Program-made: the position numbers and the translations under genes
Source: Bacillus multifaciens
GTDB taxonomy: Bacteria; Bacillota; Bacilli; Bacillales; Bacillaceae_G
Length of the DNA stretch: 64,000 nt
NCBI RefSeq assembly: GCF_030756675.1
Contig: NZ_JAVBXD010000022.1
Coordinates: 16,043 to 80,042 of the forward strand
Direction: 5' to 3'
The notes under the pieces: generated by a model
Told to the model about the DNA's origin: nothing
What the model saw: only the letters and a program-made list of their open reading frames with translations
Databases searched by the model: none
Part shown: one piece after another, positions 1 to 64,000 of the stretch
Layout of the letters: every line of letters begins with the position of its first letter
Position numbering within the stretch: position 1 is the stretch's first letter

Positions 1-275
1 GTTATTGTCGCAATGAAAAAGTGGAATACGATTGTCATTGTTTGTATTACTCCCTCTCCTTCTGTCATGTGCATAAACATAACTAATTGTAATGCTGCTT
101 GTGCCACTGCCATTACAAGAATACTTGTTAAAATTGTTGAAAGTGGCAAACTTGTCTCTAACGTTACATATAAAGCAAGGAACGTTAATGCAAGCGATAA
201 GATAAATCCGAAAACGTGTGACCATGGAAATCCGCTATGCGCATGTCCTTTTGCTTGTGTATTGTTTTGTCCCAT
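1..275 (-). CDS. qoxD: Cytochrome aa3 quinol oxidase subunit IV (partial)
   Basis: This is the 5' part of the small membrane subunit of the menaquinol-oxidising terminal oxidase. The ATG lies 2 bases after the qoxC stop, and the reading frame stays open to the window edge (about 91 codons; the C-terminus lies outside). The translation begins MGQNNTQAKGHAHSGFPW and contains two clear hydrophobic segments with a VMFMHM stretch, as in the COX4/CyoD-type subunit. Its place as the last gene of a qoxABCD cluster supports the name. The frame is too short for an automatic ORF list because the stop is missing. Confidence 0.9.
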   Translation of the reverse strand, partial: MGQNNTQAKGHAHSGFPWSHVFGFILSLALTFLALYVTLETSLPLSTILTSILVMAVAQAALQLVMFMHMTEGEGVIQTMTIVFHFFIATI

Positions 276-277
276 TA

Positions 278-880
278 TTACGCCACCATCCCGTTCAAGT
301 AAACTAGTGTGTAAATAAAGATCCAAACAACATCAAGGAAATGCCAGTATAAGCTGATAATAAATACTTTACGAGCTGTAACTGGTGTTAGTCCTCGTTT
401 TAAAATTTGGATAATAACACAAGTTGCCCAAATGATACCACCTGTTACGTGGGCACCGTGCGTTCCAAGAAGAACGAAGAATCCAGATAAGAATCCACTT
501 GTTTGTAGTGTAGCACCTTGGCTCACGTACATCATAAACTCTTCAATCTCCATATAAAGGAAGCCGGCACCTAATAGTAACGTAATGATAAACCATAGAA
601 GCATACCATTTTTATTTTCTTTACGCATTTCATGAATTGCAATCCCGCATGTGAAACTACTTGTTAAAAGTAAAAGTGTTTCAATCATAACAGGCTTTAT
701 TTCGAAAATTTGTGCTGGTGTTGGACCATCTGCCGTACGACCAGCTAATACTAGATAAGAGGCAAAAAGCGTTGCAAACAGTACGATTTCAGCCCCAAGG
801 AAAACCCAAAACCCTAAAATATTCAATCTGCTTTGTTCGGATTGATATTCTAAAGGTAAGCTTTTATCTAAAGCCGCCAT
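278..880 (-). CDS. qoxC: Cytochrome aa3 quinol oxidase subunit III
   Basis: A 200-residue heme-copper oxidase subunit III (COX3 family) with about five transmembrane helices. It is structural and supports the catalytic subunit in the cytoplasmic membrane. Family-typical stretches are FWVFLGAEIVLFATLF near residues 24-40 and LLGTHGAHVTGG near residues 136-148. The start has a good ribosome binding site (GAGAGGTGA) 6 bases upstream. It lies 13 bases after qoxB and 2 bases before qoxD, so all four genes should be one transcript. Length and order match Bacillus qoxC. Confidence 0.95.
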   Translation of the reverse strand: MAALDKSLPLEYQSEQSRLNILGFWVFLGAEIVLFATLFASYLVLAGRTADGPTPAQIFEIKPVMIETLLLLTSSFTCGIAIHEMRKENKNGMLLWFIITLLLGAGFLYMEIEEFMMYVSQGATLQTSGFLSGFFVLLGTHGAHVTGGIIWATCVIIQILKRGLTPVTARKVFIISLYWHFLDVVWIFIYTLVYLNGMVA

Positions 881-893
881 TTCGTTTCACCTC

Positions 894-2828
894 TCATGCA
901 ACATGTTCTGTCTTTTTAATTTCATCTACACTAACGTAGTATCCGTCGTCGTAATCAAACGAACGCCAGATCATACAACCTAACATACCAATACCGCCGA
1001 CAATTGCTAACCAGAACCAACTAAATACTAATGCAAAACCTGCAAGACCGATACAGCAAGACATAATAATCGGAACACCTGTATTGCTTGGCATATGAAT
1101 TGGTTTTAATTCTTCAGAGCTCGGTGTAATAGACTCACCGTTTTTCTTCATTTCCCAGAATACATCGCTATGCTTAATTTCTGGTAATTTTGCAAAGTTG
1201 TAATGTTGTACAGGAGATTGTGTTGCCCACTCAAGTGTACGAGCGTCCCAAGGATCTCCAGTTACATCACGCTCACCATGACGAATGCTATAAACTACGT
1301 TGTAGCATAATAAGGCGAAGCCGACTGCCATCATTACTGCACCGACAGATGCGATTAAGTTTAATCCGCCCCATCCAAGGTTTTCAGAGTAAGTGTACAT
1401 ACGACGAGTCATACCATCTAAACCTAGGAAGTACATTGGGAAGAAACAGATGTTAAATCCGATCATAAAGATCCAGAATGTCCATTTACCAAGACGTTCA
1501 TTTAACATATGACCAGTCATCTTCGGATACCAGAATGTAAATCCAGCAAGCATCGCGAATACTGTACCCGCGATTAATACGTAGTGGAAGTGAGCGATTA
1601 AGAAGTAGCTGTTATGATATTGATAGTCAGCTGCTGCCATCGCAAGCATAACCCCCGTAACCCCACCAATTACGAAGTTTGGAATAAACGCCAATGACCA
1701 TAGCATTGGAACTGTAAAACGAATACGTCCTTTATAAAGCGTAAACAACCAGTTAAAGATCTTAACACCCGTTGGAATCGAAATCGCCATTGTCGAAATC
1801 GAGAAGAATGAGTTAACTGCTGGTCCTGCACCCATTGTAAAGAAGTGATGCAGCCATACAAGACCACTTAAAGTTGCGATTGCAACCATTGAATATACCA
1901 TTGCTGTATATCCAAATAAGCGCTTGCGTGAGAACGTACTTACGATCTCAGAGAAAATACCGAATGCCGGTAAAATAACGATATATACTTCAGGGTGACC
2001 CCATACCCAGAACAAGTTCGCCCAAAGCATTGGCATACCGCCGCTCGCCATCGTAAAGAAGTGAGCATCGAATAAACGGTCAAATGTCATTAATGCAAGA
2101 GCAACTGTTAATACTGGGAATGCAAAGATGATAATAAGACATGTAATTAAAATAGACCAAGTAAACATTGGCATTTGCATTAATTTCATGCCTGGCGCAC
2201 GCATTTTTAAGATTGTTACAAGGAAGTTAATCCCTGTCATCAGCGTCCCGAGACCTGAAATCTGCAATGCGAGTGCATAGTAATTATTTCCTACCCCTGG
2301 ACTAAATTCTGTACCAGCCATAGGGAAGTATGATGTCCACCCAGCGTCTGGAGAACCACCGATAACGAAGGCGATGTTAAATAACATAGCACCTACGAAG
2401 AATAACCAAAAACTTAATGCATTTAAGAACGGATATGCAACGTCACGTGCTCCAATTTGAAGAGGAACAACAACGTTCATAAGTCCCATAACAAACGGCA
2501 TTGCCATGAAAAGGATCATAACTGTACCGTGAGTTGTAAAGATTCCGTTATAGTGTTCAGCGTCTAAATATGTTGTGTTAGGGAATGTTAACTGGGCACG
2601 AATCATTAATCCATCCATACCGCCGCGGAACATCATTACAATTGCTGAAATGATGTACATAACCCCAATTTTCTTATGGTCAACAGACGTTAACCACTCA
2701 TCCCAAAGCCATCTCCACTTTTTGTACTTCGTCAGTACAAAAATGATTGCTAATGTCACAAGAACAATAGATGCGTCCGCTCCGTAGATAATCGGATCAC
2801 CTGTGACAAAAAATTCATCAAGCTTCAC
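894..2828 (-). CDS. qoxB: Cytochrome aa3 quinol oxidase subunit I
   Basis: Catalytic subunit of the heme aa3 quinol oxidase, which reduces oxygen to water and pumps protons. It is about 644 residues with some 14-15 helices. It has the WGHPEVY motif (about residues 276-282; His and Tyr of the CuB site with its cross-link), the HH pair near residues 327-328, an early TTHGT heme-ligand motif near residue 100, and HFHYV for the later heme ligands. A longer frame opens at a GTG at 2837, but the GGAG ribosome site is correctly spaced only for the GTG at 2828, which gives the [11 protein letters not shown] start typical of QoxB. Confidence 0.95.
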
Positions 2829-2861
2829 TATATTCACTCCAATCTGTTGGAATAATCGTTA

Positions 2862-3731
2862 TTACTTTTTATTTTTGTAGTAGTTGTAATCACAATATTC
2901 AAGTGATTTCGGATCTACATATTTCAAATGTGTATTAGAGTATGTCATACGACCTACTACACCTGGTTGGACAATTTCTTTATATTTCTTTTCTGATAAC
3001 GGAGGAGCACCTTTTGCTTCTTTTACCCATTTGTCATACTCTTCTTTTGTTTTCGCTTCAAGTTCAAACTCCATATCAGTAAATCCTTCACCAGAGAAGT
3101 TTGCACTACGTCCAGTGTAAGAACCTGGTTTATCAGCTTGTAGGAATAAATCCATAATCATGCCATCCATTGTATACTTCATTCCACCAAGTTCTGGAAC
3201 CCAGAAAGCATTCATTGGACCGACAGAAGTTAATTTAAATTGAATTGGTACACCTGCTGGTACATTTAAATAGTTAACGGTTTCAATTCCTTCCTCAGGA
3301 TAACTGAATAACCATTTCCAGTTAGCAGATGTAACGTAAATTTCAACAGGTTTAATATCTTTTGTTTGCTCTGGTGGTTTTTCCGTTGCATACGTTGCTT
3401 TTACTGTCGGGATTGACAATGCAATCACGATGATAACAGGGAAAATAGTCCAGATAACTTCTAAAAGTGTATTACCGTGTATATCAGGTGGCTCATAGTC
3501 CATATTTTCTGGTTTTTCACGGTAACGAATTAAAATAATTGTAAACAGGACAAATACGACTACAATGATGACTGACATCAGTATGAGCGACCAAATAATT
3601 AAATCATACTGCGTTTTTGCAACAGGTCCTTGTGGATTTAATACAGCGATTTTTTCGCATCCACCGAGGAACAAGAGTAATGATAGTGGAAGAAGTGAAG
3701 CCAACTTCCAAATTCTTTTTTTCAGTTGCAC
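2862..3731 (-). CDS. qoxA: Cytochrome aa3 quinol oxidase subunit II (lipoprotein)
   Basis: Subunit II of the quinol oxidase, about 289 residues. The frame extends upstream to 3869, but the GTG at 3731 has a strong AAAGGAGA site and yields MQLKKRIWKLASLLP, a normal lipoprotein signal ending in the lipobox LGGC (Cys about residue 25). Two membrane helices follow, then an extracytoplasmic cupredoxin-like COX2 domain. As expected for a quinol oxidase rather than a cytochrome c oxidase, no CuA cysteine pair is visible. First gene of the qox operon; the promoter should lie in the AT-rich stretch between 3731 and 3965. Confidence 0.93.
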   Translation of the reverse strand: MQLKKRIWKLASLLPLSLLLFLGGCEKIAVLNPQGPVAKTQYDLIIWSLILMSVIIVVVFVLFTIILIRYREKPENMDYEPPDIHGNTLLEVIWTIFPVIIVIALSIPTVKATYATEKPPEQTKDIKPVEIYVTSANWKWLFSYPEEGIETVNYLNVPAGVPIQFKLTSVGPMNAFWVPELGGMKYTMDGMIMDLFLQADKPGSYTGRSANFSGEGFTDMEFELEAKTKEEYDKWVKEAKGAPPLSEKKYKEIVQPGVVGRMTYSNTHLKYVDPKSLEYCDYNYYKNKK

Positions 3732-3965
3732 GATTGAAAATCTCCTTTCTCCTTGGATTGAAACTATGCCAATAAAACAATATAAACCTATTAATTTATA
3801 GTTGGCAATAGTTTTTAAGATATTGTTAAAAAATAGACACAAATGCACAGTTTTTACGTTGAAAAACATTTGTAACTTGCTAATATTGTAAACTATTTTT
3901 TAGACCATAACTCGATTTTAAAAATTTTAAGATAATTAAAGTTATACCAGAATATCCAATAAACG

Positions 3966-3998
3966 GAAAAAAGTTATCTCATTATAGAATGAGATAAC
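3966..3998 (-). terminator. Rho-independent terminator after amino acid permease
   Basis: Perfect 11-bp inverted repeat (GTTATCTCATT / AATGAGATAAC, 4-base loop) followed on the minus strand by TTTTTT. It ends the transcript of the permease at 4027-5433 and separates it from the qox promoter region. Confidence 0.85.
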
Positions 3999-4026
3999 GG
4001 AATTTTTCATATATTCAGTTTATCAT

Positions 4027-5433
4027 TTATGAAACGTTTTTTTGCTGTTCAAATGTGACAATTTTTTTATATTTTACTTTATAAAAAATGTAACAAGTAA
4101 TCATGAATGGAATGCCGCAATATAAAGCAATACGCTGGTCTGGAATAAACGCTAAGCTTATAAATGTAACAAAATTTAAAGAGAACGCTACAATAGGAAC
4201 AAGCGGATAAAGCGGCGTACGGTATTTTAAATCTCGTATATCCCCGCCGTTCTTAATAAATTCTCTTCTAAAGAAAAATTGAGATGCAGCAATGGACATC
4301 CAAACAACGACAGCTGCCATAGCCGCAATCGATGTTAACACTAAAAAGACGGTATCAGCGGCAAATACACTTGTTAAAAGAGAAAGACCGGCAAAGATTA
4401 AACTGAAAATTAAGGCATTAATTGGTACCCCTTTTTTCGTTAATTTTGTGAAGCGCGGACTTCCCATTCCTTGTTTTGACATCGCCCAAAGCATACGAGA
4501 GTTTGCGTATAACCCAGAGTTTGCCACCGATAATACAGCTGTAATAATAACAAAGTTCATAATGTCTGCTGCATAAGGAATTCCAACTGTGTCAAAAACG
4601 AGTACGAACGGGCTTTCTACAAGATTCGCTTCTTGCCATGGTAATAATCCTACGACTACAGTAATTGCAAGAACGAAAAAGAAAAGTGTTCGCCAAATTG
4701 TATTTTTTATAGCGCGTGGTATTGTTATTTCCGGTTGCTTACTTTCACCTGAAGCAATACCAATTAATTCTGTTCCTTGGAACGCAAAGTTAACGGTGAT
4801 CATTGTAAAAAGAACAGCTGGAAGTCCGTTTGGAAATAATCCGCCATTTTCTGTAAAGTTATGGAACATTGGTGCGGGCTTACCATTAAAGTCTAATAAA
4901 CCAAGCATAACAGCACCGCCGAGTAAAATAAAAACAATAATCGTCATTACTTTAACACTTGCAAACCAAAACTCAGTTTCCGCATATGCCCGCGCTGAGG
5001 AAGCGTTTACAATAAAGAGTATGGCAGCAAATACAACACACCATATCCAAGATGCAACATCTGGAAACCAACGCTTCATTAAAATACTAACAGTCGTTAA
5101 TTCCACTCCGACAGTCACAGCCCAGTTTAGCCAATACATCCATCCAACGACAAATCCAAAACCAGGTGAAATAAATTTGCTAGAATAACTTTGAAAGGAG
5201 CCTGCTTCAGGCATTGCAACTGTTAGCTCCCCAAGACAAAGCATGGTTAAATACATAACAAACCCGCCGACTAAATAGGCAAGAATCGCTCCGCCCGGTC
5301 CAGCATTGTGAACAATTTGCCCGGATCCCATAAATAATCCAGTTCCAATAACGCCCCCTAGAGCAATCATGAAGAGGTGTCTGCTTTGCATCGTACGTTT
5401 TAGTTCATTTGACTGCTTCTCCTTTTGGATCAT
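4027..5433 (-). CDS. Amino acid permease, APC superfamily (AAT/MmuP-like)
   Basis: A 12-helix proton-coupled amino acid importer of about 468 residues. The N-terminal [17 protein letters not shown] block is the hallmark of the AAT family (GabP, LysP, MmuP, ProY). [17 protein letters not shown] in the middle is the second conserved loop. The start at 5433 (MIQKEKQSNELKR) is chosen over the upstream ATG because GGGGTGAGGGG lies just before it. A close paralogue lies at 34008-35429 and shares [17 protein letters not shown]-like stretches. The substrate cannot be told from sequence alone; S-methylmethionine, lysine or another amino acid are all possible. Single-gene unit with its own terminator. 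Confidence 0.85.
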   Translation of the reverse strand: MIQKEKQSNELKRTMQSRHLFMIALGGVIGTGLFMGSGQIVHNAGPGGAILAYLVGGFVMYLTMLCLGELTVAMPEAGSFQSYSSKFISPGFGFVVGWMYWLNWAVTVGVELTTVSILMKRWFPDVASWIWCVVFAAILFIVNASSARAYAETEFWFASVKVMTIIVFILLGGAVMLGLLDFNGKPAPMFHNFTENGGLFPNGLPAVLFTMITVNFAFQGTELIGIASGESKQPEITIPRAIKNTIWRTLFFFVLAITVVVGLLPWQEANLVESPFVLVFDTVGIPYAADIMNFVIITAVLSVANSGLYANSRMLWAMSKQGMGSPRFTKLTKKGVPINALIFSLIFAGLSLLTSVFAADTVFLVLTSIAAMAAVVVWMSIAASQFFFRREFIKNGGDIRDLKYRTPLYPLVPIVAFSLNFVTFISLAFIPDQRIALYCGIPFMITCYIFYKVKYKKIVTFEQQKNVS

Positions 5434-5567
5434 ATACCCCTCACCCCATATTTTCATCTTAATTAGTGGAAATTTAACTAAGTTAAACATATTTTATTTT
5501 AACAAAATATTCTAAAAATGTATATTTATTTTTCTTTTTATTTGAAAAAGTTAGAATCTTCAGTTCG

Positions 5568-5746
5568 GTATATTCCCTCCTTTCTTTTAGAGGAGGACGA
5601 GAGCATCTGGCCATGCATAGAAGCGGTCAGTTCCTTTTCCTTCCACATGCGAGGTTTAAAACAAAAGGAAGGAGCAAGTGCAAATCATGTTGTATTCTAC
5701 ATAGCGACGATTTATATGTCGAAAAATTAAAATGGATTTATATATA
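5568..5746 (+). repeat. Family A repeat copy 1 (bcr1-like)
   Basis: One of ten copies of a roughly 160-190 bp intergenic element. The core is GAGAGCATCTGGCC, GCATAGAAGCGGTCAG, then GAGCAAGTGCA, GTCGAAAAATTAAAATGG and TTTATATA. This copy has an AGAGGAGGACGAGAG left core and a good right end. It is 3' of the 5887 gene's promoter region and fills most of the 5434-5886 gap. The sequence and TTTAT-type ends agree with the bcr1 element known from the B. cereus group; the left boundary is approximate. Confidence 0.75.
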
Positions 5747-5886
5747 TGGAAAAATTAAAAATATATTCATATATTAGGATGTTATCGGTATAATCATTCT
5801 AGTAAACTAGTGAAAACAAAGGTACAATAGAAGAGTGTGTCACTTTTCGAAATGCAAGAAAATAATTATGTAATGGAGTTAGAGAA

Positions 5887-6630
5887 ATGGGTAGGATCGT
5901 CAAATACGTATGTATTTTAGGTATTGGTGTTATTTTTGGTGTAGCATGTAATAAACAAGTTATGGGCGTAATTGAAACAGGGAAAAATAAAATTTTTCAA
6001 AAAACCCAGGAACTTCGTGTAGATTTTTCATTTGACATGAAAGACACAATGATGATTGAAAATGTTCCATTTATAAAACAACTTCCCGAATTAGAAAGAG
6101 GTTGTGAAGTAACGAGCTTAGCAATGTTACTTCAATATAAAGGAATTAAAGTGGACAAAATGACGCTTGCAAATGAAATTGCTCATGTCCCATTTGAAAC
6201 AAACGGTGTGCGAGGAAATCCACACGAAGGATTTGTTGGAAATATTTACACAAAATCAGAACCAGGTTATGGTGTATACCATCAGCCAATTTTTAAATTA
6301 GCACAGAAATATGTTCCGGATAAAGCTGTTGATTTATCTGGAAGAGACGTGAAGGATTTGTATAAAGTACTTAGTGCTGGTTCTCCAGTATGGGTGATTG
6401 CAAATACAACCTTTAAGCCGCTAAATGAAGGCAACTTTGAAAAGTGGAATACAAACGCTGGAGACCTAATGGTTACATATTTTGAACATAGTGCCGTTAT
6501 TATCGGTTATGATCAAAACTCTGTATATGTAAATGACCCACTTGCAGATAACCCGCGTAAAAGTATTCCACGTGCTGAGTTTGAAAAAGCGTGGGAACAA
6601 ATGGGGAAACAAGCAATTACTATTTTGTAA
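5887..6630 (+). CDS. C39-like cysteine peptidase family protein, exported
   Basis: A 247-residue protein of the Peptidase_C39_2-like superfamily. The N-terminus is hydrophobic (residues 6-20) and ends at Cys21 (FGVAC), a weak lipobox, so it is either anchored or secreted. The papain-like core has the expected residues: Cys73 in ERGCEVTSLAM, His201 in FEHSAVIIGYD and an Asn/Asp in VNDPL (216-217). These suggest an active peptidase or a transglutaminase-like hydrolase rather than a bacteriocin maturase, since no ABC transporter is fused or adjacent. It stands alone, with a TATAAT box about 95 bases upstream and a terminator after it. The natural substrate is unknown. Confidence 0.75.
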   Translation: MGRIVKYVCILGIGVIFGVACNKQVMGVIETGKNKIFQKTQELRVDFSFDMKDTMMIENVPFIKQLPELERGCEVTSLAMLLQYKGIKVDKMTLANEIAHVPFETNGVRGNPHEGFVGNIYTKSEPGYGVYHQPIFKLAQKYVPDKAVDLSGRDVKDLYKVLSAGSPVWVIANTTFKPLNEGNFEKWNTNAGDLMVTYFEHSAVIIGYDQNSVYVNDPLADNPRKSIPRAEFEKAWEQMGKQAITIL

Positions 6631-6635
6631 CGATG

Positions 6636-6662
6636 AAAAGCTATCAGTTTTGATGGCTTTTT
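6636..6662 (+). terminator. Terminator after C39-like gene
   Basis: Short hairpin AGCTATCA / TGATGGCT (one G-U pair, loop of four) followed by TTTTT, directly after the stop of the 5887-6630 gene. Confidence 0.7.
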
Positions 6663-6679
6663 GTTGTTAATAGACAATG

Positions 6680-6864
6680 TATATAAAGTCAAAACCCATT
6701 CTTTTTTTGGAGGGCGAGAGGAACTGGCCATGTGTAGTAGCGGTCAGGGCTTTTTTCTGCCTCTTGCCATGTTTTAAAACACAAGGAGCGAGCGAGTGCG
6801 GGGCATCGGGTGTTTTTCGTAGCAGCGACTTATGTGTGTCGATAAATTGAAATGGATTTATATA
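6680..6864 (+). repeat. Family A repeat copy 2 (bcr1-like)
   Basis: Begins at TATATAAAG and ends at GGATTTATATA. The core has GAACTGGCC, TAGTAGCGGTCAGG and GGAGCGAGCGAGTGC. It is joined head to tail with copy 3, the two sharing or abutting the same TTTATATA junction. Together they fill the gap between the C39-like gene and the FtsW gene. Confidence 0.75.
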
Positions 6865-7059
6865 AGGTAAACAGCGACATACTCTCTCCACTTTTTCTTT
6901 TTAGGGGAGGACGAGAGCACCTGACCGTGCATAGAAGCGGTCAGGGCCTTTTCCTGCCACATACGATGTTTTAAAACAAAGGGAGCAAGCGAGTACAGGT
7001 CGTGTTGCAGTCTGCATAACAGCAACTTATCTGTCGAAAAATTAAAATTGATTTATATA
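6861..7059 (+). repeat. Family A repeat copy 3 (bcr1-like), tandem to copy 2
   Basis: Same orientation as copy 2. The core is GAGAGCACCTGACCG, GCATAGAAGCGGTCAGGG and GGAGCAAGCGAGTACAGG, ending in ATTTATATAG nine bases before the stop codon of the 7069-8334 gene. The left boundary is set by the shared TTTATATA. No separate terminator for the sigma factor operon was seen here, so hairpins within the repeat may serve that role. Confidence 0.75.
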
Positions 7060-7068
7060 GATTCAATT

Positions 7069-8334
7069 CTAAATGAAACTACTTGATATCAAATTTTTAC
7101 GTCGATACACACTTAACACGATACCCATTAAAAACGCATGAAACAGAGTTGGCATCAATCCATAGCTAATAAAAGGCAAGGATATAGAAGTAATCGGTAA
7201 TAAGCCTAGGATCATTCCAACGTTATAAATGAACTGGACTACAAAAAGAGTCACTCCGCCAACAAGAAGCAATTTACCATAATGACCATTTATTTTATAA
7301 GATATGACCATTATCCTTGCTACAAAAAGGGAAAGAATCAAGACAAGGATAAGTGCAAACAAATACCCATAATAGTAAGTCAAACTTGCAAACACAAAAT
7401 CAGTATGTGCAGCAGGGATAGACTTTACATTTCCAGATGTACCAAACCAACCCGCTGACAACATTACCTCTTTTAAACGTATATACATAAACCCTGCGCC
7501 ACCCGCATCTTGCTCTGGGTTTAAAAACCCTAAGATTCTAGCCGAATGGGTGCCCTTTACTGTGGGACGAAAAAACAATTCACCGATGATAGATAAACAA
7601 ATTGGTACAACTGTAATGATCAGTGCCTTTTTCTTACCTAACTTACTCCACCAAAGCATAACGAATACCATCATGATATAGATAAAGGTTGTTGAAAGGC
7701 TTGGTGTAGTTAAGAATAGACACAAAGAAAATAGGTGCAAAATCCCAAGATGCCAAACCTTTAACTTACCGTTATTGAAAAAAGAAGCCCAAGCTAGAAA
7801 AAAGAATGGTACAGCCATTAAACAGCCAATTGTAATGGGACCAATTTTTATTAACGATTCTCCATACATTGAAGTGTTTGGGAAATAGTTTATCATTAAC
7901 AGGATAAGTACTCCAATTGTGTAAAACAGCCATCCAAGTCTCTCTAATTTCCGATAATCAATCATCATCATCCCAAGAGCCGTCGCAATACCGAGAATAA
8001 CGAATATCACCTTATTGATTAGTAAATCATCCGTATGTCCAAGAGCTACAACTGGCAAGAAACCTAGCCCCATAACAGTCACCAATAAAATAATAATGAA
8101 CCAATCAACCTTTGGCTTATGAAGTTTGTTAAGTTCTTGACCAAGTTTGAATGGACTTCCCATTTGTTCAACAGCCTTGTCTTCAGCAATTTCCTCACTT
8201 AGCCCTTTCTCTATCCACATGTTCTTAGCCTGCTTCAAGTGAAATTCCAATTCAGTTGCCACAAGATTCTTTGCTTCTTTTGATTTAATATGATTGGTAA
8301 CTTCTTTTAAAAAATGATCCCCTTTTTTGTTCAA
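7069..8334 (-). CDS. FtsW/RodA/SpoVE family protein with N-terminal HAAS-like domain
   Basis: A 421-residue polytopic protein of the SEDS (FtsW/RodA/SpoVE) family, whose members polymerise lipid II glycans or support cell division. About ten helices run from residue 78 onward. The C-terminal ISLPFISYGL resembles the conserved SEDS PFxSYG signature. The first 70 residues are a charged helical domain (HFLKEVTNHIKSKEAKN, EDKAVEQMGSP) like the HAAS/DUF1700-type domain found in PadR-linked membrane proteins. It starts at TTG with GGGGTGAG before it, 7 bases after the PadR stop. Its substrate and role are unknown; it may be an envelope stress SEDS paralogue rather than the essential FtsW. Confidence 0.8.
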   Translation of the reverse strand: MNKKGDHFLKEVTNHIKSKEAKNLVATELEFHLKQAKNMWIEKGLSEEIAEDKAVEQMGSPFKLGQELNKLHKPKVDWFIIILLVTVMGLGFLPVVALGHTDDLLINKVIFVILGIATALGMMMIDYRKLERLGWLFYTIGVLILLMINYFPNTSMYGESLIKIGPITIGCLMAVPFFFLAWASFFNNGKLKVWHLGILHLFSLCLFLTTPSLSTTFIYIMMVFVMLWWSKLGKKKALIITVVPICLSIIGELFFRPTVKGTHSARILGFLNPEQDAGGAGFMYIRLKEVMLSAGWFGTSGNVKSIPAAHTDFVFASLTYYYGYLFALILVLILSLFVARIMVISYKINGHYGKLLLVGGVTLFVVQFIYNVGMILGLLPITSISLPFISYGLMPTLFHAFLMGIVLSVYRRKNLISSSFI

Positions 8335-8341
8335 TTTTGTC

Positions 8342-8749
8342 TCACCCCTGTACTAATTCTTTTAGTATAAATCTTGCCTTTGCAGAATCTTTTTCTGCCT
8401 TTCGTAATATCTTTCTTCCCTTATCATTTAATTGATAATATTTAGTTTCTGAATGATCCCAACTTGATTGGATAAAATGATTCTGTTCTAGACGATGTAA
8501 TAAGGTGTATAAAAAGCCTTCATTTCCTTCGAATTTTTGAATTCCTCTCCCACGCAATAGCTGTGCCAATTCGTACCCTGTTTTTTCATTCATGAGAAGT
8601 TGCAAAACTGCTAAAAAGATATCTTCTTCATTTTCGGATGGTTTATTAATTTTTTCGTAAACCTGCTTACGATGCTGATCAGAAAAATTCAAATGTTTAA
8701 AGGTTGTTTTCTCCATTGATTTTCGTAGCCCTTTTAATCGATCTTCCAT
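8342..8749 (-). CDS. PadR family transcriptional regulator
   Basis: A 135-residue protein with a PadR-type winged helix in its second half (EDIFLAVLQLLMNEKTGYELAQLL, then GFLYTLLHRLEQNHFI and KYYQLNDKGRKIL). A helical N-terminal extension of about 40 residues precedes it. PadR proteins usually repress genes next to them; here it lies between an ECF sigma factor and an FtsW-like protein carrying a HAAS-like domain. HAAS domains are known partners of PadR regulators, so all three gene products probably act in one signalling circuit. Ribosome site GGGGGAA, 4 bases after the sigma gene. Confidence 0.88.
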   Translation of the reverse strand: MEDRLKGLRKSMEKTTFKHLNFSDQHRKQVYEKINKPSENEEDIFLAVLQLLMNEKTGYELAQLLRGRGIQKFEGNEGFLYTLLHRLEQNHFIQSSWDHSETKYYQLNDKGRKILRKAEKDSAKARFILKELVQG

Positions 8750-8753
8750 TTGA

Positions 8754-9287
8754 TTATTCCCCCAATCCTTTCTTCAAGAGTTCCTTAGCTCTTTTAAGTC
8801 TTGTTTTAATCGTGTTTTCCTTCACTTCTATTACCATAGCAATATCTTTGATTGGCAATTCTTCAAAATAAAAGAGATAAATCACTTCTCGATATTTTAT
8901 TGGTAAGCTCATTACTGCAGAAGTCAGCCTACGATCCTCATCATTTTGAATAACAGTCTGTTCAACACTTTCTTTTTGAACCCCAGTATACGTAGATTCA
9001 TTTTCTGTAACGATTACCTTTTTGTTATACCAACTTTTTATATAGTCCTTACAATGATTAATAGCAATTCTCCACAACCATGTTCTTAACTTCGATTTTC
9101 CCTTGTATGTATGAAGAGATTTGTAAAATTTAACAAATATATCTTGGGTTAAATCCTCAGCGATCTCTTTATTATTTACATATGAATAAACAAGCTGTAA
9201 GATCTCCTGTCCATACTTGTTCATTATCTCGTCTATAAGGGCCTCCTTATCTTCTATTTCAAACACCTCTGCTGTTAATTCATCCAC
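8754..9287 (-). CDS. ECF-type RNA polymerase sigma factor
   Basis: A group IV sigma factor, about 177 residues. Region 2 contains EIAEDLTQDIFVKFYKSL and TWLWRIAINHCKDY. Region 4 contains LPIKYREVIYLFYFEEL, DIAMVIEV and NTIKTRLKRAKELL, the helix-turn-helix that reads -35 elements. A TTG at 9305 also opens the frame, but AAGGAGG overlaps it and is correctly spaced for the GTG at 9287. No classical anti-sigma gene follows; PadR and a HAAS-bearing SEDS protein take that place. A promoter with ECF-like sequence lies just upstream, suggesting self-regulation. Confidence 0.9.
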   Translation of the reverse strand: MDELTAEVFEIEDKEALIDEIMNKYGQEILQLVYSYVNNKEIAEDLTQDIFVKFYKSLHTYKGKSKLRTWLWRIAINHCKDYIKSWYNKKVIVTENESTYTGVQKESVEQTVIQNDEDRRLTSAVMSLPIKYREVIYLFYFEELPIKDIAMVIEVKENTIKTRLKRAKELLKKGLGE

Positions 9288-9312
9288 ATCAGTTCCTCCT
9301 TCCAATTTATTA

Positions 9313-9339
9313 GACGACGTACTCCATTGAAAAGTTTTC
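9313..9339 (-). promoter_or_regulatory. Possible ECF sigma autoregulatory promoter
   Basis: On the minus strand GAAAAC is followed 17 bases later by CGTC (a second CGTC lies 3 bases nearer). This resembles the AAC -35 and CGTC -10 elements of extracytoplasmic-function promoters in Bacillus. It lies about 30 bases upstream of the sigma gene start. The match is by eye, so this is a candidate only. Confidence 0.45.
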
Positions 9340-9447
9340 TAAATTCCTTAAAAGAAAAACGGTTGTCAATGTCCATACCGTTTTATTAAACCTATCTTTA
9401 TTTCAAGTTTAATTTTGCTTTACTGTAACTACTCAGTTACTGTATGA

Positions 9448-9585
9448 AAAACCGACAGAAAAGCATTTTTTTAAATGGGCGAGATGGACTGGCCGCGCAT
9501 AGCAGCAGTCAGGGCCCTTTTCTGCCACTTGCGATGTTTCAAACACAAGGAAAAAGCGAGTACATGGCATGTTAAAATATATATA
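9448..9585 (+). repeat. Family A repeat copy 4 (bcr1-like, 3' truncated)
   Basis: Core GAGATGGACTGGCCG, GCATAGCAGCAGTCAGGGCC and CACAAGGAAAAAGCGAGTAC are present. The right third (the GTCGAAAAATTAAAATGG block) is missing and replaced by AT-rich DNA ending at the pbuG terminator. A decayed copy. Confidence 0.65.
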
Positions 9586-9615
9586 AACAGAGCCTCTCAC
9601 ACGAGAGGCTCTGTT
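9586..9615 (-). terminator. Terminator after pbuG
   Basis: Thirteen-base perfect stem (AACAGAGCCTCTC / GAGAGGCTCTGTT, loop ACAC), 12 bases after the stop of the purine permease, followed on the minus strand by a T-rich tract. Confidence 0.75.
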
Positions 9616-9626
9616 CTTGAAACTTA

Positions 9627-10919
9627 TTATAGAAATAGATGACACCCAAATAATATTGCAAAGACATAAAGAAGCGGATGTACTTCCTTTCCTTTTCCTT
9701 TTATGATTTTTAAAATCGGATAAATTAAGAAACCAAGCGCTATACCGTTAGCGATACTTGATGTGAGTGGAATACCGATGAAAATAAAGAATGCTGGGAA
9801 CGCAGTTTCAAAGTCATTCCAATTTATCTCTCGAACGTTTTGCGCCATTAAGCCACCAACAATAATAAGAGAAGGTGCTGTAATTGCCGCTACACTGGAT
9901 AAAGATGCAATGACAGGACTAAAGAACGCTGTAATAATTGTTAAAACGATAACAACAATACTTGTTAATCCTGTCCTACCTCCTGCTGCAATACCAGCAG
10001 AAGACTCAATTGTAGCTGCTGTTGGACTCGTTCCAAACATTGCCCCTACTGTTCCACCAATTGCATCAGCAATAAAAGCTTTTCCAAAACGTCGTTCTTC
10101 ATGATCTGTATTTAAACCTGCCTGCTTAATTAAGCCTAGCAACGCTCCTGTTGTATCAAATAACAATACAAGTAAAAATGAAAAGACAACGCCGTATAAT
10201 CCGTATTCCATTACATCTCCCGCAGCTTGAATAGGATTAAACGTAATGATTCCCTCAGGTAAATGCGGAACTTCTACAAGTTTATGTTCAAACTTTAATT
10301 GTCCTGTGAAAAAGGAAATAATCCCCGTCACAATCATACTAATAAATAGTGCACCTCTTACGTTTAAAACCATCAATACTGCAGCTAACACTAAACCAAT
10401 TAACGTTAACACAACAGACAAAGAATGGAAGTTTCCAATCGTAACTAAGTTTGTTGGATGATCTACTATAATACCTGACAAACGCAAACCAATAAATGCA
10501 ATAAACAAACCAATTCCCGCTGCAATCGCATGCTTTAAACTGTCTGGAATCGCTTCAATTAACTTTTGACGAAATGATGTAAATGAAAGTAATAAAAATA
10601 TAATACCTGTTAAAAATACAGCTGAAAATGCAATCACATATGTAATTCCCTCTGCCTTTTGAACAACAGAATAAGCAAAATAAGCATTCATTCCCATTGC
10701 CGGTGCAATGACAATTGGATAATTTGCTAAAAATGCCATACACAATGTTCCGATAATTGTTGCAATAATTGTTGCAGTAAAAGCTTGATCGAACGGCACT
10801 CCTGCATCAGATAAAATCTTCGGATTAATAACAAGAATATACGAAAAGGTTATAAACGTCGTTATCCCTGCTAAAATCTCCTGCTTTACAGAAGTGTTAT
10901 ACTTTTTTAATTGAAACAT
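9627..10919 (-). CDS. pbuG: Hypoxanthine/guanine permease, NCS2 (PbuG/AzgA-like)
   Basis: A 430-residue purine importer of the NCS2 AzgA-like branch. The N-terminus MFQLKKYNTSVKQEILAGITTFITFSYI and PAMGMNAYFAYSVV (about residues 75-90) match the PbuG/PbuO group. TSPTAATIESSAGIAAGGRTG near residues 300-320 is the conserved substrate-site loop. The start at 10919 is preferred over 10985 because AGGAAGG lies before it. I looked for a purine riboswitch upstream and saw none. PbuG and PbuO are hard to separate by eye, so the symbol is a best guess. Confidence 0.8.
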   Translation of the reverse strand: MFQLKKYNTSVKQEILAGITTFITFSYILVINPKILSDAGVPFDQAFTATIIATIIGTLCMAFLANYPIVIAPAMGMNAYFAYSVVQKAEGITYVIAFSAVFLTGIIFLLLSFTSFRQKLIEAIPDSLKHAIAAGIGLFIAFIGLRLSGIIVDHPTNLVTIGNFHSLSVVLTLIGLVLAAVLMVLNVRGALFISMIVTGIISFFTGQLKFEHKLVEVPHLPEGIITFNPIQAAGDVMEYGLYGVVFSFLLVLLFDTTGALLGLIKQAGLNTDHEERRFGKAFIADAIGGTVGAMFGTSPTAATIESSAGIAAGGRTGLTSIVVIVLTIITAFFSPVIASLSSVAAITAPSLIIVGGLMAQNVREINWNDFETAFPAFFIFIGIPLTSSIANGIALGFLIYPILKIIKGKGKEVHPLLYVFAILFGCHLFL

Positions 10920-11046
10920 ATTAGCTATCCTTCCTATGTAATAAAATAAATCTTTTATTATACAAAAAATACAATACTTAATCATATCAATTGCTAAAAA
11001 GAGACGTCAATATCATCGCTAATAGTTCGAATTTTAAAATTAAGTT

Positions 11047-11223
11047 GATATATACAAGTGAAAAAAACCTTTCTTTTTTTGGGTGGGTGAGAGCGTCTGG
11101 CCTTGCGTAGTAGCGGTCAGGGCCTTTTTCTGCCTCTTGCCATGTTTCAAACAAAAGGAGCAAGCAAGTGCAGGGCATGAGAGCAGTGACTTAGATATCG
11201 AGACATGAAAACGGATTTATATA
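11047..11223 (+). repeat. Family A repeat copy 5 (bcr1-like)
   Basis: A nearly full copy from GATATATAC to GGATTTATATAG. The core has GAGAGCGTCTGGCC, GTAGTAGCGGTCAGGGCC and AGGAGCAAGCAAGTGCAGGG. It lies between the divergent pbuG and amino acid permease genes. Confidence 0.75.
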
Positions 11224-11342
11224 GTACAGAAAACATTGTCTTTTTTTGTAGCATAACAGTTATAAATGTTTTATAATTTTAAATAGTTAAATAAATCTGT
11301 AAGCGGATACAATATTTTTCATATTAGTTAAGGAGGTTTATT

Positions 11343-12740
11343 ATGCAGCACACAAACAAAACAGAAAATTTAAACCGTGGATTAAAGCAACGACATATTA
11401 CCCTTATGTCGCTTGGGTCTGCTATTGGGGTTGGGCTATTTTTAGGATCAGCTTCCGCTATTAAACTAGCAGGACCGTCTATTTTATTCGGTTATATTAT
11501 TGCAGGCCTTGCGATTTTTTTCATTATGCGAGCGCTTGGAGAAATGGCAATTGAACAACCTGTTGCCGGTTCATTCAGTAAATATGCACATGACTATTTA
11601 GGTCCGTTAGCAGGTTATATAACGGGTTGGAACTATTGGTTCTTATGGGTTGTAACTTGTATGGCCGAAATTACAGCGGCAGGAATTTATATGGAATATT
11701 GGTTCCCAGGAACCCCGCGTTGGGTTTGGGCGTTAATTGCTCTTGTCTTAATGAGCGCATTAAACTTTTTATCGGTTAAAGTATATGGAGAACTTGAGTT
11801 TTGGTTTGCTTTAATTAAAATTGTCACAATTATCTGTATGATCATAATTGGCACCGGTATTATTTTATTCGGTTTTGGAAATGGCGGCGTAGCGACTGGA
11901 ATTTCAAACCTTTGGTCACACGGCGGTTGGTTCCCAAATGGATTTTCTGGCCTTCTTTTATCATTACAGATGGTACTATTTGCTTACTTAGGAGTAGAGT
12001 TAATTGGTGTAACAGCCGGTGAAGCAGAAAATCCGAAAAAAACATTATCTAAAGCGATTGATAACGTTTTTTGGCGCATTTTAATCTTCTACGTAGGTGC
12101 CTTATTCGTTATGATGGCAATTTATCCATGGAATGAGATTGGTGAAAAAGGAAGTCCATTTGTACTAACGTTTGAACAAATCGGCATTGCAAAAGCAGCA
12201 GGAATTATTAACTTTGTTGTCTTAACAGCTGCTCTTTCTTCTTGTAATGGTGGTCTCTTTAGTACAGGTCGTATGCTATTTACATTAGCACAACAAAAAC
12301 AAGCACCAGAAAAATTTGGTCAGTTAAATAAAAATGGAATTCCAAGCAAAGGAATTTTAGCAACCGCTTTCGTATTATTAATAGGCGTTGCATTAAACTA
12401 CATTGTTCCGGCAAAAGTATTTACGTGGTTAACGAGTATTTCCACGTTCGGAGCAATTTGGACTTGGGGCGTCATTTTAGTTGCACAACTTCGTTTCCGC
12501 AAAGGACTATCACAGGAGGCGCAAGGCAAATTAGCGTACAAACTGCCATTGTATCCACTTAGCTCTTATGTTACGCTCGCTTTCCTTGTTTTAGTATTAG
12601 GAATTATGGCATACTCTGCTGATACACGCATCGCATTAATCGTTGGACCAATTTGGCTCATCGCTTTAGTAGTCGTATATTATGCAAAAGGATTTCATAC
12701 AACAGATAAAACAGCGAAATCTTCTTCGCAAATCGGGTAA
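11343..12740 (+). CDS. Amino acid permease, AAT family (AlaP/ProY-like)
   Basis: A 465-residue, 12-helix APC superfamily importer. The N-terminal RGLKQRHITLMSLGSAIGVGLFLGS and FAYLGVELIGVTAGEAENP are AAT family signatures. The overall sequence resembles the alanine/serine/proline group (B. subtilis AlaP, E. coli ProY and CycA). A strong AAGGAGG site precedes the ATG, and a TATAAT-like box lies about 70 bases upstream. Monocistronic with a terminator. Substrate not proven from sequence. It belongs to a different subgroup from the paralogous permeases at 4027 and 34008, whose [15 protein letters not shown] loop differs. Confidence 0.85.
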   Translation: MQHTNKTENLNRGLKQRHITLMSLGSAIGVGLFLGSASAIKLAGPSILFGYIIAGLAIFFIMRALGEMAIEQPVAGSFSKYAHDYLGPLAGYITGWNYWFLWVVTCMAEITAAGIYMEYWFPGTPRWVWALIALVLMSALNFLSVKVYGELEFWFALIKIVTIICMIIIGTGIILFGFGNGGVATGISNLWSHGGWFPNGFSGLLLSLQMVLFAYLGVELIGVTAGEAENPKKTLSKAIDNVFWRILIFYVGALFVMMAIYPWNEIGEKGSPFVLTFEQIGIAKAAGIINFVVLTAALSSCNGGLFSTGRMLFTLAQQKQAPEKFGQLNKNGIPSKGILATAFVLLIGVALNYIVPAKVFTWLTSISTFGAIWTWGVILVAQLRFRKGLSQEAQGKLAYKLPLYPLSSYVTLAFLVLVLGIMAYSADTRIALIVGPIWLIALVVVYYAKGFHTTDKTAKSSSQIG

Positions 12741-12744
12741 TGCT

Positions 12745-12777
12745 AATCCCTTCCTTATATGAGGAAGGGATTTTTTC
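12745..12777 (+). terminator. Terminator after AlaP/ProY-like permease
   Basis: Stem AATCCCTTCCT / AGGAAGGGATT (11 bp, 6-base loop) followed by TTTTTT. Confidence 0.9.
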
Positions 12778-12967
12778 TTTTCCATCGCTGCAAAAAAAAT
12801 ATTTCTCAACAAAATTCACCTTAATTTTACAAAATTTTATAAATTCCCCCTTTTTTCTTCCGTTATATTTCGGTAAAGTAATACAGGGACACTTTTATTC
12901 GTAGGGGCATTTGATAGTTAGTTGAGCGAATCGCACTCTTACTTAACTTACTTTAGGGGGATTTTTT

Positions 12968-14560
12968 ATGAAGAAACAAAAATGGCTGAAACTCACACTC
13001 GCAACAGGAATGACTTTAAGTATGGCTACCATGTTTAGTTCAACGACTTTTGCTGAAAGCGCTGTAGATCCAGCTCCGCAAATTGCAGCAAAAATTGTAA
13101 ACGAAAACGCTGAAAAAAAAGTATTATTTGATAATACACATGGGCAAACAGCAGGGACAGCTGATTGGGTTATTGATGGGGGATTTTCTGATTTTGGAAA
13201 CGGCATTGCAAACAAAGGCTTCTCTGTAAAAGAACTACGTAAATCAACACCTATTACATACGATGACTTAAAAGATTACAATGTGTTTATCGTTCCAGAA
13301 GCAAACATTCCTTATAAAAAATCAGAACAAGACGCTATGCTGCAATATATAAAAAATGGTGGAAGTATCTTCTTTATAGCCGATCATTATAACGCTGACC
13401 GTAATAAAAATCGCTGGGATTCCTCTGAAGTTTTCAATGGGTATCGCCGCGGAGCATGGGAAACTCCAGTAAAAGGAATGTCTTCTGAAGAAGTATCTTC
13501 ACAAGCTATGCAAGGTGTAGAAAGTTCTGATTGGCTATCAGACAACTTTGGTGTACGTTTTCGCTATAATGCAATTGGCGATGTTTCTACAAATAAAATT
13601 GTAGCACCTGATCAATCATTTGGAATTACTACAGGTGTTTCATCTGTTGCCATGCATGCTGGGTCAACAATTGCAATTGTAAACCCTAATTTAGCAAAAG
13701 GAATTGTTTACTTACCAGAAGGTTTACCTAAGTGGAATAACGCTGTCGATAGTGGTGTATATAACGGCGGGGGCATCGCTGAAGGCCCTTACGTTGCAGT
13801 TTCAAAGGTTGGTTTAGGGAAAGCAGCCTTTATCGGTGACTCTTCGCCAGTTGAAGATGCGACGCCAAAATATGTCCGTGAAGATACAGGACAGTCTAAA
13901 AAAACATACGATGGATATAAAGAAGAAAGCGATGCTACTTTATTAACAAATATCGTAAAATGGCTTTCTACAAAAGAAACATATACAAGCTTAAATCAAG
14001 TAAACGGATTACAATTAGACAAACCAACACCATTAAAAACATTTGAACAACCAAGTGCATCAACTGAGCCGCAACCAGAACCATGGAGCGCTCCTAACCA
14101 AGGATATCAATGGTTTAATTCCAGTACATTTAAACCTGGTTCTTACGGCTATAATAATAGCAATAATAATAGCAATAATAATAATGATGGTGGAAACGTC
14201 TCAACAAATGATTATAACTTTATACACCCTAGTATTCTTCCAAACAGCGGTGTATTTCAAGTAAAAATACAAGCAAATCATTTATTACCAAACACGACTT
14301 ACAATAATTACTCCCTAGGTATTTATACAAGTGGTGGCACACAAGTAGCAAAAGTTCAAAATGAAAACGGCACTTGGCCTTCTTCTTACGGTTATAGTAA
14401 TTCATTTTCCTTTACGACAAATAGCCTAGGTGTTGCTGAAAAAGTCGTGAATGTACAAATTGCCCCTAATACAACAGGGCAAGCTACATTACGCCTTCGT
14501 CAAAACACGACTGTAAAAGAAAATAAAACGGTTGTAATTGGAACATCTGCTATTCGATAA
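12968..14560 (+). CDS. Secreted protein with GATase1/DUF4350-like domain and C-terminal beta domain
   Basis: A 530-residue exported protein of unknown role. Residues 1-29 are a signal peptide (cleavage after TTFA). Residues about 50-330 resemble the class I glutamine amidotransferase-like (DUF4350/ThuA-like) fold: KVLFDNTHGQTAG, YNVFIVPEANIP, MLQYIKNGGSIFFIADHYN and GLGKAAFIGDSSP. A Pro/Gln-rich stretch and an Asn-rich linker (encoded by AAT-rich microsatellite DNA near 14155-14190) lead to a C-terminal beta-sandwich-like region of about 120 residues. There is no LPXTG motif, so release to the medium is likely. No catalytic Cys of a true glutamine amidotransferase was identified. Confidence 0.7.
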   Translation: MKKQKWLKLTLATGMTLSMATMFSSTTFAESAVDPAPQIAAKIVNENAEKKVLFDNTHGQTAGTADWVIDGGFSDFGNGIANKGFSVKELRKSTPITYDDLKDYNVFIVPEANIPYKKSEQDAMLQYIKNGGSIFFIADHYNADRNKNRWDSSEVFNGYRRGAWETPVKGMSSEEVSSQAMQGVESSDWLSDNFGVRFRYNAIGDVSTNKIVAPDQSFGITTGVSSVAMHAGSTIAIVNPNLAKGIVYLPEGLPKWNNAVDSGVYNGGGIAEGPYVAVSKVGLGKAAFIGDSSPVEDATPKYVREDTGQSKKTYDGYKEESDATLLTNIVKWLSTKETYTSLNQVNGLQLDKPTPLKTFEQPSASTEPQPEPWSAPNQGYQWFNSSTFKPGSYGYNNSNNNSNNNNDGGNVSTNDYNFIHPSILPNSGVFQVKIQANHLLPNTTYNNYSLGIYTSGGTQVAKVQNENGTWPSSYGYSNSFSFTTNSLGVAEKVVNVQIAPNTTGQATLRLRQNTTVKENKTVVIGTSAIR

Positions 14561-14708
14561 AGTGAAACTTCCATCAGTGGGGGTTTTCTTCATCCCCCAC
14601 TGATGGAAAGCCCGCCCAATCGGGCTTTTACGGGCAGTTATCCCTCACCTCTCTTCTTCGCTTCTCTCTGAATCTTGAGGTGGGGGTCTTACTGCCCGTT
14701 AATGCGGG
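14561..14708 (+). repeat. Family B repeat copy 1 (ATAA-flanked, full length)
   Basis: A 148-bp element starting AGTGAAACTTCCATCAGTGG and ending GTTAATGCGGG. It is flanked on both sides by ATAA (14557-14560 and 14709-14712). The left ATAA contains the stop codon of the preceding gene. Inside are a 13-bp hairpin (CCATCAGTGGGGG / CCCCCACTGATGG), GCCC...GGGC pairing, and GGGCAGTTA / TTACTGCCCGTTAATGCGGG near the right end. The gene's terminator lies just beyond. Probably a non-autonomous mobile element. Confidence 0.75.
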
Positions 14709-14715
14709 ATAAAGG

Positions 14716-14746
14716 AAATCCCCTTTCAATAGAAAGGGGATTTTTA
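14716..14746 (+). terminator. Terminator of the 12968 gene, displaced by repeat
   Basis: Stem AAATCCCCTTTC / GAAAGGGGATTT followed by TT runs. It lies 8 bases after the family B element and is probably the original terminator of the secreted-protein gene. Confidence 0.8.
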
Positions 14747-14806
14747 TTGTACATAACTATCACCATCACTATATAAGAATATTTTTTTACAATAAAGTGA
14801 CCTTTG

Positions 14807-14835
14807 TTGACTCAGAAAAGTTAATAAGATAAACT
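14807..14835 (+). promoter_or_regulatory. SigA-type promoter of first POT transporter
   Basis: TTGACT, 17-base spacer, TAAACT, about 55 bases upstream of the ATG at 14889. The second POT gene at 62486 has a matching arrangement. Confidence 0.6.
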
Positions 14836-14888
14836 ATTAAATATATAAAACTATTAACTATGTTTTTTTAGGTTAGGAGGAATCACAT

Positions 14889-16274
14889 ATGGAAGCTGCG
14901 CTACAGTTTGATAAAAAACAACAGCCAAAAAAGAAACATCCTCCAGGTTTGTACTTACTCTTTTTCACAGAAATGTGGGAACGATTTAGCTATTACGGAT
15001 TACGAGGATTATTAACATTATATTTAACAACAGCCTTAATAAACGGTGGTCTTGGTTTTAGTAAGAGCTGGGCACTTACGATTTATGGCTTTTATACAGG
15101 CGCTTGTTATTTCACCCCATTGATTGGTGGATTTTTAACAGATCGTTATCTTGGTAGACGATTAGCGATTACACTTGGCGGTATAACAATTGCAATTGGT
15201 AACCTTACGTTATTTGCACTGCAAAGCCAATTAGGACTATACCTCGGATTAGCGCTCATTATTATCGGGAACGGTTTCTTCAAACCAAATATTTCTACCC
15301 TTGTCGGAGAATTATATAAAGAAAACGATCCACGCCGTGATGGTGCCTTTACGATTTTTTATATGGGAATTAACGTCGGTTCATTCCTTGCTCCACTCGT
15401 TTGCGGATATTTATCAGAAGATTTGTTTAAAACAACAATAGATGGCGTTATGCATTACGGTTTCCGCTATGGATTTTTAGCTGCGTCTATCGGGATGATT
15501 GTCGGACAAATTTTATTTACAACATTATCAAATCGTTTTCTTGGTGATATTGGTAAAAAACCAACAGCGGCTTTACAAACAGGTACAGGCAACAAAACAG
15601 CTGGCAATACACCATTAACAAAAAAAGAAAAACAGCATACAGCAGTTATTGTCATTTTAACGTGCTTTGTTGTTTTCTTCTGGGCTGGATTTGAACAAGC
15701 TGGTAGTTCTTTAACTTTATATACAAATAGCTTTGTAGATCGCTCTATATTCGGTTGGGAAATTCCAACATCTTGGTTTCAGTCTGTAAACCCGCTATTC
15801 ATTATTTTATTAGCACCAGCTGTTTCTGCACTTTGGACAAAGCTTGCTACTACAAAACGCGGTGACTTGAAAATCCCAACAAAAATGGGTCTCGGTATGA
15901 TCTTACTTGGAATTGGTTATATGGTTCTTGTTGTTGCTACATTAAAAACAGGAAGTAACGAACAACAAATTACAGAAAAAGCAAACCTGCTCTTTATTGT
16001 CTTTACCTACCTGTTCCATACATTAGGTGAATTATTCTTATCTCCGGTCGGACTCTCAATGGTAAGTGCACTTGCTCCTGTCAAACTCGCATCTTTATTA
16101 ATGGGCGTTTGGTTAGCAAGTACAGGTGTTGCTAATATTTTAGGTGGACAGTTAGCAAACTTTACAACTTCATTAGGATATTCAGAAGTATTTGCTGTGA
16201 TTGGAGCTGTCGCTATTTTCTTAGGATGTATCTTACTATTAATTTCAAAAAAATTAGTAAAGTGGATGGACTAA
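14889..16274 (+). CDS. Di-/tripeptide:proton symporter, POT family (DtpT-like)
   Basis: A 461-residue peptide importer of the POT/PTR2 family. PTR2 signatures are present: FTEMWERFSYYGLRGLLTLY with the ExxER-type loop near residues 27-45, then GNGFFKPNISTLVGELY and FTIFYMGINVGSFLAP. The length and 12-14 helices fit DtpT. Ribosome site AGGAGG 7 bases before the ATG. A close paralogue with the same block order lies at 62486-63877, so one of them is a duplicate. Single-gene unit. Confidence 0.92.
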   Translation: MEAALQFDKKQQPKKKHPPGLYLLFFTEMWERFSYYGLRGLLTLYLTTALINGGLGFSKSWALTIYGFYTGACYFTPLIGGFLTDRYLGRRLAITLGGITIAIGNLTLFALQSQLGLYLGLALIIIGNGFFKPNISTLVGELYKENDPRRDGAFTIFYMGINVGSFLAPLVCGYLSEDLFKTTIDGVMHYGFRYGFLAASIGMIVGQILFTTLSNRFLGDIGKKPTAALQTGTGNKTAGNTPLTKKEKQHTAVIVILTCFVVFFWAGFEQAGSSLTLYTNSFVDRSIFGWEIPTSWFQSVNPLFIILLAPAVSALWTKLATTKRGDLKIPTKMGLGMILLGIGYMVLVVATLKTGSNEQQITEKANLLFIVFTYLFHTLGELFLSPVGLSMVSALAPVKLASLLMGVWLASTGVANILGGQLANFTTSLGYSEVFAVIGAVAIFLGCILLLISKKLVKWMD

Positions 16275-16305
16275 AAAAGATGAGGGGTTATCCCTCATCT
16301 TTTTT
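16274..16305 (+). terminator. Terminator after POT transporter
   Basis: AAAAAAGATGAGGG / CCCTCATCTTTTTT, directly after the stop codon. Confidence 0.9.
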
Positions 16306-16344
16306 ATGCATTTTCTCCTTTTTCTATCGCTTGCTTATAGAAGA

Positions 16345-16383
16345 ACGAAATTCCACCCTCAACGAAGGTGGAATTTCTTTTTA
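16345..16383. terminator. Second hairpin between convergent POT and srtA genes
   Basis: Stem GAAATTCCACC / GGTGGAATTTC with a 9-base loop and a TTTCTTTTT tract on the plus strand, directly next to the srtA stop codon. It can protect both genes from read-through. Confidence 0.7.
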
Positions 16384-16384
16384 A

Positions 16385-17017
16385 TTATTTAATCTTTTTC
16401 GTCTGCACCAAGTTCCCAGATACTACGTATCGCTTGGAATTATCAAGTACAGACGTACATGTAATAAGTGTTACTTCATTTTTCCCATGATCTTCAACGA
16501 CTTCCCATTTATCCGGTGTGACTTGTGTTACTTGTTCTACCGCATACTCATATTCATTTTCACTATCATATAAATATACTTTATCATTCTTTTTTAATTT
16601 TGAAATATCGCTAAATAACACACTTTTTTTCGACATGTTATGTCCTGCTAGCGCATAGTTCCCTTTTCCCATCTCTTGTTTCTCTTTTACTGTTGCTGCA
16701 CCTGATAATAAATTTTTCTCTGTTGAACCATTTAAAATTGGAAGTTCTAATCCAATACTTGGAATCGACATACGCCCAATCACTTGTTTTTTATCTAATG
16801 AAGCATTGGCCACATCAGCTAAATCCGGTTGATTTATTTTAGAAGCATCAACAAATTTCGTTTCTTGTTTTTCATACTTTATTTTCTTAATAGCTTGTAC
16901 GTTTTCATCTTGCATTTTTCCAGCTTTGTAACCATCATAAAATGGTTTTGCAATTAAAACGCCACCTACAATAAATAAAAGAAGTGCCAGTATACTATAA
17001 ATCTTTTTCTTATTCAT
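16385..17017 (-). CDS. srtA: Class A sortase
   Basis: Housekeeping transpeptidase that cleaves LPXTG proteins and attaches them to the cell wall. It has a single N-terminal membrane anchor (residues about 7-24). The catalytic triad is visible at His126 (LAGHNMS), Cys187 (TLITCTS) and Arg196 (SKRYVVSG), the numbering known for B. anthracis SrtA. A GTG at 17038 opens the frame earlier, but AAAGGA lies before the ATG at 17017 and the shorter start restores the family N-terminus MNKKKIYS. Many residues differ from the B. anthracis sequence as I recall it, mostly outside the active site. Confidence 0.93.
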   Translation of the reverse strand: MNKKKIYSILALLLFIVGGVLIAKPFYDGYKAGKMQDENVQAIKKIKYEKQETKFVDASKINQPDLADVANASLDKKQVIGRMSIPSIGLELPILNGSTEKNLLSGAATVKEKQEMGKGNYALAGHNMSKKSVLFSDISKLKKNDKVYLYDSENEYEYAVEQVTQVTPDKWEVVEDHGKNEVTLITCTSVLDNSKRYVVSGNLVQTKKIK

Positions 17018-17106
17018 TCTCCAATTCCTTTCCTTCACAAAATTCCTCTTATATAAAATGATAAAGTAAGAATGCTAGATATACAAGTAACATGTACAAG
17101 ACAAAG

Positions 17107-17135
17107 GAAATGGCACTCCTTATTAGGAAGTGCCA
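17107..17135 (-). terminator. Hairpin between beta-propeller gene and srtA
   Basis: ATGGCACTCCT / AGGAAGTGCCAT-type stem (one mismatch) 7 bases after the stop of the 17142-18578 gene, with only a weak T tract. Some transcripts may read into srtA. Confidence 0.55.
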
Positions 17136-17141
17136 TGATTA

Positions 17142-18578
17142 TCATTTTTGCAAACAATAAAAGCTCAATGTTCCATCTGCTTCATCTGCACTTACAAATA
17201 TATTACGGTTGCTAATCTTATGAATCCCTTCTGGTGCTTTGCCTCCTGAAGGAACAAGACCAATATAAACAGGGAACATCGGGATCGTTACATCAAAAAA
17301 GAGTACTGCATTTGCTCTTTCAGCAGCAACAGCCATAATCGGACTTTCTTGTATCATTCCTGTTGCAACATTTTCCACTTCACTGCCTCGGCTATTACTG
17401 CGACTATCTGGATATAAACCTGCAGCTGCAACTTTCTCATCAATAAGGTTCATACTATCATATACAAGCGAACCATTTTGACTCCATACAGATATATTGC
17501 GTCCACCTGATTTCACACCATCTTTAAATTCATTTTTCCCTAGGTCTCCTTCATTAGCAGTAATTACAAAACGCCCCGATTGATCCCACGTTATACCATC
17601 TGGTTCTGGTCTTGCAATTAGTTCATCTTGAAAAGAAACAGCACCATCATTTTGCAAATCTGCTTTATGCTTTGTTGTTCCAAGGCCAAATATCGTTTCA
17701 ATGTTTTGTCCTTGCAAATTAACAATAGCAACAGCATTATTCTCTTGTAACGTAACAGCAGCTTTTTCTCCATTTGGACTAATTGCAACATATTCTGGCT
17801 GAGGGTCATGTTTGTAAACTGTTCCGTTTCCAATTTGACTTATATCAATTGATAGCTCATGGTGAATTCCTTGCAATACATCTCCACTTGGGAACGTGAT
17901 GATAGAAATCGTACCCGGTCGCTTCGTTTTTTTCATATTGACTTCATTTCCGTCATTTGGATCTCCTTCTTCATCCTCATTACAAACAACAAGCTTTGTA
18001 CCATCTTTTGATAAAGCAATAGAATCCGGTCCTACACCAACCTCATATGTTTTCACAATATTTTTCGATGATAGTTCTACAACCGCTATCTTCCCTTTAT
18101 TTGCATTGTACAAGTTATCGCCTGTACGAAAAGCAACAAATGCATACTTACCATCTGGTGTAACTGTTGTACTCGTCACCTCTGCTTCGGAATGAATTCC
18201 TTTCAAACTCACTGTCCCTTTCAATTGAATGTCTTGTAAATTTTCAATTGAAAGGATGCTAATTTGTCCTAGGTCTGCTTCTGTTACAACTAACGTCTTA
18301 CCGTCCGGTGAAGATGCAGCGATTTCCGCTTTTCCACTTGGCATTTGGAAAATAGCCGTTCTTTCTAACTTTGTATCCTTATGTTTATTACTAATGAATT
18401 TATTTACCATTTCCTCTATTTGCCCACGAAATGCTGGATTCGAAATACTCCCTTTTGGTAAACTTTCTATTTTATTAGCAAATTGTTTCGTTTCTTGATT
18501 GATTTTTTCTGCGTTTACATAACTGCCTGTCCATAATACACTCGCTATAATTCCTCCGCAGAGCAAAGCCTTTCTCAT
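17142..18578 (-). CDS. Secreted beta-propeller (choice-of-anchor I-like) protein
   Basis: A 478-residue exported protein with a signal peptide (residues 1-23, cleavage near YVNA). Repeated blades of the YVTN/SMP-30 propeller type follow: SPDGKTLVVTEA, TPDGKYAFVAF, SKDGTKLVVCNEDEEGDPNDG, SPNGEKAAVTLQENNAVAIV and DQSGRFVITANEGDLG. The order and the ANEGD motif resemble the choice-of-anchor I family and alkaline-phosphatase-like propellers, although no phosphatase site is evident. The C-terminus lacks an LPXTG sorting signal even though srtA is next to it. Binding or scaffold function is likely; the ligand is unknown. Confidence 0.75.
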   Translation of the reverse strand: MRKALLCGGIIASVLWTGSYVNAEKINQETKQFANKIESLPKGSISNPAFRGQIEEMVNKFISNKHKDTKLERTAIFQMPSGKAEIAASSPDGKTLVVTEADLGQISILSIENLQDIQLKGTVSLKGIHSEAEVTSTTVTPDGKYAFVAFRTGDNLYNANKGKIAVVELSSKNIVKTYEVGVGPDSIALSKDGTKLVVCNEDEEGDPNDGNEVNMKKTKRPGTISIITFPSGDVLQGIHHELSIDISQIGNGTVYKHDPQPEYVAISPNGEKAAVTLQENNAVAIVNLQGQNIETIFGLGTTKHKADLQNDGAVSFQDELIARPEPDGITWDQSGRFVITANEGDLGKNEFKDGVKSGGRNISVWSQNGSLVYDSMNLIDEKVAAAGLYPDSRSNSRGSEVENVATGMIQESPIMAVAAERANAVLFFDVTIPMFPVYIGLVPSGGKAPEGIHKISNRNIFVSADEADGTLSFYCLQK

Positions 18579-18693
18579 TCTCTAATCCCCCCATTTCAAT
18601 ACTTCTTCTATTGTAAAAAGGATTTGTAAACTCTCCCTATAGCATTTCATTAAGCTTTTGTAAAAATGCGGAAAAATTTTCCGAGTTCTAAAT

Positions 18694-18726
18694 ATAAAAA
18701 AAGATGCGCTCTTTCGCACATCTTTT
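18694..18726 (-). terminator. Terminator after XRE/membrane pair
   Basis: AAAAGATGTGCG / CGCATCTTTTTTT on the minus strand, overlapping the stop of the 18725-19198 gene. Confidence 0.85.
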
Positions 18727-19198
18727 ACACAACCTTATTACGATATAAAGAAATATGAAATATTGTTGTTTGGATTAGTAAAATGATAAATATTACATAC
18801 AGTGGATATTCCGGAATGTTTCGATTAAATAGTGGATAAGCAACTAAAGTGGCAGCTGCGATAGGTAGAATACACCATAATGAAAGAAGGGTAGTTCGAC
18901 ACGCTTTCGCCGTCAATATTTCTTCTCTTTCATCTTCACTTGGAAATAATAACGGAAATGTCCAAAATGATAATTTCTTATATTTCTTTTTTTGCACCTT
19001 GTAACCAATGATTATCCCTATCCCTATAATCAGCATCAATGCAATTGGCGTTATATTCATCGTAACAGTCCACGTTTGCTTTTCGGTACGGATGATGTTT
19101 GCAAGTTCCGTAATGATATGAAAATACTCAACAAACCCCCAACCCGCTATAACAAGTATACCTATATTTATTACATAAGAAAGGCCGATTCTATTCAT
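18725..19198 (-). CDS. Four-helix membrane protein of XRE-linked family
   Basis: A 157-residue integral membrane protein with four predicted helices (about residues 8-26, 46-66, 104-125 and 132-150) and a basic loop KVQKKKYKK. I do not recognise a named family with confidence. Small membrane proteins in an operon with a compact Cro/CI-type regulator, overlapping by 8 bases as here, are common in Firmicutes and often sense membrane-active compounds. The role is inferred only from this context. Confidence 0.65.
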   Translation of the reverse strand: MNRIGLSYVINIGILVIAGWGFVEYFHIITELANIIRTEKQTWTVTMNITPIALMLIIGIGIIIGYKVQKKKYKKLSFWTFPLLFPSEDEREEILTAKACRTTLLSLWCILPIAAATLVAYPLFNRNIPEYPLYVIFIILLIQTTIFHISLYRNKVV

Positions 19199-19409
19199 TT
19201 GCTATCTCCTCCTTTTGAAGAACAAATACCTCTTCCATCTGCAAGCCAAATACATCACAAATCATGAGCGCTAGTAATAATGAAGGTACATAATCCCCCT
19301 TTTCAATAGCAGCGATCGTTTGTCTCGTTACCCCCACCTTTTCAGCTAATACACTTTGTGAAAAATGAAAACGGGCTCGTAGTTCTTTTACTCGATTGTA
19401 AATGGTCAA
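19191..19409 (-). CDS. XRE-family transcriptional regulator (YozG/YgzD type)
   Basis: A compact helix-turn-helix protein of about 72 residues: NRVKELRARFHFSQSVLAEKVGVTRQTIAAIEKGDYVPS is the full HTH_3 core. The TTG at 19409 is preferred over the GTG at 19418 because AGAGGTGG is properly spaced for it and gives MTIYNRVKELR. It overlaps the following membrane protein gene by 8 bases, so the two are translationally coupled. It probably regulates its own operon. Confidence 0.85.
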   Translation of the reverse strand: MTIYNRVKELRARFHFSQSVLAEKVGVTRQTIAAIEKGDYVPSLLLALMICDVFGLQMEEVFVLQKEEIANE

Positions 19410-19480
19410 TTTTACCACCTCTTACCATTATTGTATGCTAAACTTCACAAAATGTAAACTCAACTTAACATTTAATGATA

Positions 19481-19516
19481 AAAAAAATCTACTTTGCTTT
19501 TGCAAAGTAGATTTTT
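19481..19516 (-). terminator. Terminator after 3D-domain protein gene
   Basis: Perfect 15-bp stem AAAAATCTACTTTGC / GCAAAGTAGATTTTT with a TTTT loop. Confidence 0.9.
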
Positions 19517-19519
19517 ACT

Positions 19520-20680
19520 TTAATCTAAAATGACAACACGAACCTGTTTTCTTCCCCAAGCACTAGAAGTCCCTTTATCTGGAACGAAAACATCAATTTT
19601 ATATCCTTTAATCGCACCACCAGTATCCGCAGCAATAGCTTCTCCATATCCTTGAACCCATACGCGTGAGCCTAATGGAATAACCTTTGGATCAACGGCA
19701 ATTAATTTCAGATTTGGGTTTGATGTTAAATCATAGTGGCCCCAAGCAGAATACACATGTTCACCTGGCTGTTTGCCATTTTCAGCTGGATCATTTGTAT
19801 AAGCTGTAGCTTCTACAAAAATTTCACGTCCTCCGCCTTTTGCAGGTTTTTCCGGAACTGTATCGTTTACTGCCTGTGCTTGTGACTGTTCTTTCTTCGC
19901 TTTTTCACGATCTGCCGCTGCTTGTTGTTCACGAGCAATTGTATCTTGTACGCTCTTCATATCTGATTCAAGCTTTGCTTTTTCTTGCGCAGCAAGTGTA
20001 AGCTGACTAGAAATTTGATTATATTTCGCTTGTACAGCTTGTAAGTTATCTTGGCGTTTCTTTAAGTTTTCTTGTAACTCAGCTTGTACTTTTGCTAATT
20101 TTTGTTTATCGCCTTCTAAAGATTTTTCTTTTTCATCAATTACCTTTTTATCGGCTTCAATTTGGCGAAGATCTTGTTCTTGTAAACGAAGAATCTCTTT
20201 ATCTGCATCCATAATCGTAGAAACTGCAGTCATACGTTGCAGGAAATCTGCAATGTTTTTTGAATCTACAATTACTTCTACTACTAAACTTACATTTGAG
20301 CTGTCTTGAACAGAGACCATACGTTTTTTCATAATATCTTTACGCATAAGTACTTTTTCTTCTAAATTAATAATCTCTTTCATTTTTTGCTCAATTTGTT
20401 TATGCGTTTCATCAATTTTACGCTGAATTGCATCTTGTTCTTCTTTATTTTTTGTAATTGTATTATTTAAGTCCGTTAATTCTTTTTGAATGCCTTCAAT
20501 GTCTTTCATTACAGCTTGCTTTTCTTGTTCTTTTTGCTGCATGTCATTATTATTATTTTGCAATTGCTGCTGCATGTTGTTTAATTTCTCGTCGTTTGAC
20601 TCAGCTTTTACAGCAACTGTACTACTGAAACAAATAAATCCAGCTAATACAAGACTACTGATACGCTTAAAATAGTTCAT
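19520..20680 (-). CDS. Secreted coiled-coil protein with 3D domain (peptidoglycan hydrolase-like)
   Basis: A 386-residue cell-wall protein. Residues 1-26 are a signal peptide. Residues about 30-270 form a long coiled coil of the PcsB/CwlO N-terminal type, rich in Gln, Glu and Lys. The C-terminal 100 residues are a 3D domain (VEATAYTNDP, LIAVDPKVIPLGSRVWV, AADTGGAIKGYKIDVF), named for its three conserved Asp and related to the MltA lytic transglycosylase fold. Similar proteins in the B. cereus group are annotated as enterotoxin or cell wall-binding proteins; the sequence here supports wall remodelling rather than a toxin. Single gene. Confidence 0.85.
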   Translation of the reverse strand: MNYFKRISSLVLAGFICFSSTVAVKAESNDEKLNNMQQQLQNNNNDMQQKEQEKQAVMKDIEGIQKELTDLNNTITKNKEEQDAIQRKIDETHKQIEQKMKEIINLEEKVLMRKDIMKKRMVSVQDSSNVSLVVEVIVDSKNIADFLQRMTAVSTIMDADKEILRLQEQDLRQIEADKKVIDEKEKSLEGDKQKLAKVQAELQENLKKRQDNLQAVQAKYNQISSQLTLAAQEKAKLESDMKSVQDTIAREQQAAADREKAKKEQSQAQAVNDTVPEKPAKGGGREIFVEATAYTNDPAENGKQPGEHVYSAWGHYDLTSNPNLKLIAVDPKVIPLGSRVWVQGYGEAIAADTGGAIKGYKIDVFVPDKGTSSAWGRKQVRVVILD

Positions 20681-20865
20681 AATCCGACTCCCTTCTCTTA
20701 CATTTATACATGATTTGTTTTACAGTTTGTTTACAAACTCATTAAATACAGTTTATTTTTCATGACGAAATATAACGAATCATGAAAAAATTGTAATAAA
20801 CTTATTCGATATTTTTAAATTTTTATATGGATATATTTAAAAATAATGCTACAATTTCAATATAA

Positions 20866-21010
20866 AGTGAAACTTTAATCAGCGAGGTTTTCTTCATCCC
20901 CCACTGATTATTAGCCATCACCAATCGGGCTTTTACGGGCAGTTTTCTACTTATTCCTTTTTATTTATCTGAATTTTGGGATATTTTACCATAACCCGCA
21001 AATAGCGAGA
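20866..21010 (+). repeat. Family B repeat copy 2 (degenerate)
   Basis: Begins ATAA|AGTGAAACTTTAATCAG (ATAA at 20862-20865) with the CCCCCACTGATTA hairpin arm, CCAATCGGGCTTTTACGGG and a decayed right end AAATAGCGAGATGA. It lies upstream of the chemoreceptor gene and fills most of the 20681-21045 gap, together with an AT-rich stretch in which I see nothing else. Confidence 0.7.
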
Positions 21011-21045
21011 TGAAAAGAAAATTATAGAAGCTTGGAGAGAAGACT

Positions 21046-21993
21046 ATGTTTACAAAAAGCAAATCACTAGAAAAAGAAATTGCTCAATTACAAAATCAAG
21101 TACAAGAATTAGAACATCAGTTACATGAGAAAGAACAAGAACACAAAAAGGTCATCACTTCATTACAGGGAAACGTATTAGCTATTGTCAATGAACATGA
21201 AGAAGTTAATCGCCAACATCATACGCTACAAAGTTTAATTCAACAGTTAAATGACTGTTTTAACAACGTAACGACAAGTACAAACCGTTCCAGCGAGCTG
21301 AACAATGATATGCTGCAAAAAGAACAAGGGCTTATTCAAGCTATTGAAGAAATTGTAACGTGCTCGAATGAAGGAAAAGATTCCGTTCACGGCTTACTTA
21401 CTGTTATTAACAAATTAGGTGAGCAATCACAACGTACGTCTAACAGTATGAATCATTTAAGTGAGCGTTCAAAAGAAATTGAACAAATTGTTGAAGTGAT
21501 TCAAAATATCGCTGCTCAAACAAACTTACTTGCTTTAAATGCAAGTATTGAAGCTGCTCGTGCTGGTGAACATGGAAAAGGATTTGCAGTTGTTGCCAAT
21601 GAAGTTCGAAAGCTTGCTGAAAGCACTGCTGAAAGTACAAAAAACATTGGAGATTTAACAAAGAAAATTCAAGAAGAAATTGAAAAAGCATATGAAAATA
21701 CAAAAGATAATCTTCACCTTGTTGATGAAGGTGTTGAAGTAAGCGCAGATACAAATGCAAGAATTGAAAAAATCTTAACGATGGTACAAACATTACAAAT
21801 AGGTGCTACAGATGTGATTGAATCCATCGAGCAACAAAAACATTGTAACGAAGACGTATTACGTGAGTTTACAAAAACACAACACATGTTCAAAAAGGTA
21901 AATGACACACTGGTAAAACATGTAAATGATGCTCAAAAAGTAGATACAAAGTTATCTACAAGTCTAGAAGAACTAGCTGGAACAAAAAAATAA
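21046..21993 (+). CDS. Soluble methyl-accepting chemotaxis protein (YfmS-like)
   Basis: A 315-residue cytoplasmic chemoreceptor without any transmembrane segment. The first 70 residues are coiled coil. The signalling hairpin tip is well preserved near residues 150-192 ([36 protein letters not shown]). The small size resembles B. subtilis YfmS. No sensory domain such as PAS, GAF or globin is visible, so it may act as an accessory signalling or array protein rather than a ligand sensor. Its own terminator follows. Confidence 0.88.
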
Positions 21994-21994
21994 T

Positions 21995-22029
21995 AAAAAG
22001 CCTGAATCGATAGGTTCAGGCTTTTTATT
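21995..22029 (+). terminator. Terminator after chemoreceptor gene
   Basis: AAAAAGCCTGAA / TTCAGGCTTTTT stem directly after the stop. Confidence 0.9.
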
Positions 22030-22130
22030 ATTCCTTCTCTCTATTTGTTTTTTGTAAAAAATTGTCGTTATCCTTACATTTACTCCGATTTTTCTGAATA
22101 GTATTATATTTTATATAGATACTTTTTGCT

Positions 22131-22255
22131 GAATCCATATGGAACGGAGGACCCGTTATTGTAAGGAGAAACTTACTAGGGGTGAATCTTGAACAGTAGG
22201 GTACCCTTCAAGGCCCGAACCCGACAGCTAACTTCGTAAGCATAACTGGAGGGAT
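22131..22255 (+). ncRNA. c-di-AMP riboswitch (ydaO/yuaA type)
   Basis: The leader contains the conserved blocks of the ydaO aptamer in order: GGAGGACCC, AGGGGTGAATCTTG, AGTAGGGTACCC, GGCCCGAACCCGACAGCTAA, CTTCGTAAGC and CTGGAGGG. CCCTTCA and TGGAGGG can pair as in the known fold. This class binds cyclic di-AMP and normally turns genes off. No intrinsic terminator lies between it and the next ORF. AACGGA in the 5' aptamer strand (22143-22148) is complementary to TCCGTT just before the downstream ATG, so control of translation is possible (inference). Confidence 0.85.
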
Positions 22256-22327
22256 TACTTATGTTATGACTGAAGAACAACGATACTTACCTTATTACTT
22301 TACTACTAAGAAAAAGAGGGATCCGTT

Positions 22328-22624
22328 ATGTTCATTGTGACCAACATGCTTTATATAAAAAGAAATTGCGAAAAAGAAGTACTAACAGCATTACAACAAT
22401 ATTACCCTACTCCTAATACGCGAGGTTTTATTAATATAGAAGTTTCCTATACAAAACATGGGAGAGATCATACAGAATTCTTCATTCGCACATTATGGAA
22501 AACGCAACAAGATTATCGAGGATGGCTCACCTATAAAAAGAAATCTACTACTATTACGTGGCAACAGCAAGTTCAACCATATATCATTTCTTCCAAGTCC
22601 AACGCAACTCAGCTCCATCAGTAA
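22328..22624 (+). CDS. Small protein resembling ABM/IsdG-type monooxygenase fold
   Basis: A 98-residue protein downstream of the c-di-AMP riboswitch. FIVTNMLYIKRNCEKEVLTALQQ, RGFINIEVSY and EFFIRTLWKTQQDYRGWLTYKK have the spacing of a dimeric alpha+beta barrel monooxygenase (ABM, HmoA/IsdG-like), but the match is only a pattern by eye. Ribosome site AGAGGG, 9 bases before the ATG. Usual c-di-AMP riboswitch targets are potassium transporters and wall hydrolases, so this target is unexpected. It ends 7 bases before a bidirectional terminator. Confidence 0.55.
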   Translation: MFIVTNMLYIKRNCEKEVLTALQQYYPTPNTRGFINIEVSYTKHGRDHTEFFIRTLWKTQQDYRGWLTYKKKSTTITWQQQVQPYIISSKSNATQLHQ

Positions 22625-22630
22625 AAATAC

Positions 22631-22668
22631 AAAAAAGCATGGAAATCATATAGATTCCATGCTTTTTA
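22631..22668. terminator. Bidirectional terminator between convergent small genes
   Basis: AAAAAGCATGGAA / TTCCATGCTTTTT stem with T tracts on both strands. Confidence 0.9.
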
Positions 22669-22671
22669 AAA

Positions 22672-22881
22672 TTAATATACTTTCTTTTCCTGACAGTATA
22701 AGTGAATCACATGTTCATTTTTCTGAAACACATCATGTGTTATATTAACAATGCTAAAATTACGTTTTTCTTGCTCTTTCTCATCTTTAAAAAAGACTTG
22801 TTCTCCTTCTTTAAATTGCCATGCACTATTAAATGTTGTTACATACTCTCCATTTACTAAAAACAGCTCATATTTCATCAT
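22672..22881 (-). CDS. Small conserved-looking protein of unknown function
   Basis: A 69-residue charged protein (starts MMKYELFLVNGEYVTTF) preceded by a strong GGGAGGGG site and followed by a terminator, so it is probably real. The alternating beta-strand pattern (FLVNGEYV, QVFFKDE, FSIVNITHDVF, HVIHLYCQ) suggests a small beta-barrel fold. No family was recognised. Confidence 0.6.
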   Translation of the reverse strand: MMKYELFLVNGEYVTTFNSAWQFKEGEQVFFKDEKEQEKRNFSIVNITHDVFQKNEHVIHLYCQEKKVY

Positions 22882-23026
22882 TTGTGAACCCCTCCCGAAT
22901 CAATTATTCAAATTACCCTAGTACCATATTTAAATTATAAGCTGTTTAAAATGGAATTCAATATGATTTACTCTCAATCTGAACACACTTTCTAAGACAA
23001 CGTAAAGAAATAGGGAAATGTATGAT

Positions 23027-23058
23027 AAAAAAGAGGATATAAAGGTATCCTCTTTTTT
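23027..23058. terminator. Terminator downstream of MFS gene
   Basis: AAAAAAGAGGATA / TATCCTCTTTTTT stem about 45 bases after the stop of the 23105 gene. T runs on both strands. Confidence 0.85.
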
Positions 23059-23104
23059 ACGTGATGGAATGAATCATTACATATTAAAAGTAGCGGAAAT
23101 TTCC

Positions 23105-24307
23105 TTATTTCACTTCAGCCATTGGTAAGTTTTCATACTTAACGAAACATGCTGCAAATAAGCCTAGACCGAGTATGGCTGCAAGTAGAATAAACGTCGT
23201 AGTGAAACTGAAAGCTTTCATAAATGTAAAAGAGATAATTGGACCAAAACTTGTTCCAGCAAATAAAATGACTGTGTACATTGATATTGCAATACTACGA
23301 GCTTTACCTCCTAATTGACCAACAAGAGAAACTAAAGAAGGTACGGAGAGTGCAATGCCACTTACAAAAACTATACTCATTATTGTTAAAAATAACATGT
23401 TTGTAAGAAAGCCCATTGATGCTAGGGCTAAAATGGAGAGAAGTAGCGCCCACCGAAGTACAAACAGAACGCTAAAATGTTTTGCTAATTTACCTGCTAG
23501 TGGAGACAATATCATTCCTAGGATCCCGAATGAACGAATATACAGAAGTTCGTAATTGTTCATTTGGAAAGATGGATTGGTTAAATATTGCCCTAAGGTG
23601 GTGTACATACTAACGAAAGACATGAGTAGAACAAAAGCTATTACGTAACTAAATATTAGATTTTTATTAGTAAAGACAATGCCAAGTTGCTTCATCGGCT
23701 CCCAAATACTTTTCTTTTGATCATGACTTATACCTTTTGGAAGTAACCAGAACACTATTGCGGCAGTAAAAATATAAACTGCAGAAAGAGAGTAAAAAAC
23801 AAATTGCCAATGAAATTGTTGGCTTACGTAAGCACTAAATACTTGACCGACGATTCCGGCAACGAGGAATCCTGTACTAATAAAACCAACAGCACCAACC
23901 TTTCTTTCGTTAGGGAATACTTCTAGTGTGTATGCTAACGCTACTGGTGAAAACGTTGCAGCAGCTAAACCTTGTAGACCTCTTAATACAACAATATATG
24001 AGAAAGAATGAACCATTCCTAGCAGGAATGAAATGACACTTAAAGAAATTAATCCAAGACATATAATGTTTTTACGGCCATATTTTTCAGAAATCGCACC
24101 GTAAATAAAACATCCACTAGCAAAACCTATTGAAAATATACTAGAAGTTGTAGCTGCTTGCGATAGAGAAACATGAAAATTATCACTAAACATGATAATG
24201 AGTGGAATACTTACATATAAACTGGACATAACAACCATTCCAGTCCAGCATAATATGAGTGTCATAAGATTATAGTTATGCTGTTTTTCAAAATCAATCG
24301 CGATCAT
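23105..24307 (-). CDS. MFS efflux transporter (YnfM/AraJ-like)
   Basis: A 400-residue, 12-helix major facilitator of the drug:proton antiporter-1 type. Motif A-like GAISEKYGRKNII lies near residues 68-81, followed by RGLQGLAAATFSPVALAYTLEVFP. It is transcribed after a MarR regulator gene in the same direction with a 110-base gap that contains a palindrome identical in arms to a repeat upstream of the regulator. It is therefore probably repressed by that MarR protein and exports the compound that inactivates it. Substrate unknown. Confidence 0.82.
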   Translation of the reverse strand: MIAIDFEKQHNYNLMTLILCWTGMVVMSSLYVSIPLIIMFSDNFHVSLSQAATTSSIFSIGFASGCFIYGAISEKYGRKNIICLGLISLSVISFLLGMVHSFSYIVVLRGLQGLAAATFSPVALAYTLEVFPNERKVGAVGFISTGFLVAGIVGQVFSAYVSQQFHWQFVFYSLSAVYIFTAAIVFWLLPKGISHDQKKSIWEPMKQLGIVFTNKNLIFSYVIAFVLLMSFVSMYTTLGQYLTNPSFQMNNYELLYIRSFGILGMILSPLAGKLAKHFSVLFVLRWALLLSILALASMGFLTNMLFLTIMSIVFVSGIALSVPSLVSLVGQLGGKARSIAISMYTVILFAGTSFGPIISFTFMKAFSFTTTFILLAAILGLGLFAACFVKYENLPMAEVK

Positions 24308-24337
24308 AAAATCACCTTCACCTTCATTTTAATTATA

Positions 24338-24352
24338 CTAACTTATAGTTAG
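24338..24352. promoter_or_regulatory. Probable MarR operator upstream of MFS gene
   Basis: Palindrome CTAAC-TTATA-GTTAG, 31 bases before the MFS start. The same CTAACTATAA half-site sequence occurs twice upstream of the marR gene (25000-25026). Confidence 0.55.
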
Positions 24353-24417
24353 ATAACCTAATTAAAAAGTTAAAAAAGAGCTACTATCGCTTTGGATAGG
24401 TAGCTGTTAATCGCTAT

Positions 24418-24966
24418 TTATCGCTCAATTCCAAGTCGTACTTGTATATTTTCATTTAATTTCTTAATGATTTTCTCAAATACTTGACGTTCAGTAGGGG
24501 CTAATTCATCAAAAATGGAGGCGCAAGTAGACCAATATGTTGGCAATATTTTTTCAACAAACTCACGGCCTTCATCGGTAATGCTTACATGGATTTTTCT
24601 ACGATCGAACGAGCTGTGTTTTCGTGTAACAAGGTTTCTTTTTTCCAACCAATCAATCATAGAAGTTGCAGATGCACGACTAATTCCTAAACGTTCAGCT
24701 ATCGCTGAAGGAGTTATCATTTTGTTATCGTGCAGAGTTATTAAGATTAGCAAATCAAGTTTGCTTTCTGTAATCCCAAAATGAGCTAACTCCTGGTCCA
24801 TTACATCCAAGATATTATCGCTTAACCATAACATGATTAATCCCATAGAGGCATCATTACGGTTTGTACTTGATGCTGCTGAGCGATTAATAAGCTCTAA
24901 ATAAGGCTGAATACCTAATTTTGGTAAGGCATCATCTGAATGTGTTCCTTTTCCGTTCTTACGCAT
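24418..24966 (-). CDS. MarR-family transcriptional regulator
   Basis: A 182-residue winged-helix regulator. The DNA-binding part is ITPSAIAERLGISRASATSMIDWLEKRNLVTRKHSSFDRRKIHVSITDEG (given here as separate motifs: recognition helix SRASATSMIDWLEKR, wing SFDRRKIHVSIT). It is longer than a typical MarR by about 30 N-terminal residues. It lies upstream of the MFS gene with shared palindromic sites, pointing to self-regulation and control of the pump. Confidence 0.87.
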   Translation of the reverse strand: MRKNGKGTHSDDALPKLGIQPYLELINRSAASSTNRNDASMGLIMLWLSDNILDVMDQELAHFGITESKLDLLILITLHDNKMITPSAIAERLGISRASATSMIDWLEKRNLVTRKHSSFDRRKIHVSITDEGREFVEKILPTYWSTCASIFDELAPTERQVFEKIIKKLNENIQVRLGIER

Positions 24967-24999
24967 TTTCTTTATGTCTACTCCTTTTAATTAGATTAC

Positions 25000-25026
25000 C
25001 TAACTATAATTTATTCTAACTATAAG
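25000..25026. promoter_or_regulatory. Probable MarR autoregulatory operator
   Basis: CTAACTATAAT and CTAACTATAAG are direct repeats 16 bases apart, 34-60 bases upstream of the marR start, matching the arms of the palindrome before the MFS gene. The rest of the 24967-25292 gap holds a terminator (25174-25220) and AT-rich DNA with no visible gene. Confidence 0.5.
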
Positions 25027-25173
25027 AAAGGAATTACGCAAGAGGAATTTCAGGAAAATTTATGTTATTTTGCTGGCTGTTATTTTAAATAAGGAAGTTA
25101 ACATACATTAATATAAATATAGTGAGGACATACAAAATAGCTTCCCTCGTCTATAGAGGTGCCACATGTGCAG

Positions 25174-25220
25174 AAAACAAAAGCCCCCCTTCTAATTAGT
25201 TTAGAGGGGGGCTTTTGTTT
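25174..25220 (-). terminator. Strong terminator after XRE/membrane operon
   Basis: Sixteen-base perfect stem AAACAAAAGCCCCCCT / AGGGGGGCTTTTGTTT with a 14-base loop, about 70 bases after the stop of the 25293 gene on the minus strand. T-rich tail. Confidence 0.75.
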
Positions 25221-25292
25221 ATAAGGAATTACAAACATATATTTTTCATATTGAAAAAAACTATAGAAAAATTGGATAGATCAGGAAAGATG

Positions 25293-25598
25293 TTAATGAT
25301 ATTTTATTAATGTTACCAATGTATATGCTATAAATAGTAAGGATAAAAAGATAAATATATCTAGTATTAAAAAAATATATAATATTACTTTTATTTTTTT
25401 AGATTTATCATTTCTAATCATATATATAATAAATAGAATTGTAGTTGATTGAAATAAAATAGTAAAAAGCACAAACATGGTAGAAAATAACATTTGTGAT
25501 AGAAATAAGGTATTTGCAATAAGTAAACAACTAATTATATTAAGAATAGATGTAGTTACTATAAAAATATACTTATAGACGTTTTTAATTTTGATCAC
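25293..25598 (-). CDS. Small membrane protein, unknown
   Basis: A 101-residue protein with three hydrophobic segments (about residues 10-30, 33-60 and 69-95). Its frame overlaps the end of the preceding XRE gene by 14 bases, so the two are translationally coupled. The region is visibly more AT-rich than its surroundings, which may point to recent acquisition. No family recognised. Confidence 0.55.
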   Translation of the reverse strand: MIKIKNVYKYIFIVTTSILNIISCLLIANTLFLSQMLFSTMFVLFTILFQSTTILFIIYMIRNDKSKKIKVILYIFLILDIFIFLSLLFIAYTLVTLIKYH

Positions 25599-26274
25599 CT
25601 ACTTTGTCACTTTTGTTTATTTGATAATATAGTTGTTTATTTTTATGGTTATATATAAGTATTTTGTTATTGTTTTCGTCTACAATATAAACATCTTTTT
25701 CTTCCCAATCTATTCCACGAGATATGTCCTTTTGAATAGAAAATAAAACCTTTTTATTTTTAAAAGGAATTGAATTTCGATTAGCATGAATATCTATTTC
25801 ATGTTCTTTTATTTTGAGGCTATAATCCCCTGAATAATTGGAGAAGAAAGGTTTTAATTCACTATTAATATATAGAATTTCCTTTTTATCGGTTTCTTTA
25901 TAAAAGTGTGAATTAATAACTTTTAGATCTGATGTTTTTATGTCCTTTGGTATAAGTAAAAAAGCAACAAGACAACAAAATATAACAATAATAGCAAACA
26001 AAGAATATATGTATATATAAGTCATCATTAAATATTTTTTGTAATTACTTTGTTTTATTAATTGACTCTGCAAATTTAAATCCTCCTTTAATAAAGAATC
26101 AATTGAAACATTAAATAGTTTGCTTAAGGCTAATAAATTAGTTAAATCTGGAAGACTTTTTCCTAGTTCCCATTTAGATATAACTTGTCTTGAAATAAAT
26201 AATTGGTTGGCTACATCTTCTTGCGTCATTTTATTTACTAATCTTAAATGTTTTATCCTCTTTCCGATATTCAT
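25585..26274 (-). CDS. XRE regulator with transmembrane and extracytoplasmic domain
   Basis: A 229-residue protein. The N-terminal 65 residues are an HTH_3 domain (RIKHLRLVNKMTQEDVANQLFISRQVISKWELGKSLPD), with SLLKEDLNLQ linking to a transmembrane helix (about residues 82-107). A predicted extracytoplasmic region of 120 residues without a known domain follows. The layout is that of a one-component membrane-bound regulator. The ribosome site AAAGGAGG is strong. Low GC content and coupling to an unknown membrane protein suggest an accessory sensing or immunity pair. Confidence 0.75.
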   Translation of the reverse strand: MNIGKRIKHLRLVNKMTQEDVANQLFISRQVISKWELGKSLPDLTNLLALSKLFNVSIDSLLKEDLNLQSQLIKQSNYKKYLMMTYIYIYSLFAIIVIFCCLVAFLLIPKDIKTSDLKVINSHFYKETDKKEILYINSELKPFFSNYSGDYSLKIKEHEIDIHANRNSIPFKNKKVLFSIQKDISRGIDWEEKDVYIVDENNNKILIYNHKNKQLYYQINKSDKVGDQN

Positions 26275-26340
26275 GTTTGTACCTCCTTTAATTAATTTAA
26301 TTCATTCTAATGTTAAATAGTAAGAAACGGATCGTAGCAT

Positions 26341-26387
26341 CACAATAAAAAGGTCTGCAACGATCTGTTGCAGACCTTTTTATTGTG
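26341..26387. terminator. Orphan perfect hairpin
   Basis: A 20-bp perfect stem CACAATAAAAAGGTCTGCAA / TTGCAGACCTTTTTATTGTG with a short loop. It has T runs on both strands, but no gene ends here on either strand. It may mark the end of a lost gene or an unannotated small RNA. Confidence 0.55.
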
Positions 26388-26476
26388 ATTTATCTTCTAT
26401 TTTTGTAACTACTCAGCTATACCTTTTAGAAATTTAGAAAAGGGTATGATTCTAGTGAAGATGTGTCTCTCTAGTA

Positions 26477-26640
26477 CTTATAAATTCATTTTTTTGCATA
26501 TAGACTGCTGTCATGCAAACAAGGACAGGAGCCTGCACTTATTGGCTACTTTTGTTTTCAAACCTTGCACGGGGTAGGAAAAGGCACTGACCGCTCCTAT
26601 GCATCGCCAGTACCTCTCCCCCTATACATGCGTAAATTTC
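26477..26640 (-). repeat. Family A repeat copy 6 (bcr1-like, degenerate, inverted)
   Basis: Read on the minus strand: GAGAGGTACTGGCGATGCAT, AGGAGCGGTCAGTGCC, GTGCAAGGTTTGAAAACAAA, AATAAGTGCAGGC and ATGAATTTATAAG. Clearly bcr1-like but with many substitutions. With the orphan hairpin it explains the 26275-26712 gap. Confidence 0.6.
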
Positions 26641-26712
26641 CAAACATGCCAATCAATTTCATTGCGGAGAAAATTAGCGTTATGTCATAATAGCAAAAGA
26701 GAGGTGAAAGAG

Positions 26713-27867
26713 TTGAAGTACTTTATTTATTTTATTGTTATCATCGCATTTTTCGATACATTTTCACAGTTACCAATTATGAGTACATATGCACAAAATC
26801 TTGGAGGGACTCCTCTTATTATCGGTCTTGTCGTAGGAATGTACTCATTTGCTAATATGATAGGTAATATTATTGCTGGTGCCACTGTTGATAAATATGG
26901 GCCAAAAAGAGTTCTTTATATTAGCATGGGCATTACAAGTTTCATAGTTTTATTGTATATCTTTGTTCAAAGCGGCGAACAACTTATTATCGTTCGTTTT
27001 CTGCATGGATTTAGTGACGGCTTCTTAATACCAGCTGCCTTCACGTTCTTATCAAAACAAACAAAATCAACAAAACAAGGGAAAGCAATGGCTATATCTG
27101 GTGCAGCTGTTGGAACAGCAGCTATCATCGGCCCCGCTTTCAGCGGAATTATGAAGGCAAAAGCTGGTATACATTGGGTCTTCATTACAGTTTCAATCTT
27201 AATGATACTTGGTACAATGATTTCCCTTTTCTTACTACCAAATTATACAACAAGAACAAAACCATCACGGATACAAATGATGAACAAAGAAGAAATGCTT
27301 GAATTATTAAAGTTCGAACCATTATTACAAGCATATATCGGTGCTTTCACCTTAATGTTTTCACAAGGAATTGTCACCTATATGCTACCGGTAAAAATAG
27401 AAGCCTTAGGACTAAAAACATCTACAACAGGAATGATGCTTAGTGTTTTTGGAATTACTGCCATCCTCTTCTTCTTACTACCTACAAATCGGATATACGA
27501 TTTCTTTAACCGTCAAAAAATGATGGTCATTGGTATTGCAGTAATGGCACTTGCGCTATCATTACTTGGTATATTTACAACAAAGAGCATGCTTTTCGTT
27601 GTAATGATGATTTACGGAATTGGATTTGCTATCCTCTTTCCTTCTATTAACGCCTTACTTGTCGAAAATACAACAGAAGACAATCGCGGAAAAGCATTTG
27701 GATTATTCTATGCCTTCTTCTCTTTAGGCGTTGTGGCCGGCTCATTTACAATTGGAGCAATCGGTGCCTCACCGAGCGTAAGCTTTGTAATTGGAACGGC
27801 TTTCTTGCTTACCTTTGCTTCAACAATTTATATACGAGGAAGAGGAAAAAAAACAATGATGGGATAA
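26713..27867 (+). CDS. MFS transporter, multidrug/sugar efflux-like
   Basis: A 384-residue, 12-helix major facilitator. Motif A is AGATVDKYGPKRVL near residues 54-67, and VRFLHGFSDGFLIPAAFTFLS follows. A frame opening at 26599 would include the decayed repeat, so it is rejected; TTG at 26713 has GAGAGGTG at the right distance and gives MKYFIYFIVIIAFFDTF. No regulator gene is adjacent on the same side. Substrate unknown. Confidence 0.8.
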   Translation: MKYFIYFIVIIAFFDTFSQLPIMSTYAQNLGGTPLIIGLVVGMYSFANMIGNIIAGATVDKYGPKRVLYISMGITSFIVLLYIFVQSGEQLIIVRFLHGFSDGFLIPAAFTFLSKQTKSTKQGKAMAISGAAVGTAAIIGPAFSGIMKAKAGIHWVFITVSILMILGTMISLFLLPNYTTRTKPSRIQMMNKEEMLELLKFEPLLQAYIGAFTLMFSQGIVTYMLPVKIEALGLKTSTTGMMLSVFGITAILFFLLPTNRIYDFFNRQKMMVIGIAVMALALSLLGIFTTKSMLFVVMMIYGIGFAILFPSINALLVENTTEDNRGKAFGLFYAFFSLGVVAGSFTIGAIGASPSVSFVIGTAFLLTFASTIYIRGRGKKTMMG

Positions 27868-27886
27868 CCCCTATCATTGTTTTTTC
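27850..27886 (+). terminator. Terminator overlapping end of MFS gene
   Basis: AAAACAATGATGGG / CCCCTATCATTGTTTTTT, a stem with one bulge. The left arm is inside the last codons of the MFS gene. Confidence 0.8.
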
Positions 27887-27995
27887 ATTTCATAAGGAAG
27901 AATCTAATGAAATAAGAATGGCTTTCGACAATTCCCCCGGAAATATTTTTTCCCTCGGCACAACTCGATAAAATATTTAGGGATTTATTCCAAAC

Positions 27996-28037
27996 TGTAA
28001 AAAAGCACATTCTCGCAGTACAGAGAATGTGCTTTCT
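27996..28037 (-). terminator. Terminator of the inhA relic
   Basis: AAAGCACATTCTC / GAGAATGTGCTTT stem with TTTTTT on the minus strand, 23 bases after the stop of the inhA relic. It is intact although the gene is destroyed. Confidence 0.8.
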
Positions 28038-28059
28038 ATAAATCATAGAAGATATCAAT

Positions 28060-28247
28060 CTATTTTCTATGAACCCAAACTGCTCCTGCAGAATGATCTT
28101 CTGCTTGCCCTACAACTTGGAATTTCAATCCAACGCTTTCCCTGGGACTGTCAGCCACTTAGTTACATAACCATCTACATTGTAACTTCCTCCAGATTGT
28201 TCTTCATAATATTGCTTAAATGTTTTTACTTTAGAACCATCAATTGA
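28060..28247 (-). pseudogene. Immune inhibitor A (InhA) metalloprotease relic, internally deleted
   Basis: The first 37 codons read [17 protein letters not shown], then [21 protein letters not shown], which is the propeptide/early catalytic stretch of the secreted M6 metalloprotease InhA. After a junction near 28128-28135 the other frame reads [18 protein letters not shown] plus VHRK and stop, the very C-terminus of InhA. Several hundred residues, including the HExxH zinc site, are missing. The 5' end is replaced by an IS200/IS605-like end. The native terminator survives. Confidence 0.85.
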
Positions 28248-28500
28248 ACTCCCCCCACTTATCGGCTAACGCCACTTGAAGTGAGGGATTCTAGAACCTC
28301 TTGCTCCGATGCTAACAGATTCTAGAACCTCCTCCGTTCAACAAGAGAAGTTCTCTATACCGTCAATCCGAAGTATCTATTGATGACCCATTTCTGCCCC
28401 TGTACAAGCAGACAGAAAAAGGAGCAGCAAGAGCCCCCATTCATTCCCTCCTTACCGCTGGACTCTGCCCTTCACGTGTTTGAAAAAGGGGTCTTCTGGG
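28244..28500 (-). mobile_element. IS200/IS605-like element remnant (right end, reRNA-like)
   Basis: On the minus strand the inhA relic is preceded by CCCTCACTTCAA...CGTTAG...AAGTGGGGGGAGTTCAA. CCCTCACTT pairs with AAGTGGGGG (9 bp with one G-U), followed by AGTTCAA. This stem and tail resemble the right end of IS605-group elements, which also forms the 3' end of the TnpB guide RNA. Further hairpins (AGAACCTC / GAGGTTCT) lie upstream. No tnpA or tnpB reading frame remains. The distal boundary toward tal is uncertain. A closely related end occurs at 42133-42180. Confidence 0.55.
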
Positions 28501-28509
28501 ATAAAATGA

Positions 28510-28548
28510 TAAAAAAATGGCTCAACATTTACGTTGAACCACTTTTTT
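28510..28548 (-). terminator. Terminator after tal
   Basis: AAAAAGTGGTTCAAC / GTTGAGCCATTTTTTT stem with a 6-base loop, next to the tal stop. Confidence 0.88.
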
Positions 28549-28551
28549 ATA

Positions 28552-29199
28552 TTATTTCCCTTGTGTTTTTTCCCAGTCAGCTAAGAATTTTTCAATTCCT
28601 TGATCTGTTAATGGATGTTTCACTAATGAAGCGATAACATTTGCTGGAATTGTTGCGATATGTGCACCGTTTAACGCTGCGTCTGTTACGTGAACAGAGT
28701 GGCGTACAGATGCTGCAATGATTTCTGTTGGAATACCATGAATCGCGAAGATGTCAGCGATTTGACGAATTAAGTCCATTCCGTTATGACCGATATCATC
28801 TAAGCGACCTAAGAACGGAGATACGTACGTTGCACCAGCACGTGCTGCAAGTAATGCTTGTACTGCTGAGAATACTAATGTTACGTTTGTACGAATTCCT
28901 AAATCAGAGAACGCTTTTACTGCTTTTAAACCTTCTGTTGTCATTGGTACTTTTACAACAACGTTTGGTGCGATTTTCGCTAATTCTTTTCCTTCTTCAA
29001 TCATTTTATCTGCTTCTAGGCTAATAACCTCTGCACTTACAGGTCCTTCTACAACACTGCAAATTTCACGAATACGCTCATGGAAATCTACGCCTTCTTT
29101 TGCAACAAGAGATGGGTTCGTTGTTACACCTGCTAATACGCCAAGGTCATTTGCCTCTTTAATTTCGTCAATGTTTGCTGTATCAATAAAAAATTTCAT
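28552..29199 (-). CDS. tal: Transaldolase (TalC/MipB subfamily)
   Basis: A 215-residue class I aldolase-fold enzyme of the short transaldolase/fructose-6-phosphate aldolase group. The N-terminus [20 protein letters not shown], the Schiff-base Lys in VVVKVPMT (near residue 83) and [26 protein letters not shown] are characteristic. It interconverts pentose phosphate pathway sugars. The start at 29199 is chosen for AAAGGAAG before it rather than the upstream frame opening. It lies directly after the remains of the ribose operon, where it would have helped feed ribose 5-phosphate into central metabolism. Confidence 0.93.
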
Positions 29200-29237
29200 G
29201 TTTTTTTCTTCCTTTCTAAATGTAAGTATGTGTTTAT

Positions 29238-29282
29238 CCCGCATTAACGGGCAGTAAGACCCCCGCTGAGGGAAGTTTCACT
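29238..29282 (-). repeat. Family B repeat copy 3 (45-bp remnant)
   Basis: Read on the minus strand: ATAA|AGTGAAACTTCCCTCAGCGG ... CCCGTTAATGCGGG|ATAA. Both ends are kept and the middle is lost. The left ATAA contains the stop codon of the rbsB tail, the same position relative to a gene end as copies 1, 4 and 7. Confidence 0.8.
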
Positions 29283-29340
29283 TTATTTTTTCTTAATACG
29301 GTCTAATTCAACCAAAATAATTTTTACTTTTTTCCTTTTC
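29283..29340 (-). pseudogene. C-terminal tail of rbsB (ribose-binding protein)
   Basis: The minus strand reads KKVKIILVELDRIKKK then TAA. This resembles the last residues of RbsB (typically ...GKKVxxxIPVELxLIKK). It is the only rbsB sequence left and sits where rbsB should end, between rbsC and tal. Short, so assignment rests partly on gene order. Confidence 0.55.
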
Positions 29341-29350
29341 CACACTTACT

Positions 29351-29777
29351 ACCGATGTAACTGCATTGGAATCCGTTGAAATGATACCGATTACATATTG
29401 CATTTTAAACGTGATTTTGTACATCGACTACTATTCATTTTATGGTAATATTCGCAAACGCTTCGAATATTCCGTAAAGACCATACAGGATTACTGTCAT
29501 ATACATTACAGAAATAACAAACCGATACCTAAAATGAGTAGTCAGACGTCTGTCCATAAAAACGAATATAAAACTCCTAAAAACATCATTTTCGATAAAA
29601 GGTACTACTTTTCCTTCCTCAATGATGAGACCGTTTACAATTCCGATGATAAGAACAGCAAAGAATGAATCCCTACCAGCAATAAGTGTACGTCATAATG
29701 CTAAAATAGAACGTACCGATAAGTCAATACCTCTACGTTAAAATTACGTTAAAAGTCATAATTTCAAATGCATTTGA
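29351..29777 (-). pseudogene. Decayed rbsC (ribose ABC permease)
   Basis: Minus-strand fragments in shifting frames: SNAFEIMTFNVILT, then GIDLSVRSILAL, a stop, then VLIIGIVNGLIIEEGKVVPF and later a weaker VIGIISTDSNAV. Intact RbsC has the blocks MTFVILTGGIDLSVGSILAL, GxxNGLLIxKGKxAPFI and AGIILTSRLNSA in this order. At least two frameshifts and two stops are present. The start of rbsC follows rbsK directly, so rbsD and rbsA have been deleted completely. Confidence 0.8.
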
Positions 29778-29804
29778 CAGTTCAATTATGTGTTAATTAA
29801 AACT

Positions 29805-30704
29805 TTACCATCCTACAATCATCTGTACTTCTCGTAATTTAGCTCTTGATGGCATACCACCTTGAGCCCCTAATTTTGTTACAGAAAGCCCGGCTGCAAT
29901 GTTTGCAAAATGAATCGCTTTTTGCAATTTCTCTCCTTCTGCGATTGCAACTGCTAATGCACCGTTAAATGTATCTCCAGCTCCTGTCGTATCAACAACT
30001 TCAACAGAAATACTTGGTACATGAACGATTTCAGTGCCATTATGGAAGCGAACACCGTTTCCACCTTCCGTCATCAACAGTTTATTAGGATATTTTTCAA
30101 GAAGTGATTCAATTGGTGATGTAAAGTCATCTAGGACAATTCGACATTCATGCTCATTTGGTGTAATATACGTTGCCTTTTGCAGTACTTCCTCTGGCAA
30201 CTTTTGCGCTGGTGCTGGATTTAAAATTACTGGAATTTGATGTTCTTCACAAATATTTAGTACATATTTTACTGTCTCAAGTGGAATTTCTAGCTGCAAA
30301 ACAACCATATCCGCTTTCGTAAGAAGATCTGTTGCACGATTCACAATTTGTTCGCTTACCAAACGATTTGCACCTTGTACAACAATGATGCTATTATCTT
30401 CTTCAGCCAACACGATATGCGCAATGCCTGTTGTTTCACTTGTAACTGTTTCTACATATTCAATAAAAATATGCTCATTCTCTAAGTTATTTCGAACAAA
30501 TTTTCCATAATTATCATTTCCAATTGCTCCAACCATTGCAACATTTGCGCCTAAACGCGCTGCAGCTACAGCTTGGTTTGCACCTTTTCCACCTGGAACA
30601 GTATGAAATGATTCCCCAATTACTGTTTCACCGGCTTTCGGGCGCTTTTTTGAGATTGCAACTAAATCTACGGAAATACTGCCAACTACCACAATATTCA
30701 GCAA
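29805..30704 (-). CDS. rbsK: Ribokinase
   Basis: A 299-residue PfkB-family sugar kinase that phosphorylates ribose to ribose 5-phosphate. N-terminal GGKGANQAVAAARLGA (sugar site, about residues 38-53) and C-terminal VDTTGAGDTFNGAL (catalytic Asp, ATP site, about residues 236-249) are intact. It starts at TTG with AGGAGGG 6 bases before it, overlapping the end of the broken rbsR. All other ribose operon genes here are decayed, so this kinase has lost its own transporter and repressor. It may survive by serving nucleoside salvage or may be on its way to loss. Confidence 0.93.
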   Translation of the reverse strand: MLNIVVVGSISVDLVAISKKRPKAGETVIGESFHTVPGGKGANQAVAAARLGANVAMVGAIGNDNYGKFVRNNLENEHIFIEYVETVTSETTGIAHIVLAEEDNSIIVVQGANRLVSEQIVNRATDLLTKADMVVLQLEIPLETVKYVLNICEEHQIPVILNPAPAQKLPEEVLQKATYITPNEHECRIVLDDFTSPIESLLEKYPNKLLMTEGGNGVRFHNGTEIVHVPSISVEVVDTTGAGDTFNGALAVAIAEGEKLQKAIHFANIAAGLSVTKLGAQGGMPSRAKLREVQMIVGW

Positions 30705-31000
30705 TTGCTTTCCCTCCTTACTGTACCGAATGCGATACGATCAATTGCTATAACCGGTACTTTAAAATTCATGTAATTACCGCCATTTTGCGGACTTTTT
30801 ACAACAATAAAACCAGCGACATTATTGTTCATAAGCACATCGATATATTTCTTCTTTTTCTAAATTCCTATCAGAATCACATAGCACAACTGTATATCCT
30901 TTTTTATGAGCTACGTCCTCTACCGTCCAGGCTACCTGTAGAAAGAATGGATTTATGATGTTTGGACGATTTATCCAATTAGACGAGAATTTTCATTCGT
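30698..31000 (-). pseudogene. Broken rbsR (LacI-family ribose repressor)
   Basis: Minus-strand frames read TNENSRLIG, stop, IVQTS, then NPFFLQVAWTVEDVAHKKGY and TVVLCDSDRNLEKEE, a frameshift, then IDVLMNNNVAGFIVVKSP and VPVIAIDRIAFGTV. These are successive blocks of the LacI/RbsR effector domain. The N-terminal DNA-binding helix-turn-helix and the C-terminal half are missing. The end overlaps the rbsK start, as expected for an original rbsRK operon. Confidence 0.85.
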
Positions 31001-31027
31001 ATACATTCTTTTTCCTTTCCATCATAT

Positions 31028-31039
31028 GTAACCGTTTAC
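31028..31039. promoter_or_regulatory. LacI-type/cre-like operator of the former ribose operon
   Basis: Palindrome GTAACCGTTTAC, about 28 bases upstream of the rbsR relic. It fits the GTAAACGGTTAC form of RbsR or CcpA sites. With rbsR destroyed, rbsK may be unregulated or under CcpA only. Confidence 0.55.
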
Positions 31040-31140
31040 GCAAATAATATAACGTATTCATGAAAATCCGTCAATTGTTAGTAAATGACAAGATAACATC
31101 CAAAAACGCTCTCCCGCTAGTAAAAATTGCGATTATACAT

Positions 31141-31176
31141 AAAAAGCATCGCCACTACTGGCGATGCTCTTTTTTA
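31141..31176. terminator. Terminator after EmrB-type gene
   Basis: AAAAAGCATCGCC / GGCGATGCTCTTTTTT stem overlapping the stop of the 31174 gene; T tracts on both strands. Confidence 0.85.
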
Positions 31177-32805
31177 TGATGAAACAGATACACTTGCATC
31201 TTTTTCTTCTTTCTCTTCTACTTCACTCTTTTGTTCTTCTGCTCCCTTTTTACGATCAGAAAGGTTAATTTTCTTCAAGAACAATGTAAATACAGCACCA
31301 ACTAGAATAAATACTAATCCAGTTATAAATACATGATGAAGAGAATCTAATAATGATGTCTTTAATACAGGCACAATGCTATTTGCAATTGGTTCTGGGA
31401 GTTTCTTCATTGCTTCTGGACTAAATAACATTGAATATAGCCCTTGTGGATCTGTGTGAATCATATCTTTAAACTTCGTCACGATTTCACCTGCTTGTGG
31501 TGGGAACGTATTCAGTACAGGCACTAACTTATCTGTTAATACTGTACCGGATGTGTTATTCATAATGGAACCTAAAATCGTAATCCCAAATGTACCACCG
31601 ATTTGACGGAAGAATTGACTTGATGAAGTTACAACTCCAAGATCTTTTTTTGGGAAGCTTTCTTGTAATGCTAATGTTAAAGTTGGCATTACAAGGCCCA
31701 TTCCGAAACCAATAATCATCATATACGACGATGCAACGAGCTTACTTGTATGCATATCCATAGTCGTTAACATCCAAAATCCGCCAGCCATAACCAGCAT
31801 CCCCGTAATAATTTGTGGTTTTACTCCAACTTTTAACACAAGCTGGCCGCCAATAATACTCGTGATGATCATCGTGATCATCATTGGCGTCATAATCGTT
31901 CCTGATTCAGCAGCACTTACACCGACAATACCTTGCATAAAGAATGGAACAAACATGATTGCTCCGAACATTCCAATACTCATAAAGAAACCAATTGCAT
32001 TTAATATTGTAAATGTACGATTTTTAAAGAAATGGACAGGCAAAATTGGCTCTTTCGCTTTTTTCTCAACCATAACAAAGCTGATAAGACCAATAACCGC
32101 AAGTGCAAATAACCCAATGATTTGCCAAGAATCCCAAGCGTAATCTTTTCCCCCAAATGTTAATGCTAATAATAAGCTCACAACACCGACAATCATCGTG
32201 AAAATACCAGCGATGTCAATTTGAATTGGCCCTGTTTGTTTCTTCCCTTTTAAGCCCATTGCGATAAAGATTGTCGCTAAAATCCCAACTGGTAAGTTAA
32301 TGTAGAACACCCATCTCCAGTTCATTGAATCAACAATCCAACCACCGATTTGCGGACCAATGACAGAAGCAAGACCATAAAGTGCTCCAAAAATCCCTTG
32401 CCATTTCGCGCGTTCTTTCCCTGTAAACATATCCCCAATGATAATCATAGCCATCGGCATCATAATACCGCCGCCAAGCCCTTGAATACCACGGAAAATA
32501 ATTAATTCTGTCATACCATTTGCCATACCACAAAGCGCAGAACCAATCATGAAGACGATTAATCCTGTCATATATACAGTGCGGCGACCTAACAAGTCGG
32601 CTAATTTACCGGCGATTGGTACAACCGTTGTTGATGATAACATGTATGCTGTTGTTAACCATGTCATTAAACTTAATCCACCAAGTTCACCGACAATACG
32701 CGGCATTGCTGTACCAACGATTGTTCCGTCTAATGCAGCAAATAGCATCGCGATAACTAAACCAATTAACAACAACGTTCTATTTTGATTTGCTTGTTGT
32801 TCCAT
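31174..32805 (-). CDS. DHA2-family multidrug MFS transporter (EmrB/QacA-like)
   Basis: A 543-residue, 14-helix drug:proton antiporter-2. Features are LDGTIVGTAMPRIVGEL near residues 25-41 (DHA2 motif D1), motif A GKLADLLGRRTVYM (66-79), and RGIQGLGGGIMMPMAMIIIGDMF. The C-terminus is a charged tail of about 40 residues rich in Lys and Glu. Ribosome site GAGGAG. It follows a MarR gene by 19 bases in one operon, the classic regulator-pump pair for antibiotics or phenolic compounds. Confidence 0.9.
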   Translation of the reverse strand: MEQQANQNRTLLLIGLVIAMLFAALDGTIVGTAMPRIVGELGGLSLMTWLTTAYMLSSTTVVPIAGKLADLLGRRTVYMTGLIVFMIGSALCGMANGMTELIIFRGIQGLGGGIMMPMAMIIIGDMFTGKERAKWQGIFGALYGLASVIGPQIGGWIVDSMNWRWVFYINLPVGILATIFIAMGLKGKKQTGPIQIDIAGIFTMIVGVVSLLLALTFGGKDYAWDSWQIIGLFALAVIGLISFVMVEKKAKEPILPVHFFKNRTFTILNAIGFFMSIGMFGAIMFVPFFMQGIVGVSAAESGTIMTPMMITMIITSIIGGQLVLKVGVKPQIITGMLVMAGGFWMLTTMDMHTSKLVASSYMMIIGFGMGLVMPTLTLALQESFPKKDLGVVTSSSQFFRQIGGTFGITILGSIMNNTSGTVLTDKLVPVLNTFPPQAGEIVTKFKDMIHTDPQGLYSMLFSPEAMKKLPEPIANSIVPVLKTSLLDSLHHVFITGLVFILVGAVFTLFLKKINLSDRKKGAEEQKSEVEEKEEKDASVSVSS

Positions 32806-32824
32806 ATAATCTCCTCAGCTCTCT

Positions 32825-33283
32825 TTATTTTGTCTCTTTCTTCTCTGATGATTGGCAAATAATTGCTTCTATTTTTTCAAATAATCGTAACAAGTCTTCT
32901 CTCTCTTGTACTTCTAATTCGGAAAAGTACTTGGCAATATGTTGATTACGAGCAATCATTGCCTCTTCTAGAACAGCTTTCCCCTTTGTCGTTAACTCAA
33001 TTACAACCACGCGGCGATCATTTTCATCATGATAACGCAAAACCAACTCGTGATCGATTAAACGATCAATCATTACTGTAATTGCACTCGGTTTCACATA
33101 CATTTTCTTCGCCAATGTTGTTGCTCTTGATGCACCGTAATGATCTAAAATTTTTAAAATATAAAATTGCGGTGGTGTTAATCCAGATGACTGTAATTTC
33201 CCTAATAACTCCGTTTGCAATTTCTTGCTAATAGAAAATGCAAGAGCTTGAATTTTATCTATATGTGTCATGTCATTTTGCAT
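32825..33283 (-). CDS. MarR-family repressor of EmrB-like pump
   Basis: A 152-residue MarR protein. Winged-helix features are ATTLAKKMYVKPSAITVMIDRL (recognition helix) and wing HDENDRRVVVIELTTKG. It is the first gene of the two-gene efflux operon. A long palindrome immediately upstream is a good candidate operator for autoregulation. Confidence 0.9.
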   Translation of the reverse strand: MQNDMTHIDKIQALAFSISKKLQTELLGKLQSSGLTPPQFYILKILDHYGASRATTLAKKMYVKPSAITVMIDRLIDHELVLRYHDENDRRVVVIELTTKGKAVLEEAMIARNQHIAKYFSELEVQEREDLLRLFEKIEAIICQSSEKKETK

Positions 33284-33310
33284 ATTCTTTACCCCTTATT
33301 TAAACAATAA

Positions 33311-33333
33311 AATATTTAACGTCTTTAAATATT
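33311..33333. promoter_or_regulatory. Palindromic operator candidate for MarR/EmrB operon
   Basis: AATATTTAA-CGTC-TTTAAATATT, a 9-bp perfect inverted repeat 28 bases upstream of the marR start. Typical size and position for a MarR dimer site. Confidence 0.55.
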
Positions 33334-33402
33334 AAACTTCGAAACTAATAATGTCAATCATTTTATTTCTTACAAACTTTCGTAATTTTTTCAATAAAAA
33401 AT

Positions 33403-33570
33403 TACATAAAAACCCCTTTCTGTTTAGGGAGGCGAGATCATCTGGCCGTGCATAGAAACGGTCAGGACCTTTTCCTATCACATGCCATGTTTTAACAAAC
33501 AAATAGGAGAGCATGTTGTATTTTGTATAGCAGCGACTCAAATGTCGAAAAATTAACATGCATTTATACA
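33403..33570 (+). repeat. Family A repeat copy 7 (bcr1-like)
   Basis: From TACATAAAAACCCC to GCATTTATAC. The core is GAGATCATCTGGCCG, GCATAGAAACGGTCAGGACC, ATAGGAGAGCATG and GTCGAAAAATTAACATG. Confidence 0.75.
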
Positions 33571-33600
33571 GATGAAATGCTAGGATGATTTTTCCATAAC

Positions 33601-33645
33601 AAAAAAACTACCCTTACTATGTATATAAAACATAGCAAGGGTAGT
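33601..33645 (-). terminator. Terminator after OsmC gene
   Basis: CTACCCTTACTATGT / ACATAGCAAGGGTAG stem (one mismatch) with TTTTTTT on the minus strand. Confidence 0.88.
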
Positions 33646-33655
33646 CTTTACTTGT

Positions 33656-34033
33656 TTATGAAATCAATTCAATTGTTTCAATAATTTCGATGCTATCCTT
33701 CACAGATTGGACAATTGTACAATTTTTCATCGCAAGCTTTAATGCCTTTTCTAACTGTTCTTGCGTGATTCCTTCTGCCTTTATTTTATAGTGTATGTGA
33801 ACACTCTCCACTGGTTTTGACAATGTCTCACTTCTTTTTATTTCCGTTTCCATTGTAAATTCATGATACGCAATACGTTTTTTTTCTAAAATCGTTCGAA
33901 ATACAATCGCGCTGCACCCTGCAATTGAAGCAATAAGAAGTTCTAATGGTGTATACCCATTCTCTTTCCCGATTTGCAATTCACCATATGGAACCTTCGT
34001 TATAATTTCATCGCGCTTGACTATTAGTTGCAT
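33656..34033 (-). CDS. OsmC/Ohr-family protein (YhfA-like)
   Basis: A 125-residue member of the OsmC fold family. The conserved redox cysteines are present in [10 protein letters not shown] (Cys about 40) and KNCTIVQSV (Cys about 104), as is the [12 protein letters not shown] motif. Members reduce organic hydroperoxides, but the YhfA-like branch is poorly understood. The ATG lies inside the end of the amino acid permease gene (26-base overlap), so the two are co-translated. No direct link between the two functions is known. Confidence 0.85.
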
Positions 34034-35429
34034 ATGTATTCTCCATTTCTACCTTTTGCTGACGCTTTTTATTTATATAATAATATATGTAGCAAAAAAT
34101 AATAAATGGAATACCGCAGTATAATGCCATGCGCTGTTCTGGGATGAAAGCTAAACTAATTACAACAATACTGTTTAAAACAAGCGCTGCAATTGGAACA
34201 ATTGGATATAATGGTGTCTTATATTTTAAATCTTCTAACTTGCCGCCGCTCTTTACATATTGTTGTCTAAAGCGAATTTGTGAAAATGCGATAATAATCC
34301 AACTCGCCACTGCAGATAATCCTGCAATAGATAGTAAATACATGTATACAGTACTTTCTGCGAATACGCTTGTTAATAATGATAAAGCTGAAATAATCAT
34401 CGTTACAACTAATGCAGTAATCGGCACACCTCTTTTATTCACCTTCTTAAAGGAAGTCGGTGCCATTCCCTCATTTGCTAGCGACCATAAAATACGTGTT
34501 GCTGCATATAATCCAGAGTTTGCTACCGATAATAGAGCAGTAATAATAACAAAGTTCATAATGTCCGCTGCATATGGAATACCAATTTTATCAAAAACAA
34601 CAACAAACGGACTTTCAATCACTCCTGCTTCTTTCCAAGAAATTAATCCTACTAAAATTGTGATTGTTAAAATAAAGAACAACATAATTCTCCATACCGT
34701 ATTACGAATCGCACGTGGAATTGTTTTTTCCGGTTCCTTACTTTCACCTGCTGCAATCCCGATTAACTCTGTTCCTTGGAAAGAGAAGTTTACGGTGATC
34801 ATTGTGAGCAATACCGCTCCTACGCCGTTTGGAAATAGTCCTCCATCATGTACAAAATTAGAAAAAAGCGGCGCTGCTTCTTTTCCATCGTATGGTAAGA
34901 AACCAAGCAATGCACTTCCTCCAAGAACAATAAATGCAAGAATCGTAATTACTTTAATGCTTGAAAACCAAAATTCTAGTTCTGCATAGCTTTTTGCTGA
35001 TACTGCATTTGAAATGAATAAAAGTCCTCCGAATACAAGGCACCATACCCAAACATTTACATCCGGAAACCATCTCTTCATCATTAAACCAATTGACGTT
35101 AACTCTAAACCAACTGTTACAGCCCACCCTAGCCAATACAGCCAGCCAATCATAAATCCTGTTCCAGGTCCGATAAATTTCGTCGCATATTTTTGAAACG
35201 ATCCCGAAACGGGCATGGCAACTGTTAGTTCACCAAGGCAAAGCATCGTTAAATACATAATCAAACCACCGACTAAGTACGAGAGGATTGCTCCTCCTGG
35301 TCCTGCTTGATTAATTGTATATCCTGATCCGAGAAAGAAACCTGTTCCGATTACTCCTCCAAGTGCAATCATAAATAAATGTCTACTCTTCATTGTACGA
35401 TGTAATTGCTCATTCGTTGTTTGATTCAT
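34008..35429 (-). CDS. Amino acid permease, APC superfamily (AAT/MmuP-like), second copy
   Basis: A 473-residue, 12-helix importer closely related to the 4027-5433 permease (shared [23 protein letters not shown]-type loop, [20 protein letters not shown] and [22 protein letters not shown]). The start at 35429 ([14 protein letters not shown]) is backed by GGGGAGGAAG. A cre-like site lies 60-75 bases upstream. The gene overlaps osmC downstream. Substrate unproven. Confidence 0.85.
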
Positions 35430-35491
35430 CTTCTTCCTCCCCTTGCATACCCCTTTGAATTTTAAAATTTTCTGATAATAAAAAATATACA

Positions 35492-35505
35492 ATAAAGCGT
35501 TTACA
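35492..35505 (-). promoter_or_regulatory. Possible cre (CcpA) site before permease/osmC operon
   Basis: TGTAAACGCTTTAT on the minus strand agrees with the cre consensus at about 12 of 14 positions. It lies 63 bases before the permease start. Pattern match only. Confidence 0.4.
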
Positions 35506-35532
35506 ATTTCTATATAAAATTAAAATTTTTCT

Positions 35533-35572
35533 AAAAAAATAACTCTTGCATAAAATACAATGCAAGAGTTAT
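35533..35572 (-). terminator. Terminator of the glutamine ABC operon, displaced by repeat
   Basis: ATAACTCTTGCAT / ATGCAAGAGTTAT stem followed on the minus strand by TTTTTTT. It lies beyond the 266-bp family B element that separates it from the last gene of the operon. Confidence 0.8.
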
Positions 35573-35838
35573 CCCGCTATTCGCGGGCAGTAAGACCCCC
35601 ACCTCAAGGTTGAGAGAAAAGCATTGTCCAGCTCTAGCGGCTAGAATCTCCGGTCGTTTCGCCCCCTCGGACGAGGCAAAAAGCACCTCTCTGTCGGGTG
35701 CTCCAACGTCCTGCGATTCTGAGCGAGCCGCTTCCGCTTTTCTTAAGAAGATAGGTGGGGATAACTGCCCGTAAATGCCCGATTGGTGAGGGCTTTCCAT
35801 CAGTGGGGATAAAGCGCCCTACTGATGGAAGTTTCACT
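35573..35838 (-). repeat. Family B repeat copy 4, enlarged by a nested repeat
   Basis: Read on the minus strand: ATAA|AGTGAAACTTCCATCAGTAG, CCCTCACCAATCGGGCATTT, ACGGGCAGTTATCCCC, the nested element, then CTTGAGGTGGGGGTCTTACTGCCC and GCGAATAGCGGG|ATAA. ATAA flanks lie at 35839-35842 and 35569-35572. The left ATAA contains the stop codon of the last glnP gene. Confidence 0.78.
35622..35753 (-). repeat. Nested GC-richer Bacillaceae repeat inside family B copy 4
   Basis: About 130 bp with much higher GC than its surroundings: TTCTTAAGAAAAGCGGAAGC, TCGCTCAGAATCGCAGGACG, GTTGGAGCACCCGACAGAG, CTTTTTGCCTCGTCCGAGGG and GCTAGAGCTGGACAAT. I recall highly similar sequences scattered in other Bacillaceae genomes. 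It interrupts the family B element between CTTATCTCCCC-type and TTGAGG arms. No coding potential is evident. Confidence 0.6.
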
Positions 35839-36483
35839 TTATCTGCTCTCTAATCGTCTTGAAAAAAGAGACAAACTATAATTTACAATGAAATACATAC
35901 AAGCAACGAGAAGAAAGATTGGAATCATATAGTTTACATTTTGACCATTTATAATTTGAGCATTATGCATTAATTCTGGCAATGAAATGACGACTGCCAA
36001 CGATGTATCTTTTAAAAGAGATATAAACTGACTGACAAGCGGCGGCACCATACGTCGCAGCGCTTGCGGCAGAATAATGTGCTGCAGCGTTTGAACATAC
36101 GATAAGCCTGACGCACGCGCTGCTTCAATTTGCCCTTTCTCAATTGAAGATAAACCGCTGCGAACAATTTCTGATATCATCGCTGCTTCAAATATTGTTA
36201 AAGCCACAATAGCCGCCGTTGTAATTTCTAATTTCAATCCAGCTTCTGGGAGCGCAAAATACGTAAAGAAAATAATTAATAACAACGGTAAATTACGAAT
36301 AATCTCAACAATAAACGCAAGTACCACTGATACAACCGGTATTTTCACATATCGCAGCGTACCGATAATGCTGCCAATGATAAAGCTAAGGAAGATTGCG
36401 ATAAGAGCGATTTCTAACGTAACAAGTAGTCCTTTTAATAAAAAAATAATATGATCTCCTGTATAAGCACCTCGAAAATCCAT
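35839..36483 (-). CDS. Glutamine-type ABC transporter permease (second)
   Basis: A 214-residue polar amino acid permease of the HisM/GlnP family with about five helices. The EAA loop is EAARASGLSYVQTLQHIILPQALRRMVPP near residues 125-153, which contacts the ATPase. It starts immediately after the stop of the other permease (36484), as expected for a heterodimeric pair. Last gene of the operon glnQ-glnH-glnP-glnP; its terminator now lies beyond a mobile repeat. Confidence 0.88.
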   Translation of the reverse strand: MDFRGAYTGDHIIFLLKGLLVTLEIALIAIFLSFIIGSIIGTLRYVKIPVVSVVLAFIVEIIRNLPLLLIIFFTYFALPEAGLKLEITTAAIVALTIFEAAMISEIVRSGLSSIEKGQIEAARASGLSYVQTLQHIILPQALRRMVPPLVSQFISLLKDTSLAVVISLPELMHNAQIINGQNVNYMIPIFLLVACMYFIVNYSLSLFSRRLESR

Positions 36484-37140
36484 TTACACAGCTCCTTTCG
36501 CCAAGTGTTTCTCTAAGTAGCGAACACCTACGCTAAGCGGAACTGTTAAAAGTAAATAAAACATCCCAACAAAAATATATACATCAAATGTGACAAATGT
36601 TCGTGTAGAAATTAAGTCACCTTGATACATTAAATCCGCCCCTGCGATAATACCTAGTATAGAAGAGTTCTTCACTAAATTTAGAAATTGATTACCTAGC
36701 GGCGGAATCACAATTTTTATCGCTTGCGGCAAAATGACATAATACATCGCTTGTACATACGTTAAGCCAGAAGAACGCGCTGCTTCCATCTGCCCTTTCG
36801 GAACTGATAAAATCCCCGCCCGAATCGCCTCTGTAATAAAGGCCGCTGTATATATCGTAAGAGCAGTTGTTCCAGCAACAAAGCCGCTTAATGTAACGCC
36901 AATTACCGGAAAAGCAAAATAAAAAGCAAATGCAATAAGAACTAAAGGAATATTCCGAATAAACTCTACATATGTTGCGCCAATCCAATTTAAAACGCGA
37001 ATTGGCGCAATTCGCATCACTGCGATGATAATGCCAAGAATAAAACTACCAATTAACGCAATCAAACTAGACAGCAGCGTATATTTGAATCCCTCTAAAT
37101 ACAACTCTATATTATTTGAGAGAATCGAAAAATCGGGCAC
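36484..37140 (-). CDS. glnP: Glutamine-type ABC transporter permease (first)
   Basis: A 218-residue inner membrane permease. The EAA loop is MEAARSSGLTYVQAMYYVILPQAIKIVIPP. The frame opens at 37188, but the GTG at 37140 follows GGGGGGAG at the right distance and gives MPDFSILSNNIELYLEGF, a normal GlnP start. It forms the channel with the next gene's product and is powered by GlnQ. Confidence 0.88.
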   Translation of the reverse strand: MPDFSILSNNIELYLEGFKYTLLSSLIALIGSFILGIIIAVMRIAPIRVLNWIGATYVEFIRNIPLVLIAFAFYFAFPVIGVTLSGFVAGTTALTIYTAAFITEAIRAGILSVPKGQMEAARSSGLTYVQAMYYVILPQAIKIVIPPLGNQFLNLVKNSSILGIIAGADLMYQGDLISTRTFVTFDVYIFVGMFYLLLTVPLSVGVRYLEKHLAKGAV

Positions 37141-37202
37141 AAACACTCCCCCCTCTTTCTTCATAAGAGGAGGATGAGAATTTCTCATCCTCTCCTGTAT
37201 TT

Positions 37203-38027
37203 TTACTCAGGCTTTTTCCCAATCCACTTTTCATACAATTTATTGTATTCACCGTTTGTTTGCATCTCTTTTAATAAATCATTAATTACTTTCGTAAGCT
37301 CTGTTTCTCCTTTTCTCACCGCAATGCCATATGGTTCGTCAGTGAATTTTTTTCCAACCACTTCATAGTTTGCGTCTTGCTTTTCCATACCATATAAAAT
37401 GGCATTATCTGTTGTTAAAACATCGCCTTGTCCTGCCTTCAATGCCGTAAACGCTTCGCTATAGTTTTCAAATTCAAGCACAGTCGCTTCTGGCGCTTTG
37501 GCACGAATATTGTTCGTAGAAGTAGAACCTTTTACAGCCAACACTTTTACTCCCTTTTTCACGTCAGCTATATCTTTAATTCCACTTCCTTTTTTTACAA
37601 GTAAAGATTGTCCAGCTTTAAAGTACACATCCGAGAAATCAACTTCTTTTTTGCGTTCCTCAGTAATTGTCATTGTCGCAATAATTGCGTCAATATCGCC
37701 GTTTTTCAGCATCGGGATGCGCGTTTTAGAAGTAACTTCTTTTAATTCTAATTTGTTTTCATCGCCTAATATTTTTTTCGCAAGTGCTTTTGCAACATCG
37801 ATGTCAAATCCTTCTACCTTTCCTGTTGCCGGGTTCTTTAATCCAAATAGATTCGTATCATACTTCACACCGACAACTAATTTTCCGCGTTTCTTAATTT
37901 GATCAATAACAGTTTCTTTCTCATTTTTTACAGCTTCTTTTTCTTTCTTATTTCCACAACCAGTTACAATAAGTACAAATAAACATGCAAAGACGATAAG
38001 CGTAAACCACTTTTTCATGTTAATCAT
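37203..38027 (-). CDS. glnH: Glutamine-type ABC transporter substrate-binding lipoprotein
   Basis: A 274-residue solute-binding protein of the SBP_bac_3 family. It has a lipoprotein signal with lipobox VTGC (Cys about residue 24), so it is anchored outside the membrane. GKLVVGVKYDTNLFG, GFDIDVAKALAKKI and TMTITEERKKEVDFSDVYF are hallmark segments of glutamine/glutamate binders. The ATG at 38027 is preferred for spacing from AAGGAGG. It lies 10 bases after glnQ. Confidence 0.88.
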   Translation of the reverse strand: MINMKKWFTLIVFACLFVLIVTGCGNKKEKEAVKNEKETVIDQIKKRGKLVVGVKYDTNLFGLKNPATGKVEGFDIDVAKALAKKILGDENKLELKEVTSKTRIPMLKNGDIDAIIATMTITEERKKEVDFSDVYFKAGQSLLVKKGSGIKDIADVKKGVKVLAVKGSTSTNNIRAKAPEATVLEFENYSEAFTALKAGQGDVLTTDNAILYGMEKQDANYEVVGKKFTDEPYGIAVRKGETELTKVINDLLKEMQTNGEYNKLYEKWIGKKPE

Positions 38028-38039
38028 CAAATTCCTCCT

Positions 38040-38768
38040 TTAACGATTCAGCACACGACTTAAAAATAGCCTTGCCCGTTCTTGCTTTGGGTTTACAAAA
38101 AAATCAGCGGGAGATGCCTCTTCCACAATTTCACCCTTGTCCATAAATAAAATGCGATCCGCTACCTCGCGGGCAAATCCCATTTCATGTGTAACAACAA
38201 CCATCGTCATGCCTTCTTTTGCTAATGTTTTCATCACGTCAAGTACCTCACCAATCATTTCAGGGTCAAGCGCTGAAGTCGGTTCATCAAACAGCATAAT
38301 CTCCGGCTTCATTGCTAGCCCCCTTGCAATCGCAACGCGCTGTTGCTGTCCGCCTGATAGTTGATGTGGATAGGCATTTGCTTTTTCCGTAATCCCTACT
38401 TTCTCCAAATAAAACATGGCAATTTTTTCTGCTTCTTCTTTTGGCTTTTTGAGTACTTTTATCGGAGCAAATGTAATATTTTGAAGCACCGTTTTATGAG
38501 GATATAAATAGAAATGTTGAAATACCATGCCGATGCTTCGTCTTAATTGATTTATATCTTTCTTCCCCTCATGTATGTTTACACCATTTACAACCAATTC
38601 ACCATTCGTGATCATCTCTAATTGATTCATGCAGCGCAGCAACGTGCTTTTCCCTGACCCCGATGGCCCAACGACTACAACGACTTCTCCTTTTTCAATT
38701 TGTAAATTAATATTTTTTAAAACTTGAAAGCTACCGTAATATTTGTTGACATCGCGAAAGACAATCAA
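38040..38768 (-). CDS. glnQ: Glutamine-type ABC transporter ATP-binding protein
   Basis: A 242-residue ABC ATPase. Walker [10 protein letters not shown] (about residues 35-43), signature LSGGQQQR (135-142), Walker [13 protein letters not shown] and the switch His in VVTHEMGFA are all intact. The frame opens at 38870, but AAGGAGGGG before the TTG at 38768 gives [19 protein letters not shown], matching GlnQ. It is the first gene of the importer operon and lies downstream of an AgcS symporter with a terminator between them. Confidence 0.92.
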
Positions 38769-38854
38769 TTTACTCCCCTCCTTTACAACTTGAAAAAGCC
38801 TATACAGTTTTTTATATTCGAAAGTATCTAAAAAAATAACTAGTAATCTTTTAG

Positions 38855-38893
38855 ACAAAAAAAGAAGCAAAGAAATTGCTTTCTTTGCTTCTT
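38855..38893 (-). terminator. Terminator between agcS and glnQ
   Basis: GAAGCAAAGA / TCTTTGCTTC stem with TTTTTTT on the minus strand, 10 bases after the AgcS stop. The glnQ operon therefore needs its own promoter in the remaining 87 bases. Confidence 0.85.
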
Positions 38894-38902
38894 TCCCCTC
38901 TT

Positions 38903-40363
38903 TTAGGAAACCTCTTCTTGTTTATCTTTTTTATATTCATGCTCCCAAAAATCAGCATTTTTAATCCCGAGTTCTTGAGGATCAAATACAGGATCTTTTC
39001 CTTCTTTCTTCTGCTTCTCATAGTCTTTTAGTGCTAACAGTGCTGGTTTTTGTAAGAATAGAATCGCAATAATATTTACCCATGCCATAATACCAACACC
39101 AATATCTCCAAGGGCCCATGCTGTCGCTGCCGTTTTCACACATCCATAAAATACGACTGCTAAGAAGATAAACTTCAATATTAATATCATCCAAGGGCGG
39201 TCTTTATCACGATTTAAATAGGCAATATTTGTTTCTGCAATGTAGTAGTATGCCATAATCGTTGTAAATGCGAAGAAGAAGAGAGAAATGGCAACGAAAC
39301 CGCTTCCAAATCCAGGGAACACAGATTCAACAGCAGCTTGTGTATACCCAGGGCCTGGTTCTGCACCATTCAAGTTATTCACAAGAAACCCTTTTCCGCT
39401 TACATCAAATACGTTATACATCCCCGTAATAATCATCATAAACGCCGTTGCAGAACATACGAATAATGTATCAATGTAAACAGAAAATGCTTGTACAAGT
39501 CCTTGTTTGACCGGGTGAGATACTTCCGCGGCAGCTGCTGCATGAGGTCCTGTTCCTTGACCGGCTTCATTTGAATAAATACCGCGTTTTACACCCCAAG
39601 AGATTGCTAAACCAATAATTCCTCCAAATGCAGCATCTAACGCAAATGCACTTTTTATAATAAGCATAAAAGCATCTGGCAATTTATCAATGTTCATCCC
39701 AACAATTAAACAAGCTACAAGAATATACCCAATTGCCATAAACGGTACAACAACTTGTGCTACATTTACAATACGCTTTACACCACCAAAAATAATAAGA
39801 CCTAATACAACAACTAATATCGCTCCCGATACAGACGTATTAATGCCAAAAGCTGTTTCCAAGCTCACTGCAATACTGTTTGCCTGTACACCAGGAAGCA
39901 ACATTCCCGTCGCAAGAATTGTCGCCATCACGAAAATAATCGCATACCATTTAATCCCTAGTCCCTTTTCAATATAATACGCCGGACCACCACGAAATTG
40001 TCCTTTATACTTAGTCTTATAAATTTGTGCAAGTGTTGATTCGACATAAGCAGAACCAGCTCCTAAAAAGGCTACAAGCCACATCCAAAAGACCGCTCCT
40101 GGCCCCCCGAAGGCAATTGCTGTCGCCACTCCAGCAATATTTCCTGTTCCAACTCGCCCTGATAAAGAAAGTGCTAACGCTTGGAACGAAGAAACACCAG
40201 CTTCTGACTTTTCCCCTTGAAATGTAAGCTTTACCATTTCACCTACATATCGAACTTGCAAAAATTTCGTTCGAACTGAAAAATATAAACCTACTCCTAA
40301 ACATAAGTAAACAAGTGCAGGACTCCATACAATCCCATTTAACCAATTAACGAAAGTTTCCAC
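38903..40363 (-). CDS. Sodium:alanine/glycine/glutamine symporter, AGCS family (AlsT-like)
   Basis: A 486-residue symporter with about 11 helices. The AGCS signature blocks are present: [30 protein letters not shown] (residues about 67-96; split motif [11 protein letters not shown]) and [25 protein letters not shown] (259-283). Sodium drives uptake of small neutral amino acids. Its location next to a glutamine ABC importer suggests glutamine or alanine as substrate. Ribosome site AGGAGGAG. Confidence 0.9.
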
Positions 40364-40507
40364 GGATCCTCCTCCTTTTTATTAAGAATTTTCAGAATAT
40401 ATAAAAATTATAAGATATACACCTTGTGAAATACAATATTATTTTGAGAAAATAAACATGTTTTTGTATAAAAACACAGAGGTGATTTTGGATTAAAAAA
40501 GAGTACT

Positions 40508-40667
40508 ATTATATGTACTCAAATTCGTTTCGTTTTTCGTCATATAAGCGGCTGTAAATGCTCTCTCCTTTTGTAAACCTTGCATGTGGCCCTGACCGCT
40601 TCTATGCATGGCCAGATGCTCTCGTTCACCTAAAAGGAAAGGGGTTTTTCGGCTTTGTGTTTATATA
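40508..40667 (-). repeat. Family A repeat copy 8 (bcr1-like, inverted)
   Basis: On the minus strand: CTATATAAACACAAAG, TTTTAGGTGAACGAGAG, CATCTGGCCATGCATAGAAG, CGGTCAGGGCCACATGCAAG and GAGAGCATTTACAG. The segment CTTTTTCTG after GGGCC is deleted here. It fills the 40364-40675 gap. Confidence 0.75.
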
Positions 40668-40675
40668 GTAAAAAA

Positions 40676-40716
40676 ACTGACCTAAACCACCATAACAGTG
40701 TTTTAGGTCAGTTCTC
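40676..40716 (-). terminator. Terminator after APH-family gene
   Basis: ACTGACCTAAA / TTTTAGGTCAGT stem with a loop of about 14 bases; TTTTTT on the minus strand beyond the stem. Confidence 0.8.
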
Positions 40717-40723
40717 ACTTTCC

Positions 40724-41698
40724 TTACCATTCAACAATCGCTTTTCTCGCAACAATTCTCTTATAAATAGCATCTGCTAATGTTTGAAAATACGCCGGCA
40801 TTTCTTTACCGTTAAACTTCTTCATAATCGTTCCATATAAAGCAACATCTCGAAGGCGCATGAAAAGTGGTATCGTATCATACGCGGAATCATCGAGGAT
40901 ATGTTCTGACTCATATCCTTTTCTCAATACTTGCAGCTGGTGGCGTGCAAAAATCGCCTTTTCTTCTTCTGACCCCTCTTTTCGTAAAACAGAATAATAT
41001 AAAATCATCGCAAGATCATGCGCAAAATAATTGTACGTGGCATCATCAAAATCAAAAATGGTTAACTCTCCATTTTCATAGTGAAAATTCCCATGATGAA
41101 TATCTCCGTGAATCAATCCAAATGTTCGATTTGTCACAGGTATTTTTTTTATTTCAGCTACAACTTCATACCCAATTTCCTGCAATTCCTTATCTTCCTG
41201 TAACATATCAATAACAGTAATTTCATCGTCCATCCACGTAACGCGATTGTCCGTCTTTGGATAATTCATCGTAAGTCGATGTAACTGGCCAATTGCTTTC
41301 CCCCACGCGTAAAAAAGCGTATCATTCCAAACATCAGAATCTTCATCTTTCACACTCTCTCCGTTTGCATAATCAAAAAGTGAAATGTAAAAAGATGTTC
41401 CATCAGTTGCCTGTAAACTTTCTACAAATAGAGCGTTTTTGGAGCGATGCGGCGCCGCTACCTTTGCACCGTGTTTCCCAAGATATGCTAGAAAATCTAA
41501 TTCGGCCTCAATTTGCTTATATGTACGGTGAGATGAATGTGTCAAACGTAAAACATATGGTGTACAATCTTCTCCCTCGGCACGAAAAATATAATTTTCA
41601 AAGTCTCCTAATGGTTCTTCCTTAACTGTTACCCCGAAGCATTTTGCTGCTTCTTGTAACAGTTCTTTTGTAAACACTTTTTCAACTGCTAATTCCAT
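40724..41698 (-). CDS. APH/choline kinase-family phosphotransferase
   Basis: A 324-residue kinase of the aminoglycoside phosphotransferase/homoserine kinase type II superfamily. The catalytic loop is GLIHGDIHHGNF (Asp about residue 199) and the metal-binding motif is LTIFDFDDATY (about 215-225). N-lobe VLRLTHSSHRTYKQIEAELDFL carries the ATP-binding Lys/Arg-Glu pair. Resistance is not implied, since many such proteins act on metabolites such as choline or methylthioribose. It stands alone between repeats. The substrate is unknown. Confidence 0.82.
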   Translation of the reverse strand: MELAVEKVFTKELLQEAAKCFGVTVKEEPLGDFENYIFRAEGEDCTPYVLRLTHSSHRTYKQIEAELDFLAYLGKHGAKVAAPHRSKNALFVESLQATDGTSFYISLFDYANGESVKDEDSDVWNDTLFYAWGKAIGQLHRLTMNYPKTDNRVTWMDDEITVIDMLQEDKELQEIGYEVVAEIKKIPVTNRTFGLIHGDIHHGNFHYENGELTIFDFDDATYNYFAHDLAMILYYSVLRKEGSEEEKAIFARHQLQVLRKGYESEHILDDSAYDTIPLFMRLRDVALYGTIMKKFNGKEMPAYFQTLADAIYKRIVARKAIVEW

Positions 41699-41827
41699 AT
41701 GACCACTCCTCTCTTCTCTACATAATTCGTCATAAACTTTAAAATCACTGCTGAGAATTGAAAAAAGGAGTAGAACATTCTACGCCTTTTCCATTCCAAT
41801 AATAAGGAATTTATATCGATAACAGCA

Positions 41828-42031
41828 TTACCATCTCTCTTCCAACATGAGCGTATAAATACCCATGCTCATAACAAACAGTGCAACCCCTAACGTAATA
41901 ATCCATAACGGAATTTTCAGTTTTTTCACTTTAAAATAAGCTCCGTACCCTTTATATTTAACAGAGCGATATACACTAATTCCCCCTACGCAAATCATGA
42001 AAATGCTTAAAATATGTACGACATATGGCAA
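41828..42031 (-). CDS. Small two-helix membrane protein
   Basis: A 67-residue protein with helices at about residues 5-20 and 41-60 joined by a basic loop (VKYKGYGAYFKVKKLK). TTG start preceded by AGGGGTGGGA at the right spacing, which argues that it is translated. No family recognised. Confidence 0.55.
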   Translation of the reverse strand: MPYVVHILSIFMICVGGISVYRSVKYKGYGAYFKVKKLKIPLWIITLGVALFVMSMGIYTLMLEERW

Positions 42032-42132
42032 GCTCCCACCCCTAAAAAAAACCTCACTATAAGATTATCACATCTCTCTTCTATTTACAGTAATTTCTAA
42101 ATAAGATTTATCATGAAAATAGCAAATGAACT

Positions 42133-42219
42133 AACCCCCACTTAAATTCTAACGAATTTTGAAGTGAGGGCTAATAATTAGTGGGGATGAAGCTCCCCTC
42201 CACTGATTAAAATTTCGCT
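42133..42219 (-). repeat. Family B repeat copy 5 fused to IS605-like end
   Basis: On the minus strand it begins ATAA|AGCGAAATTTTAATCAGTGG and has CATCCCCACTAATTATTAG, like family B. It then switches to CCCTCACTTCAA...CGTTAG...AAGTGGGGGTTAGTTC, the stem-loop that also borders the inhA relic at 28244-28292. So the right half of family B has been replaced by an IS200/IS605-like right end, or both derive from one parent element. Confidence 0.6.
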
Positions 42220-43412
42220 TTATGATGTTCCATCTGATACTCTTTTCGGGTTAATAAAACGAGAGAAAGTCCTCCCATTAACAACATCACAATTAATGAA
42301 ATGACCCCAATCCAATGGAAATGCTCCCAAAAGTAACCACTAAATGAACCAACAAAGCTTGAACCTAGATAATAGAATAATAAATACAATGCAGCAGCCT
42401 GTGCTTTATTTACGTCTGCATATTTTTCAATCGATGCACTAGCAATAGAATGACTTCCAAAGAAACCAAATGTAAAAATGGATAAACCAACAATTTTTAC
42501 AACAAGGTTTGGAATGAGTGTCACTAATGCTCCTATCATCATAATCGTAATCGAAACCATAAGTGTAAATGTTCTACCATGTTGATCTGCTTGTTTCCCC
42601 ATAAATACAGAGCTAAACGTTCCTATCACATATACAATAAATAAAAATCCAATGAGCGTTTGACTTAATGAATATGGCGGTTCCTGTAATAGAAATCCAA
42701 TATAATTGTACAGTGTGACAAAGCTACCCATAAGTGTAAACCCAAGTAATATGGTTGCCACTAATTGTTTGTTTTTAAAATGTATTGTATACGCATTCCA
42801 CATGGAGCGGACATGAACTGCTTTTTTCTTAGAGTTCATTGGAGTAGGTAATGTACGCCAAAATAGAATACTACAGATGACCGTAAGAATCCCAAGTAAC
42901 CCTAATGCAACTCTCCATGACGAAAGATCCGTTGCAATGCCAATAAAAATACGCCCAGTCATCCCTCCTATCCCATTACCACAAATATAGAGCCCCATAA
43001 CCTTTCCTAATCCACTTGGCTCAAATTCTTCTCCAATATAAGTCATTGCAATAGAAGGTAAGCCTGCTATACATATCCCAAGTAATCCTCTTAACAAAAC
43101 AAGCGTGATAAAATTAGGACTAAATGCTGTCAGCATCCCAATCATAGAGGTAAGAAACATGGATAATATCATAATACGTTTTCGACCAATTACGTCTGAA
43201 ATTGATGCTGCAATCAGCATCATAATTGCCATTATACCTGTTGTAATAGATAATGTTATACTTGCTGCTGCTGCGGAAACATGAAACTCTTTTGCTAATA
43301 TAGGCAATAATGGCTGCGTTGCATACAGCGTAGCAAATGTAACAAATCCGCCAAGAAACAATGCTATGCTAGCATTTGTATATGTCTTTGTTCCTTTTTG
43401 GATATAAGTCAT
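42207..43412 (-). CDS. MFS transporter (YnfM/arabinose-efflux-like)
   Basis: A 401-residue, 12-helix transporter. Motif A is AASISDVIGRKRIMIL near residues 57-72, and RGLLGICIAGLPSIAMTYIGEEFEP is typical of the YnfM group. The start at 43412 is preferred because AAAGAGGAG precedes it. It diverges from a LysR regulator gene, so it is probably activated by it. The last codons (…KAKF) and stop are encoded by the family B repeat end that has inserted there, so the natural C-terminus has been changed slightly. Confidence 0.85.
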   Translation of the reverse strand: MTYIQKGTKTYTNASIALFLGGFVTFATLYATQPLLPILAKEFHVSAAAASITLSITTGIMAIMMLIAASISDVIGRKRIMILSMFLTSMIGMLTAFSPNFITLVLLRGLLGICIAGLPSIAMTYIGEEFEPSGLGKVMGLYICGNGIGGMTGRIFIGIATDLSSWRVALGLLGILTVICSILFWRTLPTPMNSKKKAVHVRSMWNAYTIHFKNKQLVATILLGFTLMGSFVTLYNYIGFLLQEPPYSLSQTLIGFLFIVYVIGTFSSVFMGKQADQHGRTFTLMVSITIMMIGALVTLIPNLVVKIVGLSIFTFGFFGSHSIASASIEKYADVNKAQAAALYLLFYYLGSSFVGSFSGYFWEHFHWIGVISLIVMLLMGGLSLVLLTRKEYQMEHHKAKF

Positions 43413-43532
43413 TGCAATCTCCTCTTTTCCTATCAAAACTACACTCTTTATGCTACGCTTCCTTTATCTATGTGTCTAATTTATAATTTGCATCATATCG
43501 ATAACAAAAACGTATAACAAGGAGAAGACGAT

Positions 43533-44420
43533 ATGGAATGGCATCAAATTGAGAATTTTATTGCCGTCGCGAAATATAACCATTTTACAAAAGCAGCGAA
43601 AGAACAATTAGTGTCTCAGCCTGCTCTTAGCCGTTCGATCTTAAAATTAGAAGAAGAGCTTGGTGTACCATTATTTATACGAGAAGGAAAAACAATCTCC
43701 TTAACTAAGTATGGAGAAATGTTTTTAAGAAGAGCGAAACAAGCACAAAGTGCATTACATACTGGTATCGCGGAAATACAGGAAAAAGTTTCTCCTGATA
43801 GAGGAGAAATTTCAATTGCGTTTTTGCACACTTTAGGCACTCGTCCAATTCCAGAGATTGTTGCTAATTACAAAAAGATTTATCCAAAAGTGACATTTCA
43901 AATGTATCAGGGAGCTAATATTAACCTTTTACAAAAAGTAAAAGATGGAGTAGCAGACATATGCTTGTCTTCTCCACCAATTCCACATGAACAAATTGAA
44001 TGGGAAACATTAAGAATAGAACCTTTATATTTGACAGTTTCAAAAGCACATCCACTTGCAAAGCAAAGTAGTGTGTCATTTCAAGAACTAGGAAATGAAG
44101 AATTTATCTGTTTTAAAGATGGTTATGGCCTTCGTTATATATTTGATCAAATGTGTGAATCTCTTCAAGTTCACCCTAAAATTACATTTACGGGAGAAGA
44201 AATTACAACAATCTCTGGATTAGTATCCGCTGGACTTGGTATAGCCATCTTACCGAAAGTCAAGGAGTTTAACCAATCTCAACTACATTTTCTAGAAATT
44301 ACTGACTATCCTTGTGAACGAACCATTGCCTTAGCTACAGCGCATAATCATTATTTATCTCCTGCCGCAAAAACGTTTAAGGAATTTATTATAAGACATT
44401 TCCAAGAATACACTCCTTAA
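43533..44420 (+). CDS. LysR-family transcriptional regulator
   Basis: A 295-residue regulator. The helix-turn-helix is FIAVAKYNHFTKAAKEQL and SQPALSRSILKLEEELGVPLF (residues about 8-53); the effector-binding domain follows (SIAFLHTLGTRPIPEIV). Divergent from the MFS gene with 120 bases between the starts, the classic LysR arrangement. An ATATCGATAAC stretch in the gap could be part of its site. The inducer is unknown. Confidence 0.9.
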   Translation: MEWHQIENFIAVAKYNHFTKAAKEQLVSQPALSRSILKLEEELGVPLFIREGKTISLTKYGEMFLRRAKQAQSALHTGIAEIQEKVSPDRGEISIAFLHTLGTRPIPEIVANYKKIYPKVTFQMYQGANINLLQKVKDGVADICLSSPPIPHEQIEWETLRIEPLYLTVSKAHPLAKQSSVSFQELGNEEFICFKDGYGLRYIFDQMCESLQVHPKITFTGEEITTISGLVSAGLGIAILPKVKEFNQSQLHFLEITDYPCERTIALATAHNHYLSPAAKTFKEFIIRHFQEYTP

Positions 44421-44469
44421 AAGTTTATGATTTTAAAGTGCGCTTTTTAAGACAGGTTTCGTAAACGTA

Positions 44470-44512
44470 AAGTAACTCCAAAATATACAATAAAAGTTGA
44501 TTTTGGAGTTAT
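44470..44512 (+). terminator. Terminator after lysR
   Basis: TAACTCCAAAAT / ATTTTGGAGTTA stem followed by TTTTTTG, 50 bases after the stop. Confidence 0.8.
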
Positions 44513-44696
44513 TTTTTGTTTACTTCTCTCCATGTTCATCAAGAAATATTACAAACGCTCAGTAACAACCTTAATATTCCTTGTCAAAAAAGAAAGAAAT
44601 ACAAAAACATACTTTCATCAATATGAATATTTAATTACCAAAATGAATTTTTATAAAAAATATCTTTTTTCTCTTTCCTTTCTAAAAGACATGTAG

Positions 44697-44702
44697 TATA
44701 CT
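44697..44702 (+). promoter_or_regulatory. Possible -10 box of attenuated APC transporter gene
   Basis: TATACT, 37 bases before the leader peptide ATG, in a stretch of AT-rich DNA. The -35 element is not clear (TTTCC/TTTCT). Low confidence. Confidence 0.35.
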
Positions 44703-44738
44703 TACTTCAAAATCAGAGGAGAAAGGGAGCAAAGAACT

Positions 44739-44795
44739 ATGCTTACTAATACAACTGTAGTTACATTTGCACAAAAACATCATCATCATACGTAA
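44739..44795 (+). CDS. Leader peptide with four consecutive His codons
   Basis: An 18-codon ORF, MLTNTTVVTFAQKHHHHT, starting at ATG after AAAGGGAG. Four CAT codons lie at 44778-44789, two codons before the TAA stop. It is followed within a few bases by mutually exclusive RNA hairpins and an intrinsic terminator, then by an amino acid transporter gene. This is the architecture of a his-type attenuator leader, comparable in principle to the enterobacterial hisL. It is too short for ORF callers. Confidence 0.8.
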   Translation: MLTNTTVVTFAQKHHHHT

Positions 44796-44913
44796 ACCCT
44801 TGAAACCTAGCGGAAAAATTTACGCGTAGGTACAAGGGTTATTCCCGTTGTACCTACGTTAGGCAAAGAGCCATGTAGGTATTTTTTATCTACATGGCTC
44901 TTTTTTATTTCCA
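44796..44913 (+). promoter_or_regulatory. Transcription attenuator (histidine-sensing leader RNA)
   Basis: Segments that can pair in exclusive ways: (1) AACCCTTG + ACCTAGCG with CGCGTAGGT + CAAGGGTT; (2) CGTAGGTACA with TGTACCTACG (10 bp perfect); (3) TACCTAC with GTAGGTA, plus inner GGC/GCC; (4) the terminator GAGCCATGTAG / CTACATGGCTC followed by TTTTTT. Segment 3 consumes the left arm of the terminator. Which structure forms should depend on ribosome position at the His codons. The polarity cannot be settled by eye. Confidence 0.75.
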
Positions 44914-44976
44914 AAAAACACTAGGTACAAAAAATTATAAAACAAAAAAACTATCATCAAAAGGAGTTAGACAATC

Positions 44977-46401
44977 ATGGAAACAAAAAAATGGGGTTTA
45001 TGGATTTTAACAGCATTCGTTGTTGGAAATATGGTTGGTGGCGGCGTGTTTATGCTTCCGGCAAATTTAGCACAAGTATCTGGACCAATGGGATCTACAC
45101 TTGCATGGACAATTACCGGGCTAGGTGTATTTATGATTGCACTCGTGTTTGGAAACTTAGCAATGCGAAAACCAAATTTAAAAGCAGGTCCGCAAAGTTA
45201 TGCCGAGGCAATGTTCACTTCACCAAAAGCTGGTAAAGTTGCTGGTTATAGCATGGCGTGGGGATACTGGGCGGCAAACTGGGCGGCAACAGCTTCTGTC
45301 ATTATTTCATTTGCAGGATATTTATCTACATTTTTCCCAGTTCTGCAAAGTAAACAAGTTTTGTTCACGACAAATGGTTTCTCATTAGAACTAGGAAAAG
45401 CCTTAACATTTGCTGTATGTAGTGTGATGCTATGGGGCATTCAATATATTCTTTCGCAAAATATTGATCGTGCTGGTAATATGAATTTACTTGCAACTGT
45501 TGCTAAAATTATTGGCTTTACGATGTTTATTATCATTACATTATTCATTTTTAATGCAGCGAATTTCGGCGATGGGCAAACGTTTATGGATGAGGCTGGA
45601 AAATCTATTCCATTAGGCGGACAAATCAATGCTGCTGCTATCGCAACACTTTGGGCGTTTATTGGTATTGAATCAGCTGTTATGCTTTCAAACCGTGCAA
45701 AGTCACAGAGCGATGTAAAAAAGGCAACGATTTTCGGATTAGTAATTGCTCTTCTTATTTATGTAGCCATTACATTGTTAACAATGGGTGCTCTTCCACA
45801 AGAGGCGCTAAAAGGATCACAAAAACCATTAGTTGATGCATTAAACATGGCGATCGGTAATAAAGGTGCATACATTATGGCCTTTCTAGCACTTGTTTCT
45901 CTATTCGGTTCTACAGTAGGCTGGATCGTTGTAAGTGCAGAAGTTCCATATCAAGCAGCAAAAAGCGGACTATTCCCTGCATTCTTTGGAAGAACAAATA
46001 AAAAAGGAAGTCCGAAAAACTCATTGTTATTAACAAATATCATGACACAAATATTCTTATTCTCTACCATTTCTGGGTCAGTATCAGAAGCGTATAACTT
46101 TGCAATTGTTGTCGCTACGCTTGCTTATTTAATTCCATATCTTGTTTCAACAATGTATCAATTAAAACTCGTTATTACTGGTGAAACATATAACAACATG
46201 CAAGGCTCTCGCAAATTAGACGGAGTCATCACAGTACTTGCTCTTCTTTATTCCATTTGGGTTATTAAAACAGGAACAGCTGATATGAAAACTTTCTTAC
46301 TAGGAATCGGATTATTTGTAATTGGACTCGTTCTTTATCCATTCATTATGAAAAATACAATTGAAAATAAACCAGATACACTTGATACAAAAGTCAGTTA
46401 A
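44977..46401 (+). CDS. APC superfamily basic amino acid antiporter-like transporter
   Basis: A 474-residue, 12-helix transporter of the basic amino acid/polyamine antiporter (APA) family (relatives: ArcD, LysI/YvsH, HdcP). Characteristic stretches are VVGNMVGGGVFMLPANLAQVSGP near residues 16-38 (GxG loop), MAWGYWAANWAA, and IATLWAFIGIESAVMLSNRAKS. A good AAAGGAGTT site precedes the ATG. The upstream His-codon leader implies that histidine, or a derivative, is the physiological signal and probably the substrate. Import by proton symport or exchange for histamine-like product are both possible. Terminator follows directly. Confidence 0.88.
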   Translation: METKKWGLWILTAFVVGNMVGGGVFMLPANLAQVSGPMGSTLAWTITGLGVFMIALVFGNLAMRKPNLKAGPQSYAEAMFTSPKAGKVAGYSMAWGYWAANWAATASVIISFAGYLSTFFPVLQSKQVLFTTNGFSLELGKALTFAVCSVMLWGIQYILSQNIDRAGNMNLLATVAKIIGFTMFIIITLFIFNAANFGDGQTFMDEAGKSIPLGGQINAAAIATLWAFIGIESAVMLSNRAKSQSDVKKATIFGLVIALLIYVAITLLTMGALPQEALKGSQKPLVDALNMAIGNKGAYIMAFLALVSLFGSTVGWIVVSAEVPYQAAKSGLFPAFFGRTNKKGSPKNSLLLTNIMTQIFLFSTISGSVSEAYNFAIVVATLAYLIPYLVSTMYQLKLVITGETYNNMQGSRKLDGVITVLALLYSIWVIKTGTADMKTFLLGIGLFVIGLVLYPFIMKNTIENKPDTLDTKVS

Positions 46402-46405
46402 ATTG

Positions 46406-46440
46406 AAAAACACTAGCTCATTCAGGAGCTAGTGTTTTTT
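46406..46440 (+). terminator. Terminator after APC transporter
   Basis: AAAAACACTAGCTC / GAGCTAGTGTTTTTT perfect stem just after the stop. It also ends the converging xrt cassette. Confidence 0.92.
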
Positions 46441-46455
46441 CAGCTACGTATTCAA

Positions 46456-47178
46456 CTATTGTTTCCCTTTTAACATACGATATGCTGCAAATCCAGCGAT
46501 TCCAAATCCAGCAATTGCAGAGAATTGCCATAATGTTGGTCCATTATCAATATAGATCCAGCCATCTCTGTCTGGAACCCAATCGATTGTATTTTTCGCT
46601 GGGCAAACTTGTCCACTTACGTTTGATTTTAATGCAAAGCGAATTTCCCTTTGCTTATCTAACCCAAATTCTTTTAAGGGGACTCGGAATTCTATTTGCT
46701 TCTTATTACTACTCACGGAAAGAGTTTGTTCTTGAAAACTTCCCGCTGTCACTTTTACAGCATATTGGTTTCCTTTTCCAACATTACCTACCCATACAAT
46801 TGGATAGCGATACTTCATCATTTGACATTTCCCATTAATTTCTACATATTCCCACTTCTCTTGTCCACCTTGCGCGGCATCTGGAAACACAACATGAAAT
46901 GTCCAGCTATCTTTATGATGTCCTGCTGCTTGTCTCTCTACATATAAATATAAATATTCACCGTCAGAATAATATTTAACACCCGTAATATCTTCATGAT
47001 TCATTCCATTTGGTACATCACCTTTTATATCGGAAATATACGGCATATTAGTCCAATCAGAAAAATTTCCGTCAATTGTAATAGGAGGTTGCTTAGTGGC
47101 TGCGAATACTTGTAGTTTAGCGATATATAATACACTTACAATTACTAAAAATGACACAAGTAGTTTTCTATATTTCAT
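46456..47178 (-). CDS. Firmicu-CTERM-type exported protein, putative XrtG substrate
   Basis: A 240-residue exported protein. It has a signal peptide (1-26), a DOMON/CBM9-like domain starting ITIDGNFSDWTNMPYISD and including two Cys, and a C-terminal tripartite tail: IDNGPTLW, then hydrophobic FSAIAGFGIAGFAAY, then basic RMLKGKQ. That tail is what is expected of the Firmicu-CTERM sorting signal processed by exosortase G, and it is the last gene of the xrtG cassette. A strong GGAGGAG site precedes the ATG; a family B repeat lies just upstream of it. Ligand unknown; a carbohydrate is plausible for this fold. Confidence 0.75.
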   Translation of the reverse strand: MKYRKLLVSFLVIVSVLYIAKLQVFAATKQPPITIDGNFSDWTNMPYISDIKGDVPNGMNHEDITGVKYYSDGEYLYLYVERQAAGHHKDSWTFHVVFPDAAQGGQEKWEYVEINGKCQMMKYRYPIVWVGNVGKGNQYAVKVTAGSFQEQTLSVSSNKKQIEFRVPLKEFGLDKQREIRFALKSNVSGQVCPAKNTIDWVPDRDGWIYIDNGPTLWQFSAIAGFGIAGFAAYRMLKGKQ

Positions 47179-47196
47179 GGTAAATCTCCTCCATAA

Positions 47197-47343
47197 AGTG
47201 AAACTTTAATCAGTGGGGGGGTCTTCATCCCCCACTGATTATTAGTTGAACCAATCGGGCTTTTACGGACAGTTTATCTCCCGCCTAACTTCTTTGCTTT
47301 CGCTGAATTTTGAGGTGGGAGTATTACTGTCCGTTAATGCGGG
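47197..47343 (+). repeat. Family B repeat copy 6 (full length)
   Basis: A 147-bp element, ATAA|AGTGAAACTTTAATCAGTGG ... CCGTTAATGCGGG|ATAA (flanks at 47193-47196 and 47344-47347). It lies in the plus direction inside the minus-strand xrt operon and fills the gap between the glycosyltransferase stop and the ribosome site of the next gene. Its hairpins may reduce read-through to the Firmicu-CTERM gene. Confidence 0.78.
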
Positions 47344-47348
47344 ATAAA

Positions 47349-48704
47349 TCATTTACTATCGCCGCCATTCATCCATTTCTTCAATTTAAAATAGAAAGAA
47401 AACCGTTTCTTTATTCTCTTACTAATCATCTGCATTTCTTCACTTAATGTGCGCGTATTCCAGTTTGCTCTTTCTTCCTTTGCGTTAATCGTTCCAGCAA
47501 TGCGGCAAAAGAAGACAAACATTCGATAAAACGGAAGTAGAAATACTGTGTATAGATGTTTACGCATATATTTCTTTATCTTTGGCTGTGACTTCAAATA
47601 CAATTTTGAAACAAAATAAAACAACAACGAATTTGCGACATAGGCAAAGTAAAGAATCATATTTGCTGTTACAATTAAATACAATGGATAATCCAAAAAC
47701 ATTAAATATACGAGCGCAAAGATCCAAATCATTCTCGAAAAAATTAATGTATGGTCTTTAATCATTGTATAGCGAAGGACATCTAAACTACCTCGCATTT
47801 TTTTCTTTAACAATGTATTAAATAAAGCGGTAACTTCTATTCCCCCGCGTTGCCAACGTTGCCTTTGCATGTATAGACGGTCCACTGATTCGATTGGATC
47901 TACATAGAAAAAAGCGTCCTCGCATAATGCTATTTTTCCATTGTACATAAGACGAATTTGCGTTGTCATATGCGTGTCTTCTCCAAGTGTTTCAATATTA
48001 TACATTTGTGTTTTTGTTACTACCTCTTTTCGGAATGCTGAAAACGCTCCTGCTAATGTGAAAATAGAATTACGATTTGATTGATAACCTCTACCTACTA
48101 AAAATGCTTCTACATACTCAAACAACTCACAGCGCTGTAATAATTTTAATAACGGTTTACTATTTTCTTGAATGAATTGTGGATTGATCATGACAACACC
48201 AGTCATTGCTGCAATATCCACATCTTCTTCAAATTTTCTTACTGTATTGTAAACAGCTCTTGCATCAAGCATACCGTCTGAGTCAATATTTAAAATGTAT
48301 CTTCCTCGTGAAAGGTATATTCCTTGATTCAATGCTTGTGCTTTTCCTTGCGTTGATTTTATATACCTAATATTTAAAACTGGCTGCTCCATTTGAAATT
48401 GCTGAAACACTTCAAAAGATTCATCTTCTGACCCATTATCAATCAAAATAACCTGTATATTTTGCAATGGATATTGTTGATTTGCAATTGACTGCAAACA
48501 ATCTCTCAACGTTTTTTCAGAATTATAAACAGGAATCAGAATCGTTACATATGGAAAAAAAGTTAATTCTGTCTCTTTCTTTCTGAAATAAGCACGCCAA
48601 ACAACAATAGCACTTCCAAAGCCAGTCAATAAGTCAATCAGTAACGGAATAATGAGCCACACAGTCCAAAAAAAGAATTCACGTAATAAAACATCCATCG
48701 TCAC
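47349..48704 (-). CDS. Exosortase G-associated family 2 glycosyltransferase
   Basis: A 451-residue membrane glycosyltransferase of the GT2 family. An N-terminal helix pair is followed by the GT-A core: VTILIPVYNSEKTLRDCL, ILNIDSDGMLDAR (DxD-type site), GEDTHMTTQIRL (catalytic ED) and QRQRWQRGG (QxxRW-type product-binding motif). Several helices follow, as in processive synthases such as NodC or hyaluronan synthase. It starts with GTG, overlapping the xrtG stop by 4 bases. In XrtG loci such an enzyme accompanies the exosortase and probably makes a surface glycan that is attached to, or co-exported with, the sorted protein. Confidence 0.85.
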   Translation of the reverse strand: MTMDVLLREFFFWTVWLIIPLLIDLLTGFGSAIVVWRAYFRKKETELTFFPYVTILIPVYNSEKTLRDCLQSIANQQYPLQNIQVILIDNGSEDESFEVFQQFQMEQPVLNIRYIKSTQGKAQALNQGIYLSRGRYILNIDSDGMLDARAVYNTVRKFEEDVDIAAMTGVVMINPQFIQENSKPLLKLLQRCELFEYVEAFLVGRGYQSNRNSIFTLAGAFSAFRKEVVTKTQMYNIETLGEDTHMTTQIRLMYNGKIALCEDAFFYVDPIESVDRLYMQRQRWQRGGIEVTALFNTLLKKKMRGSLDVLRYTMIKDHTLIFSRMIWIFALVYLMFLDYPLYLIVTANMILYFAYVANSLLFYFVSKLYLKSQPKIKKYMRKHLYTVFLLPFYRMFVFFCRIAGTINAKEERANWNTRTLSEEMQMISKRIKKRFSFYFKLKKWMNGGDSK

Positions 48705-49285
48705 TTTAATTCACCTACTTTCTGATAGCGAATTTGAACAAGTGTAAATAATACATAATAAAGATATACCGTTAAACCGAAGAAAAGAATGCGAGCAAGT
48801 ACCATATGAACAAGCTTATAGGCGTCTGCTCCAAATATCTTTGTGACAACAATAATAAATAATAGCCGCAAAATATTTGCGACAATTAAAAAGAATAAAC
48901 CAAAAATAGTTGATAATACCTTTGTTTTTATATTTCCAAACGGGAAGAAAAGGACAAGAGAAAGAAACACGAGCAGCTCAATACCGCCGGAGCATTCATA
49001 ATTCAATACCATCGTTACAATTCCCTTACCCGTTTCAATTGTTACAAATGCAAGTTCACGATGCACATCAAATACGGGAAATACGGCCGAAATCCACTCT
49101 AACACATAGGAATTCACAATGTTTGCGTATTTCTCAACGTAAGGCAAAAAGTACAGCATACAAATTGTAAAAAAACCTACGCTTCCTACGATAAAAGCAA
49201 AGAAGCGCAGTCCAATCCGTTGCATCATCATATAACCGAAAACGCAAAGTACAATCAGTAGCATACCAATGATAATAGCGATCAT
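48701..49285 (-). CDS. xrtG: Exosortase family protein XrtG
   Basis: A 194-residue, roughly six-helix membrane transpeptidase-like enzyme. The exosortase triad is visible: Cys98 in NYECSGGIELL, Arg140 in ANILRLLFI and His160 in YKLVHMVLARI. This matches the Firmicute exosortase G group. Exosortases process proteins with C-terminal PEP-CTERM-like tails; here the tail-bearing protein is two genes downstream. It overlaps both neighbours by 4 bases, so the cassette is tightly co-translated. Confidence 0.88.
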   Translation of the reverse strand: MIAIIIGMLLIVLCVFGYMMMQRIGLRFFAFIVGSVGFFTICMLYFLPYVEKYANIVNSYVLEWISAVFPVFDVHRELAFVTIETGKGIVTMVLNYECSGGIELLVFLSLVLFFPFGNIKTKVLSTIFGLFFLIVANILRLLFIIVVTKIFGADAYKLVHMVLARILFFGLTVYLYYVLFTLVQIRYQKVGELK

Positions 49286-51687
49286 GTTTCTCCCTCCCTT
49301 CTTCTATAAATTCCATACGATAAACTACAAATTATGCATAAAGCACTCACAGATAAAACAGCACCTTGCATCATATACGGATAGCCAACATGTACTTTCA
49401 CATGTTTCGTCTTTATGTTCATAAATTGATTCACTTTTTCATATGTACCTTCTACTGTTTGAAAAGCATCAATTGCTGCAACAGGCACAAGTACATTTAC
49501 TTGTTCACTATCAACAATGACTTCATTATGATTTCGTTTTAAACGTACCGGTACAACTTCTCTCTTTGGTAACGTGTAAGCTTTTAATTGCAACATATCC
49601 TCAAGAAATTGGAGTGTATCCTCACTTTTCGTTACAAACGTATAATAAGGAATATTTAATGCCATAAACATTACATTTTCATTTTGACTTTTCGAAAGGT
49701 AATTGAAAATCTGTTTATTCACATATAACTGTGAATCTGAATCAGTTGTATCACTAATAACATTCGTTCTCCAATCACTTGATTTTTTAGGAAACGGTTT
49801 TGTTTCCATCTTTTCACCTTTATAAAATAATTCCCCATACTGATCTTGCAGCGCAATTGGTTGCACATTTACATTTAGAAATGGTTCTGTCATTCCAGCT
49901 GTATCGATTACCACCCTCACATGATGATTGGCTAATTTTTTCACTAACTGTTCTGCTGCTTGTTTGTCTTTGTAATCTACTCCTGAAATGTAAACAACTT
50001 TATAATTTTTTAACTCGCTAAACGTGTAGTCATCAACTTTCATTCTGTCCCCTATTAACAATTGCGGGAACATATACGTAATATTGGGTGCATATTTTCC
50101 AATTGCAATCCCCTCATATTGCACGTTCGTTCCAAAGTTCCCTTCAATAGGATATTTATAAATATAGTTGCTAGGTGTTTCCTTTAGTAATTCATATCCT
50201 ACTCGTTTGGCCGAGTTCCTCATTTCCTCAGGATGCTTAACAAAATTCTTCTTTAATACGAATGTATCCGCTCCTGTTTCTAGCGTACGATCAAATAAAA
50301 TATCATAATATTCATGTTCTAATGCTGTATTTATTTGTACTAAATTTTGTGCCGTTGTTGCTCCTTGCCACGCCCAGCCATACACTTGATCTTTTACCTT
50401 ATTTTGCGTTCCATGATAGGATAAATAGTAACTTGGAAACGAACCGTATTCGGAGTTATCTAACATCGCGATCCGCTGAGATGCTGCAGAAATTGCTACA
50501 TCTAAATCTTCAGCTTGTCCTTTCGGAAATTCTCGGTTAAACCCAACTGTATAAAAAGAAGCTCCCGAATCAACAGCTAACAACAAAATAAACAGCCACA
50601 TGAAAGACCTACGAAGATTTTCCCATAGTAAAACAGAGAACAAAATCATCACCATCGCCATTGCAGTAAAGCGGCGCATCCATAGCACTTGAACAAAAGG
50701 CATATTTTGCAGCAGTGGTAACGCTAGCTTTGTTGTACCGATCATAATGAATAACGCAACAGCAAATCCTGTCACCTGTTTTTTAGAACTAAAAAGTAAA
50801 CCAAATAAAGCTAAAGCAGCAAATGAACAGCCAAAATAATAGATTTCGATATCATGAAAACGTAAAAATGGATGCAGCGATACACGTAATGGATAAGAGT
50901 GTAGTGCCATTACTTCTAAATTAGCCTCTCGGTCCATTCCAATAATGCCGCCATTTAATGCTGGAAATAGCCAAAATCCAGATAAACAAATTCCTAATGC
51001 AGCATACATCAGTACAATAAACTTCTGAATCATCTCTTTATTTACAATTGAATCGATAAGACAAAATAAAAAGAATGACAAACCGACCATAGCTGTTAAC
51101 ATCGGATGAATGAGTGTTATGATTGCCATTAAGATAGAAAGAATGAGGTATAAGTGAAGTCTTTTTTCACGTACTGCACGGTAAAAGATTAAAAATAGAA
51201 AGGGTAAGATTGACGTGATTGTACAAAAAGGAACATTTCCTTCTGCAAATAAAATGCGAAGATTTTCTGGAACGAAGAACCATAGTATCCCAATAAAAAA
51301 TGCTAACCATTGTCGTTTTGTATACACTCCCCACAATAGCCAGCCGAATCCACCTACAACAAATAGAAAAATGAAAAATAGTTGATACGCCGAAGTCATA
51401 TCCGTTGTCACCATTCGTAATACAGCTAAAATGTAATAAGATAAAGGTGCCCAAAATCGAAATGGTTGAAATCCGTTATACCACTCGGCACTATAATTCA
51501 CATACCAATTTCCTTTTTGAAATTCTTCATATAGTAAATTTGCTTTATAGAGGTGTCCATATGTATCTGAACCCCACGGGTAACGACCGAAGCGATTCAC
51601 ATACCATGACATAAGGAAAGCACATACTATTAATAAAGAAAATTGAAAAAGAAACAGCCCAACTCGTTTTCGTTGTTCAAGTATCAT
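49282..51687 (-). CDS. Large integral membrane protein of xrtG cassette (PTPS-related family)
   Basis: An 801-residue protein. The first half has about twelve helices and the second half is a soluble extracytoplasmic domain of 350 residues. A final helix (about 772-792) returns to a basic RRRE tail. Motifs such as YPWGSDTYGHLYKANLLYEEF and PFRFWAPLSYYILAVL at the start resemble the glycosyltransferase-39/87-like (GT-C) families and the domain named 6-pyruvoyl-tetrahydropterin synthase-related membrane protein. An early Asp-containing loop like that of GT-C enzymes supports a lipid-linked sugar transfer role (inference). Conserved partner of XrtG. Confidence 0.8.
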   Translation of the reverse strand: MILEQRKRVGLFLFQFSLLIVCAFLMSWYVNRFGRYPWGSDTYGHLYKANLLYEEFQKGNWYVNYSAEWYNGFQPFRFWAPLSYYILAVLRMVTTDMTSAYQLFFIFLFVVGGFGWLLWGVYTKRQWLAFFIGILWFFVPENLRILFAEGNVPFCTITSILPFLFLIFYRAVREKRLHLYLILSILMAIITLIHPMLTAMVGLSFFLFCLIDSIVNKEMIQKFIVLMYAALGICLSGFWLFPALNGGIIGMDREANLEVMALHSYPLRVSLHPFLRFHDIEIYYFGCSFAALALFGLLFSSKKQVTGFAVALFIMIGTTKLALPLLQNMPFVQVLWMRRFTAMAMVMILFSVLLWENLRRSFMWLFILLLAVDSGASFYTVGFNREFPKGQAEDLDVAISAASQRIAMLDNSEYGSFPSYYLSYHGTQNKVKDQVYGWAWQGATTAQNLVQINTALEHEYYDILFDRTLETGADTFVLKKNFVKHPEEMRNSAKRVGYELLKETPSNYIYKYPIEGNFGTNVQYEGIAIGKYAPNITYMFPQLLIGDRMKVDDYTFSELKNYKVVYISGVDYKDKQAAEQLVKKLANHHVRVVIDTAGMTEPFLNVNVQPIALQDQYGELFYKGEKMETKPFPKKSSDWRTNVISDTTDSDSQLYVNKQIFNYLSKSQNENVMFMALNIPYYTFVTKSEDTLQFLEDMLQLKAYTLPKREVVPVRLKRNHNEVIVDSEQVNVLVPVAAIDAFQTVEGTYEKVNQFMNIKTKHVKVHVGYPYMMQGAVLSVSALCIICSLSYGIYRRREGET

Positions 51688-51691
51688 ACTC

Positions 51692-52051
51692 CTACCCTCT
51701 CTGAATCACATATTGCCGCATCGGATTCTCATTAATTGTTAACTCCTCAAGCGGAACATCCTGCTTCTGCAAACGCTCTGTCAAATCTTCAAAAAAGACT
51801 CGTCCAATTTGTTCCATCGTACAATTTCTTCCTGAAAACCTTGGAGAATCATTTAAGCAAGTTCCTTGGTATTCATTTAAGTATTCTCCAATGACGTTTT
51901 CAATATGAGCAAAATGTAACTCTTCTTCCCTTTTATGTGAAATAAGTAATGTAATTTCCCATGTATGCGGATGTACATCTGATTTCTTCCCATTAATAGA
52001 CACATAATGCCTTGCATTCAAATAAAAATGTAGCCGATATTTTGTAATCAT
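51692..52051 (-). CDS. 6-pyruvoyl-tetrahydropterin synthase-like protein of xrtG cassette
   Basis: A 119-residue protein of the PTPS/QueD superfamily. It has YRLHFYLNARHYVSINGKK, HPHTWEITLLIS and the His-rich pattern (H-x13-H-P-H) of the zinc site, although the catalytic Cys of true PTPS enzymes is not clear. The ATG at 52051 is preferred over 52117 for its AAGGAGAT site. It heads the xrtG cassette. Whether it makes a pterin is unknown; a modified fold with a structural role is as likely. Confidence 0.75.
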   Translation of the reverse strand: MITKYRLHFYLNARHYVSINGKKSDVHPHTWEITLLISHKREEELHFAHIENVIGEYLNEYQGTCLNDSPRFSGRNCTMEQIGRVFFEDLTERLQKQDVPLEELTINENPMRQYVIQRG

Positions 52052-52326
52052 CGTAATATCTCCTTCAACCAATCTGTCTTTGTGGAACGAGTACATAGGA
52101 TATAATGAAACATACACGATATGAATAGAAAAACCTAATATGAAGTCATCATTTTTAAATACAACAATAGTAATTCCCTTTCACTCTATGTAAAATTATC
52201 TTTTTTCTAAAACAGTAAAAAAGTCTGCTCCCGTTCAAAAAAATCTAAATTTCCTATTTGTTTAATGTAAATAAAACATTTTATAATAAGGCTATAACTA
52301 ACCAGAAAAAGGTGACATTCCTACCA

Positions 52327-53853
52327 ATGAAAAATCGTGTTCTGCAATTACTATTCGTTATTTCAGTTTCAACTATTTTACTCATGCTATTAAACAGATC
52401 ATCTATATCGTTATATACTTTCGCTGGAGTCGTATTCTTTACTACAGCTGTCGGTATTGCTTTCGTCATCTTTATTGAAAATCGATCCCCGCAAAGTACG
52501 TTAGCTTGGTTTTTAGTATTGGCAATTCTCCCTATTTTCGGCGTATTTTTGTATTTATTATTTGGCCGAAGTAAATGGCGCCGAATAAAACATTTACATC
52601 GTTCCGAAGAACAAAGAAAGTTGTTCCGTGAAATTTTAGAAGGAAAACGATTGAAACAAGAAATACCACCATCCCTAACTGAACAATCTGCCCATTTAAC
52701 TACAATCATCCAAAAATTTGGCGGGGGTCCTATTGCTGATGAAACTAGAGCGAAATTACTAACAAACGGTGAGGAAACATTTACAGAAATTTTGTCTTCC
52801 ATTCAAGAAGCAAAGCACCACATTCATATTCAATATTACATTTATCGAGCTGATGAAATTGGAACAAAGATTCGAGATGCTTTAATCGAAAAAGCGAAAG
52901 AGGGAGTAATAGTCCGCTTTTTATTTGATGACCTCGGAAGCTATCCATTACGAAGCACCTTTTTGCAACCGATGAAGGATGCAGGAATTGAGGTAGTAGA
53001 ATTTGACCCTATCCTTTCCCCTTGGCTAATTGAAACTGTCAATTACCGAAATCACCGAAAGATCGTTATTATTGACGGGAAAATTGGATTTACAGGTGGA
53101 TTGAATGTTGGGGATGAATATCTTGGCCGTTCTAAGAAATATCCAATTTGGCGAGATAGTCATTTAAAACTTGAAGGGAAAGCATTATACAAACTACAAG
53201 CGATTTTTCTAGAAGATTGGTTATACGCACGTAGTGGATTAAATAACTATTCTTGGGAACCGTTTATGATGAAAGAGTATTTCCCAGGGTCGACAGCCCA
53301 GGCAGAAGGTGCTGTTCAAATTGTTGCAAGTGGCCCAAGTGCAAATGATAAAACGATTCGAAATGCCCTGTTAGCAGCAATGACATCAGCGAAACGTTCT
53401 ATTTGGATTGCAACGCCATACTTTATTCCCGATCAGGAAACATTAACATTACTACGTTTAAGTGCAATCGCCGGAATTGATGTCCGTATTCTGTATCCCG
53501 GCATAAGCGATAGCGTGATAAGTGACCAAGCTTCTCAATCTTACTTTGCCCCATTATTAGAAGCCGGTGTTTCTATTTATCGTTATAAAGACGGATTTAT
53601 GCATGCTAAAATTGTCTTAATTGATGATGAAGTTGCAACAATTGGTACAGCAAATATGGACATTCGTAGTTTTGAACTGAATTATGAATTGATCGCTATG
53701 TTGTATAATTCACAGACTGTCCTTGATATTAAAAGAGATTTCGAACAAGACTTTAACGATTCTACAGAAATTCGCTGGGAAGTATTCCAAAGAAGAAGCC
53801 TTCGAAAAAGAATGCTTGAATCACTAATGCGACTTATTTCGCCACTTTTATAA
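52327..53853 (+). CDS. cls: Cardiolipin synthase
   Basis: A 508-residue phospholipase D superfamily enzyme. Two N-terminal helices (residues about 5-65) anchor it in the membrane. Two HKD motifs are intact: HRKIVIIDGKIGFTGG (His about 243) and HAKIVLIDDEVATIGTAN (His about 426). It condenses two phosphatidylglycerol molecules to cardiolipin. The start at 52327 gives the usual length; AAAGGTGA lies 11 bases upstream. The gap 52052-52326 to the divergent xrt cassette is AT-rich and must hold both promoters; I saw no clear box. Confidence 0.92.
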   Translation: MKNRVLQLLFVISVSTILLMLLNRSSISLYTFAGVVFFTTAVGIAFVIFIENRSPQSTLAWFLVLAILPIFGVFLYLLFGRSKWRRIKHLHRSEEQRKLFREILEGKRLKQEIPPSLTEQSAHLTTIIQKFGGGPIADETRAKLLTNGEETFTEILSSIQEAKHHIHIQYYIYRADEIGTKIRDALIEKAKEGVIVRFLFDDLGSYPLRSTFLQPMKDAGIEVVEFDPILSPWLIETVNYRNHRKIVIIDGKIGFTGGLNVGDEYLGRSKKYPIWRDSHLKLEGKALYKLQAIFLEDWLYARSGLNNYSWEPFMMKEYFPGSTAQAEGAVQIVASGPSANDKTIRNALLAAMTSAKRSIWIATPYFIPDQETLTLLRLSAIAGIDVRILYPGISDSVISDQASQSYFAPLLEAGVSIYRYKDGFMHAKIVLIDDEVATIGTANMDIRSFELNYELIAMLYNSQTVLDIKRDFEQDFNDSTEIRWEVFQRRSLRKRMLESLMRLISPLL

Positions 53854-53936
53854 AGTGAAACTTCCATCAGTGGGGGGCTTTTACGGGAAGTTTTCTTCTC
53901 TATGCTTCCCCAATCTATACTATCCGTTAATGCGAG
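53854..53936 (+). repeat. Family B repeat copy 7 (83-bp short form)
   Basis: ATAA|AGTGAAACTTCCATCAGTGG, GGGCTTTTACGGGAAG, then CCGTTAATGCGAG|ATAA (flanks 53850-53853 and 53937-53940). Again the left ATAA includes the stop codon of the preceding gene (cls), and the terminator follows. Confidence 0.8.
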
Positions 53937-53942
53937 ATAAGG

Positions 53943-53978
53943 GAACATCTTCCAAATTGGAAGATGTTTTTTCTTTGC
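53943..53978 (+). terminator. Terminator of cls, displaced by repeat
   Basis: ACATCTTCCA / TGGAAGATGT stem followed by TTTTTTC, 6 bases after the family B element. Confidence 0.85.
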
Positions 53979-54049
53979 CTCACTTATGAAAACACGTTAT
54001 CATAAGAAGGATTGTTTACTTTATGAAAATAATGTTAGGTGGGAAATAC

Positions 54050-54943
54050 ATGTTAGAACAATTTCATATACATGCAGGATTAAAAGAACAACTTGTAAAT
54101 ATTCATGAAACAAATAAACAAACAGCAGGCAATGCTGCTACTTTAATTGGAACAAAAATGTATAAAGCAGCAGATAACAGCATTATTGAAGATGCAATTA
54201 CTGCCTTACTTCTTGGTAAAAACGTTCTATTAAAAGGACCTACTGGAAGCGGGAAAACTGTTCTTGCTGAAACGCTATCTTATTTATTTCAAAAGCCAAT
54301 GCATAGCATTAACTGCTCTGTTGATTTAGATGTAGAAGGAATTTTAGGGTACAACACATTAACAACAACAGAAGGTGCCTCTGAAGTTACTTTCGTGGAT
54401 GGTCCATTGATGAAAGCGATGAAAAATGGTCACTTCCTTTATATCGATGAAATTAACATGGCAAAGCCAGAAACGCTTCCACTTCTTCACGGTGCACTCG
54501 ACTACCGAAAAATGATTACAAACCCATTCACACAAGAGGTTGTGTATGGCAGTGATGAATATCGTGTAATTGCTGCGATTAACGAAGGGTATGTTGGAAC
54601 GAGCGAACTAAATGAAGCGTTAAAAAACCGTTTCGTTATTATTGAAGTTCCTTATATTCAAGGTGAAACATTAAAAGAACTGTTATTAGCTGAATCAAAA
54701 TTACAGAATGCAGCAACAATCGAAAAGTTTGTGGCATTCGCTAGTGACTTAATGCCGCTTGCTCGCGATGGTCGTGTAAGTGAAGAAGCTGCAAGTATTC
54801 GCGGTATTATCGATGCATGTGATTTAAGTGTGTATATTCCAGTAATGCGTGCAATTGAACGAAGTATTATTGCAAAATTAAGCGATGAGACAGAACAAAT
54901 GACAGTACGTGAATTAGCAGAAAGCTATTTTTTTGAGGGATAA
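54050..54943 (+). CDS. MoxR/NorQ-type AAA+ ATPase (YojN-like)
   Basis: A 297-residue AAA+ ATPase of the MoxR/CbbQ/NorQ family. Walker A GPTGSGKT (residues about 63-70), Walker B FLYIDEINMA (130-137) and the sensor-1 Asn in IAAINEGYVG are intact. The start at 54050 (MLEQFHIHAGL) is supported by AGGTGGGA rather than the upstream ATG. It forms an operon with a VWA protein 3 bases downstream. Such pairs act as chaperones that insert metals or remodel a target complex. The target is unknown here, because no nitric oxide reductase or chelatase gene is near. Confidence 0.88.
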   Translation: MLEQFHIHAGLKEQLVNIHETNKQTAGNAATLIGTKMYKAADNSIIEDAITALLLGKNVLLKGPTGSGKTVLAETLSYLFQKPMHSINCSVDLDVEGILGYNTLTTTEGASEVTFVDGPLMKAMKNGHFLYIDEINMAKPETLPLLHGALDYRKMITNPFTQEVVYGSDEYRVIAAINEGYVGTSELNEALKNRFVIIEVPYIQGETLKELLLAESKLQNAATIEKFVAFASDLMPLARDGRVSEEAASIRGIIDACDLSVYIPVMRAIERSIIAKLSDETEQMTVRELAESYFFEG

Positions 54944-54946
54944 TTC

Positions 54947-56830
54947 ATGAGACAAATTTTTAGCGACAAGAAAATCGATGCGTCTCTGTTTCTGCAAATG
55001 GAAAACTTAATGTACGCCCTTCTAAAAGAAGAAAATGCGTATTTAGAATATGGATATAAAGCATATTATGACGAAATCGAAAATAAAATTGTCATCAGTC
55101 ATTTTTGGGATGATCGAAGCGAAGTGAATAAAGTAATCGGCTTAAAAAGTGAAGTATATTTAAAAGCGCTTGGCTACAAACATCATTCCGATATGCAACT
55201 GATTCGTAGTTATGCAAAAGAATTACAGCAATCACCGCTTAAAAATTTTTTAACGCAGCTTTTCGTTCTATTAGAAGATTTACGAGTTGAAGAAATTGTG
55301 AAACGAGAGCGTCCTGGTACAAAACCAATTTTTGCACGCCGAAAAGAAATGTATCGAAATTATTTCAGCTCACAATACGAAATTAACCGGATCCGTAATT
55401 ATCATGCTGATATGCTTATTTGTTTATGTTACTTAACAGTAACGAGCGACAAATACGAAATGTTTAATAACGACTACTTTGAGCACATTGAAGCAATTTT
55501 ACACGAAACATTCCAAACGCATACAACAGAAGATACGATGTATGTTGTTGAAAAAATTCGCTATCGTTTAGAAGAACTTTTAGAACACGATATGATTAAT
55601 AACTACTTTGGCCTTGCGCCGCTCAATACTTCTGTCATTTTTGACAAAATTGAAGAACGAGTAGATGAATTAGCAAACGATGATGTTCAAATTGTTGATG
55701 ATGATGATGATAAGAGTAAAATCAATGAAAGCTTTTCGACTTGGCATCGTGAAAATAAAAACAATGAAAACGAAAACTTCTTACGCTTTGAATTAGAGAG
55801 CGGTACAAAAACAAATATGATGGGTGATACAGCCCGTGAATCTGAGGATAGTGATCAAGCACTTGCTTCTGTGCAAGGTACTTCACAAAAAAGTACGCAG
55901 TCGAACTTCGACGGTGCAGATGCTGAAGATACAAGGGGCTCTCATGCTTCTAGCCAAAGTGAAGGTGTATACGGTAAATATAACGCCGGCGCATCGCATA
56001 CTTTTAAAGAAGCCCGCAAGCCGCAGCCTGACGAAAAGAAAGACTATCAAGCGATAAAATCTGTCGTAAATAAAGATGTAAAAGAACTAAAGAAGATCAT
56101 CGAAAAAACAATTGAAAATAAAACGAACGCAAATGCAGATAAATACTACGGAAGACTTCGTAAAAAGTTCCTGCGTATTTATACAGAAAAACAACCACGT
56201 ATGTTTTATAAAAAAGGACAAGAATCACAAGAGCTTGACGTTGTCTTTCACCTGTTAGTTGACTGCTCAGGTTCGATGTATAACAAAATGGAAGAAACGA
56301 AAAAAAGCGTCGTTCTTTTCCATGAAGCTTTAAAATCGTTAAAAATTCCGCACGCTATTAGCGGATTTTGGGAAGATGCTTCTAGCGCCACCCCCGAGAA
56401 TAAACCAAACGTCATTCATGAAGTTGTAACTTATCAAAACTCAACGCTGCCAAGCATTGGTCCAGAAGTCATGCAACTTCGTGAAGAAGAAGATAACCGT
56501 GATGGATACATTATTCGTATCGTTTCCGAAAAGCTTACAAAACGCCAGGAAAAGCATAAATTTTTGCTTGTCTTCACAGATGGCGAACCGTCTGCATTAG
56601 ACTATCAACAAGATGGTATTTTAGATACACACGAAGCTGTGAAACATGCTCGTAAAAGCGGCATCGAAGTCATTGGGATCTTTATCGAAGAAGGCGAAGC
56701 AAAAGAAGCAACCTATCAACTCATGAAAAATATATACAACCACCACTTCTTAGTGGCAAATCATGCTGAAGATTTACGATTGAAGATTAAACCGTTATTG
56801 AAGAAATTACTATTAAAGACGATTGAATAG
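54947..56830 (+). CDS. VWA domain protein, MoxR partner (YojO/NorD/CobT-like)
   Basis: A 627-residue protein. The first 240 residues are helical, then comes an acidic and Ser/Glu-rich linker (about 245-360, including DDDDDK), and a C-terminal von Willebrand A domain with the MIDAS motif DCSGS (residues 439-443) and FTDGEPS. The layout is that of CobT and NorD and of B. subtilis YojO. The VWA domain binds Mg and its client, and is driven by the MoxR ATPase. Translation is coupled to moxR (GAGGGATAATTC before the ATG). Confidence 0.87.
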   Translation: MRQIFSDKKIDASLFLQMENLMYALLKEENAYLEYGYKAYYDEIENKIVISHFWDDRSEVNKVIGLKSEVYLKALGYKHHSDMQLIRSYAKELQQSPLKNFLTQLFVLLEDLRVEEIVKRERPGTKPIFARRKEMYRNYFSSQYEINRIRNYHADMLICLCYLTVTSDKYEMFNNDYFEHIEAILHETFQTHTTEDTMYVVEKIRYRLEELLEHDMINNYFGLAPLNTSVIFDKIEERVDELANDDVQIVDDDDDKSKINESFSTWHRENKNNENENFLRFELESGTKTNMMGDTARESEDSDQALASVQGTSQKSTQSNFDGADAEDTRGSHASSQSEGVYGKYNAGASHTFKEARKPQPDEKKDYQAIKSVVNKDVKELKKIIEKTIENKTNANADKYYGRLRKKFLRIYTEKQPRMFYKKGQESQELDVVFHLLVDCSGSMYNKMEETKKSVVLFHEALKSLKIPHAISGFWEDASSATPENKPNVIHEVVTYQNSTLPSIGPEVMQLREEEDNRDGYIIRIVSEKLTKRQEKHKFLLVFTDGEPSALDYQQDGILDTHEAVKHARKSGIEVIGIFIEEGEAKEATYQLMKNIYNHHFLVANHAEDLRLKIKPLLKKLLLKTIE

Positions 56831-56864
56831 AAACCAGGAGCTGGGTGCAGCTCCTGGTTTTTTG
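56831..56864 (+). terminator. Terminator after moxR-VWA operon
   Basis: AAACCAGGAGCT / AGCTCCTGGTTTTTT stem with a 6-base loop. Confidence 0.92.
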
Positions 56865-56889
56865 TCATTTTTTGCCGAGTGGTCTTTAT

Positions 56890-56972
56890 TTCGTGTCGAA
56901 TCGCCGATATATTTCAATTTGCGCCGATATATGGTGAAAAGCGGTCGATATATTTGAAAAGTCGCCGATAAA
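56890..56972. repeat. Short tandem repeat, phased CGCCGATATAT units
   Basis: CGCCGATATAT at 56902 and 56922, CGGTCGATATAT at 56942, and CGCCGATA at 56963. The unit is about 20-21 bases, close to two helical turns, with variable AT-rich spacers. It lies between a strong terminator and a small gene. It could be a protein-binding array or a structural repeat; no function can be assigned. Confidence 0.6.
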
Positions 56973-57019
56973 AAATGAAAATTTTTTGGGCATATTAAGA
57001 AGCAAATAGATGTGAAAGG

Positions 57020-57238
57020 ATGGTTCATTTGTGCCCAAAAAAAGATGAACAATATACGGATGTTACAACTGCTGAAGCTAGGCATCAATATGTCATTCCT
57101 GAGGAGTTTCCTGAAGGGCCTTACGGTTCTTCCTTTAACAAAAAGTTAGGAAAATCGAATCCTTGGGATAAAGATCAAAAAACACATAAAGCATTTAGCA
57201 ACGAATATGAAAAACAGTTTGAAGAAACTGAACAATAA
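57020..57238 (+). CDS. Small hydrophilic protein of unknown function
   Basis: A 72-residue protein (or 69 if the TTG at 57029 is used). GAAAGGATG lies upstream and fits the TTG better. The sequence is highly charged with VIPEEFPEGPYGSSFNKKLGK and many Lys/Glu at the end, probably disordered. A Bacillus-specific small cytosolic protein by appearance; I do not recognise the family. Confidence 0.55.
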   Translation: MVHLCPKKDEQYTDVTTAEARHQYVIPEEFPEGPYGSSFNKKLGKSNPWDKDQKTHKAFSNEYEKQFEETEQ

Positions 57239-57276
57239 TATAGGAAAACTAATGTAGATATGCATGAAGTGAAATC

Positions 57277-57463
57277 TATATAAATCAAAATTAAAAGAAC
57301 CATTCTTTTTAGGTGGGCGAGAGCATCTGGCCGTGCATAGAAGCAGTCAGATCCTTTTTCTGCCACATGCACAGTGAAAAACAAAGATAACAAGTAAGTA
57401 CAGCTTCCTTTGTTTCTGCATCGCCGCAATCTTTATGTCGAAAAATTAAAATGGATTTATATA
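57277..57463 (+). repeat. Family A repeat copy 9 (bcr1-like, well preserved)
   Basis: A 187-bp copy from TATATAAATC to GGATTTATATA; the two ends are inverted repeats. The core is GAGAGCATCTGGCCG, GCATAGAAGCAGTCAG and GTCGAAAAATTAAAATGG. It lies between the small protein gene and the terminator of tdh. Confidence 0.8.
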
Positions 57464-57487
57464 GGCTAAGTTTAAACATGTCGACAA

Positions 57488-57523
57488 AAAAGAACCGATT
57501 CAACACGTTGAATCGGTTCTTCT
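57488..57523 (-). terminator. Terminator after tdh
   Basis: AAGAACCGATTCAAC / GTTGAATCGGTTCTT stem with TTTTTTG on the minus strand. Confidence 0.92.
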
Positions 57524-57525
57524 CA

Positions 57526-58491
57526 TTAGCTAATTACTAGCTCAGTTTCTAATTTTTTTTTTAATTTCTCAAGCATATCTGCTGTCATTTTGTCTAAATC
57601 ATAGTCTGCTTTGAAGCCCCACTCTTCTTTTGCTGCTGTTGCGTCAATTGAGTTTGGCCAGCTATCTGCAATTTTTTGGCGAGCTGGATCAACAGCGTAA
57701 TCCATCGTGAACGTTGGAATGTGTTTACGAATAGATGCCGCAATTTGTTCTGGTTCGAAGCTCATTGCTGTAATGTTAAATGCATTGCGATGTTTTAACT
57801 TACTTGGATCTGCTTCCATTAATGAAATGATCGCTTGCAATGCATCTGGCATGTACATCATATCCATGTATGTTCCTTCTGCAATGTAAGAAGTGTACGC
57901 GCCTTTTTTAATTGCTTCGTAGTAAATTTCAACTGCATAGTCAGTTGTTCCTCCTCCAGGAGGTGCAACATATGAAATTAAACCTGGGAAGCGTACACCA
58001 CGCGTATCTACACCAAACTTTTGATAGTAATAATCACATAAAAGTTCTCCAGCTACTTTGTTTACCCCATACATCGTAGTTGGACGCTGAATGGTGTCTT
58101 GCGGCGTATTATCTTTTGGCGTTGTCGGACCGAATGCACCAATTGAGCTTGGCGTGAAAAACTTACAGTTTAACTCACGTGCCGCTTCTAACGCATTTAC
58201 AAGACCGCCCATGTTTAAGTTCCAAGCAAATAGCGGATTTTTTTCTGCCGTTGCAGAAAGTAATGCTGCTAAATGAATGATTGTATCCACTTCATTACGC
58301 TTTGCAATATCATGTAATTTTTGACCATCCGTTACATCTAAAATTTCAAATGGGCCAGATTTTACAACTTCGCTATCTGTTTCACGAATATCTGTTGCAA
58401 CAACGTTTGATGCACCGTATACATCACGAAGTTTCGTTACAAGTTCAGAACCAATTTGACCTAAAGAACCGGTTACTAGAATTTTTTTCAT
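57526..58491 (-). CDS. tdh: L-threonine 3-dehydrogenase (SDR/epimerase type)
   Basis: A 321-residue extended SDR enzyme that oxidises threonine to 2-amino-3-ketobutyrate with NAD. Rossmann motif TGSLGQIG (about residues 7-14), catalytic YGVNK (about 141-145) and [11 protein letters not shown] are present. The ATG at 58491 is chosen because GAGGAGTGGGG precedes it. It follows kbl in the same operon, which supplies the next step. This is the short-chain type found in Bacillus, not the zinc-dependent E. coli type. Confidence 0.93.
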
Positions 58492-58534
58492 TTTCCCCAC
58501 TCCTCATTAGCAAGCTTTCATAGATGTAAATGTC

Positions 58535-59725
58535 TTAAATAATGCCCATTTCTTTTCCAACTTTTTCATAAATACGAATTGCTTCATCAAGCATTTCTTT
58601 CGTATGTGCTGCTGTTGGCATGTTACGAACACGTCCTGTTCCTTTTGCTACAGTTGGGAACACGATTGATTTCGCGTATACGCCCTCTTCGTTTAGGCGT
58701 TGACTAAATTTTTGTGTTACTACTTCATCACCAATAATACAAGGTGTAATTGGTGTTTCACTTTCGCCAATGTTAAAGCCAAGCTCTTTTAAGCCTTGTT
58801 TCAAATAACGGCCATTTTCCCATAAACGGTCATGCAGCTCAGTGCTTTCCATTAAAATTTCAATTGATCTCATACAAGCAGCTGCATCAGCTGGTGTTAA
58901 CGCTGTTGAGAATAAGAATGGACGAGAGCGAACTTTTAACCAATCGATTAAGTTTTTCTTACCAGCAACATATCCACCGATAACTCCAATCGCTTTCGAT
59001 AATGTACCGATTTGGAAATCGACTTTATCAGATAGTCCAAAATGTTTTACTGTACCAGCACCTTTTCCAAGTACGCCAGAACCGTGTGCATCATCCACAT
59101 ACGTCATTAAATCTAGCTCTTCTGCAATTTCAACGATTTCTGGTAGTTTTGCTACATCGCCATCCATTGAGAATACGCCATCTGTAATAACCATTAATTT
59201 ATTGTATAAACCTGATTCTTTTGCTTCGATTGCTTTTTTACGTAAATCTTCCATATCGGAATGTTTATAAACAATAATTTTTGCTCTTGATAAACGGCTA
59301 CCATCAATAATAGATGCATGGTTTAATTCATCAGAAAGAATCGCGTCATTTTTATCCATAACAGCTGAAATCGCTGCCATATTACAATTAAACCCAGATT
59401 GATATGCAATTGCTGCCTCTGTATGCTTGAATTTCGCAATTGTTTCTTCTAATTTAATATGCAAATCAAGTGTACCGTTAATTGTACGAACAGCCCCTGC
59501 ACCAACACCATATTTATGAATCGCGCCGATTGCTGCTTCTTTTAAACGCTCATCTGTTGCTAACCCAAGATAGTTATTTGAAGATAAATTAATATATTCT
59601 TTTCCGCCAATTGTAATGATTGGTCCATTCGAACTTTCAAGCGGATCAATAACGTTATAAAGCCCCTTTGATTTTAAATCCTCTAGGTTTTCTACTAAAA
59701 AATTGTCAAGTGTTTTGCTAGACAT
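58535..59725 (-). CDS. kbl: Glycine C-acetyltransferase (2-amino-3-ketobutyrate CoA ligase)
   Basis: A 396-residue PLP enzyme of the alpha-oxoamine synthase family. It splits 2-amino-3-ketobutyrate with CoA into glycine and acetyl-CoA. PLP contacts are visible: [14 protein letters not shown] and the Schiff-base Lys in [16 protein letters not shown] (about residue 243). N-terminal [14 protein letters not shown] is typical. Ribosome site AGGGAGG. First gene of the kbl-tdh operon; its promoter seems to lie about 270 bases upstream beyond a family A repeat. Confidence 0.95.
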
Positions 59726-59766
59726 CGTGAAACCTCCCTATCGTTCATATAAAGAAAGTATTTTCC

Positions 59767-59962
59767 TATATAAACCCAAATTAAAAACGACATAAACACC
59801 CTTTTCTTTTTAAATGGGCGAGAGCATCTGGCCGTACGTAGAAGCGGTCAGGGACTTTTTCTGCCACATGCGAAATAAAAGCAAAGGGAGAAAGCAAGTG
59901 CAGAATCTTTTTTTCTGCATAGCAGCAATCTTTATGTCAAAAAATAAAAATGAATTCATATA
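59767..59962 (+). repeat. Family A repeat copy 10 (bcr1-like) in kbl leader
   Basis: From CTATATAAACCC to GAATTCATATAA. The core is GAGAGCATCTGGCCG, GTAGAAGCGGTCAGGGAC and GAGAAAGCAAGTGCAG. It separates kbl from its likely promoter at 59999-60033, so it would be transcribed as part of the 5' untranslated region in antisense orientation. Confidence 0.78.
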
Positions 59963-59998
59963 ATACCCTTTTACAAGCTTAACACGTTTCAAAAATTT

Positions 59999-60033
59999 AT
60001 TATAGGAAAATAGTTTAAAGTAAACGCTTACAT
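59999..60033 (-). promoter_or_regulatory. Putative kbl-tdh promoter with cre (CcpA) site
   Basis: On the minus strand TGTAAGCGTTTACT (60020-60033) matches the cre consensus at 13 of 14 positions and overlaps the -35 zone of a promoter whose -10 is TATAAT (59999-60004). This suggests glucose repression of threonine catabolism. The start of kbl is about 270 bases downstream because a bcr1-like repeat lies between. Confidence 0.6.
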
Positions 60034-60124
60034 TTACTGATTATATCTTATCTAATGACGGAAATCTATTATTATTATTTAGATTTTGGTAGAATTAAAA
60101 AAACGCTTTCAAGGAGAGGATACA

Positions 60125-60765
60125 ATGTCTTATACAGAATCTGACGTTTACAATGAAGACTTATTTTTTGAACAATACATGAAACGCAGGCATCGAACAG
60201 ATAATCCAAACGACTCGATTGAAAAGCCTGTTCTCTTACAGTTACTTGGCCATATAAAAGATAAAGATATTCTTGACCTTGGCTGCGGTGATGCACAATT
60301 TGGAGTAGAGCTATTACAGAAAGGCTGTCAATCTTATACCGGAATTGAAGGCTCCCATCGTATGTATGAAGAAGCTCAAAAACAATTACAACATACAAAT
60401 GGAATCGTTCATCTTTTAAACCTCAAAGACTATACATACCCATCTTCTACTTTTGATATCGTTACATCTAGACTTGTCCTTCACTATATTGAACATATTG
60501 ATAATACTTTCAAACAAATTTTTCAAACGTTAAAACCTGGCGGGACTTTTGCTTTTAGTGTTCAGCACCCAGTTATCACTTCTGCATTTGAAAGCTTACA
60601 AAGCACCGGACAATTGAACAATACTTCATATCTTTACAGAAAGCTGGTTTTACGATTACTAGTTTACGAGAAGCAACACCAGAGTTGCAGCATTTTCAAA
60701 GTGAGGAAGAATATATACGTAGGCTGCGTATCCCTTTGTTTCTATTATTTTCGTGTACAAAGTAA
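60125..60765 (+). pseudogene. Class I SAM methyltransferase, internally deleted and frameshifted
   Basis: The N-terminal 160 residues are a normal methyltransferase: MSYTESDVYNEDLFFEQYM, SAM motif I DILDLGCGDAQFG and motif LKPGGTFAFSVQHPVITSAF. After STGQLNN the frame is wrong; in the next frame the C-terminus continues as QYFISLQKAGFTITSLREAT and ELQHFQSEEEYIRRLRIPLF to a normal stop. The piece normally between these (around 40-50 residues by family length) is missing. Inactive or at best altered. Substrate unknown. Confidence 0.8.
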
Positions 60766-60800
60766 AAAGGCGATGGTGATTCATCGCCTTTTTACTTTGT
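60759..60800. terminator. Bidirectional terminator between two broken genes
   Basis: AAAGTAAAAAGGCGATG / CATCGCCTTTTTACTTTG perfect stem with T tracts on both sides. Confidence 0.9.
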
Positions 60801-60811
60801 TCTTTTATCTT

Positions 60812-61321
60812 TTAATTAATCGCTTGCGGAAGTATGCGTCTTCCCTTTCCTTGCGGGATACAAAGCGGTGTACCGAATAACGGATCTGTAATAATTTCAC
60901 ACTTCATACGAAAGACATCACGTACAAGCTTATCATTAATAATATCTTCTGGTTTGCCTTGTGCATAAATTTGTTTATCACGAATTGCTACAATATGATC
61001 TGCATAACGACAAGCTAAATTTAAATCATGTAGCACCATTACAATTGTGCGTCGCTCATTCTCATTTAACTCAAATAATAAATCAAGCACTTCAATTTGA
61101 TGGGTCATATCTAAATATGTTGTTGGCTCGTCTAATAAAATAATATCTGTATCCTGAGCAAGTGTCATTGCAATCCATGCACGCTGACGTTGTCCACCAG
61201 ACAATGCATGAACATCTCGTTCTGCAAATTCGGTCATTCCCGTTGCAGCTAATGCTTTCCATACCATTTCTTCATCTCGCTTTGACCATTGCTTTAACCA
61301 TGTTTGATATGGATAACGTCG
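60812..61321 (-). pseudogene. Iron-siderophore ABC ATPase, N-terminus deleted (YusV/FecE-like)
   Basis: Only the last 170 residues remain. They read RYPYQTWLKQWSKRDEEMV, signature LSGGQRQRAWIAMTLAQ, Walker B IILLDEPTTYLDM and switch His VMVLHDLNLACRYADHI, ending in GTPLCIPQGKG as in FecE/YusV ATPases. Walker A and the first 90 or so residues are absent, so ATP binding is impossible. The break near 61320 joins directly to the divergent binding-protein gene. Confidence 0.85.
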
Positions 61322-62102
61322 TTGTTTTAACAAATGAAGGAACAGAAGCTTTACTTACCCTTGGGGTAACACCAGTCGGTGCTGCTGAAGCGCCTACCGG
61401 TAACCCATGGTATCCACATACAAAGGATAAACTAAAAAATGTAAAAACTGTCGGTACTGAGCTTCAACCCAATGTAGAAGCAATTGCTGCTTTAAAACCC
61501 GACTTAATCATTGGTAATAAACTGCGTCACGAAAAAATATACGAGCAATTAAAAGGCATTGCTCCTACTGTTTTCTCAGAAACACTACGCGGTGAATGGA
61601 AAGATAATTTTAAACTTTATGCAAAAGCAGTGAATAAAGAAAAGAAGGTCAAAATGTACTAGCTGATTACGACAAACGTATAAAAGACTTAAAAGGTAAA
61701 CTTGGAGATAAAGTAAATCAAGAAATTTCTATGGTGCGCTTTATGCCTGGTGATGTACGTATTTATCACGGAGATACATTCTCTGGTGTTATTTTAAAAG
61801 AACTTGGTTTCAAACGTCCTGGTGATCAAAACAAAAATGACTTTGCAGAACGTAATGTATCTAAAGAGCGCATTCCTGCAATGGATGGCGATATCATCTT
61901 CTACTTCACATATGATAAAGGTAATGAAAAGAAAGGTTCTGAATTAGAAAAAGAATATATCAACGATCCTCTTTTCAAAAACTTAAATGCTTCCAAAAAC
62001 GGTAAAGTATACAAAGTTGACGATGTCATTTGGAATACAGCTGGCGGTGTAATGGCTGCGAACTTGATGCTAGATGACATTGAAAAACGCTTTGTAAAAT
62101 AA
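61317..62102 (+). pseudogene. Iron-siderophore binding protein, 5' deleted and frameshifted (YfiY/FecB-like)
   Basis: Starts inside the mature protein (VVVLTNEGTEALLTLGVTPV, GAAEAPTGNPWYPHTK, ALKPDLIIGNKLRHEKIYEQL). A one-base loss in an A-rich stretch near 61645 creates a stop; the next frame continues LADYDKRIKDLKGKLGDKV, MVRFMPGDVRIYHGDTF, and TAGGVMAANLMLDDIEKRFV to a normal end. The signal peptide, lipobox, promoter and the 5' part of the divergent ATPase gene were lost in one deletion. Both genes are dead. Confidence 0.85.
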
Positions 62103-62126
62103 AGCAAAACTTCCAAAAGTAGTGGG
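62103..62126 (+). repeat. Family B repeat copy 8 (24-bp minimal remnant)
   Basis: ATAA|AGCAAAACTTCC ... GTAGTGGG|ATAA (flanks 62099-62102 and 62127-62130). The left ATAA again contains the stop codon of the preceding gene. It keeps only the left tip and the flanking ATAA. Confidence 0.55.
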
Positions 62127-62138
62127 ATAAAATATCTC

Positions 62139-62174
62139 AAAAAAACAACTTCTGTATACAGGAGTTGTTTTTTT
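62139..62174 (+). terminator. Terminator of the broken binding-protein gene
   Basis: AAAAAACAACTTCTG / CAGGAGTTGTTTTTTT stem. The remaining gap to 62485 is AT-rich and holds the promoter of the next gene; no other feature is visible. Confidence 0.88.
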
Positions 62175-62413
62175 ATTTTGTATTCTTATTCAAAATATGT
62201 TATATTCAAAAAGTGTCCCTAAGAATAATTCAGTATATCAGAAAAGTTTACCTAGTTAAAATTTTCTGATTAGTGATTATTTTATATGCTTTTTAAACGA
62301 AAAATAACAAGCATGAAAACGCTTATTTTCAATTTTTCAGGGGCAAAATACGATGACGGAAGATGTTTTTATAGAATTTACAAAATTTTTTATTCTATTT
62401 CCATATAATACTA

Positions 62414-62443
62414 TTGACTTCTAAATATTTTGTAAATTAAAAT
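62414..62443 (+). promoter_or_regulatory. SigA-type promoter of second POT transporter
   Basis: TTGACT, 18-base spacer, TAAAAT, about 43 bases before the start. Same -35 hexamer as the first POT gene. Confidence 0.6.
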
Positions 62444-62485
62444 GATTACATAAATATCCGTTTAACAAGATTAGGAGGAATGAAA

Positions 62486-63877
62486 ATGGATGCAGCTGTG
62501 AAGTTAAACAAAGCTGAAGAACAACAATCACCAAAGAAACATCCTCCGGGATTATATTTGTTGTTCTTTACAGAAATGTGGGAAAGATTTAGCTACTACG
62601 GAATGCGTAGTCTTTTAGTTCTATATTTAACGACTGCAGTTGTTGGCGGTGGATTAGGGTTTGACAAGGCATCCGCTGTACAACTTTATGGTACATTTAC
62701 AATGCTCGTATATTTCACACCAATTATTGGTGGTTGGTTAACTGACCACTTTATCACAAAACGCCATGCGATTACTATTGGTGGTATCATCATGGCAATT
62801 GGTAACTTTGTTCTTTTCTCAATGAATACATCAACTGGCCTTTATTTAGGATTAGGATTATTAATTATCGGTAATGGATTTTTCAAACCAAATATTTCAA
62901 CTCTTGTAGGTTCACTTTACGGTGAAAATGATAAACGCCGTGACTCTGCTTTCACAATTTTCTACATGGGTATTAACTTAGGCGCTTTAATTGCACCGTT
63001 ACTTTGTGGTTTCTTAGCAGAAGACTTCTTTACATCAACTGTTAACGGCGTTATGGTAAAAGGATACAAATACGGCTTCTTAGTTGCTTGTATTGGTATG
63101 ATTATTGGTCAAGTTCTCTTTAACTTACTAGCTAAACGTTATCTTGGTGATATCGGAACAACAGTTGTTGGTAAAAAGTCAAAAGATAGCACTGCAAAAG
63201 TGATTGAGAAAAAACCTTTAACAAAACAAGAGAAAAACCGCACTTGGGCAATTATTATTTTAACTTGCTTCGTTGTCTTCTTCTGGGCAGGCTTCGAACA
63301 AGCAGGTAGTTCTTTAACTCTTTATACAGATAAATTCGTTGATCGTACGATTTTCGGATGGGAAATGCCAACTTCTTGGTTCCAATCTGTTAACCCATTG
63401 TTTATCGTTTTATTAGCACCAGTTGTTTCTGCGTTATGGGTAAAACTTTCTAAAACAAAAAATGGCGATTTAAAAATCCCAACAAAAATGGCATTTGGTA
63501 TGATTCTATTAGGAATCGGTTACCTTGTATTAACATTAGCAGTTCTAAAAACAGGTAGTGATGAAGCTCATATTGCTGCAAAAGCAAACTTATTGTTCAT
63601 CGTTATCACGTATGTATTCCATACAATTGGTGAGCTATTCTTATCACCAATCGGTTTATCTATGGTAAGTGCAATTGCTCCTGTAAAGTTAGCTTCTTTA
63701 TTAATGGGCGTATGGATGGCTGGTACTGGATGTGCAAACAAACTAGCTGGTATCTTAGCTGCTTACACACAATCATTAGGCTATTTAGAAGTATTCTCAA
63801 GCATCGGTATTATCGTTATTGTATTAGGCTTAATCCTTCTTATGTTCTCTAAAAAAATTGCACATATGATGGAATAA
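62486..63877 (+). CDS. dtpT: Di-/tripeptide:proton symporter, POT family (second copy)
   Basis: A 463-residue POT transporter closely similar to the 14889-16274 protein over the whole length (FTEMWERFSYYGMRSLLVLYLT, GNGFFKPNISTLVGSLYGEND, FWAGFEQAGSSLTLYTDKFVD). The ATG at 62486 is chosen since AGGAGG is too close to the ATG at 62480. It brings in peptides with protons. The copies differ mainly in the loop after residue 230, where this one has Lys-rich KKSKDSTAKVIEKK. The symbol could apply to either copy. Confidence 0.92.
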   Translation: MDAAVKLNKAEEQQSPKKHPPGLYLLFFTEMWERFSYYGMRSLLVLYLTTAVVGGGLGFDKASAVQLYGTFTMLVYFTPIIGGWLTDHFITKRHAITIGGIIMAIGNFVLFSMNTSTGLYLGLGLLIIGNGFFKPNISTLVGSLYGENDKRRDSAFTIFYMGINLGALIAPLLCGFLAEDFFTSTVNGVMVKGYKYGFLVACIGMIIGQVLFNLLAKRYLGDIGTTVVGKKSKDSTAKVIEKKPLTKQEKNRTWAIIILTCFVVFFWAGFEQAGSSLTLYTDKFVDRTIFGWEMPTSWFQSVNPLFIVLLAPVVSALWVKLSKTKNGDLKIPTKMAFGMILLGIGYLVLTLAVLKTGSDEAHIAAKANLLFIVITYVFHTIGELFLSPIGLSMVSAIAPVKLASLLMGVWMAGTGCANKLAGILAAYTQSLGYLEVFSSIGIIVIVLGLILLMFSKKIAHMME

Positions 63878-63879
63878 AG

Positions 63880-63908
63880 AAAAAGCGGAGAGATTTCTCC
63901 GCTTTTTT
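63880..63908 (+). terminator. Terminator after second POT gene
   Basis: AAAAGCGGAGA / TCTCCGCTTTT stem followed by TT. Confidence 0.9.
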
Positions 63909-63932
63909 CACTTTGTTGAAAAAAGATTATGT

Positions 63933-63969
63933 CAAAGAAAATGCCAAATTTTTTTGGCATTTTCTTTGA
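63933..63969. terminator. Hairpin near window end, likely of a minus-strand gene outside
   Basis: CAAAGAAAATGCCAAA / TTTGGCATTTTCTTTG, a perfect 16-bp stem with a T-rich loop. It probably ends a converging gene beyond 64000. Confidence 0.6.
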
Positions 63970-64000
63970 TTTATATTTGTTTTATAAAGTAGTTTCTTCT

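What the first reader, a model, noticed from the sequence alone, without database searches (positions are those of the whole stretch)
44739..44976. His-codon leader peptide and attenuator before an amino acid antiporter-like gene
Seen: an 18-codon ORF with a ribosome site carries four CAT codons just before its stop, then mutually exclusive stems, then a perfect intrinsic terminator, then an APC transporter gene. Known: this is the layout of ribosome-mediated attenuation (hisL of enterobacteria); Bacillus usually uses T-box or protein-based control for amino acid genes. Inference: the transporter is controlled by charged His-tRNA and handles histidine. The drawn pairings give two possible polarities. 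If region 1 (AACCCTTG) is masked by a stalled ribosome, the 10-bp middle stem forms and leaves the terminator free. If it is not masked, TACCTAC may pair with the terminator's left arm. That would mean expression when histidine is abundant, as for an exporter.
Basis: partly seen in the sequence, partly recalled or inferred. Interest (0 to 1): 0.85.

Follow-up and report, generated by a model that had tools for sequence, protein, structure and literature searches.

The report
Histidine-sensing attenuator before amino-acid transporter
A short stretch of RNA before a transporter gene appears to measure histidine by how smoothly ribosomes read a run of histidine codons, and most likely switches the transporter on when histidine runs short; this kind of switch was already known for histidine genes in these bacteria, and the transporter looks like a new target.

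Summary
An 18-codon ORF (44739-44795, MLTNTTVVTFAQKHHHHT) precedes five mutually exclusive RNA segments, an intrinsic terminator (44865-44903) and an APC transporter gene (44977-46401). The element is conserved before orthologous transporters in Ectobacillus panaciterrae and Bacillus sp. 165 (2 of 50 loci). A covariance model built from it and five relatives finds elements with His-codon leaders before hisS (14 of 14 class-wide loci read), hisZ-hisG, hisD and a YuiF-like permease. The alternative helices covary. So this is a ribosome-mediated histidine attenuator, and the transporter is probably a histidine importer. Region 1 (44795-44802) lies downstream of the His codons, so a ribosome starved at His1 or His2 leaves it free: 1:2 and 3:4 form and the terminator is blocked (ON). 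A ribosome at the stop codon masks region 1, so 2:3 and the terminator form (OFF). His-leader attenuators before hisS*/hisZ of bacilli (PMC2965389) and the B. cereus group his operon (PMC9413887) are published; the APC transporter was not named in the passages I read or surfaced by six paper searches. New member of a known kind; regulation itself is untested.

The parts
44697..44702 (+). possible -10 box TATACT, by eye
   Evidence: inspection (AGTATACT also in L019); the consensus scan found no sigma-70 promoter in 44400-45000, so weak
44723..44729 (+). leader ribosome-binding site AAGGGAG
   Evidence: AAAGGGAG also before the leaders of L048 and L019
44739..44795 (+). leader peptide ORF MLTNTTVVTFAQKHHHHT-stop
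   Evidence: leaders MFNVTLFAQLHHHT (L048) and MFNTTMFVQLHHHT (L019)
44778..44789 (+). four histidine codons (sensor)
44795..44812 (+). segment 1 (core 44795-44802 AACCCTTG), pairs with segment 2
   Evidence: 1:2 covariation
44823..44840 (+). segment 2, pairs with 1 (ON state) or 3 (OFF state)
44844..44858 (+). segment 3 (core TACCTAC 44851-44857), pairs with 2 (OFF) or 4 (ON, antiterminator)
44865..44881 (+). segment 4, terminator left arm; core GTAGGTA 44875-44881 pairs with segment 3 in the ON state
44887..44903 (+). segment 5, terminator right arm, followed by T-rich tail
44959..44966 (+). ribosome-binding site AAAAGGAG of the transporter gene
44977..46401 (+). APC-family transporter, 474 aa, predicted histidine importer
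   Evidence: Pfam AA_permease_2 E 3.9e-46; TIGR00905 352.9 bits, below its cut-off 409.05; nearest solved: AdiC

Best explanation
A transcription attenuator worked by a translating ribosome controls the transporter gene. With little charged His-tRNA the leading ribosome waits with the first or second CAT codon in its A site. Its front edge then lies upstream of segment 1, so 1 pairs with 2, segment 3 is left free and captures the left arm of the terminator (3:4), and RNA polymerase reads on (ON). With enough histidine the ribosome runs to the stop codon and covers segment 1. Segment 2 then pairs with 3, the terminator 4:5 forms and transcription stops before the transporter (OFF). Shown here: the parts, their conservation, covariation, and the predicted fold change with ribosome position. 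Inferred: actual stalling, termination in the cell, and that the transporter imports histidine.
For: Element conserved with the transporter in L048 and L019. 3:4 helix: 94.8% of 77 cells paired in 11 sequences, 22-48% when slid, 7 double-sided changes; in 24 distinct sequences 95.8% of 167 cells, 26-53% when slid, 15 double-sided changes. 1:2 core 89.8%; 2:3 with 4:5 93.3% and 94.5%. Folding of the window's transcript just before segment 5: A site at His1 or His2, P(3:4) 0.95-1.00 and P(2:3) 0.00-0.04; at His4, Thr or stop, P(2:3) 0.87-0.93 and P(3:4) 0.00-0.05, for assumed front edges 11-15 nt. The same switch between His1 and stop is predicted in 20 of 23 elements (criterion: expected 2:3 pairs under half at His1 and over half at stop). 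Shuffle control 1 of 300. Histidine-gene company: hisS in L055 and 14 of 14 of L125-L138 above the NF009085 cut-off, hisS fragment in L078; hisZ and hisG in 12 of 12 of L061, L062, L064-L072, L076; hisD in L079; NhaC/YuiF-like permease in L074 and, by eye, L075. Precedent for hisS*/hisZ: PMC2965389 section 10.
Against: No expression data. Only 2 of 50 transporter loci carry the element (E below 0.01), so the transporter is mostly regulated otherwise. 3 of 23 elements (L078, L079, L062) do not show the predicted equilibrium switch and L073 only just does. In the 14 class-wide hisS elements 2:3 exceeds 0.5 with the ribosome at stop in only 5 of 14, so there kinetics would have to decide. L078 and L079 have only two adjacent His codons. 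The ribosome front edge is a recalled value and His3 is borderline. For 3:4 the number of pairs with double changes (2) and of pair types does not exceed shuffles. The transporter falls below the cut-offs of both histidine-histamine antiporter models, so its substrate rests on regulation alone. No consensus promoter was found.
Confidence: 0.85

Rival explanations
1. Inverted attenuator for an exporter: stalled ribosomes mask segment 1, so 2:3 and the terminator form in starvation and the gene is expressed when histidine is plentiful.
For: The segments permit it for a ribosome stalled at His4 (P(2:3) 0.87-0.88).
Against: First stalls are expected at His1, where segment 1 is free for every front edge tested, 11-15 nt. 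The same element precedes hisS, hisZ-hisG and hisD, which make little sense as excess-induced genes.
Confidence: 0.05
2. Ligand-dependent nascent-peptide arrest (TnaC- or SpeFL-like, recalled): free histidine or another small molecule acts on the ribosome holding the leader peptide, rather than scarcity of charged His-tRNA.
For: Leaders before the transporter (FAQKHHHHT, FAQLHHHT, FVQLHHHT) and many before hisS (FLQQHHHT/G, FPQLHHT) share F-x-Q-x before the His run; an arrest at the stop would mask segment 1.
Against: Leaders of the hisZ, YuiF-like, hisD and L055 hisS classes lack F-x-Q-x; common descent also explains the motif. His codons just ahead of segment 1 persist in all classes, as expected for codon sensing.
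Confidence: 0.08
3. The terminator belongs to an independent small RNA or is constitutive, and the His-rich ORF is incidental.
For: A transcript of about 200 nt ending at the terminator would be possible; only 2 of 50 transporter loci have it.
Against: Covariation of helices that exclude each other; His-rich leader in 20 of 22 family-level matches and 14 of 14 class-level loci read, nearly all before histidine genes.
Confidence: 0.02

Closest known systems
Histidine leader-peptide attenuator of bacilli before hisS* and hisZ (Naville and Gautheret 2010, PMC2965389; sections 10 and 12 and passages read)
   Same: Short ORF with a stretch of His codons, terminator, same lineage; hisS and hisZ leaders are found by the model built here
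   Different: Target here is an APC transporter; the parts read name none for this element (their supplementary tables could not be read)
B. cereus group his-operon RNA attenuator (Ashniev et al. 2022, PMC9413887; abstract, passages and section 8 read)
   Same: Leader with three to five His codons in a row immediately before the attenuator structures
   Different: Their Table 3, as seen in a passage, lists only the his operon for attenuators; their alignments are in supplements that could not be read
Enterobacterial hisL attenuator (Rfam RF00514 His_leader; mechanism recalled)
   Same: His-codon stall decides between antiterminator and terminator; the five segments here correspond to hisL segments B to F
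   Different: No counterpart of segment A recognised, so lack of leader translation should lean to ON rather than OFF; no Rfam match
T-box riboswitch (RF00230)
   Same: Senses tRNA charging in Firmicutes amino-acid genes
   Different: No T-box in the window or in 40 of 50 transporter loci scanned at gathering score; sensing here is through the ribosome

Membership tests
Histidine leader-peptide attenuator of Bacilli (hisS*/hisZ type) | translatable short ORF with consecutive His codons | tested here: met
   in relatives
Histidine leader-peptide attenuator of Bacilli (hisS*/hisZ type) | mutually exclusive antiterminator and intrinsic terminator supported by covariation | tested here: met
Histidine leader-peptide attenuator of Bacilli (hisS*/hisZ type) | sequence/structure kinship with elements before hisS and hisZ | tested here: met
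   model R1 (6 sequences, one of them before hisS) finds 12 hisZ-hisG leaders (E 2.0e-5 to 3.1e-4) and 14 further hisS leaders (E 1.7e-10 to 1.3e-6); the published sequences themselves were not read
Histidine leader-peptide attenuator of Bacilli (hisS*/hisZ type) | read-through rises when charged His-tRNA falls | not testable with these tools
   no expression data; fold prediction only
Rfam RF00514 His_leader | match to the covariance model at the gathering score | tested here: not met
   (only match in the window is a c-di-AMP riboswitch)
T-box riboswitch RF00230 | match to the covariance model at the gathering score | tested here: not met
APC amino-acid permease (Pfam PF13520) | score above gathering threshold | tested here: met
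   158.3 bits, cut-off 27
Basic amino acid/polyamine antiporter TIGR00905 | score above curated cut-off | tested here: not met
   352.9 bits, cut-off 409.05
Histidine-histamine antiporter (TIGR04298, NF040512) | score above curated cut-off | tested here: not met
   176.5 of 750 and 204.7 of 725 bits

The most novel reading that the evidence does not exclude
One RNA attenuator family has spread through Bacilli by being copied between hisS, hisZ-hisG, hisD, a YuiF-like permease and an APC transporter. It forms a histidine-starvation regulon without a regulator protein, in a five-segment form that is ON by default when the leader is not translated, and it marks this APC clade as an unrecognised class of histidine importer.
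Probability: 0.5. Interest if true: 0.6.

Novelty: new member of a known kind. Interest (0 to 1): 0.48.

Why it matters
It gives a substrate prediction, histidine, to an APC transporter clade whose sequence models leave it undecided. It ties hisS, his-biosynthesis genes and two kinds of permease into one RNA-controlled set in Bacilli, where T-boxes or the HisR repressor are the usual explanation (PMC9413887). None of the 4227 Rfam models matched the window's element at gathering score; the alignments made here could seed a family.

Tried and rejected
Exporter/excess polarity: rejected on footprint arithmetic and on target genes. T-box or other known riboswitch: no match upstream of the transporter (for the window; for 40 of 50 loci, where the few Rfam matches found are other elements). 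Copies in plasmids, phages (blastn) or viral contigs (one exact pattern): none. Other copies in the window: weak model matches at 44866-44904 on the minus strand (the terminator itself), 27838-27987, 41716-41820 and 39935-40009 (E 0.003-1.7); no ORF with four His lies there, so dropped. Weak family- and order-level matches: of the loci printed, L061 is a real hisZ element with an interrupted run (HDHH), L063 is a tRNA gene region, and L077, L080-L087 and L089-L091 look by eye like plain terminators; L088 printed nothing and the G263 and G267 matches had no locus and were not read. Of the 20 class-level matches, 14 new loci were read, 2 belong to G001 already seen, and 4 had no locus. The leader test could not orient L095-L112 or L115 and L117-L121, so nothing is claimed for those paralogues. 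One search's helix figures for L125-L138 were out of register and were replaced. The hisZ class was left out of the covariation counts because its segment 3 aligns poorly.

Full report
Observation. The window holds an ORF, ATG 44739 to TAA 44795, encoding MLTNTTVVTFAQKHHHHT, with CAT codons at 44778-44789. It is the only ORF of up to 60 codons in the window, both strands, with four His in a row; three others have three, all starting at TTG. A 17-pair intrinsic terminator follows at 44865-44903 (shuffles 0.1 on average), and an APC transporter gene begins at 44977. The leader RNA is far more stable than shuffles (z -7.9).

Relatives with the same gene. A protein search of one genome per species gave 50 loci, none named as a B. 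cereus-group species. Two of the 50 carry the element upstream of the transporter: Ectobacillus panaciterrae L048 (leader MFNVTLFAQLHHHT) and Bacillus sp. 165 L019 (MFNTTMFVQLHHHT). Start codon, His run and stop are kept, and the conservation runs through segments 1 to 5. A homologue of that protein sits downstream of the transporter in L048 (5596-6174), so those genomes may have lost the transporter and kept the switch (inference); their best matches to the transporter are 53% identical.

Relatives with other genes. A covariance model R1 was built from six sequences: window, L048, L019, L053, L054, L055. In the family of Ectobacillus it matches 17 of 19 genomes, 22 matches at E up to 1e-3, 5 of them its own training sequences. 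Reading the loci, 20 of the 22 have a His-rich leader, one of these interrupted (HDHH, L061); L063 and L077 do not. An order-wide draw matches 32 of 397 genomes, 36 matches, many weak; the only new loci with a His leader among those read are L078 and L079, each with just two adjacent His codons. A class-wide draw matches 19 of 398 genomes at E up to 1e-5, 20 matches; all 14 new loci with DNA (L125-L138) have an HHH leader, and the gene downstream exceeds the cut-off of the histidine-tRNA ligase model NF009085 (540 bits) in 14 of 14, at 640-683 bits. L055 is also histidine-tRNA ligase (610.2 bits), L078's incomplete 302-aa piece gives 498 bits, and L079 is histidinol dehydrogenase (TIGR00069 323.6, cut-off 243.8). 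In 12 of 12 loci of the hisZ class (L061, L062, L064-L072, L076) HisZ- and HisG-like genes follow. HisG passes its cut-off in L062 and L064; HisZ is best matched by TIGR00443 but below its cut-off (164.4 and 194.4 of 271.65). Ten of these 12 elements are nearly identical in sequence, so they are not independent. L074 matches Pfam Na_H_antiporter and Na_H_antiport_2 but no NCBIfam model; calling it YuiF-like, a histidine permease in PMC9413887, is recalled. L075's similar gene was judged by eye and begins some 400 nt beyond the element. L073 precedes an alpha/beta hydrolase at a distance and is unexplained.

Structure and covariation. Five segments give four helices in two incompatible sets: 1:2 with 3:4, and 2:3 with 4:5. 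In 11 aligned elements 94.8% of 3:4 cells are standard pairs (22-48% when slid), 89.8% of the 1:2 core (19-72% when slid; L060 is misaligned there), and 93.3% of 2:3 plus 4:5 (32-49% when slid), with 7, 7 and 21 double-sided changes. In 24 distinct sequences 3:4 stays at 95.8% with 15 double-sided changes and 2:3 plus 4:5 at 94.5% with 48. The covariation score is reached by 0, 1 and 0 of 500 shuffles and by 0 and 0. Against: for 3:4 the number of pairs with double changes (2) and of pair types does not exceed shuffles, nor do pair types. The alignments were fitted to the OFF structure, and segments 3 and 4 take part in it, so 3:4 is not fully independent of it.

Mechanism. Partition-function folding of the transcript up to the start of segment 5 was done with the ribosome-covered part removed. 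With the A site at His1 or His2, 1:2 (P 0.71-0.98) and 3:4 (0.95-1.00) form for every assumed front edge of 11-15 nt. His3 is borderline. From His4 to the stop codon 2:3 forms (0.87-0.93) and 3:4 vanishes (0.00-0.05). The front-edge range is recalled. Across 23 elements the switch between His1 and stop is predicted in 20; L078, L079 and L062 fail and L073 barely passes. Across the 14 class-wide hisS elements 3:4 dominates at His1 in 14 of 14, but 2:3 dominates at the stop in only 5 of 14, so equilibrium folding alone does not explain OFF there. A null test gave 1 of 300 shuffles reaching the window's ribosome-dependent gain of terminator-arm pairing (L048 1, L019 2, L060 1, L064 1 of 300). With no ribosome the window's ensemble leans to 3:4 although its single best fold has 2:3; L074, L075 and L078 lean to 2:3. 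The default-ON prediction is therefore tentative. Starvation should switch the transporter on. This fits hisS, hisZ-hisG and hisD and argues for import, not export.

The protein. Pfam AA_permease_2; best NCBIfam TIGR00905, below cut-off; histidine-histamine antiporter models far below cut-off. The nearest solved structure is the arginine/agmatine antiporter AdiC (E 8.3e-46). Sequence does not fix the substrate; histidine is inferred from regulation.

Literature. Six searches of the open library. PMC2965389: sections 10 and 12 and passages read; it reports a His leader peptide before hisS* and hisZ in bacilli. PMC9413887: abstract, passages and section 8 read; it reports B. cereus group his-operon attenuators with three to five His codons and absence of HisR there. 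Neither names an APC transporter in the parts seen; supplements were not available, so it may be listed there.

Changed on checking. The gene identities of L125-L138 and of the hisZ class now rest instead of on eye. The shared F-x-Q-x motif in transporter and many hisS leaders is now told; it raises the peptide-arrest rival from 0.06 to 0.08 and lowers the main reading from 0.87 to 0.85.

Verdict. A well-supported histidine attenuator with a probably new target gene and a corrected polarity; the kind of system is known.

Noticed in passing
window 22117-22257: c-di-AMP riboswitch (RF00379, 91.5 bits), the only Rfam match in the window at gathering score.
   Followed up: no
L004 3855-3926; L007 3836-3916: The transporter orthologues of two other Bacillus species have an unrelated His-rich short ORF (MMITIKCEFHSIKHHHRYHHHSC; MFMIITIKNNYNSIMAHHHQNHHHSC) ending about 75-85 nt before the gene, with no terminator seen by eye; possibly an independent, translational histidine control.
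   Followed up: partly
L048 5596-6174; L054 1657-2112: A protein family of about 150-190 aa without Pfam match, downstream of the transporter in one genome and directly behind the attenuator in two others; a candidate histidine-linked gene.
   Followed up: partly
L073 1461-1632: An attenuator with leader ending HHHF in Ectobacillus panaciterrae stands before no evident histidine gene; the next sizeable ORF is an alpha/beta hydrolase.
   Followed up: partly
leaders of window, L048, L019, L078, L125-L138: Residues F-x-Q-x recur just before the His run in transporter leaders and most of these hisS leaders; descent or a role of the peptide itself.
   Followed up: no
L022 3293-3866: Group II intron pieces just upstream of the transporter orthologue of Weizmannia acidilactici.
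   Followed up: no
window 46456-47178 (-): Convergent next gene encodes a Firmicu-CTERM sorting-domain protein (TIGR04145, 54 bits, cut-off 50).
   Followed up: no
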